From: a virus
Virus record (IMG/VR): IMGVR_UViG_3300050343_000177
Span: 1 to 64,000 of that record
Reading direction: 5' to 3' (one strand)
DNA length: 64,000 nt
The position numbers were made by a program, and so were the translations under genes. This document shows, one piece after another, positions 1-64,000 of the stretch. The notes beneath the pieces were generated by a model. It was not told the DNA's origin. It saw nothing but the letters and a program-made list of their open reading frames with translations, and searched no databases. Positions within the stretch are counted from its first letter, which is position 1. Each line of letters opens with the position of its first letter.

Positions 1-26
1 AGAAAATCCTTAACTAGACTAGTGCT

Positions 27-533
27 ATGAAAGAATACTATACCTACGTTTATTATGACGCTGATTGGGTTGCTTACTATGTAGGCAAAGGTCGTCACAA
101 CCGTAAAAGAGTTAAACGAAAAATAAAAGTTCCACCCAACGAACGCATCCAAGTCTTTCACTTTAATGAGGAGTGGAAAGCATACGAATGTGAAGTAGAG
201 CTTATAGGTTTCTACGGTCGTGCTCAAGACGGCGGCACATTAAGTAATGTTTCGACGGGTGGTCCTGGTTGCCCTGGGGTTATTCCTAATGAAGAGACAA
301 GAGCAAAAATGTCGAGTGTTGCTAAAAAGCGGCCTCCTAAAATATTCACACCAGAATACAGGCGTAATTTATCTATTGCTGCTAAATCTAGATGCCCTCG
401 GATTAGAGCTGAAGCAGGGCGTAAGTGTAGCGCCAAGTTAAAAGGTCGCAAGCAATCTTCGTCTCACGCTGAAGCAAATGGGAAAGCACATGCTAAACCT
501 CGTTTCACTCGAAATGACCATGGCCGACACTGA
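27..533 (+). CDS. GIY-YIG homing endonuclease
   Basis: 168 aa. The N-terminus reads YTYVYY...YYVGKG, the GIY-YIG signature, followed by a conserved acidic region (ELIGFYGR) and an N-G-G-type segment (STGGPGCPG). The C-terminal half carries NUMOD3-like repeats (IPNEETRAKMS and similar), the DNA-binding module of phage GIY-YIG enzymes. It probably cuts an allele of its own locus to spread. Its stop codon overlaps the start of the polymerase segment of DNA polymerase, exactly where T7 DNA polymerase passes from exonuclease to polymerase domain, so it sits inside or between two halves of that gene. Group I intron core elements were not identified; a free-standing endonuclease between split gene halves is equally possible. 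Confidence 0.85.
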   Translation: MKEYYTYVYYDADWVAYYVGKGRHNRKRVKRKIKVPPNERIQVFHFNEEWKAYECEVELIGFYGRAQDGGTLSNVSTGGPGCPGVIPNEETRAKMSSVAKKRPPKIFTPEYRRNLSIAAKSRCPRIRAEAGRKCSAKLKGRKQSSSHAEANGKAHAKPRFTRNDHGRH

Positions 534-1795
534 TGGCTCAACAAGAAGCCAGTGGCTTCCGCTTTGATATGGATGCAGCTGAACGTGTCGAGGATGAACT
601 CGCATGTGAGGCTGAAAGTATTGAAGAAAAAATTCAAGCATATATAACTACTACCCTGGCAAAGTTATTCACACCAAAACGCACGTCTGCCAAGACTGGT
701 TACGTCGCTGGTGCACCGATGACAAAGCTTGTGGACTTCAATCCAACAAGCAGGACTGCATATCCACTGGGCGCTCACCACCTTCCGTGGTGCTCGTTTC
801 ACCAAGGTGACTGACTCAGCTGGTAAGCCTAAGGTTGATGAAGCCACACTCTCTGAGGTCAGAGACCAAGCACTAGCTGCTGGTAATACACAACTGCATG
901 AAGAGTGTGAGATGTTTATCCGTCTGCTCACTTTGCAAAAGCACATGGGTCAGCTGTCTGAAGGTGCTAACTCCTGGCTCAACTCGATTGAGAAGATGGT
1001 TGTATCCATCACAGCTGCACTCTTGCTACACAGACTGGACGTAACGCTCACCGTGGTCCTAACCTCGGGCAGGTTGTTCTGCACCATGGGCTACGGAATT
1101 GTTTGTTCCATTCCCTGGTCATGTCATGGTCGGTGCTGACTTAGAAGGCATCGAGCTCAGGGCACTTGGGCACTACCTTGCAGTCTTTGATGAAGGCTCT
1201 TTGCTGAAGTTGTATGCAATGGTGATATCCACCAGCAGAATGCTGACCGCGTGGGCTGCACAAGACCTCAGGTCAAGTCGCTGACCTATGCGTTCATCTA
1301 TGGAGCTGGCGATGCCAAGCTTGGCCACGTCTTGCATCCTGAGTATTCAGATGCACAGAAGAAGTCACTTGGCAGTGAGCTTCGTCGTAAGTTCCTTGAT
1401 GCTATCCCTGGACTAGAGCCACTGATTAATGCAGTGAAGCTTAAGGTCCGTGAGACTGGCAAGCTCAAAGGCTTAGATGGTCGTCCTATCTTCTGTGACG
1501 GAGAACATAAGAGTCTAAACTTCCTTGCTTCAAAGCTGTGGTGCAATCCTCAGTAAGCGTTGGTGTGTCATCTCACAAGAGTTGATTGACCAAGCAGGGC
1601 TTACCTACAACACTGACTACACTCGTTGCGCCTACGTGCACGATGAACAGCAGTTCTCTGTGCTGCCATCAGAAGCAGACCGTGTTGCACAATTGCTTGT
1701 CGAAGCTGCACCACTTGCTGGTCAGTATTACAAGTTCAAGGTTCCTATTACTGCTGCATCAGACATCGGTGCAATAGCTGGGCTGCACGCATTAG
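533..1795 (+). CDS. T7-like family A DNA polymerase, polymerase domain (5' part missing, frame-disrupted)
   Basis: Replicative phage DNA polymerase. Segments match T7 gp5 in order: MAQQEASGFRFD (T7 LAKQERNGFPFD), YVAGAP...DFNPTSR, the fingers motif region, LEGIELRALGHY (motif A, DASGLELRCLAHF), NGDIHQQNADR, TYAFIYGAGDAKLG (motif B), KGLDGRPI, an ILSKRW helix, YVHDEQQF (motif C; catalytic His-Asp-Glu) and a natural C-terminus (...SWAATH) at the stop near 1793. The frame breaks at about 740, 994, 1096, 1200, 1528, 1773 and 1787; most repairs are one base in a homopolymer (for example TTT to TTTT at 1200). The 3'-5' exonuclease domain is absent and should lie upstream of the GIY-YIG gene, left of the window. 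Alternative: a genuine pseudogene, but the conserved sites argue against that. Confidence 0.92.
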
Positions 1796-1809
1796 ATATA
1801 ATAGTTTCT

Positions 1810-1994
1810 ATGGAAGAAACAGAGATTACATTTACAATGAATGAGCGTTCAGTATACGAGCGCTACATTCAGCTGTAGTCTTCACTTTAGAGAAGTGGGC
1901 AGGCCAAGGAGAGCTTGACCAAGAGTGTTTGCTAGGTATCAAGCCAGCACTACAAGGCTGTGTATTTGAGTTTCAACTCAACCGTTCGCGGTGA
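1810..1994 (+). CDS. Small hypothetical protein
   Basis: About 61 aa if one missing base near 1870 is restored; the uncorrected frame stops at 1878. Begins MEETEITFTMNERS and continues LEKWAGQGELDQ to the TGA at 1992. It starts 15 nt after the polymerase stop and is probably co-transcribed with it. No family recognised. Confidence 0.5.
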
Positions 1995-2007
1995 ACATCA
2001 GATAACA

Positions 2008-2015
2008 GCTAGACT
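2008..2015 (+). promoter_or_regulatory. Candidate promoter element GCTAGACT
   Basis: GCTAGACT contains TAGACT, a plausible cyanobacterial -10 hexamer (TANNNT), and is followed by TATAAATA. It lies 92 nt before the DUF4278 gene. The same 8-mer (last base C or T) recurs at 11391, 41814 and 52865 ahead of other plus-strand units. Confidence 0.4.
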
Positions 2016-2106
2016 ATAAATACGTTCAACCGCACACATTAGGGGACGCAAGTAAGCAAGTTAAGTGCTGAAGGAACGGGAAATTTCCCCTCACTAGGAG
2101 TTTCCA

Positions 2107-2289
2107 ATGACTACTATCCAAGCAAGGAGCCTTGATAACGCTCGTAAGCAAATGGCGCGTGCTCGTAAAGAGCTTGAGCTAGCCCGTATTAACGACACTC
2201 ACTACCGTGGTGTTGAATATACACCTGTCTCTCAAACACATGAGACACATGGCACCTTCGTTTATCGAGGTCGCACTTACACTAAATAA
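2107..2289 (+). CDS. DUF4278 small protein
   Basis: 60 aa. The second half has the two YRG-type motifs of DUF4278 (YRGVEYTPVSQ and VYRGRTYTK), a family common in cyanobacteria and their phages, function unknown. The N-terminal 30 residues form a charged helix (RKQMARARKELELAR). A Shine-Dalgarno-like AGGAG lies 10 nt upstream (ctaggagtttccaATG) and a strong hairpin terminator follows, so this is probably a monocistronic unit. Confidence 0.8.
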   Translation: MTTIQARSLDNARKQMARARKELELARINDTHYRGVEYTPVSQTHETHGTFVYRGRTYTK

Positions 2290-2294
2290 CACTT

Positions 2295-2317
2295 AGCCCG
2301 CTAACGCGGGCTTTTTC
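2295..2317. terminator. Rho-independent terminator, shared by convergent genes
   Basis: AGCCCGCTAACGCGGGCT forms a 7-bp GC stem with a TAAC-type loop followed by TTTTT. It lies between the plus-strand DUF4278 gene and the end of the long minus-strand block. Confidence 0.85.
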
Positions 2318-2327
2318 TTACGTTCTT

Positions 2328-2966
2328 TTAGCCCTGATTGGTTAAACCAAGTGCATCAAGCAGCACACTTGTACCTGCGCCTGCTCCTGCACTAGCTGCA
2401 ATAAGACCTACTAAACCTTTACCTCTTGCTCTTTTTGTTCGGTATCTAGGATCACGCACTTCATTGTAGATCGCAGGGCCCGAGGCAATAGTTCCGCCAG
2501 CAAGAGCACCTAGTACAGCATCACCACCATCTGCTCCACCTAAGCCAGCAATACCTGTCAGCCCAAGCACACTACCGCCAGCAATTGCAGCTTCAGTCAA
2601 TGCACTATCTGTAAATAAACCTTTAGTATTTTTAATCTGTTCGTACATATCTTTTACGTTATATCCAAGAATCTTATTGATATAACTATCTTTCACTTCT
2701 TCCGCAGCTGTAGGTGGAACTTCCTGTTTAGGAACTGTAGATGTAACGTATGGGGCGTCTACTTTCACAGCAGGTTCCCTAGGTACTGTTGTTTGTATAG
2801 GGAACGGTTCTTGTATTTCTGTCGGAGCTGCGGCTCTAGAAACAGGAACGGCAACTGGTGTGGGAACTACTGCAGCTTTTGTCGGTGTATTAAGACCGTA
2901 ATATCCTCGCATTTCGTCTAGTATGTCTTGCTGCAAAGCAAACATTGGACTGTTTGATTGCGTCAT
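2328..2966 (-). CDS. Putative virion-associated protein with glycine-rich hydrophobic C-terminus
   Basis: 212 aa. Residues 1-85 are Pro/Val/Thr-rich and low complexity; residues 105-160 and 180-205 are Gly/Ala-rich hydrophobic stretches (GGSVLGLTGIAGLGGADGG) that could cross or bind a membrane. The same design appears at the C-termini of proteins at 35.7-40.0 kb and 45.97 kb, suggesting a set of ejection or internal head proteins. It overlaps the preceding small gene by a TGATG junction, so it is translationally coupled and last in this minus-strand operon. Confidence 0.6.
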   Translation of the reverse strand: MTQSNSPMFALQQDILDEMRGYYGLNTPTKAAVVPTPVAVPVSRAAAPTEIQEPFPIQTTVPREPAVKVDAPYVTSTVPKQEVPPTAAEEVKDSYINKILGYNVKDMYEQIKNTKGLFTDSALTEAAIAGGSVLGLTGIAGLGGADGGDAVLGALAGGTIASGPAIYNEVRDPRYRTKRARGKGLVGLIAASAGAGAGTSVLLDALGLTNQG

Positions 2967-3121
2967 TCCAATATTGTCGTAGGCTGACTTGCCTTCTGGA
3001 GTTGTACCTCTGCGCCTTTCTCACGATTGCGTTGCTGCTGCAGTGCAAGCCCTGAAGTAAAGCCACCTGTGCCTGGCTTCTGTTCCTGTGTGCCACGTGT
3101 AACCTTGTTATCCCAAGCCAT
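2963..3121 (-). CDS. Small hypothetical protein, coupled to the next gene
   Basis: 52 aa, Gln/Lys-rich (MAWDNKVTRGTQEQKPGTGG...), no recognised family. Start supported by AGG 7 nt upstream; stop codon overlaps the ATG of the next minus-strand gene (TGATG). Confidence 0.6.
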   Translation of the reverse strand: MAWDNKVTRGTQEQKPGTGGFTSGLALQQQRNREKGAEVQLQKASQPTTILE

Positions 3122-3128
3122 CTGACCT

Positions 3129-3248
3129 TTACGTTGCCTGGCTCTTAGCTAGAGCACTTGCACGATTGTTTGGCCGATAGCTCTCTCTATCTTCAGCACT
3201 AAGCCTACGTTTATCTACTGGTTTATTACGTAGGTTAGTTGACTTCAC
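3129..3248 (-). CDS. Small basic hypothetical protein
   Basis: 39 aa with a GTG start inside the end of the upstream gene (GTGAAGTC). Arg/Lys-rich (NLRNKPVDKRRLSAEDRE). It could instead be a frame-shifted extension of the 75-aa protein upstream. Confidence 0.4.
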   Translation of the reverse strand: MKSTNLRNKPVDKRRLSAEDRESYRPNNRASALAKSQAT

Positions 3249-3462
3249 TTATGTATACATGCCACGGTTCTTTCATTATATAACCTTTTGCACTGTATTC
3301 TATTAAAGGTTGCACTTCACCATCTACTTCAAAGCACACGACCCAGTCGCTGAACTTATCAAGCAACTCGTCTGGAATACTGTCTGCTAACTGATCGATT
3401 GCTGCTAGCTGATGTGGTGAACCTTCGTATGCTTCAAAGAACTTACGTAGGTCTATTCTCAC
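3235..3462 (-). CDS. Hypothetical protein
   Basis: 75 aa, acidic (MRIDLRKFFEAYEGSPHQ...). No recognised domain. Its ATG overlaps the stop of the upstream membrane protein, so it belongs to the same minus-strand small-gene cluster. Confidence 0.55.
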   Translation of the reverse strand: MRIDLRKFFEAYEGSPHQLAAIDQLADSIPDELLDKFSDWVVCFEVDGEVQPLIEYSAKGYIMKEPWHVYISEVN

Positions 3463-3684
3463 AGACCCACTTCCTGGTTCAATTTGTTCACTGCTTTAGC
3501 AATAGGCATCACAGTTGTCATAATCTTTTGCAGCATCTCTTTGTCAACAGCTTCGTTACGCTTCTCTAGTAGTTCAACTTTAGTGCTCGTAGCTCCTTCG
3601 TATTCTTTTGTTGTTTTGTGTTTGCTGTTGTGCATACTTAAGGCTAATAAGCAGGGCAAGCACTGGCCCGATTACATATTCCAT
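3459..3684 (-). CDS. Small membrane-anchored coiled-coil protein
   Basis: About 74 aa after removing one extra A near 3610. Residues 1-16 (MEYVIGPVLALLISLK) form a membrane segment; residues 35-70 are charged and helical (VELLEKRNEAVDKEMLQK), a likely coiled coil. This layout fits a lysis accessory (spanin- or holin-like) or virion membrane protein, but no family is recognised. Confidence 0.5.
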
Positions 3685-3718
3685 TTATAAATATCAACTG
3701 CGAAAAGTCTAGCTAAAT

Positions 3719-3933
3719 TCAACCAATCATAAGACCATCATCTGAGAGATCATCGTCTTCCCAACCTTCATCATAGATATCAGTGGAAGACTATCGTCAT
3801 CATCCTGCATCATCAGTAGTGTCATAAATGTATCTTCAGAAATTATTTCTGGCATTCCCTGTTGATTCTCATCAATCTTAAACATAATTCCATTTGCACG
3901 TAGTGTCTCTTGCACTCCGTTCTTCTGCTCCAT
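3719..3933 (-). CDS. Small acidic-tail hypothetical protein
   Basis: About 71 aa. It starts MEQKNGVQETLRANGIMFK and, after a one-base correction near 3790, ends in an acidic tail rich in Asp (DEGWEDDDLSDDG). Unrecognised. Its start overlaps the tail of the HNH reading frame. Confidence 0.45.
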
Positions 3934-4383
3934 ACGTGTCTTAAGCAGGCGTAAGGCAGTCTTTCTCCAATGCTGGGCGGCTCATACGACACACTTCGTA
4001 CCGTGCTCTCGTTAGAGCAAACCTCTGTTCGATAGTAAGTGGGTTCATCTAATTCTTCCTCTATAAATCTTTTGTTAGAAATCCATTCTTCAATAAGCTC
4101 TTGAGCGACAATGTTATAAAACTCTTGTCGTTGAAACCATACTAACCAAGATTCAGAACCTTTGTCTGCATTACATGAGCGACAGGCAGGGATCAAGTTA
4201 CTTCTTAAGACTTGAACCTCCTTTGCTTTTTGGTTTGCAATGGTCAAGAGTGTCGGCTCTATTGCACCTGCAGTAGGCACATAGTCCTCCCCAACCGTAT
4301 TTGATCTGTTGTCTGAACTTGCGCTTGGCTGTCTTCTTCGATAGACAGTTTAGGTCGAACAAAATCTGACCAGTCTTCGGCAA
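3843..4383 (-). CDS. HNH endonuclease
   Basis: Two overlapping frames join near 4200 into one protein. The first part ends CAYCRCNRADTLDHCKPKS and the second continues NLIPACRSCNADKGSES: two zinc-binding C-x-x-C pairs with the central D-H, the McrA-like HNH fold (DH...N...C-x-x-C-N-x-x-K). Probably a homing or free-standing phage endonuclease. The end is uncertain because the last ~90 nt overlap the next gene, and a second indel may move the stop upstream. Confidence 0.75.
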
Positions 4384-4457
4384 TTCCCATAGTTGTTAGT
4401 TAGCAACTTACGAATAATCTAACTACTATGCGTCTCTTTGAGTTTTATGTAGTGACT

Positions 4458-4694
4458 TTAGTAGCACTTATTCTTTACAATAGCGTCTAGCTTGTCTTCC
4501 ATCCTTATTAAATGTGATTCCATTCTGTCCATTGCTGTTTGCAATTCATTCTTGCTTACAAAGTCTTGCACAATTCGCAGTTCAATACCATCAACACGTC
4601 TATCAAGATGACTGATTTTATTATAGATACGACTAGTAAGCACAGCAAACCCTGTACCTACTGCTATAAATACTGGAACGAATGGTTCAATCAT
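4458..4694 (-). CDS. Small membrane coiled-coil protein
   Basis: 78 aa from the internal ATG (MIEPFVPVFIAVGTGFAVL), preferred because the upstream gene ends overlapping it. Residues 4-22 form a membrane helix, residues 25-75 an amphipathic coiled coil (HLDRRVDGIELRIVQDFV). Proteins of this shape are common and uncharacterised in marine cyanophages; a lysis-accessory role is a guess. Confidence 0.6.
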   Translation of the reverse strand: MIEPFVPVFIAVGTGFAVLTSRIYNKISHLDRRVDGIELRIVQDFVSKNELQTAMDRMESHLIRMEDKLDAIVKNKCY

Positions 4695-5012
4695 CTGTAA
4701 ATGCCTTGTGTGATTTAGATATAGACCATCCGTCCATGCCGAATGTTCCTGTTTCTTTGAATGTAACTTTAGATTTTTCGACAGCATTTTCGAGGACTTC
4801 TATCGTTTCGATATAGTCCTCTATTGCTTCATCAACTATTAATGGAACAATCAGGTCTTTGGGAGCAAAGCATCCCTGACTGCAGCAACTGCTCGGTCAT
4901 CAAGAGTGTTCTCACTCTTTGCAGCAAGTGCTTCCAGTAGTTCTACAATCAATCTCTTGACGCTGGTTGAGGTCAAGAAGCTGAACAAAATTGGGCGCAA
5001 TAGTGTCAACAT
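4687..5012 (-). CDS. Putative membrane-associated small protein, holin-like N-terminus
   Basis: About 107 aa if one missing G near 4858 is restored (uncorrected stop at 4851). N-terminus MLTLLRPILFSFLTSTSVK is hydrophobic, then helical charged sequence (LIVELLEALAAKSENTLDD). Its end overlaps the next gene (ATGATTGA). Hydrophobic start, small size and proximity to another one-helix protein suggest a lysis-region gene, not proven. Confidence 0.5.
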
Positions 5013-5035
5013 TAGTCTTATGCAACTTCCTTTAC

Positions 5036-5163
5036 TATTCTACAAACTACAAAACTACGCTAGCTACGCTGCTATCTAACCCTTTCTAAAAAAAGTCCTA
5101 TAGGTATAGCAAGGGATTTAACAAACAGGTATATAGAAAACTACTGTAGTTAGCGTAGTTTCT
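5036..5163. repeat. Dispersed element copy A (inverted CTACGCT arms)
   Basis: Left arm at about 5052-5070 has two CTACGCT copies in tandem (CTACGCTAGCTACGCT) after a CTACAAACTACAAAA run. A conserved core CTAACCCTTTCTAAAAAAA follows. The right arm near 5140-5160 is the inverse (TAGTTAGCGTAGTTT). Copies B (41651) and C (55108) share the left arm and core. This copy ends 5 nt from the integrase stop codon. Confidence 0.8.
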
Positions 5164-5168
5164 ATCAA

Positions 5169-5975
5169 TTATTGCCTTACCTGACGAATTGCCTTTAACT
5201 TATCCTCCAAAGTCCAAGTTCCGTAGCGTGCTGTCATTCCATTTATTTTGTGACCTACAAGCTTAGAAATCATTGAATCCTGCAGCTCTGCTGACCTACA
5301 GCGAGTAATGAAGTTATGACGCAGTGAGTGTGCTGCTTCCCCTTTCGGTAGTTGCATTCGTTCGCTAAACATCTGACTCCAGTTCTTACCAGGGTATTGA
5401 CTGTAGTCAGTCGTTAGACGATTGACCTGTGTATAGAACTCAGGGTGAATAGGCACGTCTCTCTGTGCTCCTGGCTTGATATTTCTGACACTATTTTTCT
5501 TTATACGAAAGTAAGGTATCTGATTGTCGAAGCGTATTTCGTTTGGCAAGAGCCCTGCAATTTCACCGATGCGGAAGCCGTGATACCAGATAGCTAGGAA
5601 GATAGGGTCTGCTTGATAACGCCCGTAGTAACTGAAGGGTCTCACTGGATACTCTTTACCCAAGCGGTTGTAATCAGTATTTAATTTAATCTTTTTACTT
5701 GCCTTACTCCAGTAGTTAGGCACATCAATAATCTCATCTTCTGTTGCCATATTCCAGATACCTGTCAGCAGGCTCAACCTCCTGCGTAATGTCTCAGGAG
5801 AAAGGGTGCCTATCGGCTTAAGCTGAGACTTCCAATAACGATTGACAGTCATACGGTCAATGTCATGCACGTCAACATCAGCTATTGGCTTAGCTGCTTT
5901 AAGCCAGCACTTGAATGTTGAGTCACGGATGTCCTGCATGTCGCGAACATCTAAGAGCAATTGAGAGACTTTCAT
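5169..5975 (-). CDS. int: Tyrosine site-specific recombinase (integrase)
   Basis: 268 aa. N-terminal SAM-like core-binding domain (residues 1-95, DRMTVNRYWKSQLKPIG...RRRLSLLTGIWN) and C-terminal catalytic domain (about 115-268). Visible catalytic residues: Arg in GFRIGEIAGL, His-x-x-Arg in HSLRHNF, the second His in VGHK and the tyrosine nucleophile in ARYG. Short compared with lambda Int (no arm-binding domain). A tRNA-Ser-like attP candidate lies about 70 nt upstream of its start, as in integrase-bearing cyanopodoviruses. It implies a capacity for lysogeny or for transposition between host tRNA sites. Confidence 0.92.
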   Translation of the reverse strand: MKVSQLLLDVRDMQDIRDSTFKCWLKAAKPIADVDVHDIDRMTVNRYWKSQLKPIGTLSPETLRRRLSLLTGIWNMATEDEIIDVPNYWSKASKKIKLNTDYNRLGKEYPVRPFSYYGRYQADPIFLAIWYHGFRIGEIAGLLPNEIRFDNQIPYFRIKKNSVRNIKPGAQRDVPIHPEFYTQVNRLTTDYSQYPGKNWSQMFSERMQLPKGEAAHSLRHNFITRCRSAELQDSMISKLVGHKINGMTARYGTWTLEDKLKAIRQVRQ

Positions 5976-6013
5976 TGTGTATTCGGGTTATAAGCAACGC
6001 CAATACATATCTA

Positions 6014-6042
6014 ACAAAAAACCCCACCGTTAGGTGAGGTTT
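6014..6042 (-). terminator. Terminator upstream of the integrase gene
   Basis: On the minus strand CCTCACCTAACGGTGGGG forms a 7-bp stem followed by TTTTTT. It sits between attP and int and would block read-through from the tail genes into int. Confidence 0.75.
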
Positions 6043-6043
6043 A

Positions 6044-6070
6044 AGCTAGAAAACGGAGAGGGAGGGATTC
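6044..6070 (-). other. attP: Candidate attP: 3' end of a tRNA-Ser gene
   Basis: Read on the minus strand, CGAATCCCTCCCTCTCCG followed by TTTT matches the T-loop, T-stem and acceptor (CCTCTCC plus discriminator G) of a bacterial tRNA-Ser, but no 5' half of a tRNA is present. A partial tRNA 3' end next to an integrase is the usual phage attachment site; integration would restore the host tRNA. Confidence 0.6.
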
Positions 6071-6189
6071 GCTCCTTCCGTTATTAGCGTTGTAACCAAA
6101 CTATAGCCCCTAATTGTCACTCAATCAATCAGTTGTGCTTATCAATCAAGGCTAAAGTTTTCCACAGTCCACGCCTTTCGCTCATTTAC

Positions 6190-6401
6190 CTATATTCCGA
6201 CTAATTCTACAATTTTGCTGGGATCTTTTTTGTCTCTTAATATAATATCATTATCTTCTTTTTTAGCTCTTAAAAATAAGCTCATTGCTTTTCTAAAAGC
6301 AATTAACTTGTTCGTCTCTGGGTGTTTTTCATGTATTCATCCAGAGCTTCGAACATGTCGCCGTCCATTCTTCCTTCGAATCTATGGGTGTTTGTTGTCA
6401 T
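6190..6401 (-). CDS. Small hypothetical protein
   Basis: About 70 aa after restoring one C in a CCC run near 6320: starts MTTNTHRFEGRMDGDMFEA, continues KNTPETNKLIAFRKAM and ends VELVGI. Helical and charged; no family recognised. On the opposite strand the same stretch shows an open frame with no support. Confidence 0.5.
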
Positions 6402-6504
6402 TTCGCTTGTCTGGTGTATGTAATTTTATCTTAACCAATTAATAAATAATACTGTCCTTCTATTACTTACCGATAAAAGGAGAGATGTTATTTAGTAATA
6501 GTAT

Positions 6505-6849
6505 CTAAGCAAATACACGATAAGGGGTGCTAGGTGTGACTTCAAATGCTTCCCAACCTTCAGGTGAATCCCCTAGATAATTGATATGAAAACCGTCTAG
6601 TGTCGTTGGAGCGACGGTCTCATTACCGTCTTCATCCCATTCACCCCCAACTGTAATTGTTCCTGTGACATCAATCGCATGGTTATGGCTATATGCCCGT
6701 AGTTGTTCTGATTCGTTGCCATCTTGATCAGTGACAGTTATCATAAATCCAGCAGTACGAGCAGCATCGAGCCAGGTTTCTTCATCAGTAAACCGGAGAA
6801 AAGGTCCTGGTGCTGGTGTGGTTTCGAGTAGTTCTAGTTCTTCAGTCAT
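6505..6849 (-). CDS. Hypothetical protein near tail genes
   Basis: 114 aa, acidic, beta-rich composition (ITVTDQDGNESEQ, GTITVGGEWDEDGNE). Lies two genes downstream of the tail adhesin on the same strand, which suggests a tail or fibre-associated role; not recognised. Confidence 0.6.
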   Translation of the reverse strand: MTEELELLETTPAPGPFLRFTDEETWLDAARTAGFMITVTDQDGNESEQLRAYSHNHAIDVTGTITVGGEWDEDGNETVAPTTLDGFHINYLGDSPEGWEAFEVTPSTPYRVFA

Positions 6850-6866
6850 TATTTTAATTCTGTGAA

Positions 6867-7040
6867 TTAATCTTCTTCAATTGTAAAGACATAGCCAAGC
6901 TCTTGAGCACGGGCTTTGGCTTCTTGTTCGTTATCGAATTGTTCGATGTTTGGTTGGCCTGATTCAAATGCACTGCCGTGCTCTAGTTCAATGTAGTGAA
7001 CCGCATCAGGTCCGTGGCATACGTAATAGGTGTTGTTCAT
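6867..7040 (-). CDS. Small hypothetical protein
   Basis: 57 aa (MNNTYYVCHGPDAVHYIE...ELGYVFTIEED). Compact acidic protein, four nt downstream of the adhesin gene on the same strand. Not recognised. Confidence 0.6.
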   Translation of the reverse strand: MNNTYYVCHGPDAVHYIELEHGSAFESGQPNIEQFDNEQEAKARAQELGYVFTIEED

Positions 7041-7044
7041 AGGG

Positions 7045-8397
7045 TTAAGCGTTGTAAGAGATCGTCCAACCCTTATTGATCAGGTTGGTGTAAGCAGTAT
7101 TAGCAGCAGTAGACCAAGTAGTTTTGGCTGCATTAGTGCCGTGGTTGATGCCAAGTGAGATGTTAGAAGCACCGTTCGTATCCAGACTGATAAGTATATT
7201 CTCAATTGATTGTGCAGTTAGGGCACAGCTCGTCCAAGCACTTTTAAATGCGTTAGCACTAAGTGTTCCCGTCGCGTCAAACATATTGGCGGGAAAGCTG
7301 CTAAGCCCGGAACAATGGTACCAGCCGCGGAAAAAGCGCGTCCCACTAGAGGTATCGATCTGGGGGAAGCTGCTAAGCCCGGAACAGCCGTTCCAGGCAC
7401 TGCTGAAGATCGTCCCACTAGAGGTATCGATCATGGGGAAGCTGCTAAGCCCGGAACAGTTTTGCCAGGCGTTGTTGAAGCTTGTCCCACTAGAGGTATC
7501 GATCATGGGGAAGCTGCTAAGCCCGGAACAGCCGTTCCAGGCGCTGACGAAGCTCGTCCCACTACCGGTATCGATCAGGGGGAAGCTGGTGAGGCTTGAA
7601 CAGTCGCGCCACGCAATGTAAAAGCTCGTAACCCCGCTCGTCACATCAAATGGACATACAAACGATGTCATGTTGTCAGCGCCACGCCAAGCGTCTCCTA
7701 GATTCGTGCCTAAATCAGCTTCACCACTAATGGCAACAGAAGTAATCTGATCTACATCTGCACTAACATTATTAAAGTATGGCCTATAAGTATTATCGCT
7801 ATTAACAAGAATGGTGTAATCACCAGCAGTATAAGTGTGAGATAACGTGCTAGAAGTGCTCGACTCGTTGTTACCGTCGCCCCAGTCAACAGTGTAATCA
7901 ACTGCTCCAGTGGATCTTAGGTTAAACGTACCTCCAGCACTTGTAATGCCGTAAGTAATGTCTGATCTAAATGGATTTAGATCTAAACCACCATTTCCAT
8001 GCTTAACCTTTTTAATCTGTTTATCACTATAGTCGTAGTAATAATCATCGTAGTTAACTAAAGCATATAATTCTGTTTTAGGGCATACTAGTATTCTCCT
8101 AATTCCACCGTCACCTTGATTCTTAAATATGACATTAAAGGTAGGTTCATTATTGTTGTCAGCGATAATCTTTAATAGAACATTAGCTTCACAACTCACC
8201 ACAACATAGGAGTCACGATATGCGATCAATGCACATCCTGTGTACGTAACTTTATCGTATGATTGATTCCACCATCGTTTGATTTTTGTATGGCTATGCA
8301 AATAAGGAGCAGGAGGTGCAATTGTGAACTCAGTATTCCCATCGCTTTTTATTAGCGAGTTATATCCATTTAATATTGCTACGGTCATTTTTACCAA
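7045..8397 (-). CDS. Tail adhesin-like protein with PKD-like and BspA-type (DUF285) repeats
   Basis: 450 aa. Residues about 160-215 resemble a PKD/immunoglobulin-like module (VDWGDGNNESS...LSHTYTAGDYTI). Residues 240-380 are BspA-family repeats of about 24 aa (AWNGCSGLSSFPMIDTSSGT), four of them nearly identical. BspA/DUF285 repeats occur in surface proteins that bind ligands. Position next to the tail spikes makes a receptor-binding or host-range role likely. The repeats are identical enough at DNA level to change copy number by recombination. Confidence 0.75.
   Translation of the reverse strand: MVKMTVAILNGYNSLIKSDGNTEFTIAPPAPYLHSHTKIKRWWNQSYDKVTYTGCALIAYRDSYVVVSCEANVLLKIIADNNNEPTFNVIFKNQGDGGIRRILVCPKTELYALVNYDDYYYDYSDKQIKKVKHGNGGLDLNPFRSDITYGITSAGGTFNLRSTGAVDYTVDWGDGNNESSTSSTLSHTYTAGDYTILVNSDNTYRPYFNNVSADVDQITSVAISGEADLGTNLGDAWRGADNMTSFVCPFDVTSGVTSFYIAWRDCSSLTSFPLIDTGSGTSFVSAWNGCSGLSSFPMIDTSSGTSFNNAWQNCSGLSSFPMIDTSSGTIFSSAWNGCSGLSSFPQIDTSSGTRFFRGWYHCSGLSSFPANMFDATGTLSANAFKSAWTSCALTAQSIENILISLDTNGASNISLGINHGTNAAKTTWSTAANTAYTNLINKGWTISYNA
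7290..7610. repeat. 72-bp tandem repeat inside the adhesin gene
   Basis: The unit GAAGCTGCTAAGCCCGGAAC recurs at 72-nt spacing (about 7290, 7362, 7434, 7506, and a diverged copy at 7578). Each unit encodes one 24-residue BspA repeat. Confidence 0.85.
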
Positions 8398-8488
8398 ACA
8401 AACACCTTTACTGTTATTATTTTAACTATTAACTAGTAACTATTAACTATTACTTGCTGCCTTGCTAGCTGCTTTAGCTCTAGAAATA

Positions 8489-8650
8489 TTAGGTGTCACG
8501 TTTTTGTCCTCTCTTAGATGCTGTCTGCTTTTTAGCATCAGTAGCATTCTTTTCTTTTGGACTCAGATTGCTCCAAACTTTTTAGGTAGGTAACGTTTGG
8601 TTGAACCATCAGTTGTCCCTATCAGTAGACCCCTTTAGTTTTCCACAGGT
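8489..8650 (-). CDS. DUF5872-like C-terminal half (frame-disrupted)
   Basis: With two small frame corrections the minus strand reads LWKTKGSTDRDN, TKRYLPKKVWSNLSPKEKN and ends GQKRDT. This repeats the second half of the gene immediately upstream (GERYLPKKKRDAMSDKDY). It is either a second truncated DUF5872 gene or, if the TGA at 8650 is an error, a C-terminal extension of it. Confidence 0.5.
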
Positions 8651-9021
8651 CAGTCAGGTTGCTTGCTGTACTGCTTACCTTGAGCAGTGTCGCGGCGTTT
8701 CTTGGCCGAGGTTCTGGCGTAGTCTTTATCCGACATTGCATCACGCTTTTTCTTAGGCAGATAGCGTTCGCCAGTAGCGCCTTTGCCTTCGGTGCTGTTC
8801 TTACCAGACTTAGTGCCCCAGTCTTCCTTGGTCCACTTCTTCATCTTGTTGGATTTAGCAGATGGCTTCTTACCTTCGTAAGTACCGCCGCCGTCTTTAT
8901 AAATCTTGGTTGCTAGTTGCATTGCACGAGCAGAGTGCTTACCACCCATACGTGCCTTAGCTTTTGATTTAGCAGCAGCCCACTTAGCGGGATCTTTCTT
9001 CTTTGCAATACCGTCAGCCAT
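8650..9021 (-). CDS. DUF5872 family protein
   Basis: 123 aa, Lys-rich. Carries the family pattern: WAAAKSKAKARMGGKHSARA, the central NKMKKWTKEDWGTKSGK and RYLPKKKRDAMSDKDYA. DUF5872 is found in large viruses and cyanophages; function unknown, and the charge suggests nucleic-acid binding. Its ATG overlaps the stop of the small gene upstream (TAATG). Confidence 0.8.
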   Translation of the reverse strand: MADGIAKKKDPAKWAAAKSKAKARMGGKHSARAMQLATKIYKDGGGTYEGKKPSAKSNKMKKWTKEDWGTKSGKNSTEGKGATGERYLPKKKRDAMSDKDYARTSAKKRRDTAQGKQYSKQPD

Positions 9022-9115
9022 TACTTCTTACCTTTGCTGTGTTTACAACCGCATTTTTTCTTTGCGATCTCTTTTTTCTGTTGAAAAATTCTTGAGCCTT
9101 TTGTTTCTTAGACAT
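9021..9115 (-). CDS. Tiny Lys/Cys-rich protein
   Basis: About 31 aa after a one-base correction: MSKKQKAQEFF...KKCGCKHSKGKK. The C-G-C-K-H cluster could bind metal. Overlaps the DUF5872 start (TAATG), indicating translational coupling. Confidence 0.45.
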
Positions 9116-9117
9116 AA

Positions 9118-9291
9118 TTAAATTATATCTGCGTTAGAGAAGGGAATTATTCTGCCTTGAGCGGCAGCCACATCACGACGACGTTGGCGGTCCATAATAG
9201 AGACCATTCGTTGATTCTCTTGTGAATCTTTTTGTATTTGTTGTTCTAATTTTGCGAATAGGTCTTCGCCTGCCATTCGTTGTTTAGACAT
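9118..9291 (-). CDS. Small hypothetical protein with N-terminal QRMAG motif
   Basis: 57 aa, MSKQRMAGEDLFAKLEQQ..., helical and Gln-rich. Shares the QRMAG start with the next gene upstream, whose stop it overlaps. Probable minor virion or scaffold-type protein; unrecognised. Confidence 0.55.
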   Translation of the reverse strand: MSKQRMAGEDLFAKLEQQIQKDSQENQRMVSIMDRQRRRDVAAAQGRIIPFSNADII

Positions 9292-9430
9292 ATGTTTGTC
9301 CTAATAGTTTTGGACCGTGACTCATACCACCTTTAGGTTTTGCGGGATATGTCTCAGGTTTGGTTGCACAACCTTCACCTGTATTAACCATCGGCTTAAG
9401 AGCCTGACCTGCCATACGTTGATTATCCAT
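9284..9430 (-). CDS. Small hypothetical protein with N-terminal QRMAG motif
   Basis: 48 aa, MDNQRMAGQALKPMV...GGMSHGPKLLGQTYV. Overlaps both neighbours by a few nt, part of the coupled cluster 8489-9689. Confidence 0.55.
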   Translation of the reverse strand: MDNQRMAGQALKPMVNTGEGCATKPETYPAKPKGGMSHGPKLLGQTYV

Positions 9431-9689
9431 TGCACTTCCATTTACGACGGGCTTTCCGTAAACGACTGTCTGGATCTTTAGCAGCTTTCGGAAACTTCTT
9501 CATTTGTCCTGCACTACGAGCGCAGTAAGAATCTTTGCGTTTACCACCTTCAGGCTGAGGTCGTTTAATGTCTTGACCTTGAGCACGTAAAGAAGCACGT
9601 CCTTTTTCATTTAACCCACCATCAGGATTTTTTCCCTCCTTGCGAGTCCAGGCTGCAGTTCTTGCTTTAGCTTTCTTACGATCTGCCAT
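9423..9689 (-). CDS. DUF6321-like protein
   Basis: 88 aa, basic. Pattern RTAAWTRKEGKNPDGGLNEK...RASLRAQGQ and SYCARSAGQMKKFPKAAKD matches the cyanophage/large-virus DUF6321 family (AAWxRKEGxNPxGGLNxKGR), function unknown. Clustered with DUF5872, the other Lys-rich family. Confidence 0.75.
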   Translation of the reverse strand: MADRKKAKARTAAWTRKEGKNPDGGLNEKGRASLRAQGQDIKRPQPEGGKRKDSYCARSAGQMKKFPKAAKDPDSRLRKARRKWKCNG

Positions 9690-9723
9690 TAGTTATAAGT
9701 AACTGCTCATAACATTTTAACAA

Positions 9724-10299
9724 CTATGATTTGTTGAAATATGCTTTATGCATTGCCAAACCTGCTGCCTGCGCTGCGTTTACGTCTTTGCCTGCACGTA
9801 AGCGGTCGTACTCTGCATTCAATTGTGAAGCAGTCATATCTTTGTAGTTTTGCGCCTTAGTCTTAGCTTCTGAACGCTCAGGTGTTGAAGTACTTTTACT
9901 TGTTGCTGCTAATCCGTTTGTAATAGCGGCATCACTTAGTACTGTATTTTGATCGTTACCGTGCATAAGTAACAGTTCATATTTCTTGCCGTCTTTTTCG
10001 ATTGCGTATTGATTAGTAATACCACCACCTTTGTCGTTAAAAGTAGTTAGGAAAGAACCGTCAACATCAATCTTTGTCCCTAGTTCTGTTGCATAATCAA
10101 CGCCTTTATGTATGTAGCTTCCACGGTCTGCTCCGTATGGACTAGTCATTGTGAATTGATTTAATCCCTTGCCTCCGCTACTGAGGTATCCAGTGAAGCT
10201 AGTTGGGTCAGTATAACCTCCGGCATCTACGTCCCAAACACGAAAGTCTAAATGAGGTCCTGTTGATCTACCGGAATTGCCTGTATAAAAACTAGCCAT
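9724..10299 (-). CDS. M23-like peptidase domain protein, motif order permuted
   Basis: 191 aa. Residues 8-22 read GRSTGPHLDFRVWD, matching the C-terminal HxH block of M23 endopeptidases (usually GPHLHFEV) with the second His replaced by Asp. Residues 60-75 read YIHKGVDYATELGTKI, matching the N-terminal HxxxD block. The two blocks are in reverse order compared with LytM. This is either a circular permutation or the remains of two domains; one metal ligand is changed. Likely target is peptidoglycan during infection or lysis. C-terminal 50 residues are helical and charged. Confidence 0.65.
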   Translation of the reverse strand: MASFYTGNSGRSTGPHLDFRVWDVDAGGYTDPTSFTGYLSSGGKGLNQFTMTSPYGADRGSYIHKGVDYATELGTKIDVDGSFLTTFNDKGGGITNQYAIEKDGKKYELLLMHGNDQNTVLSDAAITNGLAATSKSTSTPERSEAKTKAQNYKDMTASQLNAEYDRLRAGKDVNAAQAAGLAMHKAYFNKS

Positions 10300-10313
10300 T
10301 TTACTTGTGCTCT

Positions 10314-10574
10314 TTAATCCAAGTCCATTTCTGCGTGCATCAAGTCACTGAGGTTAGAGACTTGAGCGCAAGCATTCATAATCAAGCCGCGTTGGTTAGC
10401 GGTCAAGTTATCTGCGTCTATTGCATCTTCAGATAAGACGACTGAGATATCACCGAGCGCCATAATAATTGCTGGTAGTCCCCACTTTTCGACAAGTGAC
10501 GACATAGCAGAAAGCAAAGGATTCTCACCTGTCTCTACTGATTTCCAGAATTGTTCGCGTTCTTCAACGGTCAT
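10314..10574 (-). CDS. Hypothetical protein
   Basis: 86 aa, acidic helical protein (MTVEEREQFWKSVETGENP...). Unrecognised. Divergent from the plus-strand pair that follows. Confidence 0.55.
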   Translation of the reverse strand: MTVEEREQFWKSVETGENPLLSAMSSLVEKWGLPAIIMALGDISVVLSEDAIDADNLTANQRGLIMNACAQVSNLSDLMHAEMDLD

Positions 10575-10635
10575 ATAGCTAAAGTCATATACAACTATTC
10601 TACCTATTAGAATGTCTGTAGTTGATATTAATTAT

Positions 10636-10819
10636 ATGGCTAACATAAGTAAGCAAGACTTCAAGAATTTTTTCAAGTACTACAAAGAAGAATCTCAACA
10701 GGTTGCTGGCTGTTGAAATTTTGTTTGATCAGATGCGTGATGTACTGAAGAGCGACGAGCACGCTTGGATTACGACGTATCGTTCTAAGCCAGAAGCAGT
10801 TAGTATAGTAATCCGTTAG
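10636..10819 (+). CDS. Small hypothetical protein
   Basis: About 60 aa with one indel near 10705: MANISKQDFKNFFKYYKEE then AVEILFDQMRDVLKSDEHAW to the TAG at 10817. Starts a two-gene plus-strand island inside the minus-strand block; the next gene begins 2 nt after its stop. Confidence 0.55.
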
Positions 10820-10821
10820 AT

Positions 10822-11334
10822 GTGCCTTATCAAAGTCAGAATGATAATGCGAGTGGCACTGGATACCGTGAGTGCTTTAGCTCTAGCTGTGCCATGGTCG
10901 CCATGTATTACGGCAAGATTGCTAATGATGATGCTTATAACCTTATCAGGCAGAAGTATGGAGATAGTACTGATGCACAAGCACAGCTAAGAACACTGCG
11001 TTCATTAGGACTTGAGGCTAACTTTATTACGAACGGAACGACATGTGATATCCGTGATTGCATTGATGCTGGACGTCCAGTCCCTGTCGGTTGGCTGCAC
11101 CATGGCTCTGTTTCTGCTCCTAGTGGTGGCGGTCATTACTCAGTCATTGTCGGATATACCAAAACAGCGTGGATTGTCCACGATCCAAATGGTGAGGCTA
11201 AGCTTGATACTGGTGGATACACCAATAACTTACAGGGTTCTTACTTGAAGTATAGCTTCAGTAACTTCAACCCAAGGTTTATTGTTGAAGGGGAAGGTTC
11301 AGCCTGGTACATGGATATTAGGCTTCCGAAATAA
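10822..11334 (+). CDS. C39-like cysteine peptidase (candidate endolysin)
   Basis: 170 aa, GTG start. Papain-like C39 layout: oxyanion Gln in PYQSQND, nucleophile Cys18 in ECFSSSCAMVAMYYG, His in GGGHYSVIVGY and Asp in IVHDPNG, in the right order. The domain fills the protein and there is no signal peptide. Phage proteins of this type cut peptide bonds in peptidoglycan cross-links. As one of few plus-strand genes within the virion block it may be expressed separately, consistent with a lysis enzyme. Confidence 0.75.
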   Translation: MPYQSQNDNASGTGYRECFSSSCAMVAMYYGKIANDDAYNLIRQKYGDSTDAQAQLRTLRSLGLEANFITNGTTCDIRDCIDAGRPVPVGWLHHGSVSAPSGGGHYSVIVGYTKTAWIVHDPNGEAKLDTGGYTNNLQGSYLKYSFSNFNPRFIVEGEGSAWYMDIRLPK

Positions 11335-11390
11335 CTTTAGTTCTATAAGCACGAAGCACAACATATTAACCCCAAAGTTGTTAAACATTA

Positions 11391-11398
11391 GCTAGACC
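11391..11398 (+). promoter_or_regulatory. Candidate promoter element GCTAGACC
   Basis: Same 8-mer as at 2008 and 52865. TTGTTA lies 13 nt upstream. The next plus-strand start is only a 16-codon frame at 11422 (MNKPLPTQKELLNPAY), so any product is unclear. Confidence 0.25.
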
Positions 11399-11468
11399 TA
11401 AGGTGTTAATGTCTATAAGATATGAATAAGCCTCTGCCTACACAAAAAGAGCTTTTAAATCCAGCATA

Positions 11469-13318
11469 TTAATATTTAGAAATTAGAGGAAGTTGGCCAT
11501 CAACATTGGTATCCCGGTCTTCTAAAAGAATGGTTTTAGTGCCTAAGTTGCTCTGCTCAATTTGCGTTGGAACCTCAAAGCGTACAAATGTGTTTCCTTT
11601 AATTATTGCATTACCACCAAACCCCCTAACGCCAAATAGGCTACATCTGATGTAGTTATTGGAAATGTCAATATCCAGGGCGTCTCCTCCGCCATTGTCT
11701 GCTGGATCTTGTGCATTGGCAGTGAATTTAGAGATACCAGATGTTCCGATCAAAGTGTTTCCAGAGATTCTAAAGAATCCTTTTGTCTTACTGGCTTGGC
11801 CACCTATAACACAATTTCCATTTAATGAAAATCCAAGATCAATAACGTTATTTGATACAGTGCAATCAATCAAGTCTTTAGCTAGTTCAAGGCCATAGCC
11901 TCCAAACCCCTGCACGGTACGCAAAGTGTTATTGCTGACAAATGTGTTCTTCTGCATCGTGAGGCTCACAGCAGCGTTAACACCGCTGATTGTATTGTTT
12001 ATGAATACACCTCCCATGTTGAGCCTATCTGAAGAAGATCTGCTTCTGTATGTGTTAGGCGTGCATTCAAAAGCCCAATGCCCACCAATAAGAGTATTGT
12101 TACTGAATACATATTTGTCCCATTGAGTGCCACCAATATTCTTAACTCGTACTCCGTAATTGTAGAATGATTGCCCGTCGTATGGATCACCTAGTCTATC
12201 CGTTACATTGCCGTCATAAAGGTAAGTAGAGTCAGCAATATTATTTGCAATAAAAGCTTTATAAAGACCACTAGCCATAAGCAATGAGCCTGTGTTCCAT
12301 GCCTGGCAGTTAGTAATGGTTGCGTTCTGCATAAGCTCAGCGGGCGTGTCTACAACATCAGGGAAATTAAAAACTATCCCAGATCTTTCCCGACAATTAC
12401 GAAACTCACACCCATCAAAAAGAGAATCTTTATTGACTTCACTGCCATTATTATTACAACTAAATACACCTTTAAGATTTGGAAGGAGTTCCAGTGTCGA
12501 TGCTGCTGCATTGACTAGCTTAAATAGCGTGAAATTTTGGACGTAAAACTCTGTAGGAAGGGCAGGCTCACGTTCTCCGCTGGGGTTTGTTCTTAAAAAC
12601 GTCAGACGAACTTTAAACTGTGTAATTCCAGTACCAGTAAAAGATGAGTTCCAAGCTAGAGGGATAGGAAAAGTACCAGAAAGGCTTTCAATACTGGAAG
12701 GAGACCACGTTCTAACAAAAGTACCATCAGCTTTGTATAACTCAAATTTTATTGATTGGACATATCCAGCTTGTCTAAACAACGGCTTGGATTGGTCTGT
12801 GTGAATACAATAAAATTCAGAACCAGTAGTGTTAGGAATTTGAATCAGCTGGCTCGCAATTTGGAAGGTGGTATCAAAGTCACTATCAGGAGTAATCGTA
12901 ACGAAAGCCCCCTTACTAGACTGGCCAGATGACCAATTCTTGTTTACAGTTACAGAGCTTCCGTCGACAGTACCTGTTAAACTTCCATTTGATGACCAAA
13001 ATCTTTAACACTTACATACTGTTCCAACCTTACCTGTAAGGTCTGTTCTACTCCACCGGTGTAAGTATAAACTTGGGATGCATCTATTAAAGCATCAATC
13101 TCTTGTTTCTGTAATGCTTGAGTGTCACTACCACCACCAGGTAGTGTGAGTTGTCCAGTCATTGTATCGCCAATAACTTGAACAAAACCTGAGTCAGGCA
13201 TTGAGACCCCAGTCCAGTGACCATTTGGCGGAGCTCCAATGTAAGTATAAATAACACCTGTATCTGCAACGAACTCTTGTCCATCTGCTGTTGCTACTGG
13301 AAAATCTAACTTAGCCAT
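11469..13318 (-). CDS. Tail spike with right-handed beta-helix
   Basis: About 616 aa once one T is restored near 13003 (FW in VSVKDFW). N-terminal 100 residues form a virion-binding head containing QVYTYTGG...RLEQYVSVKDF, the linker seen in tailspikes and also in the next spike gene. Residues 250-590 contain repeated N-N/S-N-T turns (SNNTLIGG, NNTISGVN, SNNVIDLG) typical of pectate-lyase-like beta-helix polysaccharide-binding or cleaving spikes. It would recognise the host surface glycan. Confidence 0.78.
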
Positions 13319-13538
13319 TATGAAAAACCTATGATATCAACATTTTAACAATTGAATAGTTCACATAGGTTTTAGGTATATCAAGCAATATCGACTGCAT
13401 TGTGTGAAAGTAAAGCGTTATGTTTACGTGAAGAATTATCTCGGTGGGTTTCATGTGAAATACCCGGGTTAATACGCAGGCGTGATGCTGAAGTTAAGCT
13501 TGCGGTTTAGACAAAATGGTATTGACATATTAAGCAGT
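13319..13538. other. Intergenic gap between two tail-spike genes
   Basis: No convincing gene. A short plus-strand stretch at 13409-13509 translates as LREELSRWVSCEIPG and onward but has no clear start; possibly a gene remnant or an indel-damaged small gene. Confidence 0.3.
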
Positions 13539-15551
13539 TCAAGGTGAAGAGCTAGTAATCATCCATTTATTATCCCCATTATTATCCTTGATGTATCTAA
13601 ATGATATTGAAGATAATGCTCCTGTTCCAGTCTTTGCTACAAATCCGTTAGTCACATAGATTGAATCAAAGACCACAGTTGCTGCAGTTTCGCTGGTTTG
13701 CTGTAAAACGAAATGTAATTCATCACCATAGGACGGTACGTAATCATTACTAGGCGCATTGATAGTTACGCCACTTTTCAATGCTACAAAGACTGATCCC
13801 CTGAGTGAGCTTTGATAAGATTGGGAAAATGGAGTGTATTGACTGTTTGTATTATTACCTGTCCCATGCGCAACACTTTGCAGCATTGGGCGAGTAGTTG
13901 CCCCAGTTGCTTGAATGATTTTAGGCCAGTTTCCGGTAATCTTATATGAGTCAGTGTTGAGAAAAACTGAACCACTCCCCGATACACACACCTCAGTGCC
14001 CATCCCTGTAGCGTTTGTACCGCTAATGAATGTTGGTTTAAGTGTTGATGTAAATACCCTGATTGCAGACATTGTTCCGCCATTGCTATCGGCAACCTGC
14101 CTGCATCCAAGAAGGTTTCCTGCTCCACCTGATTCAACGACCGAAATACCAGAACGTTGAAGGACTGAATTACGCTCAATGCTGCTTGCTGCGTTATACC
14201 ACTGAGCCCAATCGCCTTTGTATGGGTCGCCAATCGAACCATCGCCTGAACCATCACCTGATGTCCCTGACCAGCGTTTGCCGTCGTGGTCAAAAAATCC
14301 TCGCCCGGTTGGGTCTCCCCAAGTACTATCTGAATATTGCTGCCAGCAATTTTCGGCATGGTGGTGAAGAATATTGCAACCACTAAATGTACCGTTGTAA
14401 TACAGACCGTGCTGCCAAGATGTGAGAGTCGTGTTGTTCCTTAGTGTTACGTCACCAGATCCGTCAGTGATCGAAATACCGTTCAATCCACCTCTAATGT
14501 TGTTACTGTCAATTGTCATTGAGGAGATTTTTCTAGAGGCACCACCCGAGCCGCCAGTTCCACCGATAACGTCAGCTTGGGTTACCAGCAATGATGGAAC
14601 TGTGGGGACGTAAGTCACTGCAGGATCATTGCCGTCGCCTTGCGTACTTGAGATATAGCATTCTTTAATAACACATTCAAAAGTGTTTCCTGATACGCAT
14701 AAACCCCGATTTGATGTGTACAGCCTTTCTAATACAAATCCATAAAGGAATGCACCGGAGGTTGAATATCCACCATCAAGTATCATGGCGTATTCATCAT
14801 AGTTGCCGCTAATGCTAAGTCCTGATATATGCAGCTGGCGCATCAACTTGCCTTGAGTATCAAGGTTAAGGACTAAGCCGAATCGGGATGCATCAACACC
14901 AGTAGTTGCAAAAGTGAACTTTAAACGACCACCTAAGCCGATTAACGAATTACCTAAGAGATTCTCAGTCATGTTCTGCACTGCAGAAATTGCTGCAGTA
15001 CAGTTATATTCACCTGTTGGGAACGTTAATGACCGTCGTGAAGCACCCGCCCACCAGTCAAAAGCTGTTTGTATATCAGCTGTGCAATCGTAAGTGCTCG
15101 TGCCACTTATAATGTCGGCGTGCTCATCTTCAGGAATAAAATCGAGAACACTAACAACCTCTTCTAGCTTATCTTTTAACGTTCTAGGCTCACCACCTGT
15201 GAAAGTATAAACTTGGGATCCATCACTATCAGGACTAGCATCTACCCATTGTGCAGTATTGCCATCATTATAATAAATATATAGACGTCCATCATCTGCA
15301 TTAAACCAAAGGTTACCAGGAAGAGGATTTGCTGGTGGATTACTTGTTGATGGTAATTCTACTTGACCGTCGTCTGAAATGTTGCCAATACCAGCAACGC
15401 GAATGATATTACCAGCTTCATCTTTCAGAAAGATTGCGGGGTCTGCTGTATTGTAATTAACGGCTAATTCACCGAACTCCATTTGAGCTGAGGTTGGTTC
15501 CTTTGCTGCACCACCGTCAAGAACGTTTGAACGCTTTAGTTGAATTTTCAA
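13539..15551 (-). CDS. Tail spike / fibre with beta-helix domain
   Basis: 670 aa, intact. Residues 1-60 (MKIQLKRSNVLDGGAAKEP...) resemble the N-terminal virion-attachment domain of cyanophage fibres. Residues 95-140 carry the linker QVYTFTGGEPRTLKDKLEEV and SVLDFIPED, shared with the downstream spike. Residues 150-480 contain beta-helix turns (IDSNNIRGG, TLRNNTTLTS). The two spikes therefore share an attachment domain but differ in receptor domain, as expected for branching host-recognition apparatus. Confidence 0.8.
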   Translation of the reverse strand: MKIQLKRSNVLDGGAAKEPTSAQMEFGELAVNYNTADPAIFLKDEAGNIIRVAGIGNISDDGQVELPSTSNPPANPLPGNLWFNADDGRLYIYYNDGNTAQWVDASPDSDGSQVYTFTGGEPRTLKDKLEEVVSVLDFIPEDEHADIISGTSTYDCTADIQTAFDWWAGASRRSLTFPTGEYNCTAAISAVQNMTENLLGNSLIGLGGRLKFTFATTGVDASRFGLVLNLDTQGKLMRQLHISGLSISGNYDEYAMILDGGYSTSGAFLYGFVLERLYTSNRGLCVSGNTFECVIKECYISSTQGDGNDPAVTYVPTVPSLLVTQADVIGGTGGSGGASRKISSMTIDSNNIRGGLNGISITDGSGDVTLRNNTTLTSWQHGLYYNGTFSGCNILHHHAENCWQQYSDSTWGDPTGRGFFDHDGKRWSGTSGDGSGDGSIGDPYKGDWAQWYNAASSIERNSVLQRSGISVVESGGAGNLLGCRQVADSNGGTMSAIRVFTSTLKPTFISGTNATGMGTEVCVSGSGSVFLNTDSYKITGNWPKIIQATGATTRPMLQSVAHGTGNNTNSQYTPFSQSYQSSLRGSVFVALKSGVTINAPSNDYVPSYGDELHFVLQQTSETAATVVFDSIYVTNGFVAKTGTGALSSISFRYIKDNNGDNKWMITSSSP

Positions 15552-15610
15552 TTTACTTTCCTCGCTAAAAAGCTATTTCTAAATAGGAGTAATAATCCTA
15601 TGTATATATA

Positions 15611-15800
15611 TTAACTAGAAACAACAGCGTCAAAATTATTAGTAGCACCTGAAGTTCCGCTGCCTCCACCGGGTCCTGCTATTTTATCAGGATTACTGAC
15701 GCGATATTTCGGTGGTCCTGCTGCGGGATTTGGATTAACGACAATATATACTCTGTTATATGCGTATTCAATGTCACCAGGTGCAGGTTTTGCTATTTGA
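15611..15800 (-). CDS. Small hypothetical protein, start unclear
   Basis: An open minus-strand frame of about 60 codons reading IAKPAPGDIEYAYNRVYIV and ending NNFDAVVSS. No ATG or GTG lies in frame; its start probably overlaps the end of the upstream gene and an indel hides it. Unrecognised. Confidence 0.4.
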
Positions 15801-16034
15801 TTACTCTTTCGGCATCTCTATTTTATCTGATGTGAAAAGTGTGTATCCATCTTGAACCATCAGTTGTTTCACTGCGATTTCAAGCAAGTGTTGATACTGA
15901 GTAAATAGTCTGGTGACATTAATGAGCTGCTTGCGTAGCTCTTCAACGTTTTCACAATGATTAATTTCATCGTTTACCATACGGAGCCGAAGCTCTTTCT
16001 CCATACTGATTTGAAAATCTTCTTTGCTAAACAT
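15801..16034 (-). CDS. NblA-like small helical protein (tentative)
   Basis: 77 aa, two predicted helices. The start SKEDFQISMEKELRLRMVND resembles the beginning of NblA (xLSLEQEFxLR), the adaptor for phycobilisome degradation, and QLINVTRLFTQYQHLLEIA could be the second helix. NblA is normally about 60 aa, and known phage copies come from freshwater phages. Similarity is by eye only; an unrelated coiled-coil protein is possible. Confidence 0.4.
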   Translation of the reverse strand: MFSKEDFQISMEKELRLRMVNDEINHCENVEELRKQLINVTRLFTQYQHLLEIAVKQLMVQDGYTLFTSDKIEMPKE

Positions 16035-16035
16035 A

Positions 16036-16248
16036 CTATTCTCCTTTCTTAGTTAAGGCTGACCCAGTAAGCAGGGCCAATGTTGTAGCAACCATCACGT
16101 TAAATGTTTGCTCATACCTATCACCTAGTTTAGGACAACTATTTAAACCACCGTTTTTCGCACAATAATAAAGTCCCAAACCAAAAATACTAGCTTGGAA
16201 TGTAAAGATTCCAGCAAGCATATAAAGCAGGAACTTCTCTTTAGACAT
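16036..16248 (-). CDS. Holin-like membrane protein
   Basis: 70 aa with two hydrophobic segments (residues 8-27, LYMLAGIFTFQASIFGLGLY, and 48-64) separated by a short polar loop with two Cys, and a charged C-terminus (ALTKKGE). This is class II holin topology. Start overlaps the stop of the upstream tiny gene (TGATG). Confidence 0.6.
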   Translation of the reverse strand: MSKEKFLLYMLAGIFTFQASIFGLGLYYCAKNGGLNSCPKLGDRYEQTFNVMVATTLALLTGSALTKKGE

Positions 16249-16358
16249 CAGAAGGTAAAGCCAGGTATATTCAATCGGTAAATTTGTTCATCTGATGCCA
16301 GGTGCACCATCAATAAGTCCGCTGATTGCGGAGGCATTCTAAGTGCGGCTCTAGCCAT
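16248..16358 (-). CDS. Tiny hypothetical protein
   Basis: 36 aa (MARAALRMPPQSADLLM...), coupled to the holin-like gene by TGATG. Unrecognised. Confidence 0.4.
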   Translation of the reverse strand: MARAALRMPPQSADLLMVHLASDEQIYRLNIPGFTF

Positions 16359-16441
16359 TCCATTCTTTTAACTATATTTAGCCTAACATATAGTAATGCT
16401 AAGTGCTAAGCATAACAGCTTGATTGTAATGCTATTATTGC

Positions 16442-18214
16442 TCAAAAGTTACTGTTGAGGATTACGTAAGCCAGTTCAATATCATCTAAGTTGAGACCTT
16501 GCGCTAATGCAAATACAATCTCTAGCGTTGTAATACCACCACGTCTATACGATGAGTTAAACCGTTGGCCGACTTCATCCATCTCTTTCGATAGTTTGTC
16601 TTCAAACTTTTCTCGTGTTTCAGCTGATGGATAAGAGTCAGGTTCTTTCACTTTGATTCTGTCTATGAACATAGCAGCGATTGAATGTTTACACATCTTG
16701 AAGCTCATCCGATGCTCTCTACTTTCCCAGCTTTCAATACGACCAGCAGCTTGCTGAGTACCTGTGCCTGTTAAGTCTTTTTGACCCATGACTGTTGGCA
16801 GCGGGTATCTCAGCTGCCTGTTTGTTTTCCTAGTGTTGGTATCATCTGTTTCCTGGGGTGATCGCAGTATTGCTTGTGCGTGGTTAGGACAACTACAGGT
16901 ATAAACTGTCGCAGGCTTTAGGGGATTGCCTGATGTAAATACTTCGTCCATCCAAGGGTCTACATCTGTATCTATACGTTCCCATTTTTTCTCACCTGGT
17001 TTACCTTGTTGATGATAGTAATCACCGTCATATTCATCTATAGATGACTTTGTAAAACTCCAATCAGCAAAAGATAAGGTTGCGTTAGTTACATCTGTAT
17101 ACATCTTAAATTCACCCTTGAAAGGTAAGGCGATGATGTCTACTGTATTTGCACCTGGTGCTTTTTGAATGCCTCGGATTGTAAACGGTAGTACTGTGTA
17201 TGAGCAGGACGTAATTTCTGTTTCGACACCTTCTGCTGAGAGATACTGTTTCCCGAAGAAACGTTGATAAAGTGATTTGTCATACTGGTATGTGCCTTTT
17301 AAATTTATACTTGTACTTGTTGTCTCTGCCAGTATTTCTAAGGATGATATGTCGTATAGTGATGGAGGCAGTTCTTCATTGCCGGGGTCTAATATTTTTA
17401 CAGTAGTGACGCCAATATCATCTTCAACTTCTACATTGAACATATATGTGTCGTCAACAAATATGATACTATCTACATCTGTTACGGGTTTCTCGTTATA
17501 GAACTCTTTGACGTATACAATTTTTCCAACATACTGTTGAATATCGTCAGATAAGCTTGCAGCATCTAATGTTGCTGTGATTTCAACAGGTGTCTCTACT
17601 GGTGACTTACCAATATATAGACCTGGATGTAGTAGATCGTTTAGTACATAATTTAAGGTTGCTTCAGTCTCACCATCTGTTAAACGCTCGCCAATCATCT
17701 CAAGTAGCAATCTACTGTCTGCGCCTGAATTACCTTGTACTAATATCTCTCTATTTGCTTTTTCGACTGGATATTTGAATGAATCATTCTTGACTGATGT
17801 TACAGTTACAAGGTCTACATCTGATTTAGTCTCACGTTTCATTACATAGTGATTGTTGCTGTCAGAGTTCTTTGTCGCAAACTTGTAACCAGAGAACGTT
17901 ACATCTACTTCATAGTCTGTGCCTTGATATAGCTTGGAATCAATTTCTGCTACTGAGTATTCTTGTGTGTATTGGTTCAGCGTCTCTAACTCATACCAAG
18001 CAGCACGGTTGTAATACTCGAAGCCTTTACGCCATTTCACCCAGTTACTATCTAGGTCATACGATTCAATGACACTGCGATGTACTGACGAACCATACCG
18101 CCTACTACTGGGATAGTAGCCAGCAGCACCAGCTTCTTTACCTTTGTGAACAGCTTTAGTTGGCTTGAAAGAGAGTGCGTTGGATTTACCAAAGCCGTTC
18201 TGCTTCCTTGGCAT
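16442..18214 (-). CDS. Large virion-type protein with SWIM-like zinc motif
   Basis: 590 aa, intact. N-terminal 40 residues are basic (PRKQNGFGKSNALSFKPTK). The middle is beta-rich. Near residues 430-520 it has C-S-C-P-N-H-A followed 70 residues later by C-K-H-S, the CxC...CxH pattern of SWIM zinc fingers. No enzyme motif recognised. Its genomic place, after the capsid and connector genes, suggests a tail or neck structural protein. Stop overlaps nothing; the upstream gene ends at its start codon. Confidence 0.6.
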   Translation of the reverse strand: MPRKQNGFGKSNALSFKPTKAVHKGKEAGAAGYYPSSRRYGSSVHRSVIESYDLDSNWVKWRKGFEYYNRAAWYELETLNQYTQEYSVAEIDSKLYQGTDYEVDVTFSGYKFATKNSDSNNHYVMKRETKSDVDLVTVTSVKNDSFKYPVEKANREILVQGNSGADSRLLLEMIGERLTDGETEATLNYVLNDLLHPGLYIGKSPVETPVEITATLDAASLSDDIQQYVGKIVYVKEFYNEKPVTDVDSIIFVDDTYMFNVEVEDDIGVTTVKILDPGNEELPPSLYDISSLEILAETTSTSINLKGTYQYDKSLYQRFFGKQYLSAEGVETEITSCSYTVLPFTIRGIQKAPGANTVDIIALPFKGEFKMYTDVTNATLSFADWSFTKSSIDEYDGDYYHQQGKPGEKKWERIDTDVDPWMDEVFTSGNPLKPATVYTCSCPNHAQAILRSPQETDDTNTRKTNRQLRYPLPTVMGQKDLTGTGTQQAAGRIESWESREHRMSFKMCKHSIAAMFIDRIKVKEPDSYPSAETREKFEDKLSKEMDEVGQRFNSSYRRGGITTLEIVFALAQGLNLDDIELAYVILNSNF

Positions 18215-18681
18215 TAATACCAGCCACCTTGGATGCCCAAGTTAGGACCATCAGAGACTGCTCCACCAGTTGACTGTCTTGCTGCCCAGAGTGCTTTACC
18301 TTTAGGTATATACAGTGCTCGATTGTAAGCGTCATCGCCTACTTGAGGCACTGGTGTGAGAACTTGGGGAAGTTCAAAAACTGTTAATGTACCAATAGTT
18401 GTACTAGATACTACTGAACCAAAGTAAAATCCTTGATTAGGTCTCAAGTAATCATTAGCAGTACTCAGAAACAAATTAACAGTATAAGCTGTTTCACCTC
18501 TTGAGATTAAATACAGTGTTTCAATTACTGCACCATCAGCTCCTGTTGAATCCAAAAGCAACTCAGCAGTGTTAGAACCACTTACATTAATAGTATCATT
18601 TGTTGCTAAGTCTAAGTTTACGATTGTATGTAATACGTGGTCTACCAGAAGTGGTTGCTTGTTTGTAGATGTTGATGCCAT
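18214..18681 (-). CDS. Putative structural protein
   Basis: 155 aa, beta-rich, few charges (VLHTIVNLDLATNDTINVSG...). Composition like a small decoration, tail-tube or fibre-associated protein. Directly adjacent to the SWIM-motif protein and the Met/Pro-rich protein; unrecognised. Confidence 0.55.
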   Translation of the reverse strand: MASTSTNKQPLLVDHVLHTIVNLDLATNDTINVSGSNTAELLLDSTGADGAVIETLYLISRGETAYTVNLFLSTANDYLRPNQGFYFGSVVSSTTIGTLTVFELPQVLTPVPQVGDDAYNRALYIPKGKALWAARQSTGGAVSDGPNLGIQGGWY

Positions 18682-18683
18682 TT

Positions 18684-19262
18684 TTACTTCCTCTTTTTCT
18701 TAATTGTTGTTTTACTTGAGCCTGGGGTCATTGGATTCATTGAGTTCTGTGGTGCCATTCCACCTGCTGCTTGTTCAGCGCTTTGCATGCCTTGCATCAT
18801 TGGTGGACCTGAGCTTCCAGGGAAAGCACCAGGGAAAGCACCAGGGGCTGGTTGTGCAGGCATACCTGTCATCCCCATTGGACCTGCATTCAAGCCGTAT
18901 TTAGAAGCATCACCTGCAAGTCTTCCAGATTCCATACCATCGGGAACCATTGATACTCCTGAGGTATCAGGCTGCTGTTGCATTCCAAAGGGAGCTTGTG
19001 AATTTAAGCCGCGACCTGTAGGGAAGAACTGTGGCAATCCTGAGTTATCAACGTTCATTGGGTTGACCATTCCGGTACCCATCTGTGCATAGTTCTGCTG
19101 ATAGTCACCAGAGATACTTGTTGCTTGGATTGCCGGAGATGCATTGTCAGTTACATTCATCGCATTGTTATTCTCAGGTCCACCTGGGACAACTGCCATG
19201 TTCTTATTGATTTTAAATCTCTGAGGGTCAAGCACTCGTGCGTTATCTTCTTTGTTAGGCAT
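18684..19262 (-). CDS. Met/Pro/Gly-rich low-complexity protein
   Basis: 192 aa. Central part is Met-, Pro-, Gly- and Gln-rich (GMTGMPAQPAPGAFPGAFPG) with a basic tail (TTIKKKRK). Likely disordered virion protein; function unknown. Confidence 0.55.
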   Translation of the reverse strand: MPNKEDNARVLDPQRFKINKNMAVVPGGPENNNAMNVTDNASPAIQATSISGDYQQNYAQMGTGMVNPMNVDNSGLPQFFPTGRGLNSQAPFGMQQQPDTSGVSMVPDGMESGRLAGDASKYGLNAGPMGMTGMPAQPAPGAFPGAFPGSSGPPMMQGMQSAEQAAGGMAPQNSMNPMTPGSSKTTIKKKRK

Positions 19263-19263
19263 C

Positions 19264-19734
19264 TCAAACCTCCCGGTTACGATTGTTTAGACCAGGAAAT
19301 CCTTGGCCGCCTTTAGCCATGTTATAAAGACGATTTTCTATGTTTGTCGTTCCAAATTGTGGCTCATTCATTTTAAGACGATTAGAAAGAGCGTCTGTCT
19401 CCATTTCTTCTGGATCTTGCTGTGGAACAATAGTGCTAGAAACTTGTGTATCTACACTACCAGTCTGATGCTGTGGTGTTGCTTGATTACCAGGGCTATC
19501 TTTATAAGCAAAGGTTCCTGCCCCTTGAATTAGTTCGTTGACTGGAATATTACTATTACCGTATGTGGTACGGTCACCTCTTACAGCCTCACCAATGCCA
19601 CCATCCATTGCTGATTGAACGCCTTGGATGTATGCATTCTCGCCAGCTTGACGCATTGCATTACTTGCATCAATTTTATTCTGTCGTCTATCACGACCCA
19701 TCATAATTTTCTGAGTCCCCGGCATTACAGTCAT
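19264..19734 (-). CDS. Hypothetical virion-region protein
   Basis: 156 aa, N-terminal helix with MRQAGENAYIQGV, C-terminal part Asn/Gln-rich. One nt upstream of the Met/Pro-rich gene, same operon; unrecognised. Confidence 0.5.
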   Translation of the reverse strand: MTVMPGTQKIMMGRDRRQNKIDASNAMRQAGENAYIQGVQSAMDGGIGEAVRGDRTTYGNSNIPVNELIQGAGTFAYKDSPGNQATPQHQTGSVDTQVSSTIVPQQDPEEMETDALSNRLKMNEPQFGTTNIENRLYNMAKGGQGFPGLNNRNREV

Positions 19735-19769
19735 AACTTTACTACTTCATTGCTAAATCTATTCTACAC

Positions 19770-20267
19770 TTAACGCCACTCATTGTTAAGCATGATTCGT
19801 GAGCCTATTGCAGTATCAGCAGGGCCAGGTACGGCCATAATGAATTCAGAACCAGCTCGTTCGAATGCGTAGCGACGCACTTCAGGCCTTCTATAGTTAG
19901 GAACATACAATGTCTCCGCTAAACGGTCTACTTCACGCAAATAAATTTCACGGAAGTATTCATCACCTTTAAGAGGATCGGACGTATTGATTGTCCGTTG
20001 TACGTCTCCACTAATTATTTCCTGACGTGAAGGATTCAGAATACGGCTGCCGTCAGCATCAAAGTAATCATCTGGAATTGCAGCACTTGCTTTCCAAGCA
20101 ATGTCGCAACGTTTAATGTGATACACAATTTCGTTATACCAAAGCTCGTCTGGCACTAATGCCATTGCTTCTTCTAATCGTGCACGGTCACCAGCAGGAA
20201 TCTGAGCACCTGAATTAAAACCAAGGTGATAACGAGTTTTAGACTTGAGATATTCGTCTAACTGCAT
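19770..20267 (-). CDS. Putative connector or head-completion protein
   Basis: 165 aa, mixed alpha/beta, charged (MQLDEYLKSKTRYHLGFNSG...). Size and place between capsid and tail genes fit a head-tail connector, but no family is recognised. Confidence 0.5.
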   Translation of the reverse strand: MQLDEYLKSKTRYHLGFNSGAQIPAGDRARLEEAMALVPDELWYNEIVYHIKRCDIAWKASAAIPDDYFDADGSRILNPSRQEIISGDVQRTINTSDPLKGDEYFREIYLREVDRLAETLYVPNYRRPEVRRYAFERAGSEFIMAVPGPADTAIGSRIMLNNEWR

Positions 20268-20268
20268 A

Positions 20269-20604
20269 TCACATACCTGGGTTGTTGTAAATATCTTTTA
20301 GGACTGACTGCAATTGATTGCGGTCCATAGGATTCAGTGTTCCTTGTGCTTGCATCTTTGCAAGAATGGCAGCTGCTGGTGACTCTTGCACCATCATTTG
20401 ACGTGCGCCCATACCTAGGCCACCACCAAGGATTGCTCCAACAAGTCCACCTGCCATACGTCCACGTGCTCCGCCAATGCCGGGCAATGCACCAAGCACA
20501 CCACCGACTGCTGCACCGCCACCCATAGCAACGGCTGGATCTGGACGTTTCTCAGCATCGGCCAAAGCCTTTGCCATCAAGATATCTTCGATACTGCTAG
20601 CCAT
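20269..20604 (-). CDS. Gly/Ala-rich membrane-active small protein
   Basis: 111 aa. Residues 25-65 are Gly/Ala-rich and hydrophobic (GGGAAVGGVLGALPGIGGAR, GGLVGAILGGGLGMGA), similar to stretches in the 2.3 kb and 36-38 kb proteins. Likely virion membrane-interacting protein. Confidence 0.55.
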   Translation of the reverse strand: MASSIEDILMAKALADAEKRPDPAVAMGGGAAVGGVLGALPGIGGARGRMAGGLVGAILGGGLGMGARQMMVQESPAAAILAKMQAQGTLNPMDRNQLQSVLKDIYNNPGM

Positions 20605-20657
20605 TGTCTAAGACACTAATACTATTAATAGTTTAACTAATAAAGATTAAGTCCTTT

Positions 20658-20931
20658 TCAGAAAGGAATGTCTCCAGTACTGAACTCGCTAATCCTTGCT
20701 CGTGCAAAATTCTGTGCTTCTTTAGCTCTGATTACTCCATCAAGTTAATCTAATAACTACTTGTATCTTCTCTGGAGAAGTACCATGTTCAACTAACAAG
20801 TCATAGTAGTCGTGTAATTGTACATCCACGTCTACTGGATCGAGTCCTGATCGTATCATACGATCTTGTAACCCTTCTGCATTCATAGCGGATGCAGTAG
20901 GTCCAACTTGAAAGTTGATTCCTTTCTTCAT
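20658..20931 (-). CDS. Small hypothetical protein
   Basis: About 90 aa after one correction near 20745; begins MKKGINFQVGPTASAMNAEG and ends FSTGDIPF. Helical, acidic, unrecognised. Confidence 0.5.
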
Positions 20932-20961
20932 GATTATCAGTCACTCATGTCAATTACCAGT

Positions 20962-21390
20962 TTAACTAATAAAGATTAGGTCCTCTTCAATCAACTGTTC
21001 CCAATTAACACGTGGGATATTCTCTAGCTGCTTAAGGTTTGCAAAACGCTCACCACTAAGTGACATCCGCATCTCTACAATCTTCTTAGCTGTTGCAAAG
21101 CCTACACCTGGTAGACGCTTCTGAATGTATTCAGCAGTGGCAGTGTTCAGATTGAGTCGTGTCTCTTCCAAAGGAACGACGCGATTAGGTGCTTCTTCTT
21201 CTTTAGTCTCAAGGATGGGAGCTGTCACTTTTGCTAGACGACCTTTGCCTTGTTCATATGGGACCATCTGCTCTAACGTCAAGTAAGTAACATTACCCGT
21301 GGCATCTCTCACCATTGCGTAATCTTTATCATGCTTACTAATGAACTCTACAAGCTTACCTGTTTTTGTGTCTTGGAATAGATTACTCAT
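20962..21390 (-). CDS. ComEA-type helix-hairpin-helix protein
   Basis: 142 aa. C-terminal 60 residues form a double HhH of the ComEA type: LNLNTATAEYIQKRLPGVG, then AKKIVEMRM and FANLKQLENIPRVNW. These domains bind double-stranded DNA without sequence specificity. N-terminal 60 residues look like a small beta domain (GKLVEFISKHDKDYAMV). Located next to capsid genes, so a DNA-contacting neck or packaging accessory is possible. Confidence 0.7.
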   Translation of the reverse strand: MSNLFQDTKTGKLVEFISKHDKDYAMVRDATGNVTYLTLEQMVPYEQGKGRLAKVTAPILETKEEEAPNRVVPLEETRLNLNTATAEYIQKRLPGVGFATAKKIVEMRMSLSGERFANLKQLENIPRVNWEQLIEEDLIFIS

Positions 21391-21436
21391 ATCAATTGTG
21401 TGTCTTGAATCATTCTAACTTCTTAAGTATAGGCAT

Positions 21437-21464
21437 AAAAAAGAGCCTCATTAGAGAGACTCTT
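21437..21464 (-). terminator. Terminator after the capsid operon
   Basis: Minus strand AAGAGTCTCTCTAATGAGGC continues CTCTT then TTTT: a stem of about 9 bp and T run, 17 nt beyond the stop of the 21481 gene. Confidence 0.75.
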
Positions 21465-21480
21465 GTTTATATGAATTAGA

Positions 21481-22104
21481 TCAATAGCCTTGACCAGCTT
21501 CAGTTGCGAAAGGTACGTGAGCGTCCTCTACATCAGGAGCAGAGGCTGCGCGGTAGTAGCACACTTCAACCAGAAGGGCAGAAGGTGAATTACGGCAAGC
21601 ACCAGCAGAAGGATCCAACGAAGCAGTGAAGGCTGCGTCAGTTGTCAGCTCAATTGCAGTATCTGCAGATACAGGAGTTCCGCCAAGGATGTTACCAAGA
21701 GCAGATGTTGCGCCTTCTTCGGGGAAGTACAAATCAGCTTCAGCAGTAACAGCAACTGAGGTTGGAAGACCTGTAGCAGCTTTCACTACAACAGTGTCAC
21801 CAGCAGCATTGGCCTTTACGCCAGGTGCGGAAACAGCTGTGCGATATACAACAGAACCAGCAGGAACAACAAGGGCTTTATCCTTACGGGGCTTGTCATC
21901 TTGACGAAGGTCAGGTGACAGAACTTGTGCGGCATAATCGCCTGCTGCAAGTACACCGTTAGCATCAGTGACGTTGTCATTATCAGGGTTAAGTACAACC
22001 GCACCAACAGCGCGATAGAACTCAACCCCAGGAAGAGCCACACAACCTTGCTCGCGATATGCGTTCAAGTGGGCTACATAGTTACCGGGAAAAATTACGG
22101 ACAT
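21481..22104 (-). CDS. Capsid-associated structural protein (decoration-like)
   Basis: 207 aa from the ATG of MSVIFPGNYVAHLNAYREQG, chosen because a ribosome site (AGGAGAA) precedes the upstream alternative and homology-like sequence begins at MSV. Ala/Val/Thr-rich, beta-type, low in Lys. Directly follows the major capsid gene by about 15 nt, the usual place for a decoration protein. Unrecognised family. Confidence 0.6.
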   Translation of the reverse strand: MSVIFPGNYVAHLNAYREQGCVALPGVEFYRAVGAVVLNPDNDNVTDANGVLAAGDYAAQVLSPDLRQDDKPRKDKALVVPAGSVVYRTAVSAPGVKANAAGDTVVVKAATGLPTSVAVTAEADLYFPEEGATSALGNILGGTPVSADTAIELTTDAAFTASLDPSAGACRNSPSALLVEVCYYRAASAPDVEDAHVPFATEAGQGY

Positions 22105-22118
22105 AGTTAGTTCTCCTA

Positions 22119-23190
22119 TCAATATACGAAAGAGTAACCAACCGTAATGAAATCCTTATTAAGGGTTTCAAAACCGGCGAACAGACTCCAAATCATGATG
22201 ATGAATCGTGAGAAGTCATCATTGTTATTCAGAAGAATCTGAGCGTTGTTTCCACCGATGCCGACGCCGACAGCCTGAGGACCGAAGAAGATCAACTGAG
22301 CTGCATCATAATCAGCAGCACCAGCAACTTGCGTCAGTAATTGTCAGGTTGTACTGAGTCTCGGGAAGGTTGGTGGACTCGAACCAACGGACACCCTCAA
22401 AGAGGAAGCCAGTAGGCATTACAGGTTGACCGGCAACGAAGCCAGCTTGACCATATGCAGGACCCATTCCTTGGAAGAAGTTCGCAGAAGGACCAGCCAA
22501 TGGGTTCATGGGATCAGCCATGCCCTGACCGGGATAACGTGCGATTTCGCGGAAGTCACTGTTCTGACGCAGATGCATCATTGCAGTGGGGTCGACGATG
22601 CAACGGTAGTAACCATCAGCGAAGGTAGGAACGTTGCGCTTACGCATGTCCTTGACGACTTCGAGAAGGTCAGTACTGACATCGAACTTGGCAGATTCAC
22701 CAGAGGTATACTGAGCAATATCAGAAGCACCGGCTGCCTTTTCTTTACCACCGGGAAGGTAGTAACCGCCTTGCTCACTAGAAGACTTGCCACAGGCTTC
22801 AGCCTTGAGGAGTTCATTAGCGAAGACGCGATCGCGCCAACGACGGTAGTCATCAAGCAGCGTCAAGCTACCGATGGACTGGTGAAATACGTTGAGATTA
22901 CCGGTATCAAGCAGCAAGCGCTGAGCGGTGATCAGGGTCTCGCGAGCTACCTTGAAGGTAGAAGGCTGAGTGGTGTCGCGGGAATCAGCAGGGCCTGTAT
23001 ATTCCCTCAAAGTGACCAGCACTTTGTCCTTGACGATGTTGCGTGCGGAGGCGGATCCGAGAGTTTGATCAGCGGTGCGCTCACGGGACTCCTTAGTGCC
23101 GGGCTTGCCCCAGAAGCGGTAACGATCAAGCTGCACGGTTTGACCGGGCTGCTTACTAAAATCGTGAACGACTACTGGCTCAACTGCCAT
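22119..23190 (-). CDS. Major capsid protein (N4-gp56-like)
   Basis: About 356 aa. Starts MAVEPVVVHDFSKQPGQTVQ; early pattern QTVQLDRYRFWGKPGTKESR, internal FKVARETLITAQRLLLDTGN and DDYRRWRDRVFANELLK, and RCIVDPTAMMHLRQNSDF. This resembles N4-gp56-family HK97-fold capsid proteins. The frame breaks near 22325; corrected, it continues AGAADYDAAQLIFFGPQAVG and ends FITVGYSFVY at 22119. The uncorrected frame ends early at 22312. GC-richer than its neighbours, which fits a highly expressed gene. The family assignment is from pattern memory. Confidence 0.72.
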
Positions 23191-23564
23191 CTCAATGATG
23201 TAGGCAGGATGAGGGCGATAAAGTTCTGCACCAAGAAGCTTTCACAGGGTACCGACTATATCTTCACCTTTAAAAGGGCTGGACGCTTAATTAAGGAGAC
23301 TTTACTCCTCAGGTAGTCTGTGAACGTTCCTTAGGTGTACCTAAGGCTTCGCTGCTGATTGCCATATCTTTCGACTTAGGGTTCCAGCAATTCATCCAGT
23401 TTTAAAACGACCAAGTGTTTTACCAATCGTTATCAATCCACATTTCTGGGATAACTCCTAAACTAAAAGGTTTATAAGTGACTTCGACGTGTCACATAAT
23501 ACGATATTAATAGTTATATTAAAGAAGTAGTTGATGTATACCGAAGCCTCGGTGTAAAGAGAGT
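23191..23564. other. Divergent intergenic region with palindrome
   Basis: Lies between the capsid gene (minus) and an HNH gene (plus), so it should hold promoters for both. It contains CCTTAGGTGTACCTAAGG (23329-23346), an 8-bp inverted repeat, and a GGAG/CTCC hairpin near 23295. No gene seen. Confidence 0.5.
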
Positions 23565-24080
23565 ATGTCAGAATTTATTGATGTCAAAGAATGGGTACCA
23601 GTTCATACACTTCCAGGGTTCGAATGCTGCATTGAATATTATGTATCTCACGATGGAAGGGTTATGTCAACTAAAGGTGGCAAAGAGAAAATCCTCAAAG
23701 GAGCTGTTATTAAAAATGGCTATCACAAAGTCACACTTCAGCAACGATTAGGGCAGAAAGGAGAAATTCAACCCTATGTTCATACACTTGTAGCCCTTGC
23801 GTTTTTACCACCTCCACCTTCTCCTATAGGACGTACACGTGGTTCATCTGTTGTGGATCACAAAGACGAGAACAAGTTAAACAACTGTGTGTCTAATCTT
23901 CACTGGATTTCTGTCAAGGAAAATATATGCAAACATCCATATCGTAAATTTCAATCAACTCAAAAGACGGATGATGAAGTTCTTGTTCAACAGTGCAGGA
24001 ATCGATATTCACATAAGATGGCTGTACGTCGTCAAAGAGAGAAACAAAAAGCGGTTAAAATAGTAGAAAGTGATAATTAA
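23565..24080 (+). CDS. HNH homing endonuclease with NUMOD4
   Basis: 171 aa. N-terminus EWVPVHTLPGFECCIEYYVS plus SHDGRVMSTKGG is a NUMOD4 DNA-binding module; then HTLVALAFLPPP and the HNH core VDHKDENKLNNCVSNLHWIS (D-H, N, N-L-x-W). Intact. Inserted on the plus strand next to the capsid gene inside a minus-strand block, a typical homing position. Confidence 0.88.
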   Translation: MSEFIDVKEWVPVHTLPGFECCIEYYVSHDGRVMSTKGGKEKILKGAVIKNGYHKVTLQQRLGQKGEIQPYVHTLVALAFLPPPPSPIGRTRGSSVVDHKDENKLNNCVSNLHWISVKENICKHPYRKFQSTQKTDDEVLVQQCRNRYSHKMAVRRQREKQKAVKIVESDN

Positions 24081-24084
24081 AAAA

Positions 24085-24750
24085 ATGTCAGATAGTCTCG
24101 TATTAACTGGTGTCAAAGATGTCAGGAAGCACACTGGCACTGAGATGCTTCGTCTTAATCCAAAGGGTGGTGGTGATACTTTCTCTGTTAAGCGTTGGTG
24201 GGTTGCTGGTGGTATTAACACCTGCTATGAACCTTGTACTGTCTTCAATGTGACGACTGCTGCTGGCACAGTAAAGCTTGCTCTTGCTACTAAAGCAGAA
24301 GGCTCACGTGTTCGTATTGACCACGATGGTTCTTTTAACTTCAGCTTCTTTGGTGCTGGTGAAATCACACGTGCTGCACTCTTTACTGATGCTTTTGAAA
24401 TCATTGAGCATTACGTATTCCCCAGTATCTCTGGTGGTAAAGTAATGACCGTAACTCCAGCTGGTGGTGCTAGTCGTCCTGTCCCTGGTCCACCTCCGAA
24501 GACATTTACTGGTGTAACACTCACAGGTGCTGATACTGCAACTGATGCTGATACTGAAAGTTACACCGCTAGTAAGACTGGAACTGCTACTGACGTAACC
24601 TACGTCCTTACTTCTGATGATTCCAATGATGTAGTCTCTACTCTCGATGTAGAGTTTAATGGAACAGGCTCACGTGTTCTCACTTTGACTGGCTCTTCTA
24701 CTGAAGTTGGTAACAGTCAGACAGATACGATTACAGTTGTTGTTAGCTGA
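24085..24750 (+). CDS. Virion surface protein with Ig-like C-terminal domain
   Basis: 221 aa from MSDSLVLTGVKDVRKHTGTE. First 125 residues unrecognised (GGGDTFSVKRWWVAGG...). After a Pro hinge (RPVPGPPPKTF), residues 140-221 are Thr/Asp/Val-rich beta sequence (GVTLTGADTATDADTES, VLTLTGSSTEVGN), an Ig-like or similar adhesion domain as on phage capsids. Its end overlaps the end of the convergent gene by 8 nt. Confidence 0.6.
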   Translation: MSDSLVLTGVKDVRKHTGTEMLRLNPKGGGDTFSVKRWWVAGGINTCYEPCTVFNVTTAAGTVKLALATKAEGSRVRIDHDGSFNFSFFGAGEITRAALFTDAFEIIEHYVFPSISGGKVMTVTPAGGASRPVPGPPPKTFTGVTLTGADTATDADTESYTASKTGTATDVTYVLTSDDSNDVVSTLDVEFNGTGSRVLTLTGSSTEVGNSQTDTITVVVS

Positions 24751-25420
24751 TTCGTCTAGCGATATACCGGCGTTCATCGTCGGTTAATTTTTCTTCTTTA
24801 ACATACATATCTCCCACTAAGCAATCGACGTTATACGAAAGTCTCCTTGTATTACGTGCGTGAAAGCCTATATAAAAGAAATCATTCTCTCGGATATACA
24901 TCCGATCGTATGGGTGCTCTTCCCTATCTGCTGTATACAGCCTCACATCTAACCAGCTATCAATATACTTATTGCCTGTTTTAAGATTATTTAAATCAAT
25001 ACTCAGCAGTCCACCAAACTTACGATAAATACCCATCCTAAATCTTGCGGGTAAATACGTATTGACTACCGTTAGATCTTCATTCAATAGAAGCTCTGCA
25101 CTCTCCCATCCAGTATCTTCTTCATTTCTTTTAGAAATTACAGCACATTCCCAACCTTCTTCTTCAAAGCATTTACCAGCTGCAGTTGGATCAAGTTTTA
25201 CATTAACTTTGACAAAGTAATTCTCTGCACCAAACAGACCAACACTGTCTCGATACTTCAGTGTGAAAGGAATGTAGCTTACACTTACATTCTCAGGCCG
25301 TGTGATAGATGGACCGTTGACATAATTCAACGAACGGCTGCTAGATAATCCAGCCGGAGCTGTGTTATCACTGGAGCCATATAACATTGTATTACGTAGG
25401 ATCTCTGCGGTAACGTCCAT
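24743..25420 (-). CDS. Hypothetical structural protein
   Basis: 225 aa, mixed alpha/beta with several Tyr/Arg-rich stretches (YARKF-like segments, DREEHPYDRMYIRENDFFYI). Ends in basic helix ERRYIARRIS. Placed next to the sigma-factor gene. Unrecognised. Confidence 0.55.
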   Translation of the reverse strand: MDVTAEILRNTMLYGSSDNTAPAGLSSSRSLNYVNGPSITRPENVSVSYIPFTLKYRDSVGLFGAENYFVKVNVKLDPTAAGKCFEEEGWECAVISKRNEEDTGWESAELLLNEDLTVVNTYLPARFRMGIYRKFGGLLSIDLNNLKTGNKYIDSWLDVRLYTADREEHPYDRMYIRENDFFYIGFHARNTRRLSYNVDCLVGDMYVKEEKLTDDERRYIARRIS

Positions 25421-25449
25421 CTTCCATTGGCGCTCTTTCTTCTATTGTA

Positions 25450-26392
25450 TTAGAGATACTCAGATACCATATCACCACGTGTTTTAAGCTCACGTAATGC
25501 TTTATGCTCCAATGTTCTTACTCGGTCACGGCTCATATTAAGCAGTTGACCAATTGCTGTCATTGACATTGGCTCAAGATACTTCTTCACCAATTCCATA
25601 ACGCATACTGATCACAGCAGCTTGCATTTCAGGTAAGTCTGCAATCAACTCTCGCATATCTTCCTTGATACAGTTACGCTCAAGAATCATCTCTGGTAAC
25701 TGTGTCTCGTCTTCAAGCAGGTCGATCAATGCTGTGTCACGGTTCTCACCAATCTTGATTTCAAGTGATGTTGGCTGACGTGCCTTACACATCAAATCTT
25801 TAATCTCATCAACTGTTAGCTCAAGATGATCGGACAGCTGGAAGACAGATGGCATATAACCATTCATCTGACTAAGCTCACGCTGTGCTTTCTTTCAGCT
25901 TGTTTAAGATTCTCAGTAACGTGGATAGGAAGTCTGATGGCACGGGACTTTTCAGCGATTGCCCTTGTAATACCTTGGCGAATCCACCAATAAGCATAAG
26001 TGCTAAATTTGTAGCCACGACCAGGGTCAAACTTTTCAACGCCACGGACGAGACCAATCGTTCCTTCTTGGATGATGTCCAAGAGTTCCATATTTCTCTT
26101 CGTGTATTTTTTGGCAACAGAAACCACGAGACGAAGGTTAGCTGTGACCATCTTCTCTTTGCTTTCTTGCCATCACGTATATCTCTCGTTTGATTTGCTT
26201 CATGGTCAAATCATAGCATCTGTGCTATCCTTGATTCATCAAGAGATAGCTCTTTGCGTTACTCTTCTAGTTCCATCAATCGTTGAACTTTACGACCTAG
26301 AAGATTTCTTCGTCGTGCTCAAGTAATGGAATGCGTCCAATGTCACGTAGATATGAACGTACTGAATCGCCTGAAAGTCTTGGTTGTGCCAT
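25450..26392 (-). CDS. RpoD-like sigma-70 factor of cyanobacterial type (frame-disrupted)
   Basis: About 310 aa once several indels (near 26308, 26215-26180, 25866, 25590) are repaired. Region 1.2: [20 protein letters not shown]. Region 2: [58 protein letters not shown]. Region 3: LPIHVTENL. Region 4: [20 protein letters not shown]. These match cyanobacterial group 1/2 sigma factors closely, so it was likely taken from a host. It would redirect host RNA polymerase to phage promoters. Not a T4 gp55-type late factor. Confidence 0.85.
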
Positions 26393-26446
26393 ATAGTTCT
26401 GTCGCTACTTATTAATCATAGCCTCTAATTCTAGCTACGTCAACAC

Positions 26447-26734
26447 TTAACCGCGCATTCTTGCAAACCTAAGTGACTCATTAGGTGCCTCTTCTCTACC
26501 TTCTAATGCTTCTACTGCCATAGCTTGTGCAGCATGTTCGTTAAACCCTTTGGACTTATAGTTATCTTCGTATTGCTGATACTTTTCTACTGAACCTTCG
26601 AAGTCATCGTGTGTAATCATCTCTGCTGCCATTTGATTAGCAGCTTGATCTGGAATACCATCTGACTTTAGATGTTTCCAGATATTCTGATATAGTTCAG
26701 GAGTTACCTCTTCGCCAGCTTTGCGAATACTCAC
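26447..26734 (-). CDS. Hypothetical protein
   Basis: 95 aa, helical, acidic (MSIRKAGEEVTPELYQNIW...). Ends RFARMRG. Between sigma factor and portal-side genes; unrecognised. Confidence 0.5.
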   Translation of the reverse strand: MSIRKAGEEVTPELYQNIWKHLKSDGIPDQAANQMAAEMITHDDFEGSVEKYQQYEDNYKSKGFNEHAAQAMAVEALEGREEAPNESLRFARMRG

Positions 26735-26774
26735 AACAATTACTAATCAGACTATTAATATTGTAGTCAATTGA

Positions 26775-27190
26775 TTACATATACTGGTTCTTAGTAGCAA
26801 CTTCACCACCAAGGTCAGGGCTCATACCCAGCTGCCATTGCTTTACCGTTAGCAATACCGTGCATAAACTTAGCTTTCTCAGGTGATTGCATCACTGAAT
26901 TCATCTTCATCAGTGCAGAGCCAGACTGATTGGCATACAGTGCTTCTGACATACGCTCGGCAGCAAACAGTTGTGCTTTTGCTTCTTGCATCAGATCCTG
27001 CAGCAGTCTGACTACGGACTTGGCCCATTGCATTAGCAGCTGCTTGAGGTGCAGCACTGCCAATGTTTTGCAATTGATTCTGTTCAGCAAGACGCTGATT
27101 GTTATATGGCTGTGTATTCACAGAAGGCTTAGACGCGCCACCTAGGTCATATGCATTCGGACCAGGACGAACAGGACTTTTCATATCCAC
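26775..27190 (-). CDS. Hypothetical Gln/Ala-rich virion-region protein (frame-disrupted)
   Basis: About 138 aa. First part MDMKSPVRPGPNAYDLGGAS to AANAMGQVRSQT; after an indel near 27000 continues DLMQEAKAQLFAAERMSEAL, and after a second near 26825 ends VATKNQYM. Helical, likely scaffold or internal protein; unrecognised. Confidence 0.5.
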
Positions 27191-27284
27191 CTAGGCCTCT
27201 CTGCATAGAGGACATTCCTAGGGTTTCCTGTGCAACTGAATAAGGTGATTCATTACTTAATACCGTTCTATATATCTATTGTAA

Positions 27285-27308
27285 GGGGACTGAATAAACA
27301 ATCCCCTA
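27285..27308 (-). terminator. Weak hairpin downstream of the portal-region operon
   Basis: GGGGATTGTTTATTCAGTCC closes with CC: a 4-6 bp GC stem with a large loop, 10 nt past the stop at 27316. The T run is poor, so termination is uncertain. Confidence 0.4.
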
Positions 27309-27315
27309 ACAGTTA

Positions 27316-28903
27316 TCAGCCCTCTTGGACGAGCATCTTGGCTTGCAGTGCACCCTGTGGTGCCTGTGCCAAATACTTCCAAGCATTCTCAGGGTTGTTA
27401 TCCATCATCTGACCGAAGCCACCCCAGAAGTCATTAGCCTGATTCACCTGACGACCAGGTGTAGGCATTGCCATCTCAGGACGCTGGAAGTTCTGAGGAA
27501 CGTTATTCTGCTCTTGTGCACGAATCTCAGTTCTCGAACTGATCGCGAGCTTGCATACTGCTGCATCTGATACTGCCTCTTCTGCAGTAGGAGTTGGATA
27601 AGGACCTTCAGGACCATAGAAGTCATTGACGTAGTCAGCAAGCACGTCTGGGTCAGTCAGCATGAGGTTCATTGCTGCACGCTCTTCACCAGCTGCTTCA
27701 AGCATCAGTGATTGAGACTTGGACAGCTTGAACTTGCTCGATCAGTGCATCTTCTACAGCACAGGCATACTGGTTAAGAAGCACAGGGAGCTTCTGCACC
27801 GAAGTGCTCAAGAACTTCAAGACTTGCGTCGCTGATCTGACTTAGATACGCGTCGCTTACCGCCTCTTGTTTGAGGCTGAAGGCCCTGCATTGGAGCCTG
27901 GGCCGTATAAGCCTGGGGTTGAAACTTGGGGACTGTAGGTCGGCTGCGCCGAAGGCACCGACATTTGCTTGGGGAGTTGAAGCCCAATTGACTTGTTGAG
28001 AAGCCTGCGTTGTCGGAGTCTGGTATGCCGAGTACGGAACCTGGGTTTGGGAGGGGCTGCTTGTATTCAAGCTTGCGCTGAGCGCCTGGAACGCCTCCTG
28101 CCATGGATTGCCCTGTGGTGCCGAAGCCTGCTGCGCCTGGGCCGGTGCCTGGTAAGTTGGCCGGAATTTGTGGGACCTGGTGCCTGGACCTGATAGGCCT
28201 GCGAGATTTGGGGCTGGCTCATCCCTGGTTGGGAGACCGATGCCTGGATGCGGCGCTCGTCGGCATCGGAGAGCTTGTCGGGGCTTGGGCCGGAATCGCT
28301 TGGTTTGTAGCTTCCACTGTAACTTAACTCCTTACGTAAAAATTCGAGTGATCTATATAAGAACCCTGTGATATCAAGATTCGGATCAGATGCCAATGGC
28401 AAATCTGGCGTCTGTGGGTGTGGTAGTTGATAAAGACTACCGAGTAATCCAATGAATGAATTTAAAGACTGTTGCGTTTGTTGAACCATCCTGAACGGAT
28501 AGCCTGAAAGCATTGCTGCTCTCTCTTCATCCGTTTTATTTGGGAATAGATACTTAAGTGCTTCAATAGAATCGACACCTAATTCTTGAAGATTTCGGAC
28601 GACAATACTGTTATTAAGAATGTCATCTGTACCTTCTTCAAATACTTCTCCCATCCAACGCCAGCTAACTTTAGTGCTACCGTCAGGAACTAATCCAACT
28701 ACTCCTGGAGGCATTTCGCCTGACTCAAGTGTAGCACGGATGTTTTCTTCTCTTTGTTGAATAAACTTCTGAATATCTTTCTGATATTTCTCCATTGCTT
28801 TCGTAAATGCTTCTTCATCACCAAACTCTTCAGGCAATGGAATCTCTGGTTTTTGACAAGACCAATCGCTACTGCAAATGATCTTGGAACATCTTCTCTT
28901 CAT
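27316..28903 (-). CDS. Head protein with Pro/Gln-rich C-terminus (frame-disrupted; may be portal C-terminal part)
   Basis: The first 200 codons from 28903 are intact (PLPEEFGDEEAFTKAMEKYQ...SLNSFIGLLGSLYQLP). Beyond 28300 the sequence becomes Pro/Gln/Ala/Gly-rich and the frame jumps several times (28300, 28100, 27830, 27710), ending AQAPQGALQAKMLVQEG. The N-terminus has four Cys (RRCSKIICSSDWSCQKP). It starts 9 nt after the portal stop. Helical core and position suit a portal clip/crown extension or a scaffold-like head protein; two separate genes are also possible. Confidence 0.5.
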
Positions 28904-28912
28904 GATTAATCA

Positions 28913-30101
28913 TTAATGAAACAACTTACATAGACCGTAAGTGAAAAGACCTTTTGCTTTTTTCTCTGCTGTAGCTGCTACACGACCATAGAGTGTCTTG
29001 ATTTCATAAGCAGTACCAGCAGTACCGATGTCAAGGTCATCTACACCGCCTAGTGCTAGACGAATCTCTGATCTGTAGTTCTTGACATATAGATTCTGGT
29101 CACCAGACACACTATCGGGTGTCATGTACTGAACACGGTCAGTTGGTTCAAGGTTTGCAATAACACGTGGGACTTTGATCTGTCCATCAACTGAACGCCC
29201 ACCAAACGGCTGACTGACACGAGTGCTGTGCATTGACCCACCAGTCATTGGTGCAAATCCTGCTTGTGAACTAATCGTTGGCTTGAAACTACTCTCGTCA
29301 CCAGACTCAATCAGGTCGTGACGTGGGCGACTTGATACCAGTGTTGGGTTACCAAAGAACTTGAGGTTCTTACGAATGTTTCTGGTTAGCTCATCGTGAT
29401 ACAGAATCTGATGTGCAAGCCAATCGAACTCACCATTACCAGTTGCTTCACCTGTGCAATCCATATGATTGAACACTTCAACTGCTGGAATGAATCCAAG
29501 TGAGTTTGTCAGAGTCTCTGTAGACCCTGGCATATTCATAGGCAGTGACCGTTCTCATTATCAAACTCAATCTTCTCATCAGAGATTGTTTGTTCGATCC
29601 TGTCTTGTAAACTTTCAGTCGAATATACTTTTTCTTACCACCACGACTTGTTGCATTGTCGCATATGCACCAAGCGTTTGATTGCTTTACTGCAAAGCTA
29701 TAGACAAGCACGATGCTTTCTAATTCATTATTCTGATCTCGATATGCTCTATAACTATCTTTTGGGAAATACAGAAGTTGATAATCATCACCTGTTGGCC
29801 TGAAGTAAAATAACCCTTGACCGTCACATAAGAAGTAATCAACAATACTGTCGAGCTTCATATCAAGCATGTTGTGCTCACATACTTGTTTTATAAACTC
29901 TCGACGTTTACCATATGAATCTTGTTCAGCAAAGAATTCAATTCCTCGACGCAGCATAAACATCCGCATCTGTGCTAGATGGGAAGACACAATCATGCTG
30001 TCTACAGACAGATCACCCCTACGCTCTTTAGCTGCAGTAAGATTTGTTGAAATCTCTGTCTGTACTTGAACTTGCTTACATATTTCATTCCTATGCACCA
30101 C
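28913..30101 (-). CDS. Portal protein (frame-disrupted)
   Basis: About 395 aa, GTG start overlapping the terminase end. N-terminal half contains MRMFMLRRGIEFFAEQDSYG and GLFYFRPTGDDYQLLYFPKD; after an indel near 29530 it continues NSLGFIPAVEVFNHMDCTGE and DWLAHQILYHDELTRNIRKN, then VSSRPRHDLIESG. The N-P-x-G/P-x-x-hydrophobic and long helical stretch fit portal proteins, and the place directly after the large terminase is decisive. The C-terminus may extend into the next gene. Confidence 0.7.
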
Positions 30102-31589
30102 GTCTTAATAATCCACCCATCGTAAGCACCATAGAATCTACAGCATCATCATGCTGTGAATGTCCGAAATTAATAGTTCATCTTCAAGGATATTCCACTT
30201 ACGCCATTTGTTCCATACACTTTTTATGTTCATACAACCAAGCACTCCACGTAATCTTGCTAGTTTGTCTCCTTTAAATCCTTTCACTGGTGAGCATGCA
30301 AGGTTATATAAAGCACGTTGCTCAAACATCACACGTTTAAAGTCACCTTCAAATGATGTCTGATATGCAACAGCTTCTGGCCATATCATGCACGGCGACA
30401 TCGTAGGGAACCATTGACCTTCATCGTTTTCAAGCAAGATGTTCCAGTCAGATAAGCATCTCACATAAAGTATCCATCTTCTCTAGATTGCCCATTGTTC
30501 GTGACCGACGTTGGTCAATGAGATATATCTTTCCGTCTTTGATGCCACCTAGTGTCATTACAGTCCAGTCATTCTTTTCGCTTAGGCCAGCACTAAGGTC
30601 AATACCTACGCCTAAGCAGTCATAATCTTCTGGGACTACATCTTTGACAATCAGTTCTGGTGAGATACCGACGTCTGCATTACGAACTGCTGTATTGAGA
30701 TACTGATATGCAAAGGCAACACGATCTTCCATCTTGCGTTCGTTTAGATACTTCATTGACCAGAACTCTGGCCAGTACGAACGTTGCCTACCGTCAGCGT
30801 CTGTTATGACAGCTTTCTGTACAATCTGTTTCCAGTTGTTCTTGGGGACAAAGAGAGTGGCGTGAATATCGTCAAAGTGGAAGCGGGTTCCCAAACAGAT
30901 AGCCCGTGCACCTTGGAACATCGTTGGTGCGATAACGTTAGACCACGTCTGCTCCATCTCACGGCGAATGTCTGGGTTGTTGATTGAAGCGGCAGATTTG
31001 ATAGGGTCATCAATAAGCACCAGCTGCGATCGTTTAGAGGTGATTGCACCTTTGAGACCACCACACGCAATTGTGAAAGCTTCTTCACCTGCTGTGTCAA
31101 TGCCTGCAAAATCATAGTCAATACTCCAGTATTCATCTGAACGTTTAATCTTTGAAAGTCTCACCATTGGAAAGACTTCACGGTATTTATTACTTGTCAA
31201 AATACCTTTAATGGTTGCACTCTTTGCTCGACTGATGTCAACCATGTATGCAATATATAGTATACGCAACATCTGCTTTGCTGCGGTATGTCTACCAATC
31301 ATCCATGCTGCAAATAGTCCAAGCACTGTTGACTTAGCTGAACCACGTGGTGCAAGGATTGCAGTATTAGGTCCACCAATGCCCATCAAGCATTCACTAT
31401 CTACACCAGTACATAACTCTGCGTGCCACTCACGCATATGATTAGCAGGAGCTTTACCCATAAATACACAGAAGTCTTTGAAGTCATCTCGTGCTCTAAT
31501 ACTTCTGGTGATGGTGGCTTAGTTGTTACTTTAGTTGCCGTCATTAATGCTGAACGACGATAAGCTAATGCTGCACTTGGTATTGCCAT
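30091..31589 (-). CDS. terL: Terminase large subunit (frame-disrupted)
   Basis: About 499 aa. Starts MAIPSAALAYRRSALMTATK. ATPase: Walker A APRGSAKSTV, Walker B QLVLIDDPI. Then RAICLGTRFHFDDIHATLF. Nuclease: GVGIDLSAG and, after repair near 30165, FGHSQHDDAVDSMVLTMGG, the C-terminal HDDAVD motif of TerL nucleases. Indels at about 31470, 30460 and 30165. It packages DNA through the portal encoded immediately downstream, whose start overlaps its last codons. Confidence 0.93.
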
Positions 31590-31612
31590 ACAGTTAGACC
31601 TTTAGGTTCAGT

Positions 31613-32014
31613 CTAACGATATAATTCTGTTCCCATCCCTAATACATCACGAGCATTTCTCAATATCGTACTTCTCTTAAAGCGTGCTGAGCGTCCCTGT
31701 CCTTTACTCAGTCGGTTGTCTGCATTTGATGCTCTCTCCGATTGCTTCTGTGCTTGACGTCCTCTAGCTTTGGCTATTGCTTTACTTCTTGCAGATTGTT
31801 GACGAGAGATATCGTAGACATATCTCATATCATTCATTAACTCCGCAGCTTCTATCTGTCTGTTATTAGTGAAGGCCAGATTATCTAAGTCACCAGATGG
31901 CATACCTGGCAGGCGTTTTGCAAGAGTACCTTCTAATCGTAAAGTGCCTGTACTGGCATCCTTGATTTCTGCCATCTCAGGCAGCTCTCTGCGAGAATTG
32001 ACTGGAAGGTGCAT
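31613..32014 (-). CDS. Basic hypothetical protein upstream of terminase
   Basis: 133 aa, Arg/Lys/Gln-rich in the second half (AIAKARGRQAQKQSERASNA), likely nucleic-acid-binding helix. Placed between the candidate small terminase and TerL. Unrecognised. Confidence 0.5.
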   Translation of the reverse strand: MHLPVNSRRELPEMAEIKDASTGTLRLEGTLAKRLPGMPSGDLDNLAFTNNRQIEAAELMNDMRYVYDISRQQSARSKAIAKARGRQAQKQSERASNADNRLSKGQGRSARFKRSTILRNARDVLGMGTELYR

Positions 32015-32053
32015 AAGTCCCCTCCATCGCTTGAATAGTAGATGCGCCGTACA

Positions 32054-32398
32054 TTATGTGTTACTCAGTTCACTATAGATTTTGGACCACACTGCATTGA
32101 TTGCATTCTCAATAGGTTCAGCAAACTGTGGGTCATCTTTGAAGATACCTGTTAGTTCACGCATCACACGGTCAGCACCAGCAAGCACTAGTCCACGCTT
32201 ATCTGTTGTGCGATTCATCTTGTCCGACGTTTCGATGTGACTACGGAGTTCTTTCTCCAAGGCAGCAAGGCGTTGGCAGCCATTGTCAGCTTTGACTTCG
32301 CCTGAGGTAATTGCCATTCGAAGCTCTTGTATATCGGAGTGAAGAGCAGCAATTTCGCTATTAAGTATTTCACGTCGGTTGAGCTTCTTATACTTCAT
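32054..32398 (-). CDS. Candidate terminase small subunit
   Basis: 114 aa, all-helical (LNRREILNSEIAALHSDIQE...LEKELRSHIETSDKMNR) with a C-terminal helix. Size, coiled-coil character and position two genes before TerL fit TerS, but no HTH is clear. Confidence 0.45.
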   Translation of the reverse strand: MKYKKLNRREILNSEIAALHSDIQELRMAITSGEVKADNGCQRLAALEKELRSHIETSDKMNRTTDKRGLVLAGADRVMRELTGIFKDDPQFAEPIENAINAVWSKIYSELSNT

Positions 32399-32594
32399 CT
32401 TTGACCCAACGACTTAGATCATTGAACGAACCTGGGTATTGAAGGATTCCTGCATATACCCAAATTTCAATCACACTTGGAGTGACTTCAGCAAATTCTT
32501 TGAAGTCTTCACTTTCAGCAGCAGGTAGTGTATCTAGCCATTGGTCTACATAGGTGAGGTATACCTTCCCCCCAGTTGCTTCTTTGGTAGGCAT
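32388..32594 (-). CDS. Small hypothetical protein
   Basis: 68 aa (MPTKEATGGKVYLTYVDQWL...), overlaps both neighbours by a few nt, consistent with translational coupling. Unrecognised. Confidence 0.5.
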   Translation of the reverse strand: MPTKEATGGKVYLTYVDQWLDTLPAAESEDFKEFAEVTPSVIEIWVYAGILQYPGSFNDLSRWVKDEV

Positions 32595-33328
32595 CAGAAT
32601 GCCCTCGCCATTGAACGACTGCGTGCAGACTGTCTATTAGCTTTCTGAGAATCTAAGTTATCTTGATAGCCCATTGTCTTACGTTGCTGTTCACCTGTCT
32701 CTGTTATGTTTTTAGTACTAGTATCAGATTGATACATACTGGCTTCTTTTGTTGCATCTGCTCCATACTTGCTAGCTTCGGCTGATTTCTTAGAACTATA
32801 CTTACTAGCATCTGCTGATTGCTTCGCACTATATTTAGATGCACCTGCTGCTATATTTGCCTGTTGATTTCCATAGCTACCTTTAATGTTAGCTAATTGT
32901 TTATTCTGTTTACCTTGCGCAATAGTGGTAAGCCTATCTTGACGTCCTTTACTCTTGTTTAATAAACGCTGCTGCTCTCCTGTAGCGGCAACCATTCCTA
33001 TGTCTCTCTCATTTTGATTATCAGCAAACTTATCTTGTAATTCAAACTGACCAGCCATTGACTGCATACCATAATTAAACTCTTGCTGCATATTGGATGC
33101 AGTATTTCTCTGCTCCAAATCAGCGGCGTGAGTCATATTTCTCTGTGCAATTCCAGATTGTGTCTTTGCCATACCTTTTGCTAAGGATTGGTCAAAACCA
33201 GACTGCACCATGTTGGCTTGAAAGTTCCGTTTCATCGCACGGCCTTCAGAATCATCTTTATCAGGCTTAAAGTTATAGAACTCATTCATTACTTGGTTAA
33301 ATCCAAAGTTACCTTGATCAGCAGCCAT
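32594..33328 (-). CDS. Gln/Ser/Lys-rich internal virion protein with heptad-like repeats
   Basis: 244 aa from MAADQGNFGFNQVMNEFYNF (ribosome site preferred over a GTG six codons earlier). Residues 150-200 repeat ASKYSAKQSADASKYSSKKS and similar 9-10-residue units. Helical and polar throughout, as in ejected internal or scaffold proteins. Unrecognised. Confidence 0.55.
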   Translation of the reverse strand: MAADQGNFGFNQVMNEFYNFKPDKDDSEGRAMKRNFQANMVQSGFDQSLAKGMAKTQSGIAQRNMTHAADLEQRNTASNMQQEFNYGMQSMAGQFELQDKFADNQNERDIGMVAATGEQQRLLNKSKGRQDRLTTIAQGKQNKQLANIKGSYGNQQANIAAGASKYSAKQSADASKYSSKKSAEASKYGADATKEASMYQSDTSTKNITETGEQQRKTMGYQDNLDSQKANRQSARSRSMARAF

Positions 33329-33407
33329 CTGTCTTACGCTTAACACTATTGATTACATTATATCTATTATTTCTTACTACAATAGATTTAAGCCTTGCGT
33401 TAGATAT

Positions 33408-33934
33408 ATGCGATTTGCTTCTGCTGGTAAAAGTAATGGTGCTAGCTATGCAGCTGCAGGTAAAGCTGTAGCTAATAGTGCGGCTAATATCTTTGACGTT
33501 CAACGTAAGACAGGACCTGATTACGGAGGTCTTTCCAAAGTTGCAATGAAGACTGCATCAGAAGAAAAGATTGCTGGCATGAAAGCTGAGGCAACTGTTG
33601 CACGCGCAGGGATTCAAGCAGTAGCAGGGATGAAGAAGGCTCAAATTCAAAGTTAGAAGTATTTAATCGTAAAGGGTCAAGAGATTAAACCAATAGGCAA
33701 CGTAAAGCAGGTGGGCTCGCAGCAATTGGCAAGATTGCAGGGGCTGGGTTCCTTGCAGCTACCGACAATACCAAAGGTAGGGAAAGACCTAAGGCAGATT
33801 AAATACAAGACTTCTTTACTCAGCTAGACGGACGTACTGAGTTCAAAGGGCAGACTATGCTTCATAATCGTGTAAAAAGCGAAGATCCTATGTTTAGTTC
33901 TGGTGGTAATTTCTATCACTATGCAGGTCAATAA
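33408..33934 (+). CDS. Plus-strand paralogue of the MRFA virion protein family (frame-disrupted)
   Basis: Starts MRFASAGKSNGASYAAAGKA; contains KTGPDYGGLSKVAMKTASEE and, after indels near 33655 and 33800, LAAIGKIAGAGFLAATDN and ends SSGGNFYHYAGQ. It matches the two minus-strand proteins at 34553 and 35246 in the same order (MRFAG start, P-D-x-G-x-x-S-K/A-M-x-M, E-x-x-x-G-M, T-G-I). Unlike its paralogues it lies on the plus strand, convergent with the next gene 3 nt away. Confidence 0.6.
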
Positions 33935-33937
33935 GCA

Positions 33938-34520
33938 TTAACCAAATGCTGCACCAAGTGAACCGAGGCCTGACATAAGCTGAGCAATCATTCGGTCGCG
34001 CTTATCCATACGATTTGTCTCACGGTCATAGTCCATACGCTTTTCGGCAAGGTCATTATTCATAATGGCCATTTGCATTGTTAAGCCATCTCGTGAATCT
34101 GCAAGCTCTCTTTCTTGAGTACGATTAAGAGCATTTTCTTTTCTAGTAAATGCACGTTCATTAGCTCTCTCACCTGATTCAAACATTCGATAAGCATCGT
34201 TTGATTTGAGAGTTGCAATACTAATTTCATTTGCAGCTTTCCTAGCATCAACGCCCTCTTGATCAATCCTTCTAGTCTCGTTATATTTGCTTTTTGTAGC
34301 GTTGTGCTGCTGTTTCAGCAAAGCCTTCTTTCTCAAGCATTTGCAGCCACCACGCTGCACCATCTCGTTTGACGTTGCCCTCCTCATCAAATGTTACACC
34401 CCCTTTAACTCTATCGGTGTACCAATTTGCTCCACCACCGCCACTACCCTTTAAGCGTTTTTTATACTCTTCTCTTACTTCGTCTGGAGTTTTAAATAAT
34501 CCATTTTCTGGAGCAGCCAT
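33938..34520 (-). CDS. Helical hypothetical virion protein (frame-disrupted)
   Basis: About 194 aa. First frame MAAPENGLFKTPDEVREEYK...GFAETAAQRYKK, shifting near 34300 to KSKYNETRRIDQEGVDARKA and ending LMSGLGSLGAAFG. Long charged helix with a hydrophobic Gly/Leu tail, like the neighbouring MRFA proteins' tails. Unrecognised. Confidence 0.5.
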
Positions 34521-34552
34521 CTTATAACCTTAAATATAACTCTTTTACTATT

Positions 34553-35218
34553 TTACACAGTTGCTAATGCTTGTTTTGCTTCAAGCATTCCAATGCGTGC
34601 TTCGAGCTCTTGGTTAGCACGAACGAGTAGTCCGATTACATCACCAGTATCGATGCACATCTTGCCGATGCTCTCATCGAAGTAGGTAGCATCAGGCAGG
34701 ACCTTCTGGAACTCTTGTGCAATGAAGCCGTGATGCATACGCTCTGGGCTGGTGCTGAACTCTTCCTTGTAGTGGAAGGTGACAGGCTTCAGATTACGTA
34801 GCTTCTCAAGTGCAGTATCGATACGCTTCACGTCATACTTAGTTGTTAAGAGTGTAAGTCCTGCACCTGCAATTCCACCGATTGCACTCATCATTGCAGA
34901 AGACTTCTCTGCTTCTGCCTGAGCTTTAGCTGCTTCAATCGTTGCCTTTGCTTGCATTGCTGCAGCTTGTGTTTGTCCAAACGATTTGATACCAGCTCCT
35001 GTTACCTGAGCTGCTGCGTTCATACCAGTTTGTTTTTCTGCAGAGTTTGTCTGCATTGCCATTGCAGATAGCTCATCAAACCTAGGAGCTTTACTCCTTG
35101 CCGTAGCAAATGAATTGCCAATATCTACTACACCTGCTGCTGCCGCTGCACCAGTACTACCACCTGCCGAAGCTAATGTAGGGGGCTCAAATGATATTCC
35201 AGAACCTGCAAAACGCAT
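34553..35218 (-). CDS. MRFA-family virion protein with S74 chaperone domain
   Basis: 221 aa. N-terminal family segment (MRFAGSGISFEPPTLASAGG, AKQAEA-rich helix, IGGIAGAGLTLL). The C-terminal 95 residues match the peptidase S74 intramolecular chaperone of phage fibres and endosialidases: LEKLRNLKPVTFHYKEE, HHGFIAQEFQKVLPDA, VIGLLVRANQELEARI. In fibres this domain trimerises then cleaves itself off; the catalytic Ser/Lys dyad was not checked. Suggests this family forms trimeric fibres or appendages. Confidence 0.75.
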   Translation of the reverse strand: MRFAGSGISFEPPTLASAGGSTGAAAAAGVVDIGNSFATARSKAPRFDELSAMAMQTNSAEKQTGMNAAAQVTGAGIKSFGQTQAAAMQAKATIEAAKAQAEAEKSSAMMSAIGGIAGAGLTLLTTKYDVKRIDTALEKLRNLKPVTFHYKEEFSTSPERMHHGFIAQEFQKVLPDATYFDESIGKMCIDTGDVIGLLVRANQELEARIGMLEAKQALATV

Positions 35219-35245
35219 AGCTGTATTACTTAGTCTCTACTTAGT

Positions 35246-35656
35246 TTACCAAAAATTTTGATTTAAGTTAAAATTACTTGGACCGTATGAACCGAAGGAT
35301 GTAGTAGCAGCTTTTGGCTTAAAGGCTCCAATAGCAGCACCACCTATACTACCAAGCATGCTGCTCAAGCCTTGTGACTGTGTTGCAGATGCGGCTGCTT
35401 CACCTTGAGCTTTAATTCCTGCAGCCTGTAGTGCACCCTGCTGAGCTAAAGCTTCACCAGTGATACCTGCTGTTGCTACGTCTGCTGATGCTTGCATACC
35501 AGCCATCGCTTCTTCAGCTGCGTTTTTCATTCCCATCTTGGATGATGTGCCCCAGTCAGGTGCCGTTTTAGCTAAGGCAGCACTAATATCTTTATTAGCG
35601 TTACTTGCGGCATTAATATAGTTACCACCATTTATTGCTTGTCCTGCGAAACGCAT
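35246..35656 (-). CDS. MRFA-family virion protein without S74
   Basis: 136 aa. MRFAGQAINGGNYINAASNA, TAPDWGTSSKMGMKNAAEE, MLGSIGGAAIGAF, ending FNLNQNFW. Shares the whole N-terminal pattern with the 34553 and 33408 proteins, but ends in an Asn/Phe tail instead of S74. Probably arose by duplication. Confidence 0.65.
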   Translation of the reverse strand: MRFAGQAINGGNYINAASNANKDISAALAKTAPDWGTSSKMGMKNAAEEAMAGMQASADVATAGITGEALAQQGALQAAGIKAQGEAAASATQSQGLSSMLGSIGGAAIGAFKPKAATTSFGSYGPSNFNLNQNFW

Positions 35657-35686
35657 ATCTATGGTGCTTATTATCTTTTAATTCTA

Positions 35687-36871
35687 TCAAAGAGTGTCAT
35701 AGTAAGCTTGATTACTAGCTTCGTTACGCTTACGTCTCTCTGACTCAATCGTATTACCAATAGCCATACCTCCAAGTGCTCCTGCACTGCCTCCCATTAA
35801 GCCACGCTTCACTGCATCTGGATCAACCTTACCTTCGAACTCTCCACCCTTTCTATACTTACGACCTCTACGTACCCCTGCCATTGTTCCGGCAACGGAT
35901 GATAAGAATGGAACTAGTGCCGTGTTGACAGGCAGTGATCTACCAAGAAACTGAATTTCTGCACCGTGGATGCCATCAGTCGTAGCACGTAGTACTCCGC
36001 CAGGTAGGCTTATGTTCCCATCATCAAATGGATTCATATCAATCGCTTTGTCATACTTAAATGCTTTATAAGCGTTGTACTCACCTTTACTTACATCAGG
36101 TCGTACTTTCTTGAATTCATCCCAGTCAAGTAGATTACCTGTACGTCCAAGAATATACTTAGATGCTACTTCTAGCACTGCGTTGTCAGTCTTCGATGGG
36201 TCCTGTGCATTAGGTACAACTGCTTCGTATCCTTCATATCCTCCAAAGGGTGTCATTAGACCCATACCTTGGTTGATTGCAAAACCAACAGGTGCACCTA
36301 AGGCTGCAACCATTCCACTTCTATAGTTACGACGCTTAGCTCTACCATTAGCGCCATATATACCTTCAGCTGGTACTTCTCTACCAGTCTCGGTAAGCCG
36401 TGTTAGTCCTGCAGCTTTTAAGTCATTAATATTAAATGGTGTATTTAAATCTGTTGAACCGTACAACGACGGATTAGATTTCTTTAAACCATAGTCATTT
36501 AAAACGTTACCAGCTGCTTGCGCTGCATTCAGTAGCCACCATATACTTCTACTCTTATCCTGAATGATATCTGCACCTAATGCACCACCGAGTTGACCAA
36601 TGCGTCCGCCTGGTGTCTGCTTCATTTCCATCCCAAGCAACGCTCGAGCTTCCATTGCATCCCTATCAGCAATACCTAGATTCTCACGAATGCGATAGAC
36701 AAGTGGGTGCTCACCCATTGTTTTATCCATACGTGGTGCATCATCATCTAGGCCTTGCAACTCACGAGTTTTATAAAACATCTTTGCTTGTTCATCAGCA
36801 CCACGCCCTATCTCTTCTTTAAACGCTGAACGTGCGTATTTAGCCTGTTGAATTAACTCTTCTAAATTCAT
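35687..36871 (-). CDS. Putative internal virion / ejection protein
   Basis: 394 aa, intact. Helical N-terminus (NLEELIQQAKYARSAFKEEI), several Gly-rich hydrophobic segments (GQLGGALGADIIQ, SGMVAALGAPVGFAINQG, GLMGGSAGALGGMAIG) and a charged tail. Such amphipathic, Gly/Ala-rich proteins in this place are often ejected to form the DNA channel in short-tailed phages. Unrecognised. Start overlaps the stop of the next upstream gene (ATGA). Confidence 0.55.
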   Translation of the reverse strand: MNLEELIQQAKYARSAFKEEIGRGADEQAKMFYKTRELQGLDDDAPRMDKTMGEHPLVYRIRENLGIADRDAMEARALLGMEMKQTPGGRIGQLGGALGADIIQDKSRSIWWLLNAAQAAGNVLNDYGLKKSNPSLYGSTDLNTPFNINDLKAAGLTRLTETGREVPAEGIYGANGRAKRRNYRSGMVAALGAPVGFAINQGMGLMTPFGGYEGYEAVVPNAQDPSKTDNAVLEVASKYILGRTGNLLDWDEFKKVRPDVSKGEYNAYKAFKYDKAIDMNPFDDGNISLPGGVLRATTDGIHGAEIQFLGRSLPVNTALVPFLSSVAGTMAGVRRGRKYRKGGEFEGKVDPDAVKRGLMGGSAGALGGMAIGNTIESERRKRNEASNQAYYDTL

Positions 36872-37545
36872 TACATCATTCCTGTATTGTCAAAGTAACG
36901 ATCTTGAACTCCTGGGATTAACCCAGCACCTGCGAGTGTCTGTTGTCTAATCTGTTCAGCAAACTGTGCCTGCTGTTCTGCGCTCATACGTTCATAAGCA
37001 GTCTGACCTTCTCCACCAAATACTTTATCCTTACCACGTTGCAATGTATCTCCAACCATCATCCCTGCATAGTCACCACCAATCGAACCAGCCATATCAG
37101 CCATAAACCCAGCAGTGTCTCCAAAGCGTTGGCCTGCACGTCCGAGTGCTAATCCACCAAGTCCACCACCTACTGCTGATGTAGTACCAGCAATTAACTT
37201 ATCTCCTAAGTCGCCTGGTGTTTGCAAAGCTGCAAGTCCACCAAAGAATGCGTCAGGTGCAAGACGCCCGACAATTTGACCTTTATCCATTGTTCCAAAT
37301 AGTGCTTTACCAATACCAGATTTAAATGCAGGGTTAGTGACTGCCATCTGGGCAAGCTTTTGTCCACCCATTCTCGTGGCTGTAGCTTGTGCTAATCCAG
37401 GGATTGCTAACTGTGTAGCTGCAGCTTTAGCACCGCCTAATCCTATTAACCCTTTAGCAGCTGTAAATGCAGATGCAAGCTTTGCACCGATACCAAACTT
37501 TGCAGCTAATGCACCTGCTGCTGGAATAATTGCGGGTAAAGCCAT
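36871..37545 (-). CDS. Gly/Ala-rich membrane-interacting virion protein
   Basis: 224 aa. N-terminal 60 residues are strongly hydrophobic (LPAIIPAAGALAAKFGIGAK, FTAAKGLIGLGGAK). Middle has more Gly/Ala segments; C-terminus is Gln-rich (MSAEQQAQFAEQIRQQ). Likely inserts in the host membrane after ejection. Coupled to both neighbours by 1-nt overlaps. Confidence 0.55.
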   Translation of the reverse strand: MALPAIIPAAGALAAKFGIGAKLASAFTAAKGLIGLGGAKAAATQLAIPGLAQATATRMGGQKLAQMAVTNPAFKSGIGKALFGTMDKGQIVGRLAPDAFFGGLAALQTPGDLGDKLIAGTTSAVGGGLGGLALGRAGQRFGDTAGFMADMAGSIGGDYAGMMVGDTLQRGKDKVFGGEGQTAYERMSAEQQAQFAEQIRQQTLAGAGLIPGVQDRYFDNTGMM

Positions 37546-37853
37546 TATTGTTGCTCCTCTTGTGGCTGCTGTGGCTGTGGGTTTGCCATCATCATTCTAG
37601 CTTGATTGAACTCACTGCCTTGATTAGATAATCCGAATGACGCCATCCAGTTATCTGTTCGTGCTTTTTCGTTTGGATCATTCATCATCTGCATAGCACG
37701 ATTACCTACTGGTCCTGCCATTCGTGACTTACCAAACCCTTCATCTGACGGGCGTTCTACTGATCCATCTAGTAGTCCAAAGTTACTTGGAGTTTCCTGT
37801 GCCTGACGCTTAAGGCTTAAGCCCTGTTTGATATCTTCTGATGAGTAATTCAT
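37545..37853 (-). CDS. Hypothetical protein with Gln/Pro tail
   Basis: 102 aa (MNYSSEDIKQGLSLKRQAQE...), C-terminal PQPQQPQEEQQ. Overlaps both neighbours; same operon. Unrecognised. Confidence 0.5.
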   Translation of the reverse strand: MNYSSEDIKQGLSLKRQAQETPSNFGLLDGSVERPSDEGFGKSRMAGPVGNRAMQMMNDPNEKARTDNWMASFGLSNQGSEFNQARMMMANPQPQQPQEEQQ

Positions 37854-40039
37854 TGGTACTGCTCCTCCTCACGCTTGTCGCGTTCTCCTCCAATAAGAGA
37901 GCTCAATCCTGCAACCCCTAAAGCTGCGGCTCCTCCGACTGCTCCATACCTCTGATACCTTGGTGCAGATCTGAAATTATTAGGAGCACGTTTAACAGAA
38001 TTCATTATCTTATCTCTTATTCCTGGTGATCTAGGGCCTTGCGTTGCTCCATTATTAATAGGACGTGCTGGACCTTGAGAGGGGCCTGAAGTGCTTACCC
38101 CATACGGCAGCGCTTTCTGTGGGTTGGATGCACGTTTTTGAATTTCTTGTGTAATACCATTACCAGTTCCTACTGGTTGTGACCAAGGATCTGGGCCTGG
38201 GTCGAACCCTGGGCCTGGGTCCATATTCCGTTGACGTTCGACTCTTTGTCCGAAGCCGTCTGGGTTAGTACCTTGTGCTTGTTCAAATCTTTGAATGACA
38301 GCGTTTGCAATCTGTCCGTTGACTGGACCGAAGCGTTCGTACACTGCATCTTCTGACATAGCACGAGTAGGGCCTGGTCCCATTACTGGAGCTCTTACAA
38401 ATCCAGCACGAGGAATATCCTGGCCTGCAACTCCACCAATCATTGGCATCCGAGCATCTGCGAGTTCAGCTGCATTCAGAGGAGTGTCATTACCAACTCT
38501 TCCCATCAATGCTTGGAGTTGACCACGTACTTCCTTACCTTTGATCTTCTCCCCTTTAAGTTGAGCAATTTGAACCATTCCGCCACCTAACGCAGGATGA
38601 TTGCCTCCAAACTCAACTGATCGACCAGGCTGACCCATTCCTGCTTGATAGAAGTTCTTAGCGACTTGATTTGCTGGATTACGACGTGCTGCTTCTGCTG
38701 CGAACAGTCCACGGGCAACATCATTAATTTGGTTATCATTCATTCCCCCTTTACGTAGAACTTCACTAATTCCTGGGTTTTCTACGTATACATTTTTGCC
38801 ATCTTGTAAATCGTAGAACTTTACTCCTTGCTGCCGTCCTAAAGCAGCAACTTGGTCTACTGCAGCTTGCAAATCATCTAAATTACGAATTCCGCCTTGG
38901 CCAAGGTTGATATTTTGTCCATTGAAGTTAATACCTTCAATAGCAGCCTGTGCAGCACCTAATTGCTGACCAATTGCAACTTGTGGATAATCACCAAACG
39001 CATTACCTTGCTTATACCCGGGTGCGTGATCTGCAAGCCACTGTTCTTGCTTTTGTAGTGGTCCAACAAACCTATTGTCACTTGCAGGTGCGTTGTACTG
39101 GTCAGGCAGGTTCAAAGGCAGTGCATTTGGCATTGCAGTGCCACGATCGACTGGATTATTAGATACTTGGAAGTCGTAACCGACTTTCGCGGGACCTAAC
39201 TGTGCAATGTTGCCAATATTCTCCATTGCTTGGTCAGTAATTGCCCCACGACCACCTGCAACAAAATCTTGACCGATAACGTTAGCTGCAGCTTGTGCAC
39301 GCCAGTTATTGGCTTCTACTTGTGCTGCGTTCTGCCTTAGTTGATCTTGTTGTACTAACTCACGCGCCAATGCTTGCTCTGCACCACGGCCACCGTATAA
39401 ATCATCTTCAATCCGACCTGCTACATCAGCAGCACCTGGGAATGCATCGGCACCGTATTGATCGATCCCTTCCTGTAGTCTTGCAAGCTCACCTTGTAAA
39501 ACTTGTTGTGCTGGGGCAAACTGATTAGGAACTTGGATACCAAAGTCCTTATTCTTAGCAGCTTCTTGGAAATCAGCAGGAATAGGCACACCATCCGCTG
39601 CATAGAACTCATCTGTTACGAATGCACCTTTAGCTTTATCCCATCTGCTGCGTTTAATAACATTAGGGTCAACTTTACCCTCAGCTCCAGCCATTTCTTT
39701 CAGCTGCTGCTCCACATCTTTGATATTCCCTTGACCATCACGCCCACCGAAGTTTTGAAGTAGATCTTGGTTACCTTCTTCACCTTGTTGTACTTGATTA
39801 TTTGAAACTGTGCGATATTGATCAATATCACCTGGCATATCTTCATTTACGCCTTTAACTTTCTGTAATCTTTTTAATACGGCAGCTTGTGCTTCATCTG
39901 TTCCAATATCTCTGCCTAATTTACGTCCACCCTTACGCTGAGCGCCAATTACCATCTGAATGACTTGATCTTCGCTCATTCCAATGGCATTACCGATCGC
40001 TTTGATCTGAGCGCCTAACATAATATCTGAATTTGCCAC
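37850..40039 (-). CDS. Large Gln/Asn/Gly-rich virion protein
   Basis: 729 aa, intact. Helical N-terminus (IKAIGNAIGMSEDQVIQMVI), long polar low-complexity middle, C-terminal hydrophobic segment (YGAVGGAAALGVAGLSSLIG) then acidic tail. Largest protein of the block. The hydrophobic C-terminal anchor repeats the design of its downstream neighbours. Candidate internal core protein; family not recognised. Confidence 0.55.
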   Translation of the reverse strand: MANSDIMLGAQIKAIGNAIGMSEDQVIQMVIGAQRKGGRKLGRDIGTDEAQAAVLKRLQKVKGVNEDMPGDIDQYRTVSNNQVQQGEEGNQDLLQNFGGRDGQGNIKDVEQQLKEMAGAEGKVDPNVIKRSRWDKAKGAFVTDEFYAADGVPIPADFQEAAKNKDFGIQVPNQFAPAQQVLQGELARLQEGIDQYGADAFPGAADVAGRIEDDLYGGRGAEQALARELVQQDQLRQNAAQVEANNWRAQAAANVIGQDFVAGGRGAITDQAMENIGNIAQLGPAKVGYDFQVSNNPVDRGTAMPNALPLNLPDQYNAPASDNRFVGPLQKQEQWLADHAPGYKQGNAFGDYPQVAIGQQLGAAQAAIEGINFNGQNINLGQGGIRNLDDLQAAVDQVAALGRQQGVKFYDLQDGKNVYVENPGISEVLRKGGMNDNQINDVARGLFAAEAARRNPANQVAKNFYQAGMGQPGRSVEFGGNHPALGGGMVQIAQLKGEKIKGKEVRGQLQALMGRVGNDTPLNAAELADARMPMIGGVAGQDIPRAGFVRAPVMGPGPTRAMSEDAVYERFGPVNGQIANAVIQRFEQAQGTNPDGFGQRVERQRNMDPGPGFDPGPDPWSQPVGTGNGITQEIQKRASNPQKALPYGVSTSGPSQGPARPINNGATQGPRSPGIRDKIMNSVKRAPNNFRSAPRYQRYGAVGGAAALGVAGLSSLIGGERDKREEEQYQ

Positions 40040-40088
40040 AATTGCTATATCAAACCTTCCACTATTGTAGAAAGTTTGAGATAGCTAC

Positions 40089-41627
40089 TTATTTCTTTTT
40101 AGTGTACTGATCTAAAATTCCACCTGGACGAAAATAGTCTTCTTCAGCACCTGGTTTACTGAAATCGTAGTTTTCAATAACATTGGCAGGCACAACCGGA
40201 CCGACACCAGTCTGAGGCGCACCTTGATTATTATTCAGTGCAAAATCAGTCTTTGCTCCTGCAGCAAATGCAGATTTCACAGCAGACCCTGCAGCAGATA
40301 AAGGATTCTGTGCGGATGCAGGAGTATCTTTGCTTACATCTTTATTTTTATCGATATGTGCGGCTAATAGTGACTGAGCACTGGATTTACCGCTGGATAT
40401 ATCGCGAGCATCGGCCCGATCAATCTTAAATTTGTCTCCGAGCTTCCCATCTTCGGTCAATGCGCCACGACCATAGTGCTGACCGCCCGCATATACGACG
40501 TTATTTACCGCATCACGCGCTTTTAGTCCTGACATACTGTCGTCACCGCTCATAAATGCAGCACGTGCCATCAATTGACGGCGTTCTGGCGTCATTTCCC
40601 TGTTTGCTTCCTGCGTTTTTACCCCTTCAAGCGCATCTGACAGTCTTCCGCTAGAAATTCCTGTGGATTGTTGGGCGATTCGCTCCGATCCGCCTTCAAT
40701 TAGTGGAGCACCGGGGTTAAATGGCGCTTGATCCTGCAGATTTGTAGAACGAATTGCAGATACTCCACCTTCTGCGTCGAAATTTACAGCAGCTCTACCA
40801 CCGAAGTCGCCTTGACTTGTATCAAAGCCGGGTGTCTGTGCACCTGTTTGTGCATATGGGTTTGACATTGTGGATGCCAACTGGTTAGAGCTAAACGGCT
40901 GTACACCTAAGCCTTTGAGTAGGTCATCAAACGTCCTATTCATATTGATTGGCGTACCGCCACCGCCGAGATTTTTACCCGTTTGTGTACCTCCGCCAGG
41001 AATTTCACGAGTTTCCTCTGCAGGAAGAATAGTTCTTTCAGATACTTGTCCTGTGTAGCCACCTGATGAATGATCATAATTACCTTTGGTCTGCTTAAGA
41101 GCTGCTGCTGTCTCCGCTTGCTGCTTTTTTATCCTTGCGTCTATATCAGCAGTGTTGTTAAAAGTACTGCTTGAAGTATCCGAGCCGATAGGTCTCTCTT
41201 TATTAGCATTCTGACTAACTGCCTTTTGATAAGCCTCTGGACTTGAGTATCCAAGACGACTCCACTTTCTACTTGAGTCCTCACTCCCACCAAGGATTAG
41301 TGGTGCTGTTACTGCACCAGTTGTGGTCATACTTCCTAGACCCAACAAGCTTCCAGCATTTTTTTGAGTTAGCTGTCCCGTAGGTTTAGCAGCATAAGGA
41401 TTTGGTTTAGCAGGTTGAGAGCCTGGCATTGCCTTTATCTTGTCTTTGATAGTATCAAACACATTCCTTGATTGTCCTGAAAAATTACCCTTATTAGGTT
41501 TAGCGGAGTAAGGGTTTGGCTTACTGGAAGGCTTTTTTGGTTTTGAAATCACGTCATCATAATCAGCACCAAAAAGTACTTCGCCAACTTTTCCAATCGC
41601 GTTATCTAAAAACTGCTGTGCTGACAT
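40089..41627 (-). CDS. Large disordered virion protein with KPNPYxAKP repeats
   Basis: 512 aa, intact. Two copies of KPNPY-S/A-AKP near residues 37 and 78, Ser/Gly/Thr-rich sequence, a short hydrophobic stretch (SLLGLGSMTTTGAVTAPLIL) near residue 95. First gene of the minus-strand morphogenesis block; its promoter should lie in or near repeat copy B at 41651. Unrecognised. Confidence 0.55.
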   Translation of the reverse strand: MSAQQFLDNAIGKVGEVLFGADYDDVISKPKKPSSKPNPYSAKPNKGNFSGQSRNVFDTIKDKIKAMPGSQPAKPNPYAAKPTGQLTQKNAGSLLGLGSMTTTGAVTAPLILGGSEDSSRKWSRLGYSSPEAYQKAVSQNANKERPIGSDTSSSTFNNTADIDARIKKQQAETAAALKQTKGNYDHSSGGYTGQVSERTILPAEETREIPGGGTQTGKNLGGGGTPINMNRTFDDLLKGLGVQPFSSNQLASTMSNPYAQTGAQTPGFDTSQGDFGGRAAVNFDAEGGVSAIRSTNLQDQAPFNPGAPLIEGGSERIAQQSTGISSGRLSDALEGVKTQEANREMTPERRQLMARAAFMSGDDSMSGLKARDAVNNVVYAGGQHYGRGALTEDGKLGDKFKIDRADARDISSGKSSAQSLLAAHIDKNKDVSKDTPASAQNPLSAAGSAVKSAFAAGAKTDFALNNNQGAPQTGVGPVVPANVIENYDFSKPGAEEDYFRPGGILDQYTKKK

Positions 41628-41650
41628 CTTACTTGTTCAATATATTCTCT

Positions 41651-41778
41651 TATTCTACAAACTACAAAACTACGCTAGCTACGCTCCTATCTAACCCTTT
41701 CTAAAAAAATGATAGTAGGGGGAGATGACCGTGCATTAATAAACAGGTATATAGAAAACTACCGTAGTTACCGTAGCA
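41651..41778. repeat. Dispersed element copy B (inverted CTACGCT arms)
   Basis: Shares ATTCTACAAACTACAAAACT, CTACGCTAGCTACGCT and the core CTATCTAACCCTTTCTAAAA with copy A. The right arm (GGTATATAGAAAACTACCGT plus AGTTACCGTAG) is also shared with copy A. Central 30 nt differ. Located at the start of the minus-strand block, just before the strand switch. Confidence 0.8.
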
Positions 41779-41813
41779 AAAGCGTTTGACTCTAAACCTC
41801 AGTCAATAAGCAG

Positions 41814-41821
41814 GCTAGACC
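41814..41821 (+). promoter_or_regulatory. Candidate promoter element GCTAGACC
   Basis: Lies 152 nt before the GIY-YIG gene, first plus-strand gene after the switch. Preceded by TTGACTCT (41786) 20 nt upstream, a fair -35. Confidence 0.4.
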
Positions 41822-41972
41822 TTCCCCAATTTATAAAGTAACACAGCCTCCAAAGCTAGTGATTATTAAGACAATCTGCACACTACATTATTATGTATGC
41901 ACATTAATTTCAAGCAACCACATATTTGTTTTTTAAGTTCGCTAATATTAAAGTGTTGAAGGCATAATTGAT

Positions 41973-42599
41973 ATGAACTATGAAAACTTAAAATACACGG
42001 AATTAGCTACAGAGTTCAAAAAGATTCACAGAAAGAAGATATCACCTGAAGCATTGATGTATCGCGTCAAGACGAAAGGATTATCAAAGACTGAAGCTGT
42101 TAATCTTCCTTTAGACACACGTGGGAAATCAAGCAAGACTAAGCAGCTTCGGGTCGGTCGTCGTCCTCGTAAAGAACGCTGTTCTGGTCTGACTTATTGC
42201 TATCTACATATTGATGTTGCGGGTACGGGTGCTCCTCCTGTTGTCCGCTATGTAGGCAGAGGTGAAGGGGGACGATGTTTGCATTTTAAGGATCGTGAAA
42301 AGCTGCATGCTGACTGGATTCATTCATGGTTTACTGATATTGATTACGGTGCGATTGAGATGGGTGTAGCGCCATCAAAACTTAGAGATCTTAGTTGGAT
42401 TGATTGTTCAGTTCGTCAAAAGCTTATTGTGACTTCAAGTCCTTTTGAAAATGCTAAACGTGAGGAGCCGAGGCTTATTAATCGCTATAATACCAAGGAT
42501 CATGATCTATTTAATCTAATTCTTCATGCAACTGATAGACGTAGTATTAGTAAAGAGTTTCAGCCACGACCATTACGTAAAAAGCAGATCGCCGCATAG
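41973..42599 (+). CDS. GIY-YIG-like endonuclease
   Basis: 208 aa, intact. Central domain has the paired signature TYCYLHID...VRYVGRGEGGRCLHF (GIY-YIG variant with YVGRG), and REEPRLINRYNTK near residue 175 provides the Glu-x-x-Leu-I-N-x-Y block. N-terminal 60 residues look like a small HTH-type recognition domain (KKISPEALMYRVKTKGLSKT). First plus-strand gene beside repeat copy B, so it may be linked to mobility of that element. Confidence 0.72.
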   Translation: MNYENLKYTELATEFKKIHRKKISPEALMYRVKTKGLSKTEAVNLPLDTRGKSSKTKQLRVGRRPRKERCSGLTYCYLHIDVAGTGAPPVVRYVGRGEGGRCLHFKDREKLHADWIHSWFTDIDYGAIEMGVAPSKLRDLSWIDCSVRQKLIVTSSPFENAKREEPRLINRYNTKDHDLFNLILHATDRRSISKEFQPRPLRKKQIAA

Positions 42600-43332
42600 A
42601 GTGCTAAAAAGTTGAAATAAAAAATTATGCTATATAACGGACCCCCCTGCTTGTTGACTTTTGCTGTGACAAAAACGCCCTATAGGAGGTCAAAAATGCT
42701 AAATTTTTCGTTTTTGGTTTAATACCCTCTGTACCTCGATTGGCGGTCAAACAAAAAAAATAAGTAGTAGTTAACAGTTGCTTACACATAAGTAAGTAAC
42801 ACGAGTTAACAATTACATTTACATTTGTTTGTCCTTTGTCATCGAGCTGAAGTGTATTTAACAATCGTTGTTCGTTCGTTACACGAACTCACGTTTGTTC
42901 TTCTGTTCACACGAGTTTACGTCAGTTACATTATCACTTATGTTATTCGATACGAATCCTTATCGTGTGTAACTTCCGTTCGTAACTCGTATTCACTTCT
43001 GTTGACACAAGTTACCTCCCTTATCTATCTACCGTTCAAGACACATGTCGTGACGGTTGTGATACATATATTGCACCGTGACTCACCTCGGAGTTTTCCA
43101 CAGTTATGCTTAAGTTTTCCACAAGCTTGTGGAGAACTCCTTGGTTCGTAGTCACTTTACTTGTGTCATTACAGAGGTATTTACCCTAGTTCCTTTTACA
43201 CGTTCCACTAATGTTCGCCACTTCGTGGCTCACGGCTGCGCGGTGTTGATTGTTATGCAGCAGTGAGTATCTCTTGATTCTCTCTGGTGTTATCTCTGCC
43301 TACCCAGTGGCCTCCCAACAGCCAGCAGCCTT
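42600..43332. other. Gene-free region with candidate replication origin
   Basis: 730 nt without a supported gene, at the strand switch. Iteron-like sites CACGAGTTAAC (42800), CACGAACTCACG (42882), CACGAGTTTACG (42909) and CACAAGTTACC (43005) are spaced through an AT-rich stretch. Three DnaA-box-like sites then follow: TTTTCCACA at 43094 and 43115 and its inverse TGTGGAGAA at 43128; the last two form the palindrome TCCACAAGCTTGTGGA. TTTTCCACA is the cyanobacterial DnaA box. Further copies of TTTTCCACA occur near 6156 and 8638. Confidence 0.5.
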
Positions 43333-43348
43333 GGGGCTCAGCCGCCCC
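43333..43348 (+). terminator. Hairpin of cassette module 0
   Basis: GGGGCTCAGCCGCCCC then TTTATT; leader AGTGTTCTTTAT at 43359; ATG 25 nt on. Confidence 0.6.
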
Positions 43349-43383
43349 TTTATTCGAGAGTGTTCTTTATTTGAATTAATGAG

Positions 43384-43491
43384 ATGTTTACTTTAGTAGA
43401 TCTTTCTACAATGACTGAATTTGAAACCTTTCCATCATATTACTTAGCTAATCGCAAGTTAACTATGTTAGTAAGAAAACACAGTTTCTAG
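43384..43491 (+). CDS. Cassette gene 0, small hypothetical
   Basis: 35 aa (MFTLVDLSTMTEFETFPSYY...). First gene of the cassette array, following a hairpin and a slightly diverged leader. Unrecognised. Confidence 0.5.
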   Translation: MFTLVDLSTMTEFETFPSYYLANRKLTMLVRKHSF

Positions 43492-43527
43492 AAGTCGTTA
43501 CCTCATATGGCATGAGTGACAATTATT

Positions 43528-43541
43528 CCCCCTCACGGGGG
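43528..43541 (+). terminator. Hairpin of cassette module 1
   Basis: CCCCCTCACGGGGG then TTTATTT; leader TGTGCTCTATA; ATG 22 nt after TGTG. Confidence 0.75.
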
Positions 43542-43573
43542 TTTATTTCTCTGTGCTCTATACATTAATTCTT

Positions 43574-43708
43574 ATGTTATTCGGTGCTGTACTTTTCTCC
43601 TTGAGTTATCTCACAGGTCGCTCTCTCGCTGAGCGTAAGTATATCCGTACTCTTACACAGAAGGGAAGTTACCAAACACCTGGTGCTTTCCTTTCGTTAC
43701 TTAAGTAA
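43574..43708 (+). CDS. Cassette gene 1, small membrane protein
   Basis: 44 aa. N-terminal hydrophobic segment MLFGAVLFSLSYLTG then basic tail (ERKYIRTLTQKGSY). Intact frame between two modules. Confidence 0.6.
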   Translation: MLFGAVLFSLSYLTGRSLAERKYIRTLTQKGSYQTPGAFLSLLK

Positions 43709-43715
43709 CATCTAT

Positions 43716-43731
43716 GGCCCCTAACGGGGCC
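43716..43731 (+). terminator. Hairpin of cassette module 2
   Basis: GGCCCCTAACGGGGCC; leader TGTGTTCTTTAT at 43742; start codon 21 nt on. Confidence 0.8.
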
Positions 43732-43762
43732 TGTATTTCATTGTGTTCTTTATATCTGTTCT

Positions 43763-43912
43763 GTGTTTCGTTGTCGTTCTGTCTTTGCTGAATCCCCTTT
43801 GGGTTCTCCTGGCGTTTGTGCTTCCCGCGTTGCTATGCCTTTGCTGCCTGTGGTCTTTGCCTTCTGGTGGCTTCGGCTTGCTCCGCGTGGTTGCGCTGTC
43901 TTTGTTGTCTGA
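43763..43912 (+). CDS. Cassette gene 2, small membrane protein
   Basis: 49 aa with a GTG start chosen because it lies 21 nt after TGTG, the array's standard spacing. Central hydrophobic segment (AMPLLPVVFAFWWLRLA). A longer open frame overlaps but would ignore the module boundary at 43920. Confidence 0.5.
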   Translation: MFRCRSVFAESPLGSPGVCASRVAMPLLPVVFAFWWLRLAPRGCAVFVV

Positions 43913-43919
43913 TCCCTCT

Positions 43920-43936
43920 CCCCCGCAAAGCGGGGG
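43920..43936 (+). terminator. Hairpin of cassette module 3
   Basis: CCCCCGCAAAGCGGGGG then TTTATTTC; leader TGTGTTCTTTAT at 43947; ATG 24 nt on. Confidence 0.8.
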
Positions 43937-43970
43937 TTTATTTCATTGTGTTCTTTATCTGATTTCTCAG

Positions 43971-44382
43971 ATGGGTATTGACTTCCGCGCTTGTCTCTAT
44001 GTTGCGAATCCTTCTCAGGACGAGCCAACCGTTATCCCACTTGCCTATCTAGGCAACGGCGATATCAAGCGTGCCATGTACGACCTGCTCACCAAAGATG
44101 AGGACGGTTTCCCCCACTCCCGGTGGATCTATTCCAATCGATGAGGGCACTCCTGCATTCGAAGCACTCGATAGTCTACTTTTCGATGTAGACGTTGATC
44201 TTGAAATCCTTAAGAATCGGCTTGAGGATGCTGAAAGTGACCGTGATGATGATAAGTGGCACCGAATCTACCAAGATTTTAGGGGCACCAAAGATCATTA
44301 CGACGTGTTGAACGACACTGTCAATGCCATCAAAGCTTCTTCCGGTAATCCTTCCATTACCTGTGAAATTGGTTGGTGGTAA
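43971..44382 (+). CDS. Cassette gene 3, hypothetical (one indel)
   Basis: About 136 aa when one C is removed from CCCCC near 44112: MGIDFRACLYVANPSQDEP..., then IPIDEGTPAFEALDSLLFDV and ends CEIGWW. Acidic; helical middle (EILKNRLEDAESDRDDDKW). Unrecognised. The shift joins two frames that each stop abruptly. Confidence 0.6.
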
Positions 44383-44389
44383 CACTTAT

Positions 44390-44405
44390 GGCCCCTAACG
44401 GGGCC
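44390..44405 (+). terminator. Hairpin of cassette module 4
   Basis: GGCCCCTAACGGGGCC then TTTATTTC; leader TGTGATCTTTAT; ATG 23 nt on. Confidence 0.8.
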
Positions 44406-44438
44406 TTTATTTCATTGTGATCTTTATTTATTAATCAA

Positions 44439-44588
44439 ATGGCTTATTTCTGGTATGCAATCATTGATACTGACATCACTGAGTATTCCCATGTTTTAGC
44501 TGGACCGATGCCTGCCCTTTATTGGGCTGTGACTCGTGGTCCTGCTGCAATGCCCTATATTTCCTTTGATGATGATGATGATGAGTAA
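44439..44588 (+). CDS. Cassette gene 4, small acidic-tail protein
   Basis: 49 aa, aromatic N-terminus (MAYFWYAIIDTDITEY) and a five-Asp tail (FDDDDDE). Unrecognised. Confidence 0.55.
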   Translation: MAYFWYAIIDTDITEYSHVLAGPMPALYWAVTRGPAAMPYISFDDDDDE

Positions 44589-44595
44589 CAACTAT

Positions 44596-44611
44596 GGCCC
44601 CTAACGGGGCC
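44596..44611 (+). terminator. Hairpin of cassette module 5
   Basis: GGCCCCTAACGGGGCC; leader TGTGTTCTTTAC at 44622; ATG 23 nt on. Confidence 0.8.
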
Positions 44612-44644
44612 TTTATTTCATTGTGTTCTTTACTTCAATTACAC

Positions 44645-44791
44645 ATGAAGTCACGTACTAATTCTGACCTCAAAGTTATTACACTTCGTCAGACGATCAA
44701 GGCTTCCCTCAAGAATGCAGCTTCAGTTGCTTTCTTTGACCCAGCTGCAGATCCTCGTCACGTAGCAGCCCTGCTTGCTAACGCTAGTTAA
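44645..44791 (+). CDS. Cassette gene 5, small hypothetical
   Basis: 48 aa (MKSRTNSDLKVITLRQTIKA...), helical, basic N-terminus, Ala-rich end. Intact. Unrecognised. Confidence 0.6.
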   Translation: MKSRTNSDLKVITLRQTIKASLKNAASVAFFDPAADPRHVAALLANAS

Positions 44792-44799
44792 TAACTATT

Positions 44800-44815
44800 C
44801 CCCCCCTCCGGGGGG
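44800..44815 (+). terminator. Hairpin of cassette module 6
   Basis: CCCCCCCTCCGGGGGG then TTTATTTC; leader TGTGATCTATAT; ATG 23 nt on. Confidence 0.75.
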
Positions 44816-44848
44816 TTTATTTCACTGTGATCTATATCTATCAAGCAG

Positions 44849-45076
44849 ATGATTAAGCCCTTTAGTGCTATCTTCTTTGGTGCTACTCTCGGTTTCATGT
44901 CACTTATTCCTTTACAAGCTCTGACTAACAGTCACGCTAAGGCTAAGTGTTCCGATAACGCTGATACTCACACTCTTGTATCTGTACGCGCCTTCGCAGG
45001 CGATGCAGATTACTGTGTGGCTAACAAGTATCTCACTCCTGATCGTATTGCTACTCACTACGGTCCTGGTTACTAA
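44849..45076 (+). CDS. Cassette gene 6, small secreted protein
   Basis: 75 aa with a signal peptide (KPFSAIFFGATLGFMSLIPL, probable cleavage after SHAKA). Mature part has two Cys (KCSDNADTHT..., YCVANKYLTPD) that could form a disulphide. One of several exported products in this array. Confidence 0.6.
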   Translation: MIKPFSAIFFGATLGFMSLIPLQALTNSHAKAKCSDNADTHTLVSVRAFAGDADYCVANKYLTPDRIATHYGPGY

Positions 45077-45084
45077 CATCTATT

Positions 45085-45099
45085 CCCTCCTCACGAGGG
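45085..45099 (+). terminator. Hairpin of cassette module 7
   Basis: CCCTCCTCACGAGGG then TTTTTTCC; leader TGTGTTCTTTAC at 45110; ATG 22 nt on. Confidence 0.75.
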
Positions 45100-45131
45100 T
45101 TTTTTCCTTTGTGTTCTTTACTTCATCAACG

Positions 45132-45357
45132 ATGCAAGTACAACACAACTCTCACGAAGAAGTGCCGCTTCGGTATCTCTGAGTGGACATTCGGTCAATT
45201 ATCTTCTGGTTGGCTAGCTGCAATTGGTCCTCGTGGTAAGAAGATCTTCTTCGCCAACCTTGAGCAGATGGATGCTTGTACATCTAAGTTCATCAATGAC
45301 TATCACTATAAGAAGCAATCAACTGAACTGGTTCAACAGTTAAGTCTTGCTATCTAA
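45132..45357 (+). CDS. Cassette gene 7, hypothetical (one indel)
   Basis: About 75 aa. The ATG at standard spacing opens a frame that breaks near 45150; corrected it continues TKKCRFGISEWTFGQLSSGW and ends VQQLSLAI. Unrecognised. Confidence 0.5.
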
Positions 45358-45366
45358 CAGCCCTAT

Positions 45367-45381
45367 GGCCCCTAACGGGCC
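45367..45381 (+). terminator. Hairpin of cassette module 8
   Basis: GGCCCCTAACGGGCC (one G likely lost); leader TGTGTTCTTTAT at 45392; ATG 23 nt on. Confidence 0.75.
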
Positions 45382-45414
45382 TTTATTTCATTGTGTTCTT
45401 TATCTGTTCATCAG

Positions 45415-45585
45415 ATGACACTTCAACAATCTATCCTCACTGGTGCATGTGTTGGAGCTATTGCTTCCATCCTTCTGTTTTTTACAGTTGATGCCTATCA
45501 CACATTCATCATGTGGCAATTTACTCACCTCTGGTATCTGCTCCCATGTGCATTCATTGGTGCTCGCAGTTGCTTATGTAACTGA
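45415..45585 (+). CDS. Cassette gene 8, two-helix membrane protein
   Basis: 56 aa, two hydrophobic segments (LTGACVGAIASILLFFTVDA and FTHLWYLLPCAFIGA). Intact. Unrecognised. Confidence 0.6.
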   Translation: MTLQQSILTGACVGAIASILLFFTVDAYHTFIMWQFTHLWYLLPCAFIGARSCLCN

Positions 45586-45597
45586 CTAACAGACTAT

Positions 45598-45613
45598 GCC
45601 CCCTACCGGGGGC
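45598..45613 (+). terminator. Hairpin of cassette module 9 (class B)
   Basis: GCCCCCTACCGGGGGC, then TGTG followed by a second mini-hairpin CCCTATTCAGGG (45628-45639). Confidence 0.75.
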
Positions 45614-45662
45614 TTTAGGTCGGTGTGCCCTATTCAGGGTTGTTCATTTACTTGTGTATTTC

Positions 45663-45935
45663 ATGCGTTTCAAAATCCCTGGTCAAGACGTCTCTGTCCG
45701 TCTATTCGAGCGTGTATCAACTACTGACTCTCAGTACGACATCTTTGATGTTGGTCTTGAGCAAGCTGACGGTTCTATCGACTCTATGGTCGTTGGTGGT
45801 TCTTTCTCTTACGCTAAGTCTCTTGTCAAAGCTATGGACAAGAAGGCTGAAGAGAAGAAGACTCCTGTCCCTGTCACTGTCCTCAATACTGATACATCTC
45901 CTGAACCTGTATCAGCTGAACCTGCAGCTGCCTAA
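45663..45935 (+). CDS. Cassette gene 9, hypothetical
   Basis: 90 aa, MRFKIPGQDVSVRLFERVST..., beta-rich first half, Lys/Glu then Pro/Ala-rich tail. Follows a class B leader (mini-hairpin, ATG 39 nt after TGTG). Unrecognised. Confidence 0.6.
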   Translation: MRFKIPGQDVSVRLFERVSTTDSQYDIFDVGLEQADGSIDSMVVGGSFSYAKSLVKAMDKKAEEKKTPVPVTVLNTDTSPEPVSAEPAAA

Positions 45936-45942
45936 TACTCTC

Positions 45943-45967
45943 TCCCCCCTCACGGGGGGGGTTTTTT
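45943..45967. terminator. Bidirectional terminator between convergent genes
   Basis: CCCCCCTCACGGGGGGG then TTTTTT, between the plus-strand cassette gene 9 and the end of the minus-strand gene. Confidence 0.75.
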
Positions 45968-46326
45968 ACTGTGGATTATTGCCCATGACTGGTGTTTGTG
46001 ATGCCAAATCGTACAAAGCACCAATACCGGAACTCACTCCTATTAAACCTGCGGCTGGTACGCCGTACCTGACTCCAGCATTAACTGCTGGTACTCCATA
46101 ATCCCATTAAGGCTCGGAGTATGTCATTCTCCTCCTCTACCGCAAACTTCCGTGTTGCTGGTGCCCCAGCTACTAAGCCTGCTGCTGCTTGGACACCTTG
46201 TCCCATGCTTGCTTGCTTTGGCTTAAACCCACTGATGTATTCAGCTAATTTACTAGCGTATGCATCATCGAAGTTTCTTACCTTCTGTCCTGCCATTCGC
46301 AGGCTATCCATAATTTGCTTACGCAT
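45966..46326 (-). CDS. Minus-strand Gly/Ala-rich virion-type protein inside the cassette array
   Basis: About 117 aa after one correction near 46097: MRKQIMDSLRMAGQKVRNFD, QGVQAAAGLVAGAPATRK, then YGVPAVNAGVRYGVPAAGLI and ends TPVMGNNPQ. Its composition and Gly/Ala-hydrophobic C-terminus match the morphogenesis proteins of 35-41 kb, not the cassettes. It is the only supported minus-strand gene right of 41.6 kb. Confidence 0.55.
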
Positions 46327-46372
46327 TACTTACATAACTAGTAGTATATTTATTGTACTAAGAATAACAATT

Positions 46373-46388
46373 CCCCTCTATCGAGGGG
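46373..46388 (+). terminator. Hairpin of cassette module 11
   Basis: CCCCTCTATCGAGGGG; leader TGTGTTCATCAT at 46399; ATG 23 nt on. Confidence 0.75.
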
Positions 46389-46421
46389 TTTGAATCATTG
46401 TGTTCATCATTTATATCTTCA

Positions 46422-46793
46422 ATGACTACATCAACTCCTGAAACCACCTCTACTGAAACTCTTGAGTACCTGGCTAAGGTTCAACAAGTGAAGGACCTCC
46501 AGACTGCTCGCTGTCGTGGATGGGCTTACTTCCTTGGTGCTTACTTCACTGGTCCTATTTGGCCTGGTGTAGTTGCTAACCGTACTGGCGAATGGACACC
46601 CTTCTGGGTTGGACTTGGCCTCGGTGTTGTCTCCTTACCTTTCGCATTCCTTGACTTAGGTATCATTAGTTCTTTACCAGCCGCTGGCGTTGGTACAGCA
46701 ATGATGGCTTCCAAGTCTAAGGATAAGCGTCGGTTACTCAACATCGTTAGTCCTGAACAGGCTGACGTAAAGCTCTTCAGTTCCGGTTTCTGA
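46422..46793 (+). CDS. Cassette gene 10, membrane protein
   Basis: 123 aa, intact. Three hydrophobic segments (AYFLGAYFTGPIWPGVVA, FWVGLGLGVVSLPFAFLDLG, SSLPAAGVGTAMMAS) after a polar N-terminus with Cys-Arg-Gly-Trp. Ends with a basic/acidic cytoplasmic tail. Likely inner-membrane protein; unrecognised. Confidence 0.6.
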   Translation: MTTSTPETTSTETLEYLAKVQQVKDLQTARCRGWAYFLGAYFTGPIWPGVVANRTGEWTPFWVGLGLGVVSLPFAFLDLGIISSLPAAGVGTAMMASKSKDKRRLLNIVSPEQADVKLFSSGF

Positions 46794-46803
46794 TCCCTCT
46801 ATT

Positions 46804-46820
46804 CCCCCCTTATCAGGGGG
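46804..46820 (+). terminator. Hairpin of cassette module 12
   Basis: CCCCCCTTATCAGGGGG; leader TGTGCCTTTCTT at 46831; ATG 21 nt on. Confidence 0.75.
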
Positions 46821-46851
46821 TATTTCCCTTTGTGCCTTTCTTAAGTGCACA

Positions 46852-46998
46852 ATGCCTTACTACTCCACTCGTAATATCGCCATTGTTGATCATGAGATCA
46901 ATGTGGATGATATGACTCCCATGCACTATGAGTACGAATCCTATGAGGCTCGTGATCGTGGTGACTTCGATGAACTCTTAGAGCTTCTTGGCTTCTAA
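46852..46998 (+). CDS. Cassette gene 11, small acidic protein
   Basis: 48 aa (MPYYSTRNIAIVDHEINVDD...), strongly acidic, ends DFDELLELLGF. Intact. Unrecognised. Confidence 0.6.
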   Translation: MPYYSTRNIAIVDHEINVDDMTPMHYEYESYEARDRGDFDELLELLGF

Positions 46999-47005
46999 GT
47001 ACCCT

Positions 47006-47028
47006 CCCCTGTCCTACCGGATGGGGGT
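47006..47028 (+). terminator. Hairpin after cassette gene 11
   Basis: CCCCTGTCCTACCGGATGGG plus GG; a bulged stem with TACC loop. The usual leader is replaced by CGTGCGATTCGCG. Confidence 0.6.
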
Positions 47029-47123
47029 TATTCGTCGTGCGATTCGCGTAGGTCTTAAAAGGCCGCCCGCAAAAATCGCGTAAATAGTTAATATCTAAAT
47101 AAGGGCCTATATATAAAGAAGCC

Positions 47124-47306
47124 GTGCATACTTTATCCCTAAACATACTAATAGCTCTGTCTATCGTCTTACCTCTACCTACACAAGCTACTCCTCGTTA
47201 TGACGAGCTGATGTGTGAAGAGGTAGCTGAAGCTGTTAATGAGAGTGTTCTCTGGGGCACTCTTACACAAGCAGAAGCTGACGATATATCAGATCAGCTG
47301 CTATGA
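47124..47306 (+). CDS. Small secreted protein
   Basis: 60 aa, GTG start, signal peptide HTLSLNILIALSIVLPLPTQ with AxA-type site (QATPR). Mature part acidic and helical (CEEVAEAVNESVLWGTLTQA). Starts a run of exported products. Confidence 0.55.
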   Translation: MHTLSLNILIALSIVLPLPTQATPRYDELMCEEVAEAVNESVLWGTLTQAEADDISDQLL

Positions 47307-47328
47307 ACTCTATCACCTAATTACATCC

Positions 47329-47857
47329 ATGAAACTATTCCGCAATCTATGGCTGCTGCCGCTAGTGGCCGCTGTTTCTATGTCCACTCCCTGCACTCGC
47401 TAAAGTCGATGCTGGTACTGTCAATCTTCTAGAAACTCTAGATGATTACGGTATAACTGTTGAATACAATCTGCTCACTGGTTCTAGCGACGGTTATGCA
47501 AGGTAGGTATACCACTAAGACAAGTTGATGTCTATCTGTTATAAAGGTCAACCTGATGCATTCGAAACGCATGACACTGTTCGCCATGAAACGATGCATG
47601 TGCTTACAACATTGTGCAGCTCTACGTCGTGGTGATCCACGTGGTATCGTTCCACTAGCTATCAATCCTACTGAACGTCAATCAGTGGGTATCACAAGTT
47701 CTTGCGATCTGGTCATATTAATCGAGATCAAAGAGTAACTTTATCCTGCTCGAAAGCTCATCAGATTGAACTAGAAGCATTTGCAGGCGCAGCTCACTAT
47801 TCAGCTGATGAATTAGCTAGCTTAGTCAAATCTTGGTGTACCAAAGTAATACATTAA
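47329..47857 (+). CDS. Exported HExxH metallopeptidase-like protein (frame-disrupted)
   Basis: About 175 aa after three or four corrections. Signal peptide KLFRNLWLLPLVAAVSMSTP...ALA; then DAGTVNLLETLDDYGITVEY; CYKGQPDAFETHDT; zinc motif RHETMHVLQHC (H-E-x-x-H) and, about 70 residues on, RLELEAFAGAAHYSADEL, which would give the third ligand Glu of a gluzincin-like site. Probably acts in the periplasm, perhaps in lysis or envelope change. Frame corrections are inferred. Confidence 0.55.
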
Positions 47858-47906
47858 TAAGACCCCTACATAAAGAAGCAGTCCTACTATTCTCCTCTAA
47901 CAAATT

Positions 47907-48267
47907 ATGAAAATCTCTACTCTCGGCGCTCGTTCTCTCTGCCGCCTCTGTTTTACCTGTCTCTGCAGGCATTCATGACTTCAATCCTACTAACGCTGCT
48001 CCTGTTCCTACAAGAACTAAAGCACAAGTAGGTCAAGGTCAATGTGTCAGCTACTCGTGACGGCAGCAAGCTTTGCTATCATCAAAACTGCTGCCTCTAG
48101 TAATTCTCTATCTGCGATCCTCGATGTTGATTATCCTAATGCTACCTCAAGTTGCTCACATTGACTGCAGTACAGGACGCTGGGGTGCCTTCGGTGACCT
48201 CCCTAAGGCAACACTCTCGAACTGGTATTTAGGTCAATTCTGTCCTCACTTATGGTTGATACATTAA
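47907..48267 (+). CDS. Small secreted protein (frame-disrupted)
   Basis: About 118 aa when repaired: signal-like MKISTLALVLSAASVLPVSA, GIHDFNPTNAAPVPTRTKAQ, a region ending VAHIDCSTGRWGAFGDLPKA and LGQFCPHLWLIH. Several Cys. Frame breaks near 47930, 48045, 48060 and 48150. Unrecognised exported protein. Confidence 0.45.
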
Positions 48268-48268
48268 T

Positions 48269-48283
48269 GCCCCCTATCGGGGC
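48269..48283 (+). terminator. Hairpin of cassette module 14
   Basis: GCCCCCTATCGGGGC; leader CGTGTTCATTCA at 48295; ATG 23 nt on. Confidence 0.75.
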
Positions 48284-48317
48284 TTTTGTCAATTCGTGTT
48301 CATTCATATATCTAACT

Positions 48318-48480
48318 ATGAACTTTACCTCTGGATCCCGATCAGAAGCTGTTGGTACACCCGAATACGAAGAGATCTTCCAAGAACAACTATGACAGGC
48401 GACGTATGTTGCTTGACATGATCGAAGAAGATCGTATGTATTCACAGCTTCAGTACCCCTACCGTGCATTCTCAAACTAA
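48318..48480 (+). CDS. Cassette gene, small hypothetical (one indel)
   Basis: About 53 aa: MNFTSGSRSEAVGTPEYEEI then RRRMLLDMIEEDRMYSQLQY to FSN. One base missing near 48393. Unrecognised. Confidence 0.5.
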
Positions 48481-48482
48481 GT

Positions 48483-48618
48483 ATGACTGTACTTATGACT
48501 CAGCAAACACTATCCTGTCCTTGCAGTGATCGGTTCGCTAGGTATCCTCTCAACCGGTGTCATCCTTACGTACTCCTTCGCTCGTAAGGAATCGTATGGT
48601 AACCGTAGATACCAATAA
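48483..48618 (+). CDS. Small one-helix membrane protein (one indel)
   Basis: About 45 aa: MTVLMTQQTL, then hydrophobic PVLAVIGSLGILSTGVILTY and basic tail FARKESYGNRRYQ. Indel near 48510. Two nt after the previous stop, so co-transcribed within one module. Confidence 0.5.
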
Positions 48619-48629
48619 TAGAACCTCTT

Positions 48630-48645
48630 GCCCCCTATCGGGGGC
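48630..48645 (+). terminator. Hairpin of cassette module 15
   Basis: GCCCCCTATCGGGGGC then TTTTTTC; leader TGTGTCCTTTAG at 48656; ATG 21 nt on. Confidence 0.8.
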
Positions 48646-48676
48646 TTTTTTCAATTGTGTCCTTTAGATATTTCTA

Positions 48677-48890
48677 ATGACTACATAGCTTCTTCTTCTA
48701 ATAAAGAAGCACTTGCTTTCCCTCCAGCTCAAGTCATTCCTGACAGGTATTATGTTTGTCAAGACTCCATTGACTGGAAACTGCAACTTGAACGCGCACG
48801 TGACGGCTGGAATTACATAACGTCGGTCTCGTTATTGCTCTTATAGGTGAAAAGTTACACGATGCTGGCCGTTGGTTAGCAGAAGTTTGA
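48677..48890 (+). CDS. Cassette gene, hypothetical (two indels)
   Basis: About 71 aa. ATG at standard spacing, then SSSNKEALAFPPAQVIPDRY, DSIDWKLQLERARDGWN and, corrected near 48815, GLVIALIGEKLHDAGRWLAE. Unrecognised. Confidence 0.45.
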
Positions 48891-48893
48891 TCA

Positions 48894-48952
48894 ATGATCT
48901 ACTTCCTTTGTGTAACGATCTTCATCTATGGCTGATGTTTGATCTCAACTAA
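48894..48952 (+). CDS. Tiny membrane peptide
   Basis: About 19 aa, MIYFLCVTIFIY then LMFDLN if one base is restored. Could be spurious. Confidence 0.25.
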
Positions 48953-48960
48953 CAACACTT

Positions 48961-48976
48961 GCCCCCGATTGGGGGC
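48961..48976 (+). terminator. Hairpin of cassette module 16
   Basis: GCCCCCGATTGGGGGC then TTTTTTTC; leader TGTGTTCTTTAG at 48989; ATG 22 nt on. Confidence 0.8.
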
Positions 48977-49010
48977 TTTTTTTCGATCTGTGTTCTTTAG
49001 TCTATATCAC

Positions 49011-49411
49011 ATGACTCAATCGTGTATCCCTGATTCAATCTCTATGTCTGACCTTGAGTCATTCGCTAAGAAGGCTGTAACTCCAGTTGAAGAAGCCTCT
49101 TTACGATGGTCTCACTGCAACTGAAGTTCAAGAGCTTGCTATGGAAACTCTCCGTGGCATGACTCGTAAGTGCAAAGACCCTATGGTCGAAAAATGCATG
49201 ATGCTTGCTATGGCAATGTCATGGGTTAAATGGCACACAGATCTCGCTCAAGAGATTATGCCTGCTACTGCTGACTCTGACACAAGATGAAGCAGCTACT
49301 GAGTTTGCTACCTGTCTCCTACGTGATGCTGGTAAAGCTCAAGCTATCTATACCCTTGTTCATGACATCAGCATGGACAATGACTTCATCTTAGGTCTGA
49401 TCAGACTCTGA
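49011..49411 (+). CDS. Cassette gene, hypothetical (two indels)
   Basis: About 133 aa: MTQSCIPDSISMSDLESFAK, KPLYDGLTATEVQELAMETL, CMMLAMAMSWVKWHTDLAQE, then EAATEFATCLLRDAGKAQAI and ends DNDFILGLIRL. Breaks near 49100 and 49280. Met-rich helical protein; unrecognised. Confidence 0.55.
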
Positions 49412-49422
49412 GTAACAACATT

Positions 49423-49438
49423 ACCCCCTATCGGGGGT
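49423..49438 (+). terminator. Hairpin of cassette module 17
   Basis: ACCCCCTATCGGGGGT then TTTGTTT; leader TGTGTTCTTTAG at 49450; GTG 23 nt on. Confidence 0.8.
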
Positions 49439-49472
49439 TTTGTTTCTCTTGTGTTCTTTAGTGCACATTCTT

Positions 49473-49613
49473 GTGCACCCAACACTCTGTCAAGCGGATC
49501 TTCAAGAGTATAAACGCCGAGCTCGCGTGTGACACCGCACCGCACGTAAACCTGTCAAACACTGCAAAGTTATCTACAGACTTTCATGCCGAGTAACATG
49601 GCAATCTGTGTAG
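49473..49613 (+). CDS. Cassette gene, small basic protein with in-frame TGA
   Basis: 46 codons from a GTG at standard spacing to TAG 49611, with a TGA at 49530-49532. Either side is Arg/Lys/Cys-rich (LQEYKRRARV; RTARKPVKHCKVIYRLSCRV). The TGA may be a base-call error or a real nonsense change. Confidence 0.4.
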
Positions 49614-49653
49614 CGACTTACATTCCATATTAACCTTTGCTTGAATCACTTTC

Positions 49654-49822
49654 ATGGCTAACACTGTTTCTTTTGGGGTTATCGGTTCTACCGGTACTCA
49701 GTCCAGGCCAGCAACTAAGTGCTCCCAATCCCACAATTGTTCATTCAACTGTGGTTGGTAGGAGATCTTTTGGTCAACTTAAGTCACACAAGCCTAATCC
49801 GCTGAGGTATTTCACCTCGTGA
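49654..49822 (+). CDS. Small hypothetical, frame uncertain
   Basis: ATG opens MANTVSFGVIGSTGTQSRPA and stops at 49759; an overlapping frame continues PTIVHSTVVGRRSFGQLKSH to 49822. Probably one gene with an indel near 49720. Confidence 0.35.
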
Positions 49823-49858
49823 CTCGTCGCAGGTCTTCTGCTGCATAACATCTAATTC

Positions 49859-49874
49859 CTCACCTAACGGTGGG
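49859..49874 (+). terminator. Hairpin of cassette module 18
   Basis: CTCACCTAACGGTGGG then TTTTTTT. The following leader lacks TGTG. Confidence 0.65.
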
Positions 49875-49904
49875 ATTTTTTTGGTTGCACTTTGCATCTT
49901 TTGC

Positions 49905-50454
49905 ATGGCCTCCTACGGCTCTCTATCTTCGCAAACAAACGCAACGCAATCTTTTCAAAGCGCTGAGTTTGACACTAGACACAGAATTATTACAGCGGGT
50001 TCTACTCGTAAAGAAATCAAAGAGCAGTTTGAACATGCTCTAAAAACGTACACGTTCTTCTGCAAACTCGTCTAACAATATAGATGAGTTCTACGCAATT
50101 AATTTTCACGATGGATGTAGTTACTTAAAACCAGGGTATTCTAATGATGTATTTGAACGAGTCTCTACATTGATTTCTCGACATGATAATTACAAACTCA
50201 TCAAAGAAGTCACTGTTTTGCAAATGACTTCGTTAAATATGGATGCTAAGAGTCTTGAAAAAGTATCTAAGCAAATTCTTCGTCCATTGCTAGCCAATGA
50301 CTATGGCTATCGTGACGCTTTTAACGACGACCACCTCGTTACTATGCCAATAACTGAATTTTACTTTGGAAATTCAGATGTTTTATTTGATAACAGAATC
50401 TTTCATGATTTAATTGTTAAAACATACATCTGGACCAAAAGTATTAGTTTTTAA
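49905..50454 (+). CDS. Cassette gene, hypothetical (one indel)
   Basis: About 184 aa. First part MASYGSLSSQTNATQSFQSA...KEIKEQFEHALKTY, shift near 50050, then IDEFYAINFHDGCSYLKPGY, DNYKLIKEVTVLQMTSLNMD and ends IVKTYIWTKSISF. Mixed alpha/beta; unrecognised. AT-richer than neighbours. Confidence 0.55.
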
Positions 50455-50469
50455 TCAATAACATCCATT

Positions 50470-50485
50470 GCCCCCTAACGGGGGC
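50470..50485 (+). terminator. Hairpin of cassette module 19
   Basis: GCCCCCTAACGGGGGC; leader TGTGTTCATCAT at 50496; ATGs at 18 and 26 nt. Confidence 0.75.
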
Positions 50486-50521
50486 TTTCTTTCAGTGTGT
50501 TCATCATCAATCGATGGACGT

Positions 50522-50790
50522 ATGTTGTATATATACAAAAACATGAACGCTGCAAATATCCTTGACCGTTCCAGAAAAGATTTTACTGACGCTTTACCCG
50601 TACACGCTCTAACTTCTCCTCTCACGAAACTCAAATGGCTTATCAATCAATGCTTCCTATTGCCAAGCAACTCAAGGAAGAATCAGGTACTCGGTTCTCC
50701 GTTAAGTATCTGATCAAGGTTTATCAAACACCTCAAGCCCTTCAGCACAAGCTGACCTGGGTTCGTGGTTGTAAAGCCTCTGTTGGATGA
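50522..50790 (+). CDS. Cassette gene, hypothetical (one indel)
   Basis: About 90 aa: MLYIYKNMNAANILDRSRKD, one T missing near 50596, then TRTRSNFSSHETQMAYQSML and KQLKEESGTRFSVKYLIKVY, ending CKASVG. Basic; unrecognised. Confidence 0.5.
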
Positions 50791-50798
50791 CATCAATT

Positions 50799-50815
50799 GC
50801 CCCCTATATGGGGGC
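50799..50815 (+). terminator. Hairpin of cassette module 20
   Basis: GCCCCCTATATGGGGGC then TTTTTTC; leader TGTGTCCATTAT at 50826; ATG 22 nt on. Confidence 0.8.
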
Positions 50816-50847
50816 TTTTTTCATCTGTGTCCATTATTAATAATTAA

Positions 50848-51132
50848 ATGTCTAACACGAACTTCAACGCTGTTCTCTTCAACGGCAACAACAGTAATCC
50901 TAGAGCTCCTCAGCTTTCTGGATTTGTATCAATCCCTGTATCACAAGTTGATCAAGTGATTGCACTATTGCAAGCACAGCGTCGTTTTTCTGACAACGGT
51001 GTTGAAACTGTGCGTCTTCCTCTGTCCTTCTGGCAAGCACAAGGAAAGGCACCGCTTGCTTATAAGGGCCAAAGTTCATTCTGGACTGGCACTTCCGTTC
51101 CTGCAGTAGACCCAACTCCAGCTGTCGCTTGA
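50848..51132 (+). CDS. Cassette gene, hypothetical
   Basis: 94 aa, intact (MSNTNFNAVLFNGNNSNPRA...). Asn-rich start, helical centre SQVDQVIALLQAQRRFSD, ends SVPAVDPTPAVA. Unrecognised. Confidence 0.6.
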   Translation: MSNTNFNAVLFNGNNSNPRAPQLSGFVSIPVSQVDQVIALLQAQRRFSDNGVETVRLPLSFWQAQGKAPLAYKGQSSFWTGTSVPAVDPTPAVA

Positions 51133-51139
51133 GTCTTTT

Positions 51140-51155
51140 CCCTCCTAACGGAGGG
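51140..51155 (+). terminator. Hairpin of cassette module 21
   Basis: CCCTCCTAACGGAGGG then TTTTTTC; no TGTG leader follows. Confidence 0.75.
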
Positions 51156-51196
51156 ATTTTTTCTTATCCTTAAGTAAACAACAGCCGTATCAGACA

Positions 51197-51472
51197 ATGC
51201 CTACTACAGCTCCAACTAAAACTAAAACTATCCCTACTGTCACACCTGATTCATATGAGTGGCACACCTGTGCTGACGGCCAGTATCGCGTAGTTCAAAC
51301 TCGATTTGGTCTATACAAAAGTGTTGACAAGCTAAATAATGATCTCATTACTGGATTAACTGAAGAAGCAATTCACAATTGCACTCCTCTGCATTTACTG
51401 GCACAGCAGCCTGACTATGACAAACGTTACGATACCGTTATAGGTAAAGCTACTGTGACACCTGACTTATGA
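51197..51472 (+). CDS. 91-aa paralogue 1
   Basis: 91 aa, nearly the same as the gene at 51865: both read RFGLYKS-V/I-DK, DLITGLTE, CTPLHLLAQQPDY and end VTPDL. Thr/Lys-rich N-terminus. Stop overlaps the start of a small gene (ATGA). A tandem duplication of a two-gene unit. Function unknown. Confidence 0.7.
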   Translation: MPTTAPTKTKTIPTVTPDSYEWHTCADGQYRVVQTRFGLYKSVDKLNNDLITGLTEEAIHNCTPLHLLAQQPDYDKRYDTVIGKATVTPDL

Positions 51473-51593
51473 ATCCAGAAAAACAATTAAAGAAACTAGC
51501 GAAAACTTACAAGGTATCGATGCAGTTCACTTGAGAACTAACGATGCCTACTGGAATCAGCACCCTGAAAAAGTATATAAAGTCCAGCGTTAA
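51469..51593 (+). CDS. Small gene of duplicated unit 1 (one indel)
   Basis: Starts MNPEKQLKKLAKTYK, the same as its counterpart at 52137 (MNEHKQLKKLAKTYA). One G missing near 51513; corrected it runs to TAA 51591 (LRTNDAYWNQHPEKVYKVQR). Confidence 0.5.
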
Positions 51594-51627
51594 CTAATAT
51601 TAACATTGTAAAACTTCGAACTTGGAA

Positions 51628-51843
51628 ATGACTCAATCAACTACTTGGGAACAGTTTATCTACGGGATTGTTAACTTTGGAGACTGTTGGTACGCTCGTT
51701 TTGATACGGAAAACTGTTGTCGTGAAGATTTCTGGGAATGGTTATCAACAGGATATTATAGCATGTATGTCTATCCTTATCCAGATAACGATCCTTGGAA
51801 TTTAGCCGGTCGCGATCCTATGGAATCTGTATACAAAAAATGA
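51628..51843 (+). CDS. Small aromatic acidic protein
   Basis: 71 aa from MTQSTTWEQFIYGIVNFGDC; rich in Trp, Tyr and Asp (YYSMYVYPYPDNDPWNLAG), two adjacent Cys. Sits between the duplicated units. Unrecognised. Confidence 0.55.
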   Translation: MTQSTTWEQFIYGIVNFGDCWYARFDTENCCREDFWEWLSTGYYSMYVYPYPDNDPWNLAGRDPMESVYKK

Positions 51844-51864
51844 ATTAACACAGGAGAACAACTC

Positions 51865-52140
51865 ATGACAACTGCTACAAAGACTAAAAAGAAAGATATT
51901 CTCACTGTTTCTACTGATAACTATGCCTGGTTCACTTGTGAACACGGCTCCTACCGTGTCGTCGAGACACGCTTTGGCTTATACAAAAGTATTGATAAGC
52001 AAGGCAACGACCTTATCACTGGCTTAACTGAGCAAGCAATTCACGACTGTACTCCCTTACATTTATTGGCACAGCAGCCTGATTACGATGGAAAATATGA
52101 CACCGTTATCGGTTCTGCATCCGTAACTCCTGACCTATGA
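51865..52140 (+). CDS. 91-aa paralogue 2
   Basis: 91 aa, about 70% identical by eye to the 51197 product, with an AGGAGAA ribosome site 8 nt upstream (unlike most genes here). Overlaps the next small gene by ATGA. Confidence 0.7.
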   Translation: MTTATKTKKKDILTVSTDNYAWFTCEHGSYRVVETRFGLYKSIDKQGNDLITGLTEQAIHDCTPLHLLAQQPDYDGKYDTVIGSASVTPDL

Positions 52141-52265
52141 ATGAACATAAACAATTGAAAAAGCTTGCGAAAACTTACGCTAAAGCTGACTCCTGTGTTG
52201 ATAGAGACACCGCTCAGAAGCTTATTAAAAAAGCTACAAAAATCAGAGCTAAATTAGAAAAGTAA
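52137..52265 (+). CDS. Small gene of duplicated unit 2
   Basis: 42 aa, Lys-rich (KLAKTYAKADSCVDRDTAQK, KKATKIRAKLEK). Intact version of the gene at 51469. Confidence 0.6.
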   Translation: MNEHKQLKKLAKTYAKADSCVDRDTAQKLIKKATKIRAKLEK

Positions 52266-52279
52266 TTGATATATTAACA

Positions 52280-52357
52280 GTGCATACCACAACAATTCTT
52301 TCCCTTTTCTCTGGCTTTTGTGTCGGCTCTATAGCCGCTGCTCTAATCCTTCATTGA
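52280..52357 (+). CDS. Tiny membrane peptide
   Basis: 25 aa, GTG start, one hydrophobic helix (TILSLFSGFCVGSIAAALIL). No ribosome site seen. Confidence 0.35.
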   Translation: MHTTTILSLFSGFCVGSIAAALILH

Positions 52358-52363
52358 TACTGT

Positions 52364-52531
52364 ATGAACATAAATATTTCTCTATCTATAGAAGACTACA
52401 CGATTCTCATTAATGCTCTTCACTACTACAAGAAAGCAGAGAAGCGCGGCAACTTTCAACAATATGACACTGACCGTATCAATCAACTAAGAGACCATAT
52501 GGCCTCACAGTTTATGAGTGGCTTCAGTTAA
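52364..52531 (+). CDS. Small hypothetical protein
   Basis: 55 aa (MNINISLSIEDYTILINALH...), amphipathic helices, typical small cyanobacterial/phage protein. Precedes a cassette hairpin. Confidence 0.55.
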   Translation: MNINISLSIEDYTILINALHYYKKAEKRGNFQQYDTDRINQLRDHMASQFMSGFS

Positions 52532-52540
52532 ACAGCCCTT

Positions 52541-52556
52541 CCGCCCTATCGGGCGG
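52541..52556 (+). terminator. Hairpin of cassette module 22
   Basis: CCGCCCTATCGGGCGG; leader TGTGTTCTCTAT at 52567; ATG 19 nt on. Confidence 0.75.
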
Positions 52557-52585
52557 TTTAGTCGCTTGTGTTCTCTATATTTCCT

Positions 52586-52825
52586 ATGGAACAATCTTAT
52601 TGCCTCATCTCATCGTTCAACCTCGAACGTATTGATGAAATGCTCGTTCGTGCTATCAACATCTGTGGTAGCCCTCGTCCATTCTCTGAAACTACTGAAG
52701 AGGATGACTGCACTGCCTCATATGCAGGAGCTTATGGTTACTCCTATCAGACACTGAAAAGTATCAAAGAGTATATCGATACGGCTCGACCTTATGACCC
52801 TTCTATCACTGGCGTTCCGTTCTGA
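52586..52825 (+). CDS. Cassette gene, hypothetical
   Basis: 79 aa from MEQSYCLISSFNLERIDEML. Contains INICGSPRPFSETTEEDD and several Tyr. Intact; unrecognised. Confidence 0.6.
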   Translation: MEQSYCLISSFNLERIDEMLVRAINICGSPRPFSETTEEDDCTASYAGAYGYSYQTLKSIKEYIDTARPYDPSITGVPF

Positions 52826-52864
52826 CTTAAATACACAAGCAGGTCACTACTTATTATTTAAGTA

Positions 52865-52872
52865 GCTAGACT
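52865..52872 (+). promoter_or_regulatory. Candidate tRNA promoter element GCTAGACT
   Basis: TAGACT as -10 ends 10 nt before the first base of tRNA-Asp, the right spacing for a transcription start at or just before the tRNA. Best evidence that the GCTAGAC 8-mer is a promoter. Confidence 0.5.
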
Positions 52873-52881
52873 TGCTTTATT

Positions 52882-52953
52882 GGGGCATTAGTGAAACGGT
52901 TATCACAATAGATTGTCTATCTATTATTAGCAGTTCGAATCTGCTATGCCTCG
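52882..52953 (+). tRNA. tRNA-Asp (GTC)
   Basis: 72 nt cloverleaf: acceptor GGGGCAT/ATGCCTC (one G-U), D-stem GTGA/TCAC, anticodon stem ATAGA/TCTAT with loop TTGTCTA (anticodon GTC), variable TATT, T-arm AGCAG TTCGAAT CTGCT, discriminator G. CCA is not encoded. All stems pair. Phage tRNAs supply codons used more by the phage. Confidence 0.92.
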
Positions 52954-52971
52954 TTATAAGTACTACTGAAT

Positions 52972-53451
52972 ATGACTAATAAACATAACTGGACTGAATT
53001 ATTCGAAAGCTTGCCTGACGAAGAGCTAGATAAACTAGCCATCCTTCGAATTATTGAAACTTCGAATGGAATTATACAATTCGCCTTCCGCGACAAAACA
53101 CCTGACGCTCTGTCTGTTGAAGACACCCGCAAAGCTATGGGATTTAGTATGTCTTCTATCAAACGAATGCAGATTGTTCTCGAAAACGAAACGATTGACT
53201 TTGCTGAACCTACCAAAGACATTATGGCATTGGTTCGCAAATATTATGTAAGCGGTATGAAGCAGGGCTCTGACGAAGATTATGAAGAGTTTCTCCGTTC
53301 TTCTCTTGCCTGCTTACAAGCCGTAGGTATAGAACGTTTGGAACGTGCAAAAGATAAACTCTTTGCGTTTAGCTATGCTATGCCTCCCTATGCATGGGAG
53401 TATGGAATGTCTTACTGCCGTAACTTCTTAAAAGAAGGTTTGCCTACTTAA
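52972..53451 (+). CDS. Hypothetical helical protein
   Basis: 159 aa, intact (MTNKHNWTELFESLPDEELD...). Segment SVEDTRKAMGFSMSSIKRMQ looks like a possible helix-turn-helix. Follows the tRNA by 19 nt. Unrecognised. Confidence 0.6.
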   Translation: MTNKHNWTELFESLPDEELDKLAILRIIETSNGIIQFAFRDKTPDALSVEDTRKAMGFSMSSIKRMQIVLENETIDFAEPTKDIMALVRKYYVSGMKQGSDEDYEEFLRSSLACLQAVGIERLERAKDKLFAFSYAMPPYAWEYGMSYCRNFLKEGLPT

Positions 53452-53506
53452 CTGTCATTTAATACTAGATATAATGTCTGTATTAAACATGTAACTTGTT
53501 AATATC

Positions 53507-54118
53507 ATGGGAAGGCGTACTGCACATACTGGACTTAATCGTAATAACGATTTCTACAATAAGTACGGTCAACTTAAGGAGGGCTACAGCTTTACAGGTG
53601 GCAATAATATGGTCGCACGTGGCACTGGTGACGTTAGTGTTCGCTATGGTGCCGGTAAAGATGGTACAAATTATAAAATAGAGCAACGCACTATTTACGG
53701 TAAAGAATCTCAACCTAAAGCTGCTCCTCAAAAAGCACCGGCTCCTGCCCCTAAATCTAAGCCTAAGCCTAAGCCTAAGCCTGAACCTGAACCTATCAAA
53801 CACTCACCTGAGATTCAACAAGCTAAAGCAAGTGTGGCTAAATACAAAAGTGAAATACTTAATGATCAAACATCTAAATCAATGTACGGCAATGATCAAG
53901 ATTTACTAAGTGCTTACACCCAAGACTTTGACGCTCGTAATAGTACTGAAGGAGAGAAGTCTACTCCTAACCTAAACTTAGATTTACCTAATAACGTAGA
54001 CACTACAGATAACAATTACTTCGCTAATGGCACGTTTGACCCTGTCAATAAATCTGACGAAGCAGCACAGAACTTCTTTTCTAACAAAAAGAACCTTGTC
54101 CTAAACAACTTCAGATAA
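53507..54118 (+). CDS. Repeat-domain protein, paralogue 1
   Basis: 203 aa. Pro/Lys linker (KSKPKPKPKPEPEP, residues 81-95) followed by HSPEIQQAKASVAKYKSEIL, shared with the next protein. Ends in ANFFSNKK-like helix (NFFSNKKNLVLNNF), also shared. N-terminus GRRTAHTGLNRNNDFYNKYG. Polar, likely virion-associated and secreted by ejection; no family recognised. Confidence 0.55.
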   Translation: MGRRTAHTGLNRNNDFYNKYGQLKEGYSFTGGNNMVARGTGDVSVRYGAGKDGTNYKIEQRTIYGKESQPKAAPQKAPAPAPKSKPKPKPKPEPEPIKHSPEIQQAKASVAKYKSEILNDQTSKSMYGNDQDLLSAYTQDFDARNSTEGEKSTPNLNLDLPNNVDTTDNNYFANGTFDPVNKSDEAAQNFFSNKKNLVLNNFR

Positions 54119-54149
54119 TTTAGAATAGATATATTCTTGTTATTATCCA

Positions 54150-55109
54150 ATGTCTGTATATAAAGGTGAAACTTCCTACAGTGCTAATAAAGATGCAGCA
54201 CAAGCATTCCTTGACGACAAACTTTCTAAGAACAAATACAACTCTTCTAATGACTATTCAACAGAAGGGTTTGACCCCTCTAGCTATACATCCGAGCAAC
54301 TGAGCTCACTCAATGCCTCTGGTGGTCCAACTAAGTTTGGTAAGAAAACGTATAATGTTGTCTCTAATCAAGATGAGATTGATAACTTTAATAATGCACC
54401 TAGTACTGCAACAAGTACTTGGGATGGTAAAAACTATACTCGAAACTCAATGAACTCTGATGATTTGAAAAATCATTTTGGTCTTGCAGACGGTAGTGAT
54501 GTTGGATCTGGTTTTAATAAATCCACAGGTGCAACAGATGATAATCAAACCAAAGGAAATGCTTTACTTGGTGAAGGTTATTTGACAGACGATAACTACG
54601 AAAAACTTCGCAATTCTGATAAGGTTTGGGATGCTTATGCTGCTATGGAAGGGCAAGAAGCTGCTGATGAAAAACGTGAAGGAAATCCTGACGGTCTCTC
54701 TATTAATGCACTTGATGGCTTATTTGATAACCTGACAGCTAATGCAGACCCTAAAAAAGCTCCTGAACCTATAACTGAAAAAGAAGAAGTCGTTCACTCA
54801 CCTGAAATCCAACAGGCTAAAGCACGTGTTGGTAAGTATGAGAACGACATTCTCTCTGGTAAGACTTCACAAGATATCTACGGTGGCGCTGATGATTTTT
54901 ATACAGACTATCAACTGAAGCTTCAAGGCACGCCTAATCCAATAGGTAACAACAGTAACTATCGGTTTGACGATGGCGCACTGAACTTCAACGGCTCTGA
55001 TATCTCTGCTGATGAAAAACCACCTGCCCCTGTACAAGCAGCTTCTTCGTTCCTTGCTAATCAAAAGAAAAAAGCTATCAAAGACTTTAACATTAAACCT
55101 ACGAACTAA
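54150..55109 (+). CDS. Repeat-domain protein, paralogue 2
   Basis: 319 aa, intact, Asn/Asp/Ser-rich. Contains HSPEIQQAKARVGKYENDIL and a C-terminal helix SSFLANQKKKAIKDFNIK matching paralogue 1. Probably the same role in the virion. Ends at the border of repeat copy C. Confidence 0.55.
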   Translation: MSVYKGETSYSANKDAAQAFLDDKLSKNKYNSSNDYSTEGFDPSSYTSEQLSSLNASGGPTKFGKKTYNVVSNQDEIDNFNNAPSTATSTWDGKNYTRNSMNSDDLKNHFGLADGSDVGSGFNKSTGATDDNQTKGNALLGEGYLTDDNYEKLRNSDKVWDAYAAMEGQEAADEKREGNPDGLSINALDGLFDNLTANADPKKAPEPITEKEEVVHSPEIQQAKARVGKYENDILSGKTSQDIYGGADDFYTDYQLKLQGTPNPIGNNSNYRFDDGALNFNGSDISADEKPPAPVQAASSFLANQKKKAIKDFNIKPTN

Positions 55110-55241
55110 AAACTACAAAACTACGCTAGCTACGCTACTTCCTAACCCTTTCTGAAAAAATACATCTATAGAGGGAAGGCCACTGCCTATTAAAAAAGGA
55201 CTTTATTAGAATCGAGCGTAGTTTGTGTAGCAGCGTAGTAA
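55108..55241. repeat. Dispersed element copy C (inverted CTACGCT arms)
   Basis: Left arm AAACTACAAAACTACGCTAG plus CTACGCT and core CTAACCCTTTCTGAAAAAA match copies A and B; the centre differs. Right arm inverted (GAGCGTAGTTTGTGTAGCAG plus CGTAGT). Starts at the stop codon of paralogue 2 and lies 62 nt before an HNH gene. Confidence 0.78.
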
Positions 55242-55302
55242 TTAACTCTATTTCACAATTATACAAATGCTTGTTAGACTAGTCATATCAAGCGATTATA
55301 AG

Positions 55303-55700
55303 ATGAAAAAGAAACACAAAAAACTACCTCCTTTAGAACATTTACTCTCTCTTTATGATTATGACCCCAATACTGGTGGACTATTAAGAAAGGAGCAGAA
55401 CCCAGTGAGCTCAATGCTATTGGCGCAGTTGGACTTCTGGAAGAGGATACAAATTACGTGTATGTCAAAAGGATACATTTCCTATTACATCGCATCGTTT
55501 ACTTTATGTTTCACCGTAAGGACCCTGGTCAATATGTGATTGATCACATCAACGGTGACCCTGCAGATAACCGCATTAAGAACTTACGCCGTTGTCGTCA
55601 GACAACTAACGCTAAGAACCTACGCAAGAAGGGTAAGTACGTCGTCGATGACGAAGGCGTTGGTCGCTGGGTCTCTGATGTTGTCAAAGCTGCTGTATAA
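55303..55700 (+). CDS. HNH homing endonuclease (frame-disrupted)
   Basis: About 132 aa when two indels near 55420 and 55500 are repaired: MKKKHKKLPPLEHLLSLYDY, DYDPNTGGLLRK, SGRGYKLRVCQKDTFPITSH, then YVIDHINGDPADNRIKNLRR and TTNAKNLRKK. The D-H-I-N-G-D...D-N-R-I-x-N-L-R core is the standard phage HNH motif. Immediately right of repeat C. Confidence 0.8.
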
Positions 55701-55722
55701 CTGTAAAACTGTAAAACTGCAG
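55701..55722 (+). promoter_or_regulatory. Short direct repeat upstream of RHH gene
   Basis: CTGTAAAACTGTAAAACTGC: a 9-nt unit CTGTAAAAC twice then CTGCAG. GTAGAACTGTAAATG recurs at 55942. Possible operator for the RHH protein. Confidence 0.35.
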
Positions 55723-55795
55723 TGCTGTTAATGCTTTCCTGATAAATTTCGCACTTTCGGGCTCATTATCCTCATAGAGCTGTAACATATCCTTA

Positions 55796-55990
55796 TTGCT
55801 TCTTCGAGGGCTTATCAAACGTATAACTGTGATGGTTCCACCGGACATACATAGAGAGCTCAAGCTTCATGCTGTAGCGAACGATACAACTCTCCAAGAT
55901 TGCATAATGCAAGCCATAAAAGATCATTTACAGCACAAATGTAGAACTGTAAATGTGGATTCAAAATGTGCAGAGTCGAACACTAAATAG
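55796..55990 (+). CDS. Ribbon-helix-helix DNA-binding protein
   Basis: 64 aa (TTG start likely; an ATG at 55832 would leave 52). RITVMVPPDIHRELKLHAVA then TLQDCIMQAIKDHLQ is an Arc/CopG-type RHH: a strand then two helices. C-terminal tail has two Cys. May repress itself through the upstream repeat at 55701. Confidence 0.7.
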   Translation: MLLRGLIKRITVMVPPDIHRELKLHAVANDTTLQDCIMQAIKDHLQHKCRTVNVDSKCAESNTK

Positions 55991-56024
55991 AGACATTCGA
56001 CTGTCGCATGTATACCTTCAGATT

Positions 56025-56040
56025 GCCCCCTATCGGGGGC
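56025..56040 (+). terminator. Hairpin of cassette module 23 (class B)
   Basis: GCCCCCTATCGGGGGC, then TGTG and the second mini-hairpin CCCCATTTGGGG (56055-56066); ATG 38 nt after TGTG. Confidence 0.8.
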
Positions 56041-56088
56041 TTTATTCGTTTGTGCCCCATTTGGGGTTTGTCCTATATATGTCAATCA

Positions 56089-57084
56089 ATGTCCCCTGCT
56101 AATTTCACATCCGGCTGGCTCGGCAACGGAGAGCGTGCGTGGCACGGCCAAGGTGTCGTCACCGAAGGCACACTCCCAGCGCGAGAAGCGTTTGAAACAG
56201 CGAACGCACTCTTCACTGTCGAGAAACGAGAGCTTACTTATCCAAAAGAAGTCATCGGACATCCGCTCTCTGACTCAGAAGCTATCCGCTTCACAAGTGA
56301 GCCATCAGGTGCCTACGGTCTCGTCCGCACTGACACCCAAGACTTGCTTGGCATCGTCAGTAAGCAGTACGAAATCGTACAGAACGAAAGTCTCCTACGC
56401 ATGGCGGAGTTCATCCGCGAAGAGGTTGACATGGACACCGTCGTCGTTCTATCAGATGGTGGCAAAGTCTGCTTTACCGCCACACTCCGTGGTGCGACGC
56501 AGGACATCGTCCGTGGTGACACAGTCAAACGCCGCATCGTTGGCTTCCTAGGCCATGACGGTAAGACTGGCTGTGGTGCAATGTTCACCAACATCCGTGT
56601 TGTGTGCACTAACACCCTTGCTGCAGCTATGTCTGCTGCTACTGCAAAAGTGAGCATCCGTCACAAGACTGGTGCTAATGACAACTTCGATCAACTGATT
56701 CAGTCAATCGATACTGCACGTGAGACATTCAATAATGAAGTCGAACTATTCCGTCAGTTTGCCGAGACACCTATTGAGCAAGCTGACTTCCGTGAACTCT
56801 TAGAGCGTGTCTACGCCAGTGAGATTCCTGAAGATAAGCAGATCGATGACTTACGTAAGTATCCCAAGCTCCGTCGTGCCTATACCGGTGGCTTAGGTCA
56901 GCGTGAGTTTGCTCCCTACACCATGTGGAGCGCAGTCAACAGTATCACTGAAGTAGAAACAAGCACGCAGATTGGAACACGCTCTCAGCAACGTCGTCAA
57001 TTTGCTAGGGCTAACTTTGGTGGTGGTCTGTCTATAAGCAGACGTGCTATTCAAGAAGCTGAGGCAATGCTTTCGCTTGTCTAA
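56089..57084 (+). CDS. DUF932 phage/plasmid protein
   Basis: 331 aa from MSPANFTSGWLGNGERAWHG. DUF932 (TIGR03299) signatures: AWHGQG near the start, SVSLD-like LVRTDTQDLLGIVSKQYEIV, KVCFTATLRG, and VVCTNTLAAA. Often found beside phage replication or anti-restriction genes; biochemical role unknown. GC-rich and intact; follows a class B leader, suggesting strong expression. Confidence 0.85.
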   Translation: MSPANFTSGWLGNGERAWHGQGVVTEGTLPAREAFETANALFTVEKRELTYPKEVIGHPLSDSEAIRFTSEPSGAYGLVRTDTQDLLGIVSKQYEIVQNESLLRMAEFIREEVDMDTVVVLSDGGKVCFTATLRGATQDIVRGDTVKRRIVGFLGHDGKTGCGAMFTNIRVVCTNTLAAAMSAATAKVSIRHKTGANDNFDQLIQSIDTARETFNNEVELFRQFAETPIEQADFRELLERVYASEIPEDKQIDDLRKYPKLRRAYTGGLGQREFAPYTMWSAVNSITEVETSTQIGTRSQQRRQFARANFGGGLSISRRAIQEAEAMLSLV

Positions 57085-57158
57085 TGTGGTCTTTCATTTA
57101 TACTTTACCTCACTAATTACATTCCAGTTAGTTAGAATGAGGTATAAGCTAAGTGATA

Positions 57159-57710
57159 ATGACTATACGAAAAGGATTTACTGCAGTCTCTGAACAGATA
57201 CATATAGGTGATACTCGTGATAACTTGACAATCATTGACATAACTCAAAAAGTTATGGAACATTGGAAAGATAAACGCAAGTCTCACCAACTTACTATCA
57301 AATGTGTCTGTGGTAATACTTATGAAATAGGTGCTCGACGCTGGCTTAGTGACAAACCTAGCAGTTGTTCCACTTGCTCCCGTAATCACGGTCAAAGCAA
57401 GACACAACTTTATAACCTTGTCTCTCACGCTAAGCGTCGTGCGAAAGATAACAACCTTCCGTTTGACATTACTTGGCGAGACCTTGAGATACCAGACACT
57501 TGTCCTCTTCTAGGCATACCAATTACTTCTGGCAACGGCAAAACTTGCGACACTAGTCCAACTATTGACCGCAAACGTCCAGAACTTGGGTATGTCAAAG
57601 GCAATGTGTGGATTATTTCTCACAAGGCTAACCGTATGAAATCAGACGCAACCTTTAAAGAAATTCAAACCTTCTATGAAAATTACTACTCAATTCTCAA
57701 TACGGCCTAG
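57159..57710 (+). CDS. HNH-type endonuclease
   Basis: 183 aa, intact. First 60 residues resemble a DNA-binding module with a C-x-C...C-x-x-C zinc site (CVCGNTYEIGARRWLS, CSTCSRNHG). The C-terminal part has CPLLGIPI, PTIDRKRPELGYVKGNVWII and HKANRMKSDAT, the D-R/G-Y-x-x-G-N-x-W-x-x-S-x-x-A-N-x-x-K core of phage HNH enzymes (endonuclease VII-like). Likely homing. Confidence 0.82.
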   Translation: MTIRKGFTAVSEQIHIGDTRDNLTIIDITQKVMEHWKDKRKSHQLTIKCVCGNTYEIGARRWLSDKPSSCSTCSRNHGQSKTQLYNLVSHAKRRAKDNNLPFDITWRDLEIPDTCPLLGIPITSGNGKTCDTSPTIDRKRPELGYVKGNVWIISHKANRMKSDATFKEIQTFYENYYSILNTA

Positions 57711-57727
57711 TCTCCGTCTTGTTTGAT

Positions 57728-58015
57728 ATGGCGTATAAATACAATCACGACCGTTCCCATGACGCTCGTTTACAGAGGTGTCACGAACTAGAGCGTAAAT
57801 CCTGCCTTCGGGCAAACGCTCGGTTTGTAGTGATACGTGGCGATGCAGCGTATGACGGTACAGGTGCAGTTTATGACTACTCCTGTCCAAGTCGTCAATT
57901 ATTCTTTGATGACCTACGTACTGCCCGTGCTTACGCACATCACGCAAGTGATTTGTGTGACTGTGAATATGGCGTCTATCGATATGAATTTATCGAAGGT
58001 GTAAATGTCTGTTAA
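57728..58015 (+). CDS. Hypothetical protein
   Basis: 95 aa from MAYKYNHDRSHDARLQRCHE. Rich in His, Asp, Cys and Tyr; several Cys-Asp-x-Cys-like pairs (LCDCEYG). Unrecognised. Confidence 0.55.
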   Translation: MAYKYNHDRSHDARLQRCHELERKSCLRANARFVVIRGDAAYDGTGAVYDYSCPSRQLFFDDLRTARAYAHHASDLCDCEYGVYRYEFIEGVNVC

Positions 58016-58033
58016 TTATTTACTCTATAAATC

Positions 58034-58270
58034 ATGAAAATCAAGATTATGTATGACGTTGTTACGTCATTTGTTCTTACTGTCGAACGTGATGAACTTC
58101 CTGAAGATCACGACGAACTGCTTGAGTCAGTGACTCGTGCTGAGCTTGCTGATTGTCCTATGGAGGTCCACGAGATTGAATGGGACAACCTTAAAGAAGC
58201 TTGGCGTTCTTCTACCTCGGATAACACAACTGTGATGGATGAGGACGAAAGCATTGATTACTACAAATAA
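58034..58270 (+). CDS. Small acidic hypothetical protein
   Basis: 78 aa (MKIKIMYDVVTSFVLTVERD...), acidic tail DEDESIDYYK. Unrecognised. Confidence 0.55.
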   Translation: MKIKIMYDVVTSFVLTVERDELPEDHDELLESVTRAELADCPMEVHEIEWDNLKEAWRSSTSDNTTVMDEDESIDYYK

Positions 58271-58291
58271 ATGCTCTCTCTTGTTTAAATC

Positions 58292-58456
58292 ATGATGTTC
58301 ACACCTATGCCACATTACTATTCTCCACGCGAGAGAGTTTACACCCACGCTCCATTGATTCGATCCCGTCAAGAGAAGGATGAAATTGAATACATTTCAG
58401 ACATCGCTATATATCTAATGGACAAGGATCCTGAGGATCGTAGACCAAAGAAGTGA
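58292..58456 (+). CDS. Small hypothetical protein
   Basis: 54 aa (MMFTPMPHYYSPRERVYTHA...), His/Arg/Asp-rich. Intact; unrecognised. Confidence 0.5.
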   Translation: MMFTPMPHYYSPRERVYTHAPLIRSRQEKDEIEYISDIAIYLMDKDPEDRRPKK

Positions 58457-58667
58457 TTACTGATCTATAATCAAATAGTCGGGGCTCTGTTCTAAACATC
58501 CCCATTAAGTCCCGATCACAAGGGCCACGGGAATTGATCACCCGTGCAGTATTTAACTATCTGTTAACACTTATATTCGTACTTACTTAGTGCGTAGTTA
58601 AAGTTTCGCAGTTCGCTTATGAGGTGAACTGCAGCTTGTTTATCATTCAATCTATTTATATAAAACT
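58457..58667. other. Non-coding region with hairpins
   Basis: Two pairings: TCGGG (58481) with CCCGA (58509), and CACGGG/CCCGTG around 58526-58548. Then the 38-bp repeat. No gene; a small RNA or terminator is possible. Confidence 0.4.
58565..58602 (+). repeat. 38-bp upstream repeat, copy 1
   Basis: TAACACTTATATTCGTACTT plus ACTTAGTGCGTAGTTAAA. Differs in one base from copy 2 at 59067. Lies 66 nt before the next gene. Confidence 0.8.
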
Positions 58668-59021
58668 ATGACTACCGAATTTGCAGCTATCAATGTAGAT
58701 GAGTTGAATGAATTAATTTCTAAATTAACTTTTAATGATCGACTAGAATTCTGTTTCAGATCTAAGTCCCCTGCTGTACTTGCCTGGATTACACAATCTA
58801 AATTTTGTGGTGTTAATACTGCTCTTAGGCTTTCAGAAAATCCATGTATACCTGCCTTAGTTGAACAAAAGCTAGCAAGTCATCAGTATTATCATGTCAG
58901 AGAAAGAATTGCAAAACAAACTGAAAACAAAAGCTTGTTAATCAAATTACTTCAAGATTCAACTGTAACAGTAAAACGAGCTGCTGAAAAGAGACTTAAA
59001 GAACTACTTTCGCTTGTCTGA
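58668..59021 (+). CDS. HEAT-like hypothetical protein
   Basis: 117 aa, all-helical with short repeats (LSENPCIPALVEQKLA...RERIAKQTENKSLLIKLLQD) resembling HEAT/TPR-type units. Unrecognised. Confidence 0.55.
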   Translation: MTTEFAAINVDELNELISKLTFNDRLEFCFRSKSPAVLAWITQSKFCGVNTALRLSENPCIPALVEQKLASHQYYHVRERIAKQTENKSLLIKLLQDSTVTVKRAAEKRLKELLSLV

Positions 59022-59066
59022 TAGTTAACATGTCAATTCTTACGTGTTAACTATTCATTGATTTGC

Positions 59067-59104
59067 TAACATTTATATTCGTACTTACTTAGTGCGTAGT
59101 TAAA
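59067..59104 (+). repeat. 38-bp upstream repeat, copy 2
   Basis: TAACATTTATATTCGTACTT plus ACTTAGTGCGTAGTTAAA, 14 nt before the RlpA-like gene; 37 of 38 bases shared with copy 1. Likely promoter. Confidence 0.8.
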
Positions 59105-59118
59105 TATACCTAATTGTT

Positions 59119-59475
59119 ATGTTAAAGAAACTTACTACTGGCTTAATTGCTAGTGCATGTTTGTTGTCTGCAGCTTTGCCTATTAAAAGCAACGCAGCTA
59201 ACAGCACCATGCTTACTAGCTATTACGCTCACTACTTCCACGGCAGGACAACTGCCAACGGTGAAGCATTCAATATGTATGCCAACACCGCCGCTCACAA
59301 AACCCTCCCGTTTGGTACAAGACTTCGTGTCTGCTATTCGGGATGCGTGGATGTCCGCATCAACGACAGAGGACCGTATATCGGTAATCGTCAGCTTGAC
59401 CTTTCTTACGGCGCTGCTAAGCGCATTGGTCTGCTGGGTCCTGGTGTAGCAACAACTACCGTAACGTTTCTGTAA
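59119..59475 (+). CDS. Secreted RlpA-like double-psi beta-barrel protein
   Basis: 118 aa. Signal peptide [20 protein letters not shown] (cleavage near NAAN). The rest is an RlpA/DPBB core: [53 protein letters not shown]. The conserved ANGE and RINDRGP motifs are present. RlpA enzymes are lytic transglycosylases acting on denuded glycan. It may help lysis or cell-envelope change; the insertion of two Cys (CYSGC) is unusual. Confidence 0.85.
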
Positions 59476-59558
59476 CTCACAACGGTTAGTGTTCCGCGAT
59501 AAAGTGTAAATAAGCGGGAGCAAATCCCATGCTCCTGCTATACGAAACGGAGTGAATT

Positions 59559-59771
59559 ATGTCCAGAACTTACAGACAAGCAAAGCTTGATAACAACCAT
59601 TACAGAAACCCTCACACACAAAATGAGCGACGTCAACTAAACGGATTAATTGCAGATGCAAGAATCAATGATTGCCGTATCAGTCCTGCTAATCGCCTAT
59701 CTCGTCATATTCCTACAGACTTCGATGACTTGAAAGTTGCATCCTTTGCTGAAACTTTCTTCCAAGACTAA
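59559..59771 (+). CDS. Small hypothetical protein
   Basis: 70 aa (MSRTYRQAKLDNNHYRNPHT...), basic, His/Asn/Arg-rich; preceded by ACGGAGTGA, a ribosome site. Unrecognised. Confidence 0.6.
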   Translation: MSRTYRQAKLDNNHYRNPHTQNERRQLNGLIADARINDCRISPANRLSRHIPTDFDDLKVASFAETFFQD

Positions 59772-59874
59772 GTAATAACACTTATGCGCATATCAAGACA
59801 TAACGTGTAGAATTATGAAGTAGGGATAACCTCCCGAGTACTTCGCCTTAATACACAAACAATGTCTTATTTAA

Positions 59875-60963
59875 ATGTCTTCAACTATTCTCACGCCCAG
59901 GTCTAATCCCCTTAAGGATACCTGGGATTCTTATCTCAACTGGGTCACAAGCACTAACAATCGTCTTTATGTCGGACTCTTCGGCACATTGATGATCCCT
60001 TGCTTGCTTGCGGCCACTACTTGCTTCATCATTGCTTTCATCGCTGCTCCACCTGTGGACATCGATGGTATTCGCGAAGGTGTCTCTGGCTCTCTTCTGT
60101 GGGGTAACAACATCATCTCTGGTGCTGTTGTCCCTAGCAGCAATGCAATCGGTCTTCATATGTATCCGATTTGGGAGGCAGCATCTCTCGATGAATGGCT
60201 CTACAACGGTGGTTGCTATCAGCTAATTATTTTCCACTTCCTTATTGGAGTCTGGTGTTACGCCGGACGTGAGTGGGAACTTTCCTATCGCTTAGGTATG
60301 CGTCCTTGGATCTTTGTAGCTTTTACTGCACCTTGTGCCGCTGCTACTGCTGTATTCCTTATCTATCCTATCGGTCAAGGTTCATTCTCCGATGGCATGC
60401 CTCTTGGTATCTCCGGCACTTTTAACTATATGTTGGTTTTCCAAGCAGAGCACAACATCTTGATGAACCCTCTACATATGCTCGGCGTAGCTGGAGTATT
60501 TGGAGGCGCACTGTTCTCTGCAATGCATGGATCACTTGTTACCTCTTCACTTGTTCGTGAAACGACTGAATTCGAATCACAAAACAATGGCTACAAGTTC
60601 GGTCAAGAACAAGAGTCGTATAATATCGTTGCAGCGCATGGTTACTTCGGTCGCCTAATCTTCCAATACGCAAGCTTCAATAACTCTCGTTCACTTCACT
60701 TCTTCTTGGCAGCATTCCCTGTTGTTGGTATCTGGTGTGCAGCACTGGGCGTTAGCACAATGGCGGCAAACTTGAATGGACTGAACTTCAATCAGTCAAT
60801 TCTTGACACTCAAGATCATGTTATCCCTACTTGGGCTGACATTCTGAATCGTGCCAATCTTGGCTTTGAAGTGATCCATGAAAGGAACGCCCACAACTTC
60901 CCGCTCGATCTTGCGTCAACTAGCGCCACACCTGTGGCCTTGATTGCACCATCTATTGGTTAA
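59875..60963 (+). CDS. psbA: Photosystem II D1 protein
   Basis: 362 aa, intact, no intron. Five-helix D1 with all key residues (cyanobacterial number plus 3 here): Y161 (FLIYPIG), D170 (SFSDG), E189/H190 (FQAEHN), H198 and H215, H272, H332/E333, D342 and A344, then a 15-residue C-terminal extension ([15 protein letters not shown]). E130 (AGREWELS) is the high-light D1:2 type. Asn replaces His at position 195 (ILMNPLH). It keeps photosynthetic electron flow going during infection. A hairpin terminator follows. Confidence 0.98.
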
Positions 60964-60970
60964 TTCAACT

Positions 60971-60996
60971 AGGCTCTATTACATAGGGCCTTTTTT
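60971..60996 (+). terminator. psbA terminator
   Basis: AGGCTCTATTACATAGGGCC then TTTTTT: 7-bp stem, 5-nt loop. Confidence 0.85.
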
Positions 60997-61002
60997 AATG
61001 CA

Positions 61003-61149
61003 ATGAACCTAAACAAAGAACAACTGAATGATGTGAGACATGCAGTGGCTTACTATATGTACCACCACGTATCTATTCAGAACCCACGGTATAACGATTA
61101 TGAAGTTATACTACAATTGTTAAGTGATACTAAAGAGGAGGCTAAGTGA
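61003..61149 (+). CDS. Small hypothetical protein
   Basis: 48 aa (MNLNKEQLNDVRHAVAYYMY...), helical; overlaps the LAGLIDADG gene start (GTGA). Unrecognised. Confidence 0.55.
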   Translation: MNLNKEQLNDVRHAVAYYMYHHVSIQNPRYNDYEVILQLLSDTKEEAK

Positions 61150-61457
61150 ATGATATCGCTTGGGTAGCTGGAGTTTTTGAAGGAGAAGGTTCTATAAACC
61201 TTGTCCCAAATAGACCCAGCAGTGCAGCCCTTCAAGTTGCAATGACTGATTACGATATTATTCTCCGCATTCAACAAGTGCTAGGAGGTAATGTATATCA
61301 ACGTAAACAGTACAAAGCACATCACAAGCCTTGCTGGCTTTGGCAAGTGACTTCTAAAGAACAATGCTACGACGTGCTAACTAAACTATTACCTTGGTTT
61401 GGCGAGCGTCGTTCATACAAAGCTCTCAATACTCTTGATCATCTAGATAAAATTTAA
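61146..61457 (+). CDS. LAGLIDADG-type homing endonuclease (single motif)
   Basis: 103 aa, GTG start. DIAWVAGVFEGEGSINLVP is the LAGLIDADG helix with its acidic residue, followed by ILRIQQVLGGNVYQRKQYK, WLWQVTSKEQCYDVLTKLLP and ERRSYKALNTLDHL, the compact half-domain that works as a homodimer. Paralogue of the gene at 61708. Lies between psbA and hli, so the pair flanks hli. Confidence 0.85.
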   Translation: MNDIAWVAGVFEGEGSINLVPNRPSSAALQVAMTDYDIILRIQQVLGGNVYQRKQYKAHHKPCWLWQVTSKEQCYDVLTKLLPWFGERRSYKALNTLDHLDKI

Positions 61458-61458
61458 A

Positions 61459-61650
61459 ATGACTGTAACAAGTAACGAACGCGGCCAACAGAATCTCTGG
61501 GCCAAAGAACCACAAATGCAAATCATGGAGGTCCAAGTGACACACAACGAAATCGCAGAAAAGCTCAACGGTCGTCTAGCAATGCTTGGCGTTATTGCAG
61601 CCATTGGGGCCTATGCACTAACAGGCGATATTATCCCTGGTATCTTTTAA
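61459..61650 (+). CDS. hli: High-light-inducible protein
   Basis: 63 aa. One membrane helix with the chlorophyll-binding ExxNxRxAM motif: IAEKLNGRLAMLGVIAAIGA then GDIIPGIF. Hli proteins bind chlorophyll and protect photosystems; commonly beside psbA in cyanophages. One nt after the preceding endonuclease stop. Confidence 0.95.
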   Translation: MTVTSNERGQQNLWAKEPQMQIMEVQVTHNEIAEKLNGRLAMLGVIAAIGAYALTGDIIPGIF

Positions 61651-61654
61651 CTAA

Positions 61655-61678
61655 TGGGCGCAACTAGCGCCTATTATT
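61655..61678 (+). terminator. hli terminator
   Basis: GGGCGCAACTAGCGCCT: 5-bp GC stem, then TATTATTGTT. Confidence 0.6.
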
Positions 61679-61707
61679 GTTAGAATAAGTGGGTTGGAAT
61701 TAATACT

Positions 61708-62025
61708 ATGACCCACGATATTGCGTGGGCCACTGGTGTTTTTGAAGGTGAAGGTTATATTGTTCTTCACCCTAAATGTGTTTCAGTTCGTATTGGAATG
61801 ACCCAATCAGATTTGGATATTCTTGAACGTATGCAACAACTCTTCGGAGGCACCATTGGTCCCAAAAGCTACAAAGCTAAACCAGCTCACTGGAAACCTA
61901 CTTGGCAGTGGCGACTTGGTCGTTCTGCAGAAGTTCGTTCTGTTTTAGAACTGATGCTTCCGCTTCTTAGTGAGCGACGCGCTTGTAAAGCACAAGACGC
62001 ACTTGACAAACTTGATGGAGTTTAA
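61708..62025 (+). CDS. LAGLIDADG-type homing endonuclease (single motif), paralogue
   Basis: 105 aa. DIAWATGVFEGEGYIVLHP, then LERMQQLFGGTIGPKSYKAK, TWQWRLGRSAEVRSVLELML and ERRACKAQDALDKLDG. About half of its residues match the 61146 protein. Same compact form. Confidence 0.85.
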   Translation: MTHDIAWATGVFEGEGYIVLHPKCVSVRIGMTQSDLDILERMQQLFGGTIGPKSYKAKPAHWKPTWQWRLGRSAEVRSVLELMLPLLSERRACKAQDALDKLDGV

Positions 62026-62027
62026 CT

Positions 62028-62096
62028 ATGTATTTTAATTTTCCAGGCGGGTTCTACGGAGGACCTTGCCTGATGTTTAACATTTACTCCTGGTAA
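62028..62096 (+). CDS. Tiny Gly/Phe-rich peptide
   Basis: 22 aa, MYFNFPGGFYGGPCLMFNIY then SW. Possibly real because a terminator hairpin follows; could be chance. Confidence 0.3.
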   Translation: MYFNFPGGFYGGPCLMFNIYSW

Positions 62097-62109
62097 ATAC
62101 TGACCCAAT

Positions 62110-62125
62110 GCCCCCGACTGGGGGC
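62110..62125 (+). terminator. Hairpin like the cassette modules
   Basis: GCCCCCGACTGGGGGC; no TGTG leader, GTG start 22 nt after the hairpin start region. Confidence 0.6.
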
Positions 62126-62137
62126 TATGATTAAAAA

Positions 62138-62350
62138 GTGACCAACGAATGGTCTGTCGTTTATATCTCAAATCACATGGAAATGTCACGCGAGCAGCTT
62201 CAAGAGCTGACTGAAATAATTGAAGACACGATTCAATACAGTTGCGATCAATGGCAAATCTCAGGCGAGAAAGCCTGGACTGTCCTTCACTATCTCTCAA
62301 TTGCAAAGCTTGCTGAGCTTGAAGGCTTAGTCACTTCAGATGTTGCCTGA
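62138..62350 (+). CDS. Small hypothetical protein
   Basis: 70 aa, GTG start (MTNEWSVVYISNHMEMSREQ...). Helical; stop overlaps the next start (TGATG). Unrecognised. Confidence 0.6.
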   Translation: MTNEWSVVYISNHMEMSREQLQELTEIIEDTIQYSCDQWQISGEKAWTVLHYLSIAKLAELEGLVTSDVA

Positions 62351-62511
62351 TGGCAGCGTCTGTAAGCAACGTCTATGACGTCCTTGAATGCGTCAAAAAT
62401 AAAGTAGAAGAGCTATGCGTAGCAGAAGAGGTTTCTCCTCTGCTTGTATGGCTATTGCTACGGCAGCAAGCTGACTATCAGCTGTTACTTCTACAAGATT
62501 CAAACAAATAA
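62350..62511 (+). CDS. Small hypothetical protein
   Basis: 53 aa, helical, Leu-rich (VSPLLVWLLLRQQADYQLLL). Coupled to the previous gene. Followed by a class B module. Confidence 0.55.
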   Translation: MAASVSNVYDVLECVKNKVEELCVAEEVSPLLVWLLLRQQADYQLLLLQDSNK

Positions 62512-62518
62512 CTTCTAT

Positions 62519-62534
62519 GCCCCCTACCGGGGGC
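62519..62534 (+). terminator. Hairpin of class B module
   Basis: GCCCCCTACCGGGGGC, then AATG and the mini-hairpin CCCATTCGTGGG (62549-62560); ATG 44 nt after it. Confidence 0.75.
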
Positions 62535-62588
62535 TGTAGTTCGTAATGCCCATTCGTGGGTATCTGTTCCTTTATATTTTTTCTACAG

Positions 62589-63236
62589 ATGACTGTTCTT
62601 AGCACCGCAACAATCGATCCAGCAGCAGCACTTGTCGCAGAATTTGCTGGCGGTAGTGACTCTAGTGTTGACATGATGGTTGGCATTGGCGTCCTCAAGG
62701 ATTCCGATGCAGTGTTCTTTCAATACCTAGGTGACACCAATGAGCCTGCTGCACTGATGTTGCAGTCTGGTAAGCCTCTCACTCGTATGGGTAACGTCAC
62801 ACTCACTGGTATCAGTGTTGCTGATGACATCGGTGAGTTCAATGCCACCAAGCTCAATGTGTTCCTTGAGTCTTCTAAGGGCACAACCGTGCTTGTCACC
62901 AGTGGTCTGACAACCATCTGGTCTCAGTGCATCATCAATGGCTTGATGGCCATGTTCAACGGCGGTGATCTCACCTGCCCATTCAACCTCGACACTTGGA
63001 AAGGTAACTCCAAGATGAAGCCTTGCTTCGGTAGCATCCGCGTTGGTCAAGCCAAGATGTCAGACAATGACTTGTATGAGCAACTGCGTGACGCACGTAC
63101 TGATGGCAACAAGCAGCTTGTCGAGACAATCATGCGTGACTCTGTGCAGATCCTTTCTCACGCTTTGACTGGTGGTCCAGTCGAAGAAGCTGTTGTTACT
63201 ACTGAGCCGACTGTGACGGTAGCTGCCGACTTTTGA
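62589..63236 (+). CDS. Hypothetical protein, likely abundant
   Basis: 215 aa, intact, GC-richer and with more uniform codon use than neighbours, class B leader: signs of high expression. Sequence VLSTATIDPAAALVAEFAGG..., C-terminal TTEPTVTVAADF. Not recognised. May be an abundant early or virion protein. Confidence 0.6.
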   Translation: MTVLSTATIDPAAALVAEFAGGSDSSVDMMVGIGVLKDSDAVFFQYLGDTNEPAALMLQSGKPLTRMGNVTLTGISVADDIGEFNATKLNVFLESSKGTTVLVTSGLTTIWSQCIINGLMAMFNGGDLTCPFNLDTWKGNSKMKPCFGSIRVGQAKMSDNDLYEQLRDARTDGNKQLVETIMRDSVQILSHALTGGPVEEAVVTTEPTVTVAADF

Positions 63237-63273
63237 GTTTCCTCAGTTCCGTAAGGATATAGGTCAGTTATCT

Positions 63274-63417
63274 ATGGCACGGCGTTCATTACGCGCTGTG
63301 CTTTTACACATAGATATTGACCCTGGGCAAACCAATGTTGATACATTGCTCGCATTACTCGATCATTTTTACGAATACCCAGACGATTACAAAGAGATAA
63401 TTCATGACTCAATCTGA
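63274..63417 (+). CDS. Small hypothetical protein
   Basis: 47 aa (MARRSLRAVLLHIDIDPGQT...). Overlaps the next gene. Unrecognised. Confidence 0.55.
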   Translation: MARRSLRAVLLHIDIDPGQTNVDTLLALLDHFYEYPDDYKEIIHDSI

Positions 63418-63676
63418 ATACATAAGTGTCTTCAAAGAAGACTTAGTCGATGCAGTAAAGCTTTGCCATGCAGGGCTAGCACAAGACTCACCAAAGATGC
63501 CTAAAGAGTATCTCAACGAACTGTTGAATCTTTTGTTTGGCTATATGCCTGTCTCTAGCAGAGCTGAGATTGCTACGTATTTAGCTGAGAAGTCTTACTT
63601 ACCACCACTCAAACTGATTGATCCTAATGAAATGAAAGCAACGGTTGCTGCTTCTGACCTGCTTAAAGGCTTATGA
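63404..63676 (+). CDS. Hypothetical protein
   Basis: 90 aa, helical (MTQSEYISVFKEDLVDAVKL...). Coupled to neighbours on both sides. Unrecognised. Confidence 0.6.
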   Translation: MTQSEYISVFKEDLVDAVKLCHAGLAQDSPKMPKEYLNELLNLLFGYMPVSSRAEIATYLAEKSYLPPLKLIDPNEMKATVAASDLLKGL

Positions 63677-63822
63677 AGTATCGCATCCGTTACACCGATA
63701 AAACTGACTACACACAAGAGATCATTGTTGATGCTCCCAATGTTCGGGAAGCAATCGATGATGCTCTTGAGCAGTTACCAGACAACATCGTAATTCTTTC
63801 TGCACTGCAAGCAAACTTATGA
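63673..63822 (+). CDS. Small hypothetical protein
   Basis: 49 aa (MKYRIRYTDKTDYTQEIIVD...), beta-alpha-beta pattern; ATGA overlaps at both ends. Confidence 0.6.
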   Translation: MKYRIRYTDKTDYTQEIIVDAPNVREAIDDALEQLPDNIVILSALQANL

Positions 63823-64000
63823 CAGTAACCTACAAGCCTCAAGCGATCACTCACCTGATCTATGAGATAGAAAAACTAGGTATCGAGACAAGAGTACAAA
63901 GCACTTACTTCGGATATGAAGTCTGTGTTCATATCTATGGCAATAACGAGCGTGCCGCAATCATGTCTGTCAATCAGTTCATCAACTGGGCACCTAACTA
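63819..64000 (+). CDS. Hypothetical protein, cut by the right edge
   Basis: At least 60 codons (MTVTYKPQAITHLIYEIEKL...SVNQFINWAPN), last two bases TA at the edge, so the stop may fall at 64001. Coupled by ATGA to the previous gene. Confidence 0.55.
   Translation, partial: MTVTYKPQAITHLIYEIEKLGIETRVQSTYFGYEVCVHIYGNNERAAIMSVNQFINWAPN

Follow-up and report, generated by a model that had tools for sequence, protein, structure and literature searches.

A probable attachment site derived from the 3' end of tRNA-Ser beside the integrase gene of an uncultured cyanophage

Introduction

Attachment sites derived from tRNA genes have been described in cyanophages for tRNA-Leu in T7-like phages (PMC8776855, PMC3861242) and for a tRNA-Met island in P-SS2 (PMC2784084). 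In T7-like cyanophages carrying int and a tRNA-Leu attP, integration is proven but rare and no stable lysogens were found, so int and attP can act without lysogeny; in S-TIP37 both are required for integration (PMC8776855). Signatures of relic prophages in host genomes were reported together with P-SS2, including a prophage island in Synechococcus RS9917 which is bounded by tRNA-Ser (PMC2784084). A cyanophage attP at tRNA-Ser was not found in our search of the open-access literature. In int modules of the P4/PAI type, the core is located in the 3' end of the tRNA gene, the start of int faces the att site and transcription runs away from the tRNA.

Here we describe a locus in a stretch of 64,000 nucleotides, called the window, which comprises bases 1-64000 of a virus record totalling 80,431 bases (IMG/VR record IMGVR_UViG_3300050343_000177). 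Positions 6054-6071 are very probably the core of an attP through which the neighbouring tyrosine integrase would insert the circularised phage genome into a tRNA-Ser gene of picocyanobacteria, tRNA-Ser(GGA) being the most likely target. Three observations support this reading and agree with the probable attP proposed in a preliminary description of the sequence: the conservation of the tRNA part throughout the phage family, a variable base which tracks a compensatory variant of the host tRNA, and a decayed element at tRNA-Ser(GGA) in the host genome G318.

The attP core and the integrase gene

On the minus strand, positions 6071 to 6054 (CGAATCCCTCCCTCTCCG) are identical over 18 nt to tRNA-Ser, starting at C56 within the T-loop and ending at discriminator base G73. 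Of the T-loop the core contains the 3' part, of the T-stem and the acceptor stem the respective 3' strands, and it ends with the discriminator G. The 5' strand of the T-stem and the "TT" of the T-loop are absent. Directly 5' of the core the phage has CGGAAGGAG where the tRNA has CGAGGGTT; the identity therefore begins at C56. The preliminary description had placed T-loop, T-stem and acceptor of a tRNA-Ser 3' end at 6044-6070 of this strand. The sequence is indeed present, but its bounds had to be shifted and the T-arm and acceptor are represented by their 3' parts only. The window contains no tRNA-Ser gene, a tRNA-Asp at 52881 being the only tRNA gene which ARAGORN detected. The core is the sole match in the window even when up to 3 mismatches are allowed, with 0.01 expected from dinucleotide shuffles. 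It is not a chance match.

The core is located upstream of int, with 78 nt between its end and the int start codon (5975), slightly more than the 70 nt estimated before; the terminator noted between the two is also present (see below). The int gene (5169-5975, minus strand) encodes a tyrosine recombinase of 268 aa (PF00589, 2.5e-08). R135, H216, R219, H242 and Y251 are invariant in 8 aligned sequences, and we assign them as the probable catalytic residues. Tn1549-type and HP1 integrases are among the nearest solved relatives. In an AlphaFold model with a mean pLDDT of 55, the N-terminal domain has four helices and begins at residue 3; the protein seems, with low confidence, to lack a separate arm-binding domain. 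An intergenic repeat of about 125 bp with the motif AACTACGCTAGCTAC is located directly 3' of int (5042-5165) and again at 41651-41776, while the motif alone is found at 55119-55133; in relatives the repeat occurs 3' of int, too.

Sequence elements around the core

Core sites of tyrosine integrases usually consist of two inverted half-sites around a short spacer. Most related phages with a G at the variable core position (G group, see below) show this layout as GAGCG-AATCCCT-CGCTC, with inverted half-sites around 7 bp. In phages with a C at this position (C group), the right half-site is CCCTC as in the host and GAGCG is kept. From this core-type inverted repeat and the start of the attP/attB identity, a 7-bp overlap AATCCCT with the half-sites GAGCG and CCCTC is predicted at 6063-6069 (minus strand), which would place the crossover in the T-arm. 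Int would cut this short overlap in the host tRNA-Ser gene, and upon integration the 5' part of the host tRNA would be joined to the phage copy of the 3' part, so that a normal tRNA-Ser would still be made. The predicted attL consists of the tRNA-Ser 5' half, the core and TTTTCTAGCTTAAACCTCACC, and the predicted attR of CGCTAATAACGGAAGGAG, the core and the host flank.

An intrinsic terminator is located between core and int (6042-6019, minus strand), with a T run after the stem-loop and -14.3 kcal/mol over the 40 nt which hold it. Related phages have a terminator at the same place (-12.8 to -16.7 kcal/mol) with an altered stem sequence. It would end the transcript of the rebuilt tRNA and shield int from this transcription, and int would be transcribed from its own promoter. 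A TATAAC-like box just before int (5987-5992, minus strand), which is conserved in position within a GTTGCTTATA block, suggests such a promoter, possibly with a short or absent leader. A near-identical second copy of the terminator stem (CCTCACCTAACGGTGGG) is found at 49858-49881 (plus strand).

Another candidate promoter, TTGATT-17-TATAGT (6100-6128, minus strand), reads through the core to the terminator. The evidence for it is weaker than for the box before int, and the number of promoter-like sites in this region is below the mean of shuffled sequences. Similar sites occur at -57/-34 in several relatives, which together with the terminator would give a transcript of about 75-80 nt. As the core can also fold as a hairpin, its main role might be a different one, for example as part of a short RNA mimicking the 3' end of tRNA-Ser. 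We consider this highly improbable: the promoter is solely a consensus match, the inverted repeat is likewise compatible with integrase half-sites, and the insertion in G318 described below is a footprint of recombination at the core sequence.

An inverted repeat flanks the core, with the left copy CAACGCTAATA at 6082-6092 (minus strand), starting 21 nt before the core, and the right copy CAACGCCAATA at 5995-6005 (plus strand), about 20 nt before the start of int. The left copy is found at -20/-21 and the right copy at the same place near int in all 9 aligned phages, and both switch together from AACGC to AACAC in three of them (L125-L127). The copies beat 95% of shuffles in 7 of the 9 phages; in the other two (L123, L335) about 20% of the shuffles are as good. 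These repeats look like accessory sites, a role which is putative. Further out, the P arm has a distal block (6128-6166, minus strand) with an invariant TGTGGAAAA and mostly conserved TGATAAG/CTGATTG. The sequence TTTTCCACA in this arm (6158-6166, plus strand) is invariant in 9/9 aligned phages and occurs 4 times in the window versus 0.7 expected; it resembles a cyanobacterial DnaA box.

Related phages and the variable core base

Scans of IMG/VR revealed 11 contigs whose integrase is related to that of the window (65-100% identical), 10 of which contain the whole upstream region. In all 10 the core is located about 80 nt before int. One contig (L120/L135), a close relative with 97% identity to the window over 6.2 kb, also carries the attP, which therefore does not depend on one assembly. 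In an alignment of 9 sequences, 17 of the 18 core columns are invariant, compared to 70 of 203 columns elsewhere. Even a base adjoining the core differs in L335/L336. Conservation thus covers the part which is identical to the tRNA.

The one variable column has C in the window and in L120-L122, and G in L123-L127, L335 and L336. The corresponding G form of the host sequence, CGAATCCCTCGCTCTCCG, was found in 30 of 400 Cyanobiaceae genomes. Among 20 loci read, it belongs to tRNA-Ser(GGA) in all 18 in which the 5' part is present. In these host tRNAs the 5' acceptor strand GGAGAGC pairs with the G, which means that the pair G7-C66 is replaced by C7-G66. With a mismatched letter, the tRNA rebuilt at integration would lose pair 7:66, and the letter in the phage thus tracks that of the target. 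The probable target of the G group is tRNA-Ser(GGA) in hosts which have the G variant.

These observations also bear on the alternative that the core is a dead relic, either a tRNA gene fragment or a former attP out of use. It would fit with the lack of a full tRNA, a recognisable repressor or excisionase and an intact prophage in our searches. Yet the core is invariant at 17 of 18 positions among phages whose integrases are only 65% identical, its single change matches the compensatory host variant, and int is intact with conserved putative catalytic residues. A dead relic is thus very unlikely.

None of the 10 IMG/VR contigs carries the full target tRNA joined to the phage. At least 120 IMG/VR contigs contain a full tRNA-Ser 3' end; they were rejected as integrated forms, as none among the matches listed has the phage arm or a close relative of int. 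A second core-like copy 3' of int in L123 was likewise discarded as a second att site, as a complete tRNA-Ser(TGA) gene ends with it. Such a gene, encoded on the strand opposite to int, is located near the int 3' end in L123 (6824-6912, minus strand) and in L335/L336 (7311-7402, minus strand).

Match to host tRNA-Ser genes

Including flanking bases, the longest exact matches of the phage are 24 nt to tRNA-Ser(GCT) (3 genomes) and 23 nt to tRNA-Ser(GGA) (4 genomes). For the relative L125, 29 nt are common with tRNA-Ser(GGA) and its flank in genome G325 according to our reading of the search output. Identity of 20-30 nt to one tRNA-Ser had been named beforehand as support for an attP; this length is narrowly reached, with 18 nt within the tRNA and up to 24 nt with flank. 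We counted it against our explanation, as it is short beside the 36-42 nt of other cyanophage attPs (PMC3861242).

The pattern GGTTCGAATCCCTCNCTCTCCG (also NCTCTCCG) occurs in 296 of 300 Cyanobiaceae genomes, with C and T forms among the matches listed. Among the loci read, the C form belongs to tRNA-Ser(GCT) or tRNA-Ser(GGA) and the T form to tRNA-Ser(GGA). The core fits tRNA-Ser(GCT) as well and does not fix the isoacceptor; tRNA-Ser(GGA) is the most likely one for this particular phage. The same 18-mer is found in tRNA-Ser genes of many phyla, and naming the host from it was therefore rejected. The host is indicated to be a cyanobacterium by the psbA gene of the phage (59875-60963).

A decayed insertion in a host genome

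Two attP sequences were used to search 400 Cyanobiaceae genomes, and one match extends far beyond the core with both queries. It is located on contig C9 of G318, where TTCTCTAACACTTAACCCCTCACATGGAGGGGTTTTTTGTTAGGCATGGAGTGGCTCTGCTT comes after a complete tRNA-Ser(GGA) gene; spacer, terminator and int-promoter block are arranged in it as in the phage. An nhmmer profile built from the right arm of the phage but omitting the core matches G318 from immediately after the core (E=4.5e-10). This value is optimistic because G318 was preselected by similarity, while the exact position is independent support. The runner-up among 228 host loci has E=0.0018. Among the tRNA-Ser(GGA) sites read in the genus of G318 (31 genomes searched), G318 reaches 39 bits compared to at most 14 elsewhere.

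Comparison with the empty site of a sister genome (G286, locus L381) delimits the insert. Bases 1-105 of the empty site correspond to 127-231 in G318 and bases 93-360 to 834-1089, so that bases 93-100 are covered twice; they read CCTCTCCG, with which the core ends. The insert of about 603 bp has a direct repeat of the core end at both flanks, and the right arm of the phage lies next to the tRNA. At its far end a decayed core, CGAGTTGCGGCCTCTCCG (13 of 18 positions by our count), precedes the host flank. This layout is as predicted for attL...attR. The locus in G318 therefore appears to be a decayed attL...attR and is the decisive indication that a relative has integrated at tRNA-Ser(GGA). No integrase is left in the insert, and the phage left arm, having decayed, is not recognisable. 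With a size of 603 bp and no int, the insert could also stem from a different element that shared this attachment system.

The direction of transfer might be reversed, i.e., the phage arm was taken from a host by imprecise excision and G318 retains the ancestral host flank without any scar. In that case the element would remain an attP, although the support from the footprint would be gone. Terminators with a similar AACCCC...GGGGTTTTTT stem do occur after tRNA-Ser(GGA) in several genomes. However, in G318 the homology does not stop at the terminator but reaches the int-promoter block, the phage arm is absent from the other sites read in the genus, and the typical host flank follows in G318 603 bp further on, behind the decayed core repeat. 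We regard the reversed direction as unlikely and interpret G318 as the remnant of an insertion.

Genomes G245 and G325 (flank TCAC[A/C]TAACAC...) were rejected as further scars, because the terminators there have the TTTTTTTATTGG end of native host terminators and the score is 8-9 bits versus 39 for G318. About 1.5 kb of extra sequence lies between tRNA-Ser(GGA) and pstB in G245 (L333:9696-11473) in comparison to G092; a phage origin of it is conceivable. No intact prophage was detected in 300-400 Cyanobiaceae genomes. Detection of prophages by Int homology was given up, as the best Cyanobiaceae matches are ordinary integrases with 22-39% identity.

Lifestyle and phage lineage

Integration is supported at least for relatives, and we infer that the phage of the window itself integrates. 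The conservative reading is that it can integrate and that stable lysogeny is no more than a possibility. The earlier wording of a temperate or transiently integrating phage is thus upheld as far as integration is concerned, and the phage may be either of the two. Domains of CI-like repressors (HTH_3) and of excisionases (HTH_17) were not detected in the 80-kb record with the two models tried, which leaves room for other repressor types in a record that may be incomplete. A more far-reaching idea, to which we assign a low probability, is that this S-EIV1-related, psbA-carrying marine lineage is truly temperate in picocyanobacteria and that integration at tRNA-Ser(GGA) also switches the control of int. 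The promoter left of the core would then read to int only in the free circle, with read-through tuned by the attP terminator, and would be cut off from int in the prophage.

The terminase large subunit (TerL) is nearest to that of the freshwater Synechococcus phage S-EIV1 (KJ410740), with about 59% identity, and judged by its terminase the phage is not T7-like. The genome of S-EIV1 has 79 kb compared to 80 kb here; no match to the phage integrase was found in it at E 1e-3. ORFs resembling ribonucleotide reductase and replication genes were recognised by eye in L402. In the window, a DNA polymerase-like gene (by eye; 533-1878, plus strand) is split over several overlapping frames (1251-1556 and 1525-1878 among them), as if by assembly frameshifts or real decay. 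Further features are a glutamine riboswitch aptamer (RF01739, just above threshold; 2021-2082, plus strand), a protein with a C39-like cysteine peptidase domain (PF13529; 10822-11334, plus strand) and a group I intron (RF00028, 80.9 bits; 23233-23470, minus strand) near a gene of the HNH/NUMOD4 homing-endonuclease type (23565-24080).

Comparison with known attachment systems

A separate uncultured lineage with a photosynthesis gene appears to possess an attachment system aimed at tRNA-Ser. A single covarying base reveals which target is chosen, and a decayed insertion seems to persist at the predicted spot in a host genome. The tRNA-Ser(GGA) gene beside pstB is the exact place to look for such prophages in genomes, metagenomes and cultures.

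As in the T7-like marine cyanophages P-SSP7 and S-TIP37, the integrase gene adjoins a tRNA-derived attP (PMC8776855). In those phages the target is tRNA-Leu and the core, with about 40 nt of identity, lies downstream of int, whereas here the target is tRNA-Ser and the core, with 18-24 nt, lies upstream. The terminator between core and int is a further difference, and the lineage differs by its S-EIV1-like TerL. The siphovirus P-SS2 likewise bears an integrase and a tRNA-derived putative attP without an identifiable repressor (PMC2784084). Its integrase has 458 aa instead of 268 aa, another tRNA is concerned, and its attP matches 53 bp of non-coding host DNA which is partly identical to the tRNA (PMC2784084). 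P4/PAI-type modules have the same layout of core and int as found here; as a difference, the 268-aa Int may lack a separate arm-binding domain, judging from its low-confidence model. The kind of system is thus already known, while the target tRNA and the phage lineage appear to be new.

What the first reader, a model, noticed from the sequence alone, without database searches (positions are those of the whole stretch)
7045..8397. Adhesin with a 72-bp repeat able to change copy number
Four BspA-like repeats are almost identical at DNA level, unlike the rest of the gene. In the tail region this could give rapid host-range variation, as in repeat-variable surface proteins.
Basis: partly seen in the sequence, partly recalled or inferred. 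Interest (0 to 1): 0.5.

Follow-up and report, generated by a model that had tools for sequence, protein, structure and literature searches.

The report
Cyanophage adhesin with variable repeat modules
A virus of cyanobacteria carries a gene, probably for a host-binding surface protein, built from similar 72-base blocks whose number differs between close relatives and whose variation is concentrated at a few residues per block, which looks like a modular, adjustable recognition protein, though binding has not been tested.

Summary
Gene 7045-8397 (-) of a psbA-carrying cyanophage contains four tandem 72-bp units at 7291-7578, 79-90% identical, plus two diverged ones. They are not uniformly near-identical: framework codons nearly are, while differences pile up at four positions per 24-residue unit.

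Copy number changes between relatives. Two contigs whose arrays lie between 540 identical flanking bases differ by exactly 144 bp (two units); a third has the intermediate number. Two Nonlabens phage isolates also differ by one unit (counted by eye). The window and its closest relative have equal numbers.

The repeat was confirmed at 460 stretches of viral contigs (best 80 kept). In 67 of 72 non-redundant arrays the variable sites diverge more than fourfold sites of the framework, which suggests diversifying selection. No reverse transcriptase turned up in the window's record or in 29 of 30 others, many of them fragments, arguing against a DGR. The model is a leucine-rich-repeat solenoid.

Best reading: a BspA-like phage adhesin varied by recombination between repeats plus selection on binding residues. 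Host-range effect is inferred.

The parts
7045..8397 (-). Repeat adhesin gene, 450 aa from TTG 8397; an ATG at 8388 gives 447 aa
   Evidence: relatives
7984..8388 (-). N-terminal domain (residues 4-138), possibly virion attachment: 51% identical in L021, where a tail-protein-type C-terminal part follows
   Evidence: attachment role inferred; low model confidence
7804..7914 (-). PKD/Ig-like stretch (residues 162-198), below the Pfam cut-off in this protein (18.2 vs 27 bits)
   Evidence: the S-CBWM1 homologue passes PKD, 26.3 vs 23.5 bits
7657..7728 (-). Most diverged repeat unit (SGEADLGTNLGDAWRGADNMTSFV)
7579..7650 (-). Diverged repeat unit (FDVTSGVTSFYIAWRDCSSLTSFP)
7507..7578 (-). 72-bp unit 1 of the near-identical array; codons 9-16, which hold most of the variable positions, at 7531-7554
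7435..7506 (-). 72-bp unit 2; codons 9-16 at 7459-7482
7363..7434 (-). 72-bp unit 3; codons 9-16 at 7387-7410
7291..7362 (-). 72-bp unit 4; codons 9-16 at 7315-7338
7048..7290 (-). Conserved C-terminal part (residues 370-450, ...LTAQSIENIL...AANTAYTNLINKGWTI...), probably a cap
   Evidence: helices at model residues 392-405 and 427-438; cap role inferred
6870..7040 (-). 57-aa companion ORF directly downstream; a homologue within 2.5 kb of 36 of 101 distinct repeat ORF sequences
6505..6849 (-). 114-aa ORF; homologues in L021, L130, L015/L053, L035, L105/L108; phrog_18574, function unknown

Best explanation
The gene encodes a receptor-binding adhesin of a cyanophage virion (tail most likely): an N-terminal attachment domain, a PKD/Ig-like stretch, an LRR-type solenoid of 24-residue units and a C-terminal cap. 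Each unit has a conserved framework (consensus LIDTSSGTNFxxAWxxCSSLTSFP) and four hypervariable residues (11, 12, 15, 16; less so 1 and 9). Stacked units would line these residues up into one variable strip, whose length is set by copy number. Homologous recombination between the conserved frameworks adds, removes and exchanges whole units, in frame because a unit is 72 bp; diversifying selection changes residues of single units. Shown: the repeats, copy-number differences between close relatives, unit-level mosaicism, excess change at the variable sites, a confident LRR model of the repeats, and no RT found. Inferred: recombination as the cause, surface strip, binding of a host receptor, effect on host range, rate.
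For: Repeat anatomy. Copy number: L004/L006/L010 have 5/4/3 detected units with the same cassettes in nested order. The shared parts of the L004 and L010 contigs are 99.5% (1,742 bp) and 98.9% (1,402 bp) identical on the two sides of a 144-bp difference; L004 has 63-nt direct repeats, 97% identical, 144 bp apart, as expected of recombination between repeats. Isolates P12024S and P12024L: first ~720 bp of the tail-fibre-like gene identical, one 23-residue unit more in S. Unit exchange: L003 unit 4 and L004 unit 4 are 99% identical while the upstream flanks are 66% and the downstream 90% identical; L064 and L076 share their last seven cassettes in order and differ before them. Selection: second codon positions of hypervariable sites diverge more than framework fourfold sites in 67 of 72 arrays, and in 21 of 21 low-divergence arrays, median 0.62 vs 0.21. 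Orthologous pair L117/L137: 11 nonsynonymous changes in 30 variable codons against 6 in 114 others. Fold: block pLDDT 77-95 over the repeats; TpLRR Z 16.2, rmsd 3.8, 209 aligned; RPP1 LRR Z 16.1, 3.6, 248; BACOVA_04585 Z 15.8, 3.4, 242. Adhesin: same N-terminus with a tail-protein-type C-terminus in L021; 'putative tail protein' with tail fibre genes nearby in S-CBWM1; 'similar to putative tail fiber protein' in P12024S/L.
Against: No virion or binding data. In S-SKS1 the gene lies between capsid assembly and prohead protease genes. Window and L002 have the same number of units; their three differences over 5118-9206 are all nonsynonymous and in the repeat region, but only one falls on a hypervariable position. 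Of 14 listed pairs with flanks at least 95% identical, one (L046/L013) is the same contig fetched twice; of the other 13, 8 have identical arrays and 3, all from one trio, differ in number. Environmental contigs are metagenome assemblies. My unit finder detected 2 units in both P12024S and P12024L; the 4-versus-3 difference was read by eye from the alignment, and the sequence around their arrays is only 87-88% identical. For L034/L056 nonsynonymous changes are also common outside the variable positions (25 of 133 codons vs 11 of 35). Foldseek alone gave no PDB match at E <= 0.001.
Confidence: 0.7

Rival explanations
1. Capsid-borne adhesin: the protein decorates the head (as Ig-like Hoc proteins do, recalled) and binds particles or cell surfaces; repeats vary for that reason and not for receptor choice at the tail.
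For: S-SKS1 copy lies between capsid assembly and prohead protease/scaffold/major capsid genes; PKD/Ig-like domain.
Against: Tail fibre genes lie nearby in S-CBWM1; the N-terminal domain is joined to a tail-protein-type C-terminus in L021; P12024S/L annotation. All are annotation or context, not virion data.
Confidence: 0.15
2. Spacer model: copy number only sets the length of a stalk; the sequence variation is relaxed constraint without binding function.
For: Unit number varies from 2 to 30 among the genes found, which a length-only role tolerates.
Against: Relaxed constraint should not raise second-position divergence above fourfold divergence, as seen in 67 of 72 arrays, unless gene conversion homogenises only the framework. 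The framework is conserved around the variable sites.
Confidence: 0.1
3. Diversity-generating retroelement: the units are variable repeats rewritten from a template by an error-prone reverse transcriptase.
For: Variable codons in some arrays keep the third base (L108: 30 C and 6 T of 36; L090: 62 T of 68), which resembles mutagenesis of AAY codons (recalled).
Against: No RVT_1 match in the window's record nor in 29 of 30 records with relatives, among them the whole records of S-SKS1 and S-CBWM1; many of the others are fragments; the record with matches is a Planctomycetota MAG. No second copy of the repeat in the window's record that could be a template. Constant third bases also follow from young duplications under selection.
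Confidence: 0.03
4. Assembly artefact: copy numbers differ because assemblers collapsed repeats.
For: Metagenomic contigs; similar 72-bp units.
Against: Longest exact repeats in the eight arrays of the window's group are 15-57 nt, short against usual read lengths (recalled); units differ in their variable codons; two isolate genomes differ too; identical arrays recur under different metagenome numbers, e.g. L128/L135 and L069/L072.
Confidence: 0.06

Closest known systems
BspA-like / DUF285 repeat proteins and PARCELs (Roske et al. 2010, PMC2996958; abstract and passages seen)
   Same: Tandem ~25-residue units in variable number, conserved hydrophobic with variable hydrophilic residues, horizontal spread, found in marine data; the S-CBWM1 homologue passes the DUF285 cut-off
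   Different: 24-residue unit; window protein gives no DUF285 or TIGR02167 hit; no DNA dyad symmetry beyond chance; sits in phage genomes as a probable adhesin
DUF285/PARCEL and BspA-family ORFs in Vibrio jumbo phage vB_VhaM_pir03 (PMC7765460, table passages seen) and DUF285 proteins of the giant virus Kratosvirus quantuckense (PMC10720644, passages seen)
   Same: Related repeat type already annotated in viruses
   Different: In the passages seen, no comparison of repeat number within a gene and no selection test at repeat positions
T4 host-range change by duplication of a small tail fibre adhesin domain (Tetart et al. 1996; title seen in reference lists only)
   Same: Copy number of a small adhesin segment changes
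   Different: Different protein; by its title, host range was measured there
Tail fibre tandem duplications of phage EfV12-phi1 (PMC6365445; passages seen)
   Same: In-frame tandem duplications of variable number in a tail fibre gene
   Different: [quoted passage not shown] here 72-bp units with hypervariable residues
Variable lymphocyte receptors of jawless vertebrates (recalled; VLR chains appear among the weak matches)
   Same: LRR modules in variable number with hypervariable residues on a conserved framework
   Different: VLRs are assembled somatically from cassettes; here variation is between virus genomes
DGR-diversified phage receptor-binding proteins, e.g. tentaclins (PMC10743442; passages seen)
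   Same: Targeted variability of phage receptor-binding proteins
   Different: Those use RT and a template repeat and C-type lectin domains; neither RT nor template was found here

Membership tests
BspA-like / DUF285 repeat proteins | Hit above the Pfam cut-off (PF03382 25 bits or PF13306 27.7 bits) | tested here: not met
   Window protein: no hit. Relatives: S-CBWM1 26.7 bits DUF285 and L138 34.2 bits LRR_5; L009 24.6 bits, just below; DUF285 at E <= 0.01 in 2 of 18 members of A4. So a relative, not a formal member.
BspA-like / DUF285 repeat proteins | LRR-type solenoid fold | tested here: met
   Predicted model only; Z 15.8-16.2 to TpLRR and BACOVA_04585, tied with other LRR proteins such as the Nogo receptor
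PARCEL | DNA dyad symmetry in the repeat | tested here: not met
   Best palindrome score of the consensus unit reached by 43 of 500 shuffles, of the array by 26 of 100; 0 inverted repeat pairs of 8 nt or more within 60 nt. The paper used MEME, which was not run here.
PARCEL | Tandem repeats of about 25 residues in variable number | tested here: met
   24-residue units, 2-30 per gene
Diversity-generating retroelement | Reverse transcriptase gene nearby | tested here: not met
   0 of 1; 29 of 30 records without a match, many of them fragments
Diversity-generating retroelement | Template repeat | tested here: not met
   All 4 profile matches in the window's 80,431-base record lie inside this gene; not tested in the other records
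Phage receptor-binding protein | Conserved attachment N-terminus with exchangeable C-terminal part | tested here: inconclusive
   L021 shares residues 4-138 at 51% and continues with a tail-protein-type domain; one example, attachment inferred
Phage receptor-binding protein | Located on the virion and binds the host | not testable with these tools
   Needs virion proteomics and binding assays
Repeat-variable (copy-number variable) surface protein | Different copy number in near-identical backgrounds | tested here: met
   L004/L006/L010, one trio of relatives

The most novel reading that the evidence does not exclude
Phages of the sea and other waters share a large, RT-independent repertoire of LRR recognition modules: each 24-residue unit carries about four diversifying residues, and units are gained, lost and traded between phages by recombination in their conserved frameworks, giving combinatorial host-recognition strips comparable in principle to variable lymphocyte receptors.
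Probability: 0.4. Interest if true: 0.8.

Novelty: new variant of a known kind. Interest (0 to 1): 0.6.

Why it matters
How phages keep up with changing host surfaces without a retroelement is a live question. This family offers a sequence-readable case: the variable residues, the unit number and the exchange of units can be read from metagenomes, and isolates with such genes exist (S-SKS1, S-CBWM1, P12024S/L), so binding and host range can be tested directly. A phage-made repeat scaffold with a natural library of variable residues would also interest protein engineers.

Tried and rejected
DGR: the nearly constant third base of variable codons in some arrays looked like a retroelement signature; judged unlikely for lack of RT and template. 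PARCEL palindromes: not found. Concerted evolution alone: disfavoured, since in the window's group units with like cassettes are mostly closer across phages than to neighbours in their own array. Pfam and NCBIfam gave only sub-threshold hits for the window protein. DNA search of phage records gave only short matches, up to 4% of the query. The 57-aa companion: well predicted (pLDDT 88.4), but best Z 3.2 (1zg2, rmsd 2.2, 43 aligned), so no assignment. Literature: the listings of ten searches (often only the top of what matched) showed no paper on copy-number variable LRR adhesins of cyanophages; the library is partial. Limits of the selection test: positions were chosen by entropy on the same units, and gene conversion of the framework could lower fourfold divergence; an independent set would be better. 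139 repeat ORFs were reduced to 101 distinct sequences by identity alone, so a few are one gene seen in overlapping loci (L046/L013 are one contig); one search reduced them further to 92, 84 and 72. Side labels (up/down) printed are unreliable; only its count is used. The rarity in cellular genomes (7 loci) came from one pattern against two for the viral scan, so the numbers are not comparable as rates.

Full report
What is there. The window lies in an 80,431-base IMG/VR virus record. It encodes photosystem II D1 (59875-60963, E 2.7e-181), a terminase whose best-listed isolate match is Synechococcus phage S-EIVl (58.9% identity) and a structural protein matched in that phage only, so it is a cyanophage. 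Gene 7045-8397 (-) contains four 72-bp tandem units at 7291-7578 (score 414) that are 79-90% identical, and two diverged ones before them.

Where the units differ. Across the four units, framework codons differ nonsynonymously in 3 of 102 comparisons and synonymously in 9; the four hypervariable codons differ nonsynonymously in 21 of 24. Searching viral contigs with the protein gave 21 loci, with the conserved C-terminus 28, and with the repeat 460 confirmed stretches, of which the best 80 were kept. The 144 loci held at that point, some overlapping, gave 139 repeat ORFs and 697 distinct units. Entropy is highest at unit positions 11 (3.56 bits), 12 (3.48), 15 (3.29) and 16 (2.73), then 1 and 9 (2.58 each); F10, W14, C17, L20, F23 and P24 stand at 88-97%. 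By identity 101 ORF sequences are distinct.

Selection. The 139 ORFs give 92 distinct and 84 non-redundant arrays, 72 of them with at least four units and 20 fourfold comparisons. In 67 of 72 the second codon position of the hypervariable sites differs more often than fourfold-degenerate framework sites (sign test 6e-15); in the 21 arrays with fourfold divergence under 0.3 it does so in all 21, median 0.62 against 0.21. With one closest unit pair per gene, 62 genes give 173 nonsynonymous and 9 synonymous differences in 248 hypervariable codons, against 50 and 70 in 1,054 framework codons (the pairs were picked for a similar framework). Relaxed constraint alone does not explain this; diversifying selection or targeted mutation does. 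Between orthologous arrays the picture is mixed: L117/L137 has 11 nonsynonymous changes in 30 variable codons against 6 in 114 others, L034/L056 11 in 35 against 25 in 133, L083/L086 one against none, window/L002 one against two.

Copy number. L004, L006 and L010 (contigs from three metagenome numbers) have 5, 4 and 3 detected units: NSDAEG-DLRTNG-MNNAQN-SASANG-NFRGFQ, the same without MNNAQN, and without MNNAQN and SASANG (letters are residues 9, 11, 12, 13, 15, 16). Flanks of L004 and L010 are identical over 300 and 240 bp; the shared contig parts are 99.5% and 98.9% identical outside, with an exact 144-bp difference. L006 is about 95-97% identical to both. L004 has 63-nt direct repeats 97% identical and 144 bp apart. 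Of 101 ORFs, 90 have both flanks. Of 14 listed pairs with flanks at least 95% identical one is a contig paired with itself; of the other 13, 3 differ in number, all within this trio, and 8 have identical arrays. At 90-95% it is 7 of 11, at 85-90% 31 of 35, at 80-85% 58 of 60. Two isolates from one host, Nonlabens phages P12024S and P12024L, have an identical first ~720 bp of the tail-fibre-like gene and differ by one 23-residue unit (read by eye as 4 versus 3; the unit finder saw 2 in each); around their arrays they are 87-88% identical. The window and L002 have the same number; over 5118-9206 they differ at three bases (7470, 7601, 7616), all in the repeat region and nonsynonymous, one of them at a hypervariable position.

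Exchange of units. Unit 4 of L003 and unit 4 of L004 are 99% identical, though the upstream flanks of the two arrays are 66% and the downstream 90% identical. Three central cassettes of the window (SVSANG, SNNAQN, ISSANG) recur in L003 in the same order, one with a changed first residue, with SASANG inserted. Seven of 101 ORFs hold units identical over 72 nt, and a 30-unit array (L074) shows block duplications of cassettes. Whole units thus seem to move as modules.

Not a retroelement, as far as seen. In some arrays the third base of the variable codons is nearly constant, which resembles DGR mutagenesis. But no RVT_1 match exists in the window's record or in 29 of 30 records holding relatives (three cellular genomes, the whole records of phages S-SKS1 and S-CBWM1, and 25 viral contigs of 5-125 kb); the exception is a 5.9-Mb Planctomycetota MAG. 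The repeat profile finds nothing outside the gene in the window's record.

Structure and role. The model of the protein (mean pLDDT 77.6; blocks over the repeats 77-95; N-terminus poor) matches LRR solenoids: TpLRR Z 16.2 (rmsd 3.8, 209 aligned), RPP1 LRR Z 16.1 (3.6, 248), BACOVA_04585 Z 15.8 (3.4, 242), tied with Nogo receptor chains. Foldseek alone gave no PDB match at E <= 0.001 but 38 viral models, led by S-CAM8 and S-SKS1 proteins at 51-52% identity. Residues 4-138 recur in L021 before a tail-protein-type domain. The homologue in S-CBWM1 is annotated putative tail protein with tail fibre genes nearby, that of P12024S/L similar to tail fibre, but that of S-SKS1 lies among capsid genes. 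A virion adhesin is the best reading; tail or head is open.

Comparison. The repeat resembles DUF285/BspA repeats and PARCELs (PMC2996958, abstract and passages seen), already noted in a Vibrio jumbo phage (PMC7765460) and a giant virus (PMC10720644). The window protein passes no such cut-off, its S-CBWM1 homologue does, and the PARCEL palindrome was not found. Adhesin segments changing in number are known from EfV12-phi1 and from T4 (Tetart 1996, title only). What is added here is the coupling of number variation, unit exchange and diversifying residues in a widespread phage family.

Verdict. Host-range consequence and speed remain to be shown. After checking, confidence in the best explanation was lowered slightly (0.72 to 0.70), because one of the close pairs was a contig paired with itself and the isolate difference was read by eye.

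Noticed in passing
6870-7040 (-): 57-aa ORF right behind the adhesin; a homologue was found within 2.5 kb of 36 of 101 distinct repeat ORF sequences, including S-SKS1. Predicted beta-beta-beta-alpha arrangement, pLDDT 88.4, no PHROG at E <= 0.01. A companion of unknown role.
   Followed up: partly
59875-60963 (+): psbA, photosystem II D1, best DNA matches about 77% in Synechococcus phages, in a genome whose terminase is closest to S-EIVl.
   Followed up: partly
5169-5975 (-): Phage_integrase family protein (34.3 bits, cut-off 27.1) close to the adhesin; possible lysogeny in a cyanophage lineage.
   Followed up: no
5118-9206: Identical to contig IMGVR_UViG_3300017749_000230 but for three bases, while 3005-5117 is clearly more diverged: a possible recombination boundary near 5117.
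   Followed up: partly
7291-7578: Array is 57% G+C against 40% in the rest of the gene and 43% in the window, as if the units had another origin.
   Followed up: no
52881-52954 (+): tRNA-Asp.
   Followed up: no
L106, 3068 and 5172 onwards: A virus contig with two separate repeat ORFs, of 15 and 11 units, in one 8.3-kb stretch.
   Followed up: no
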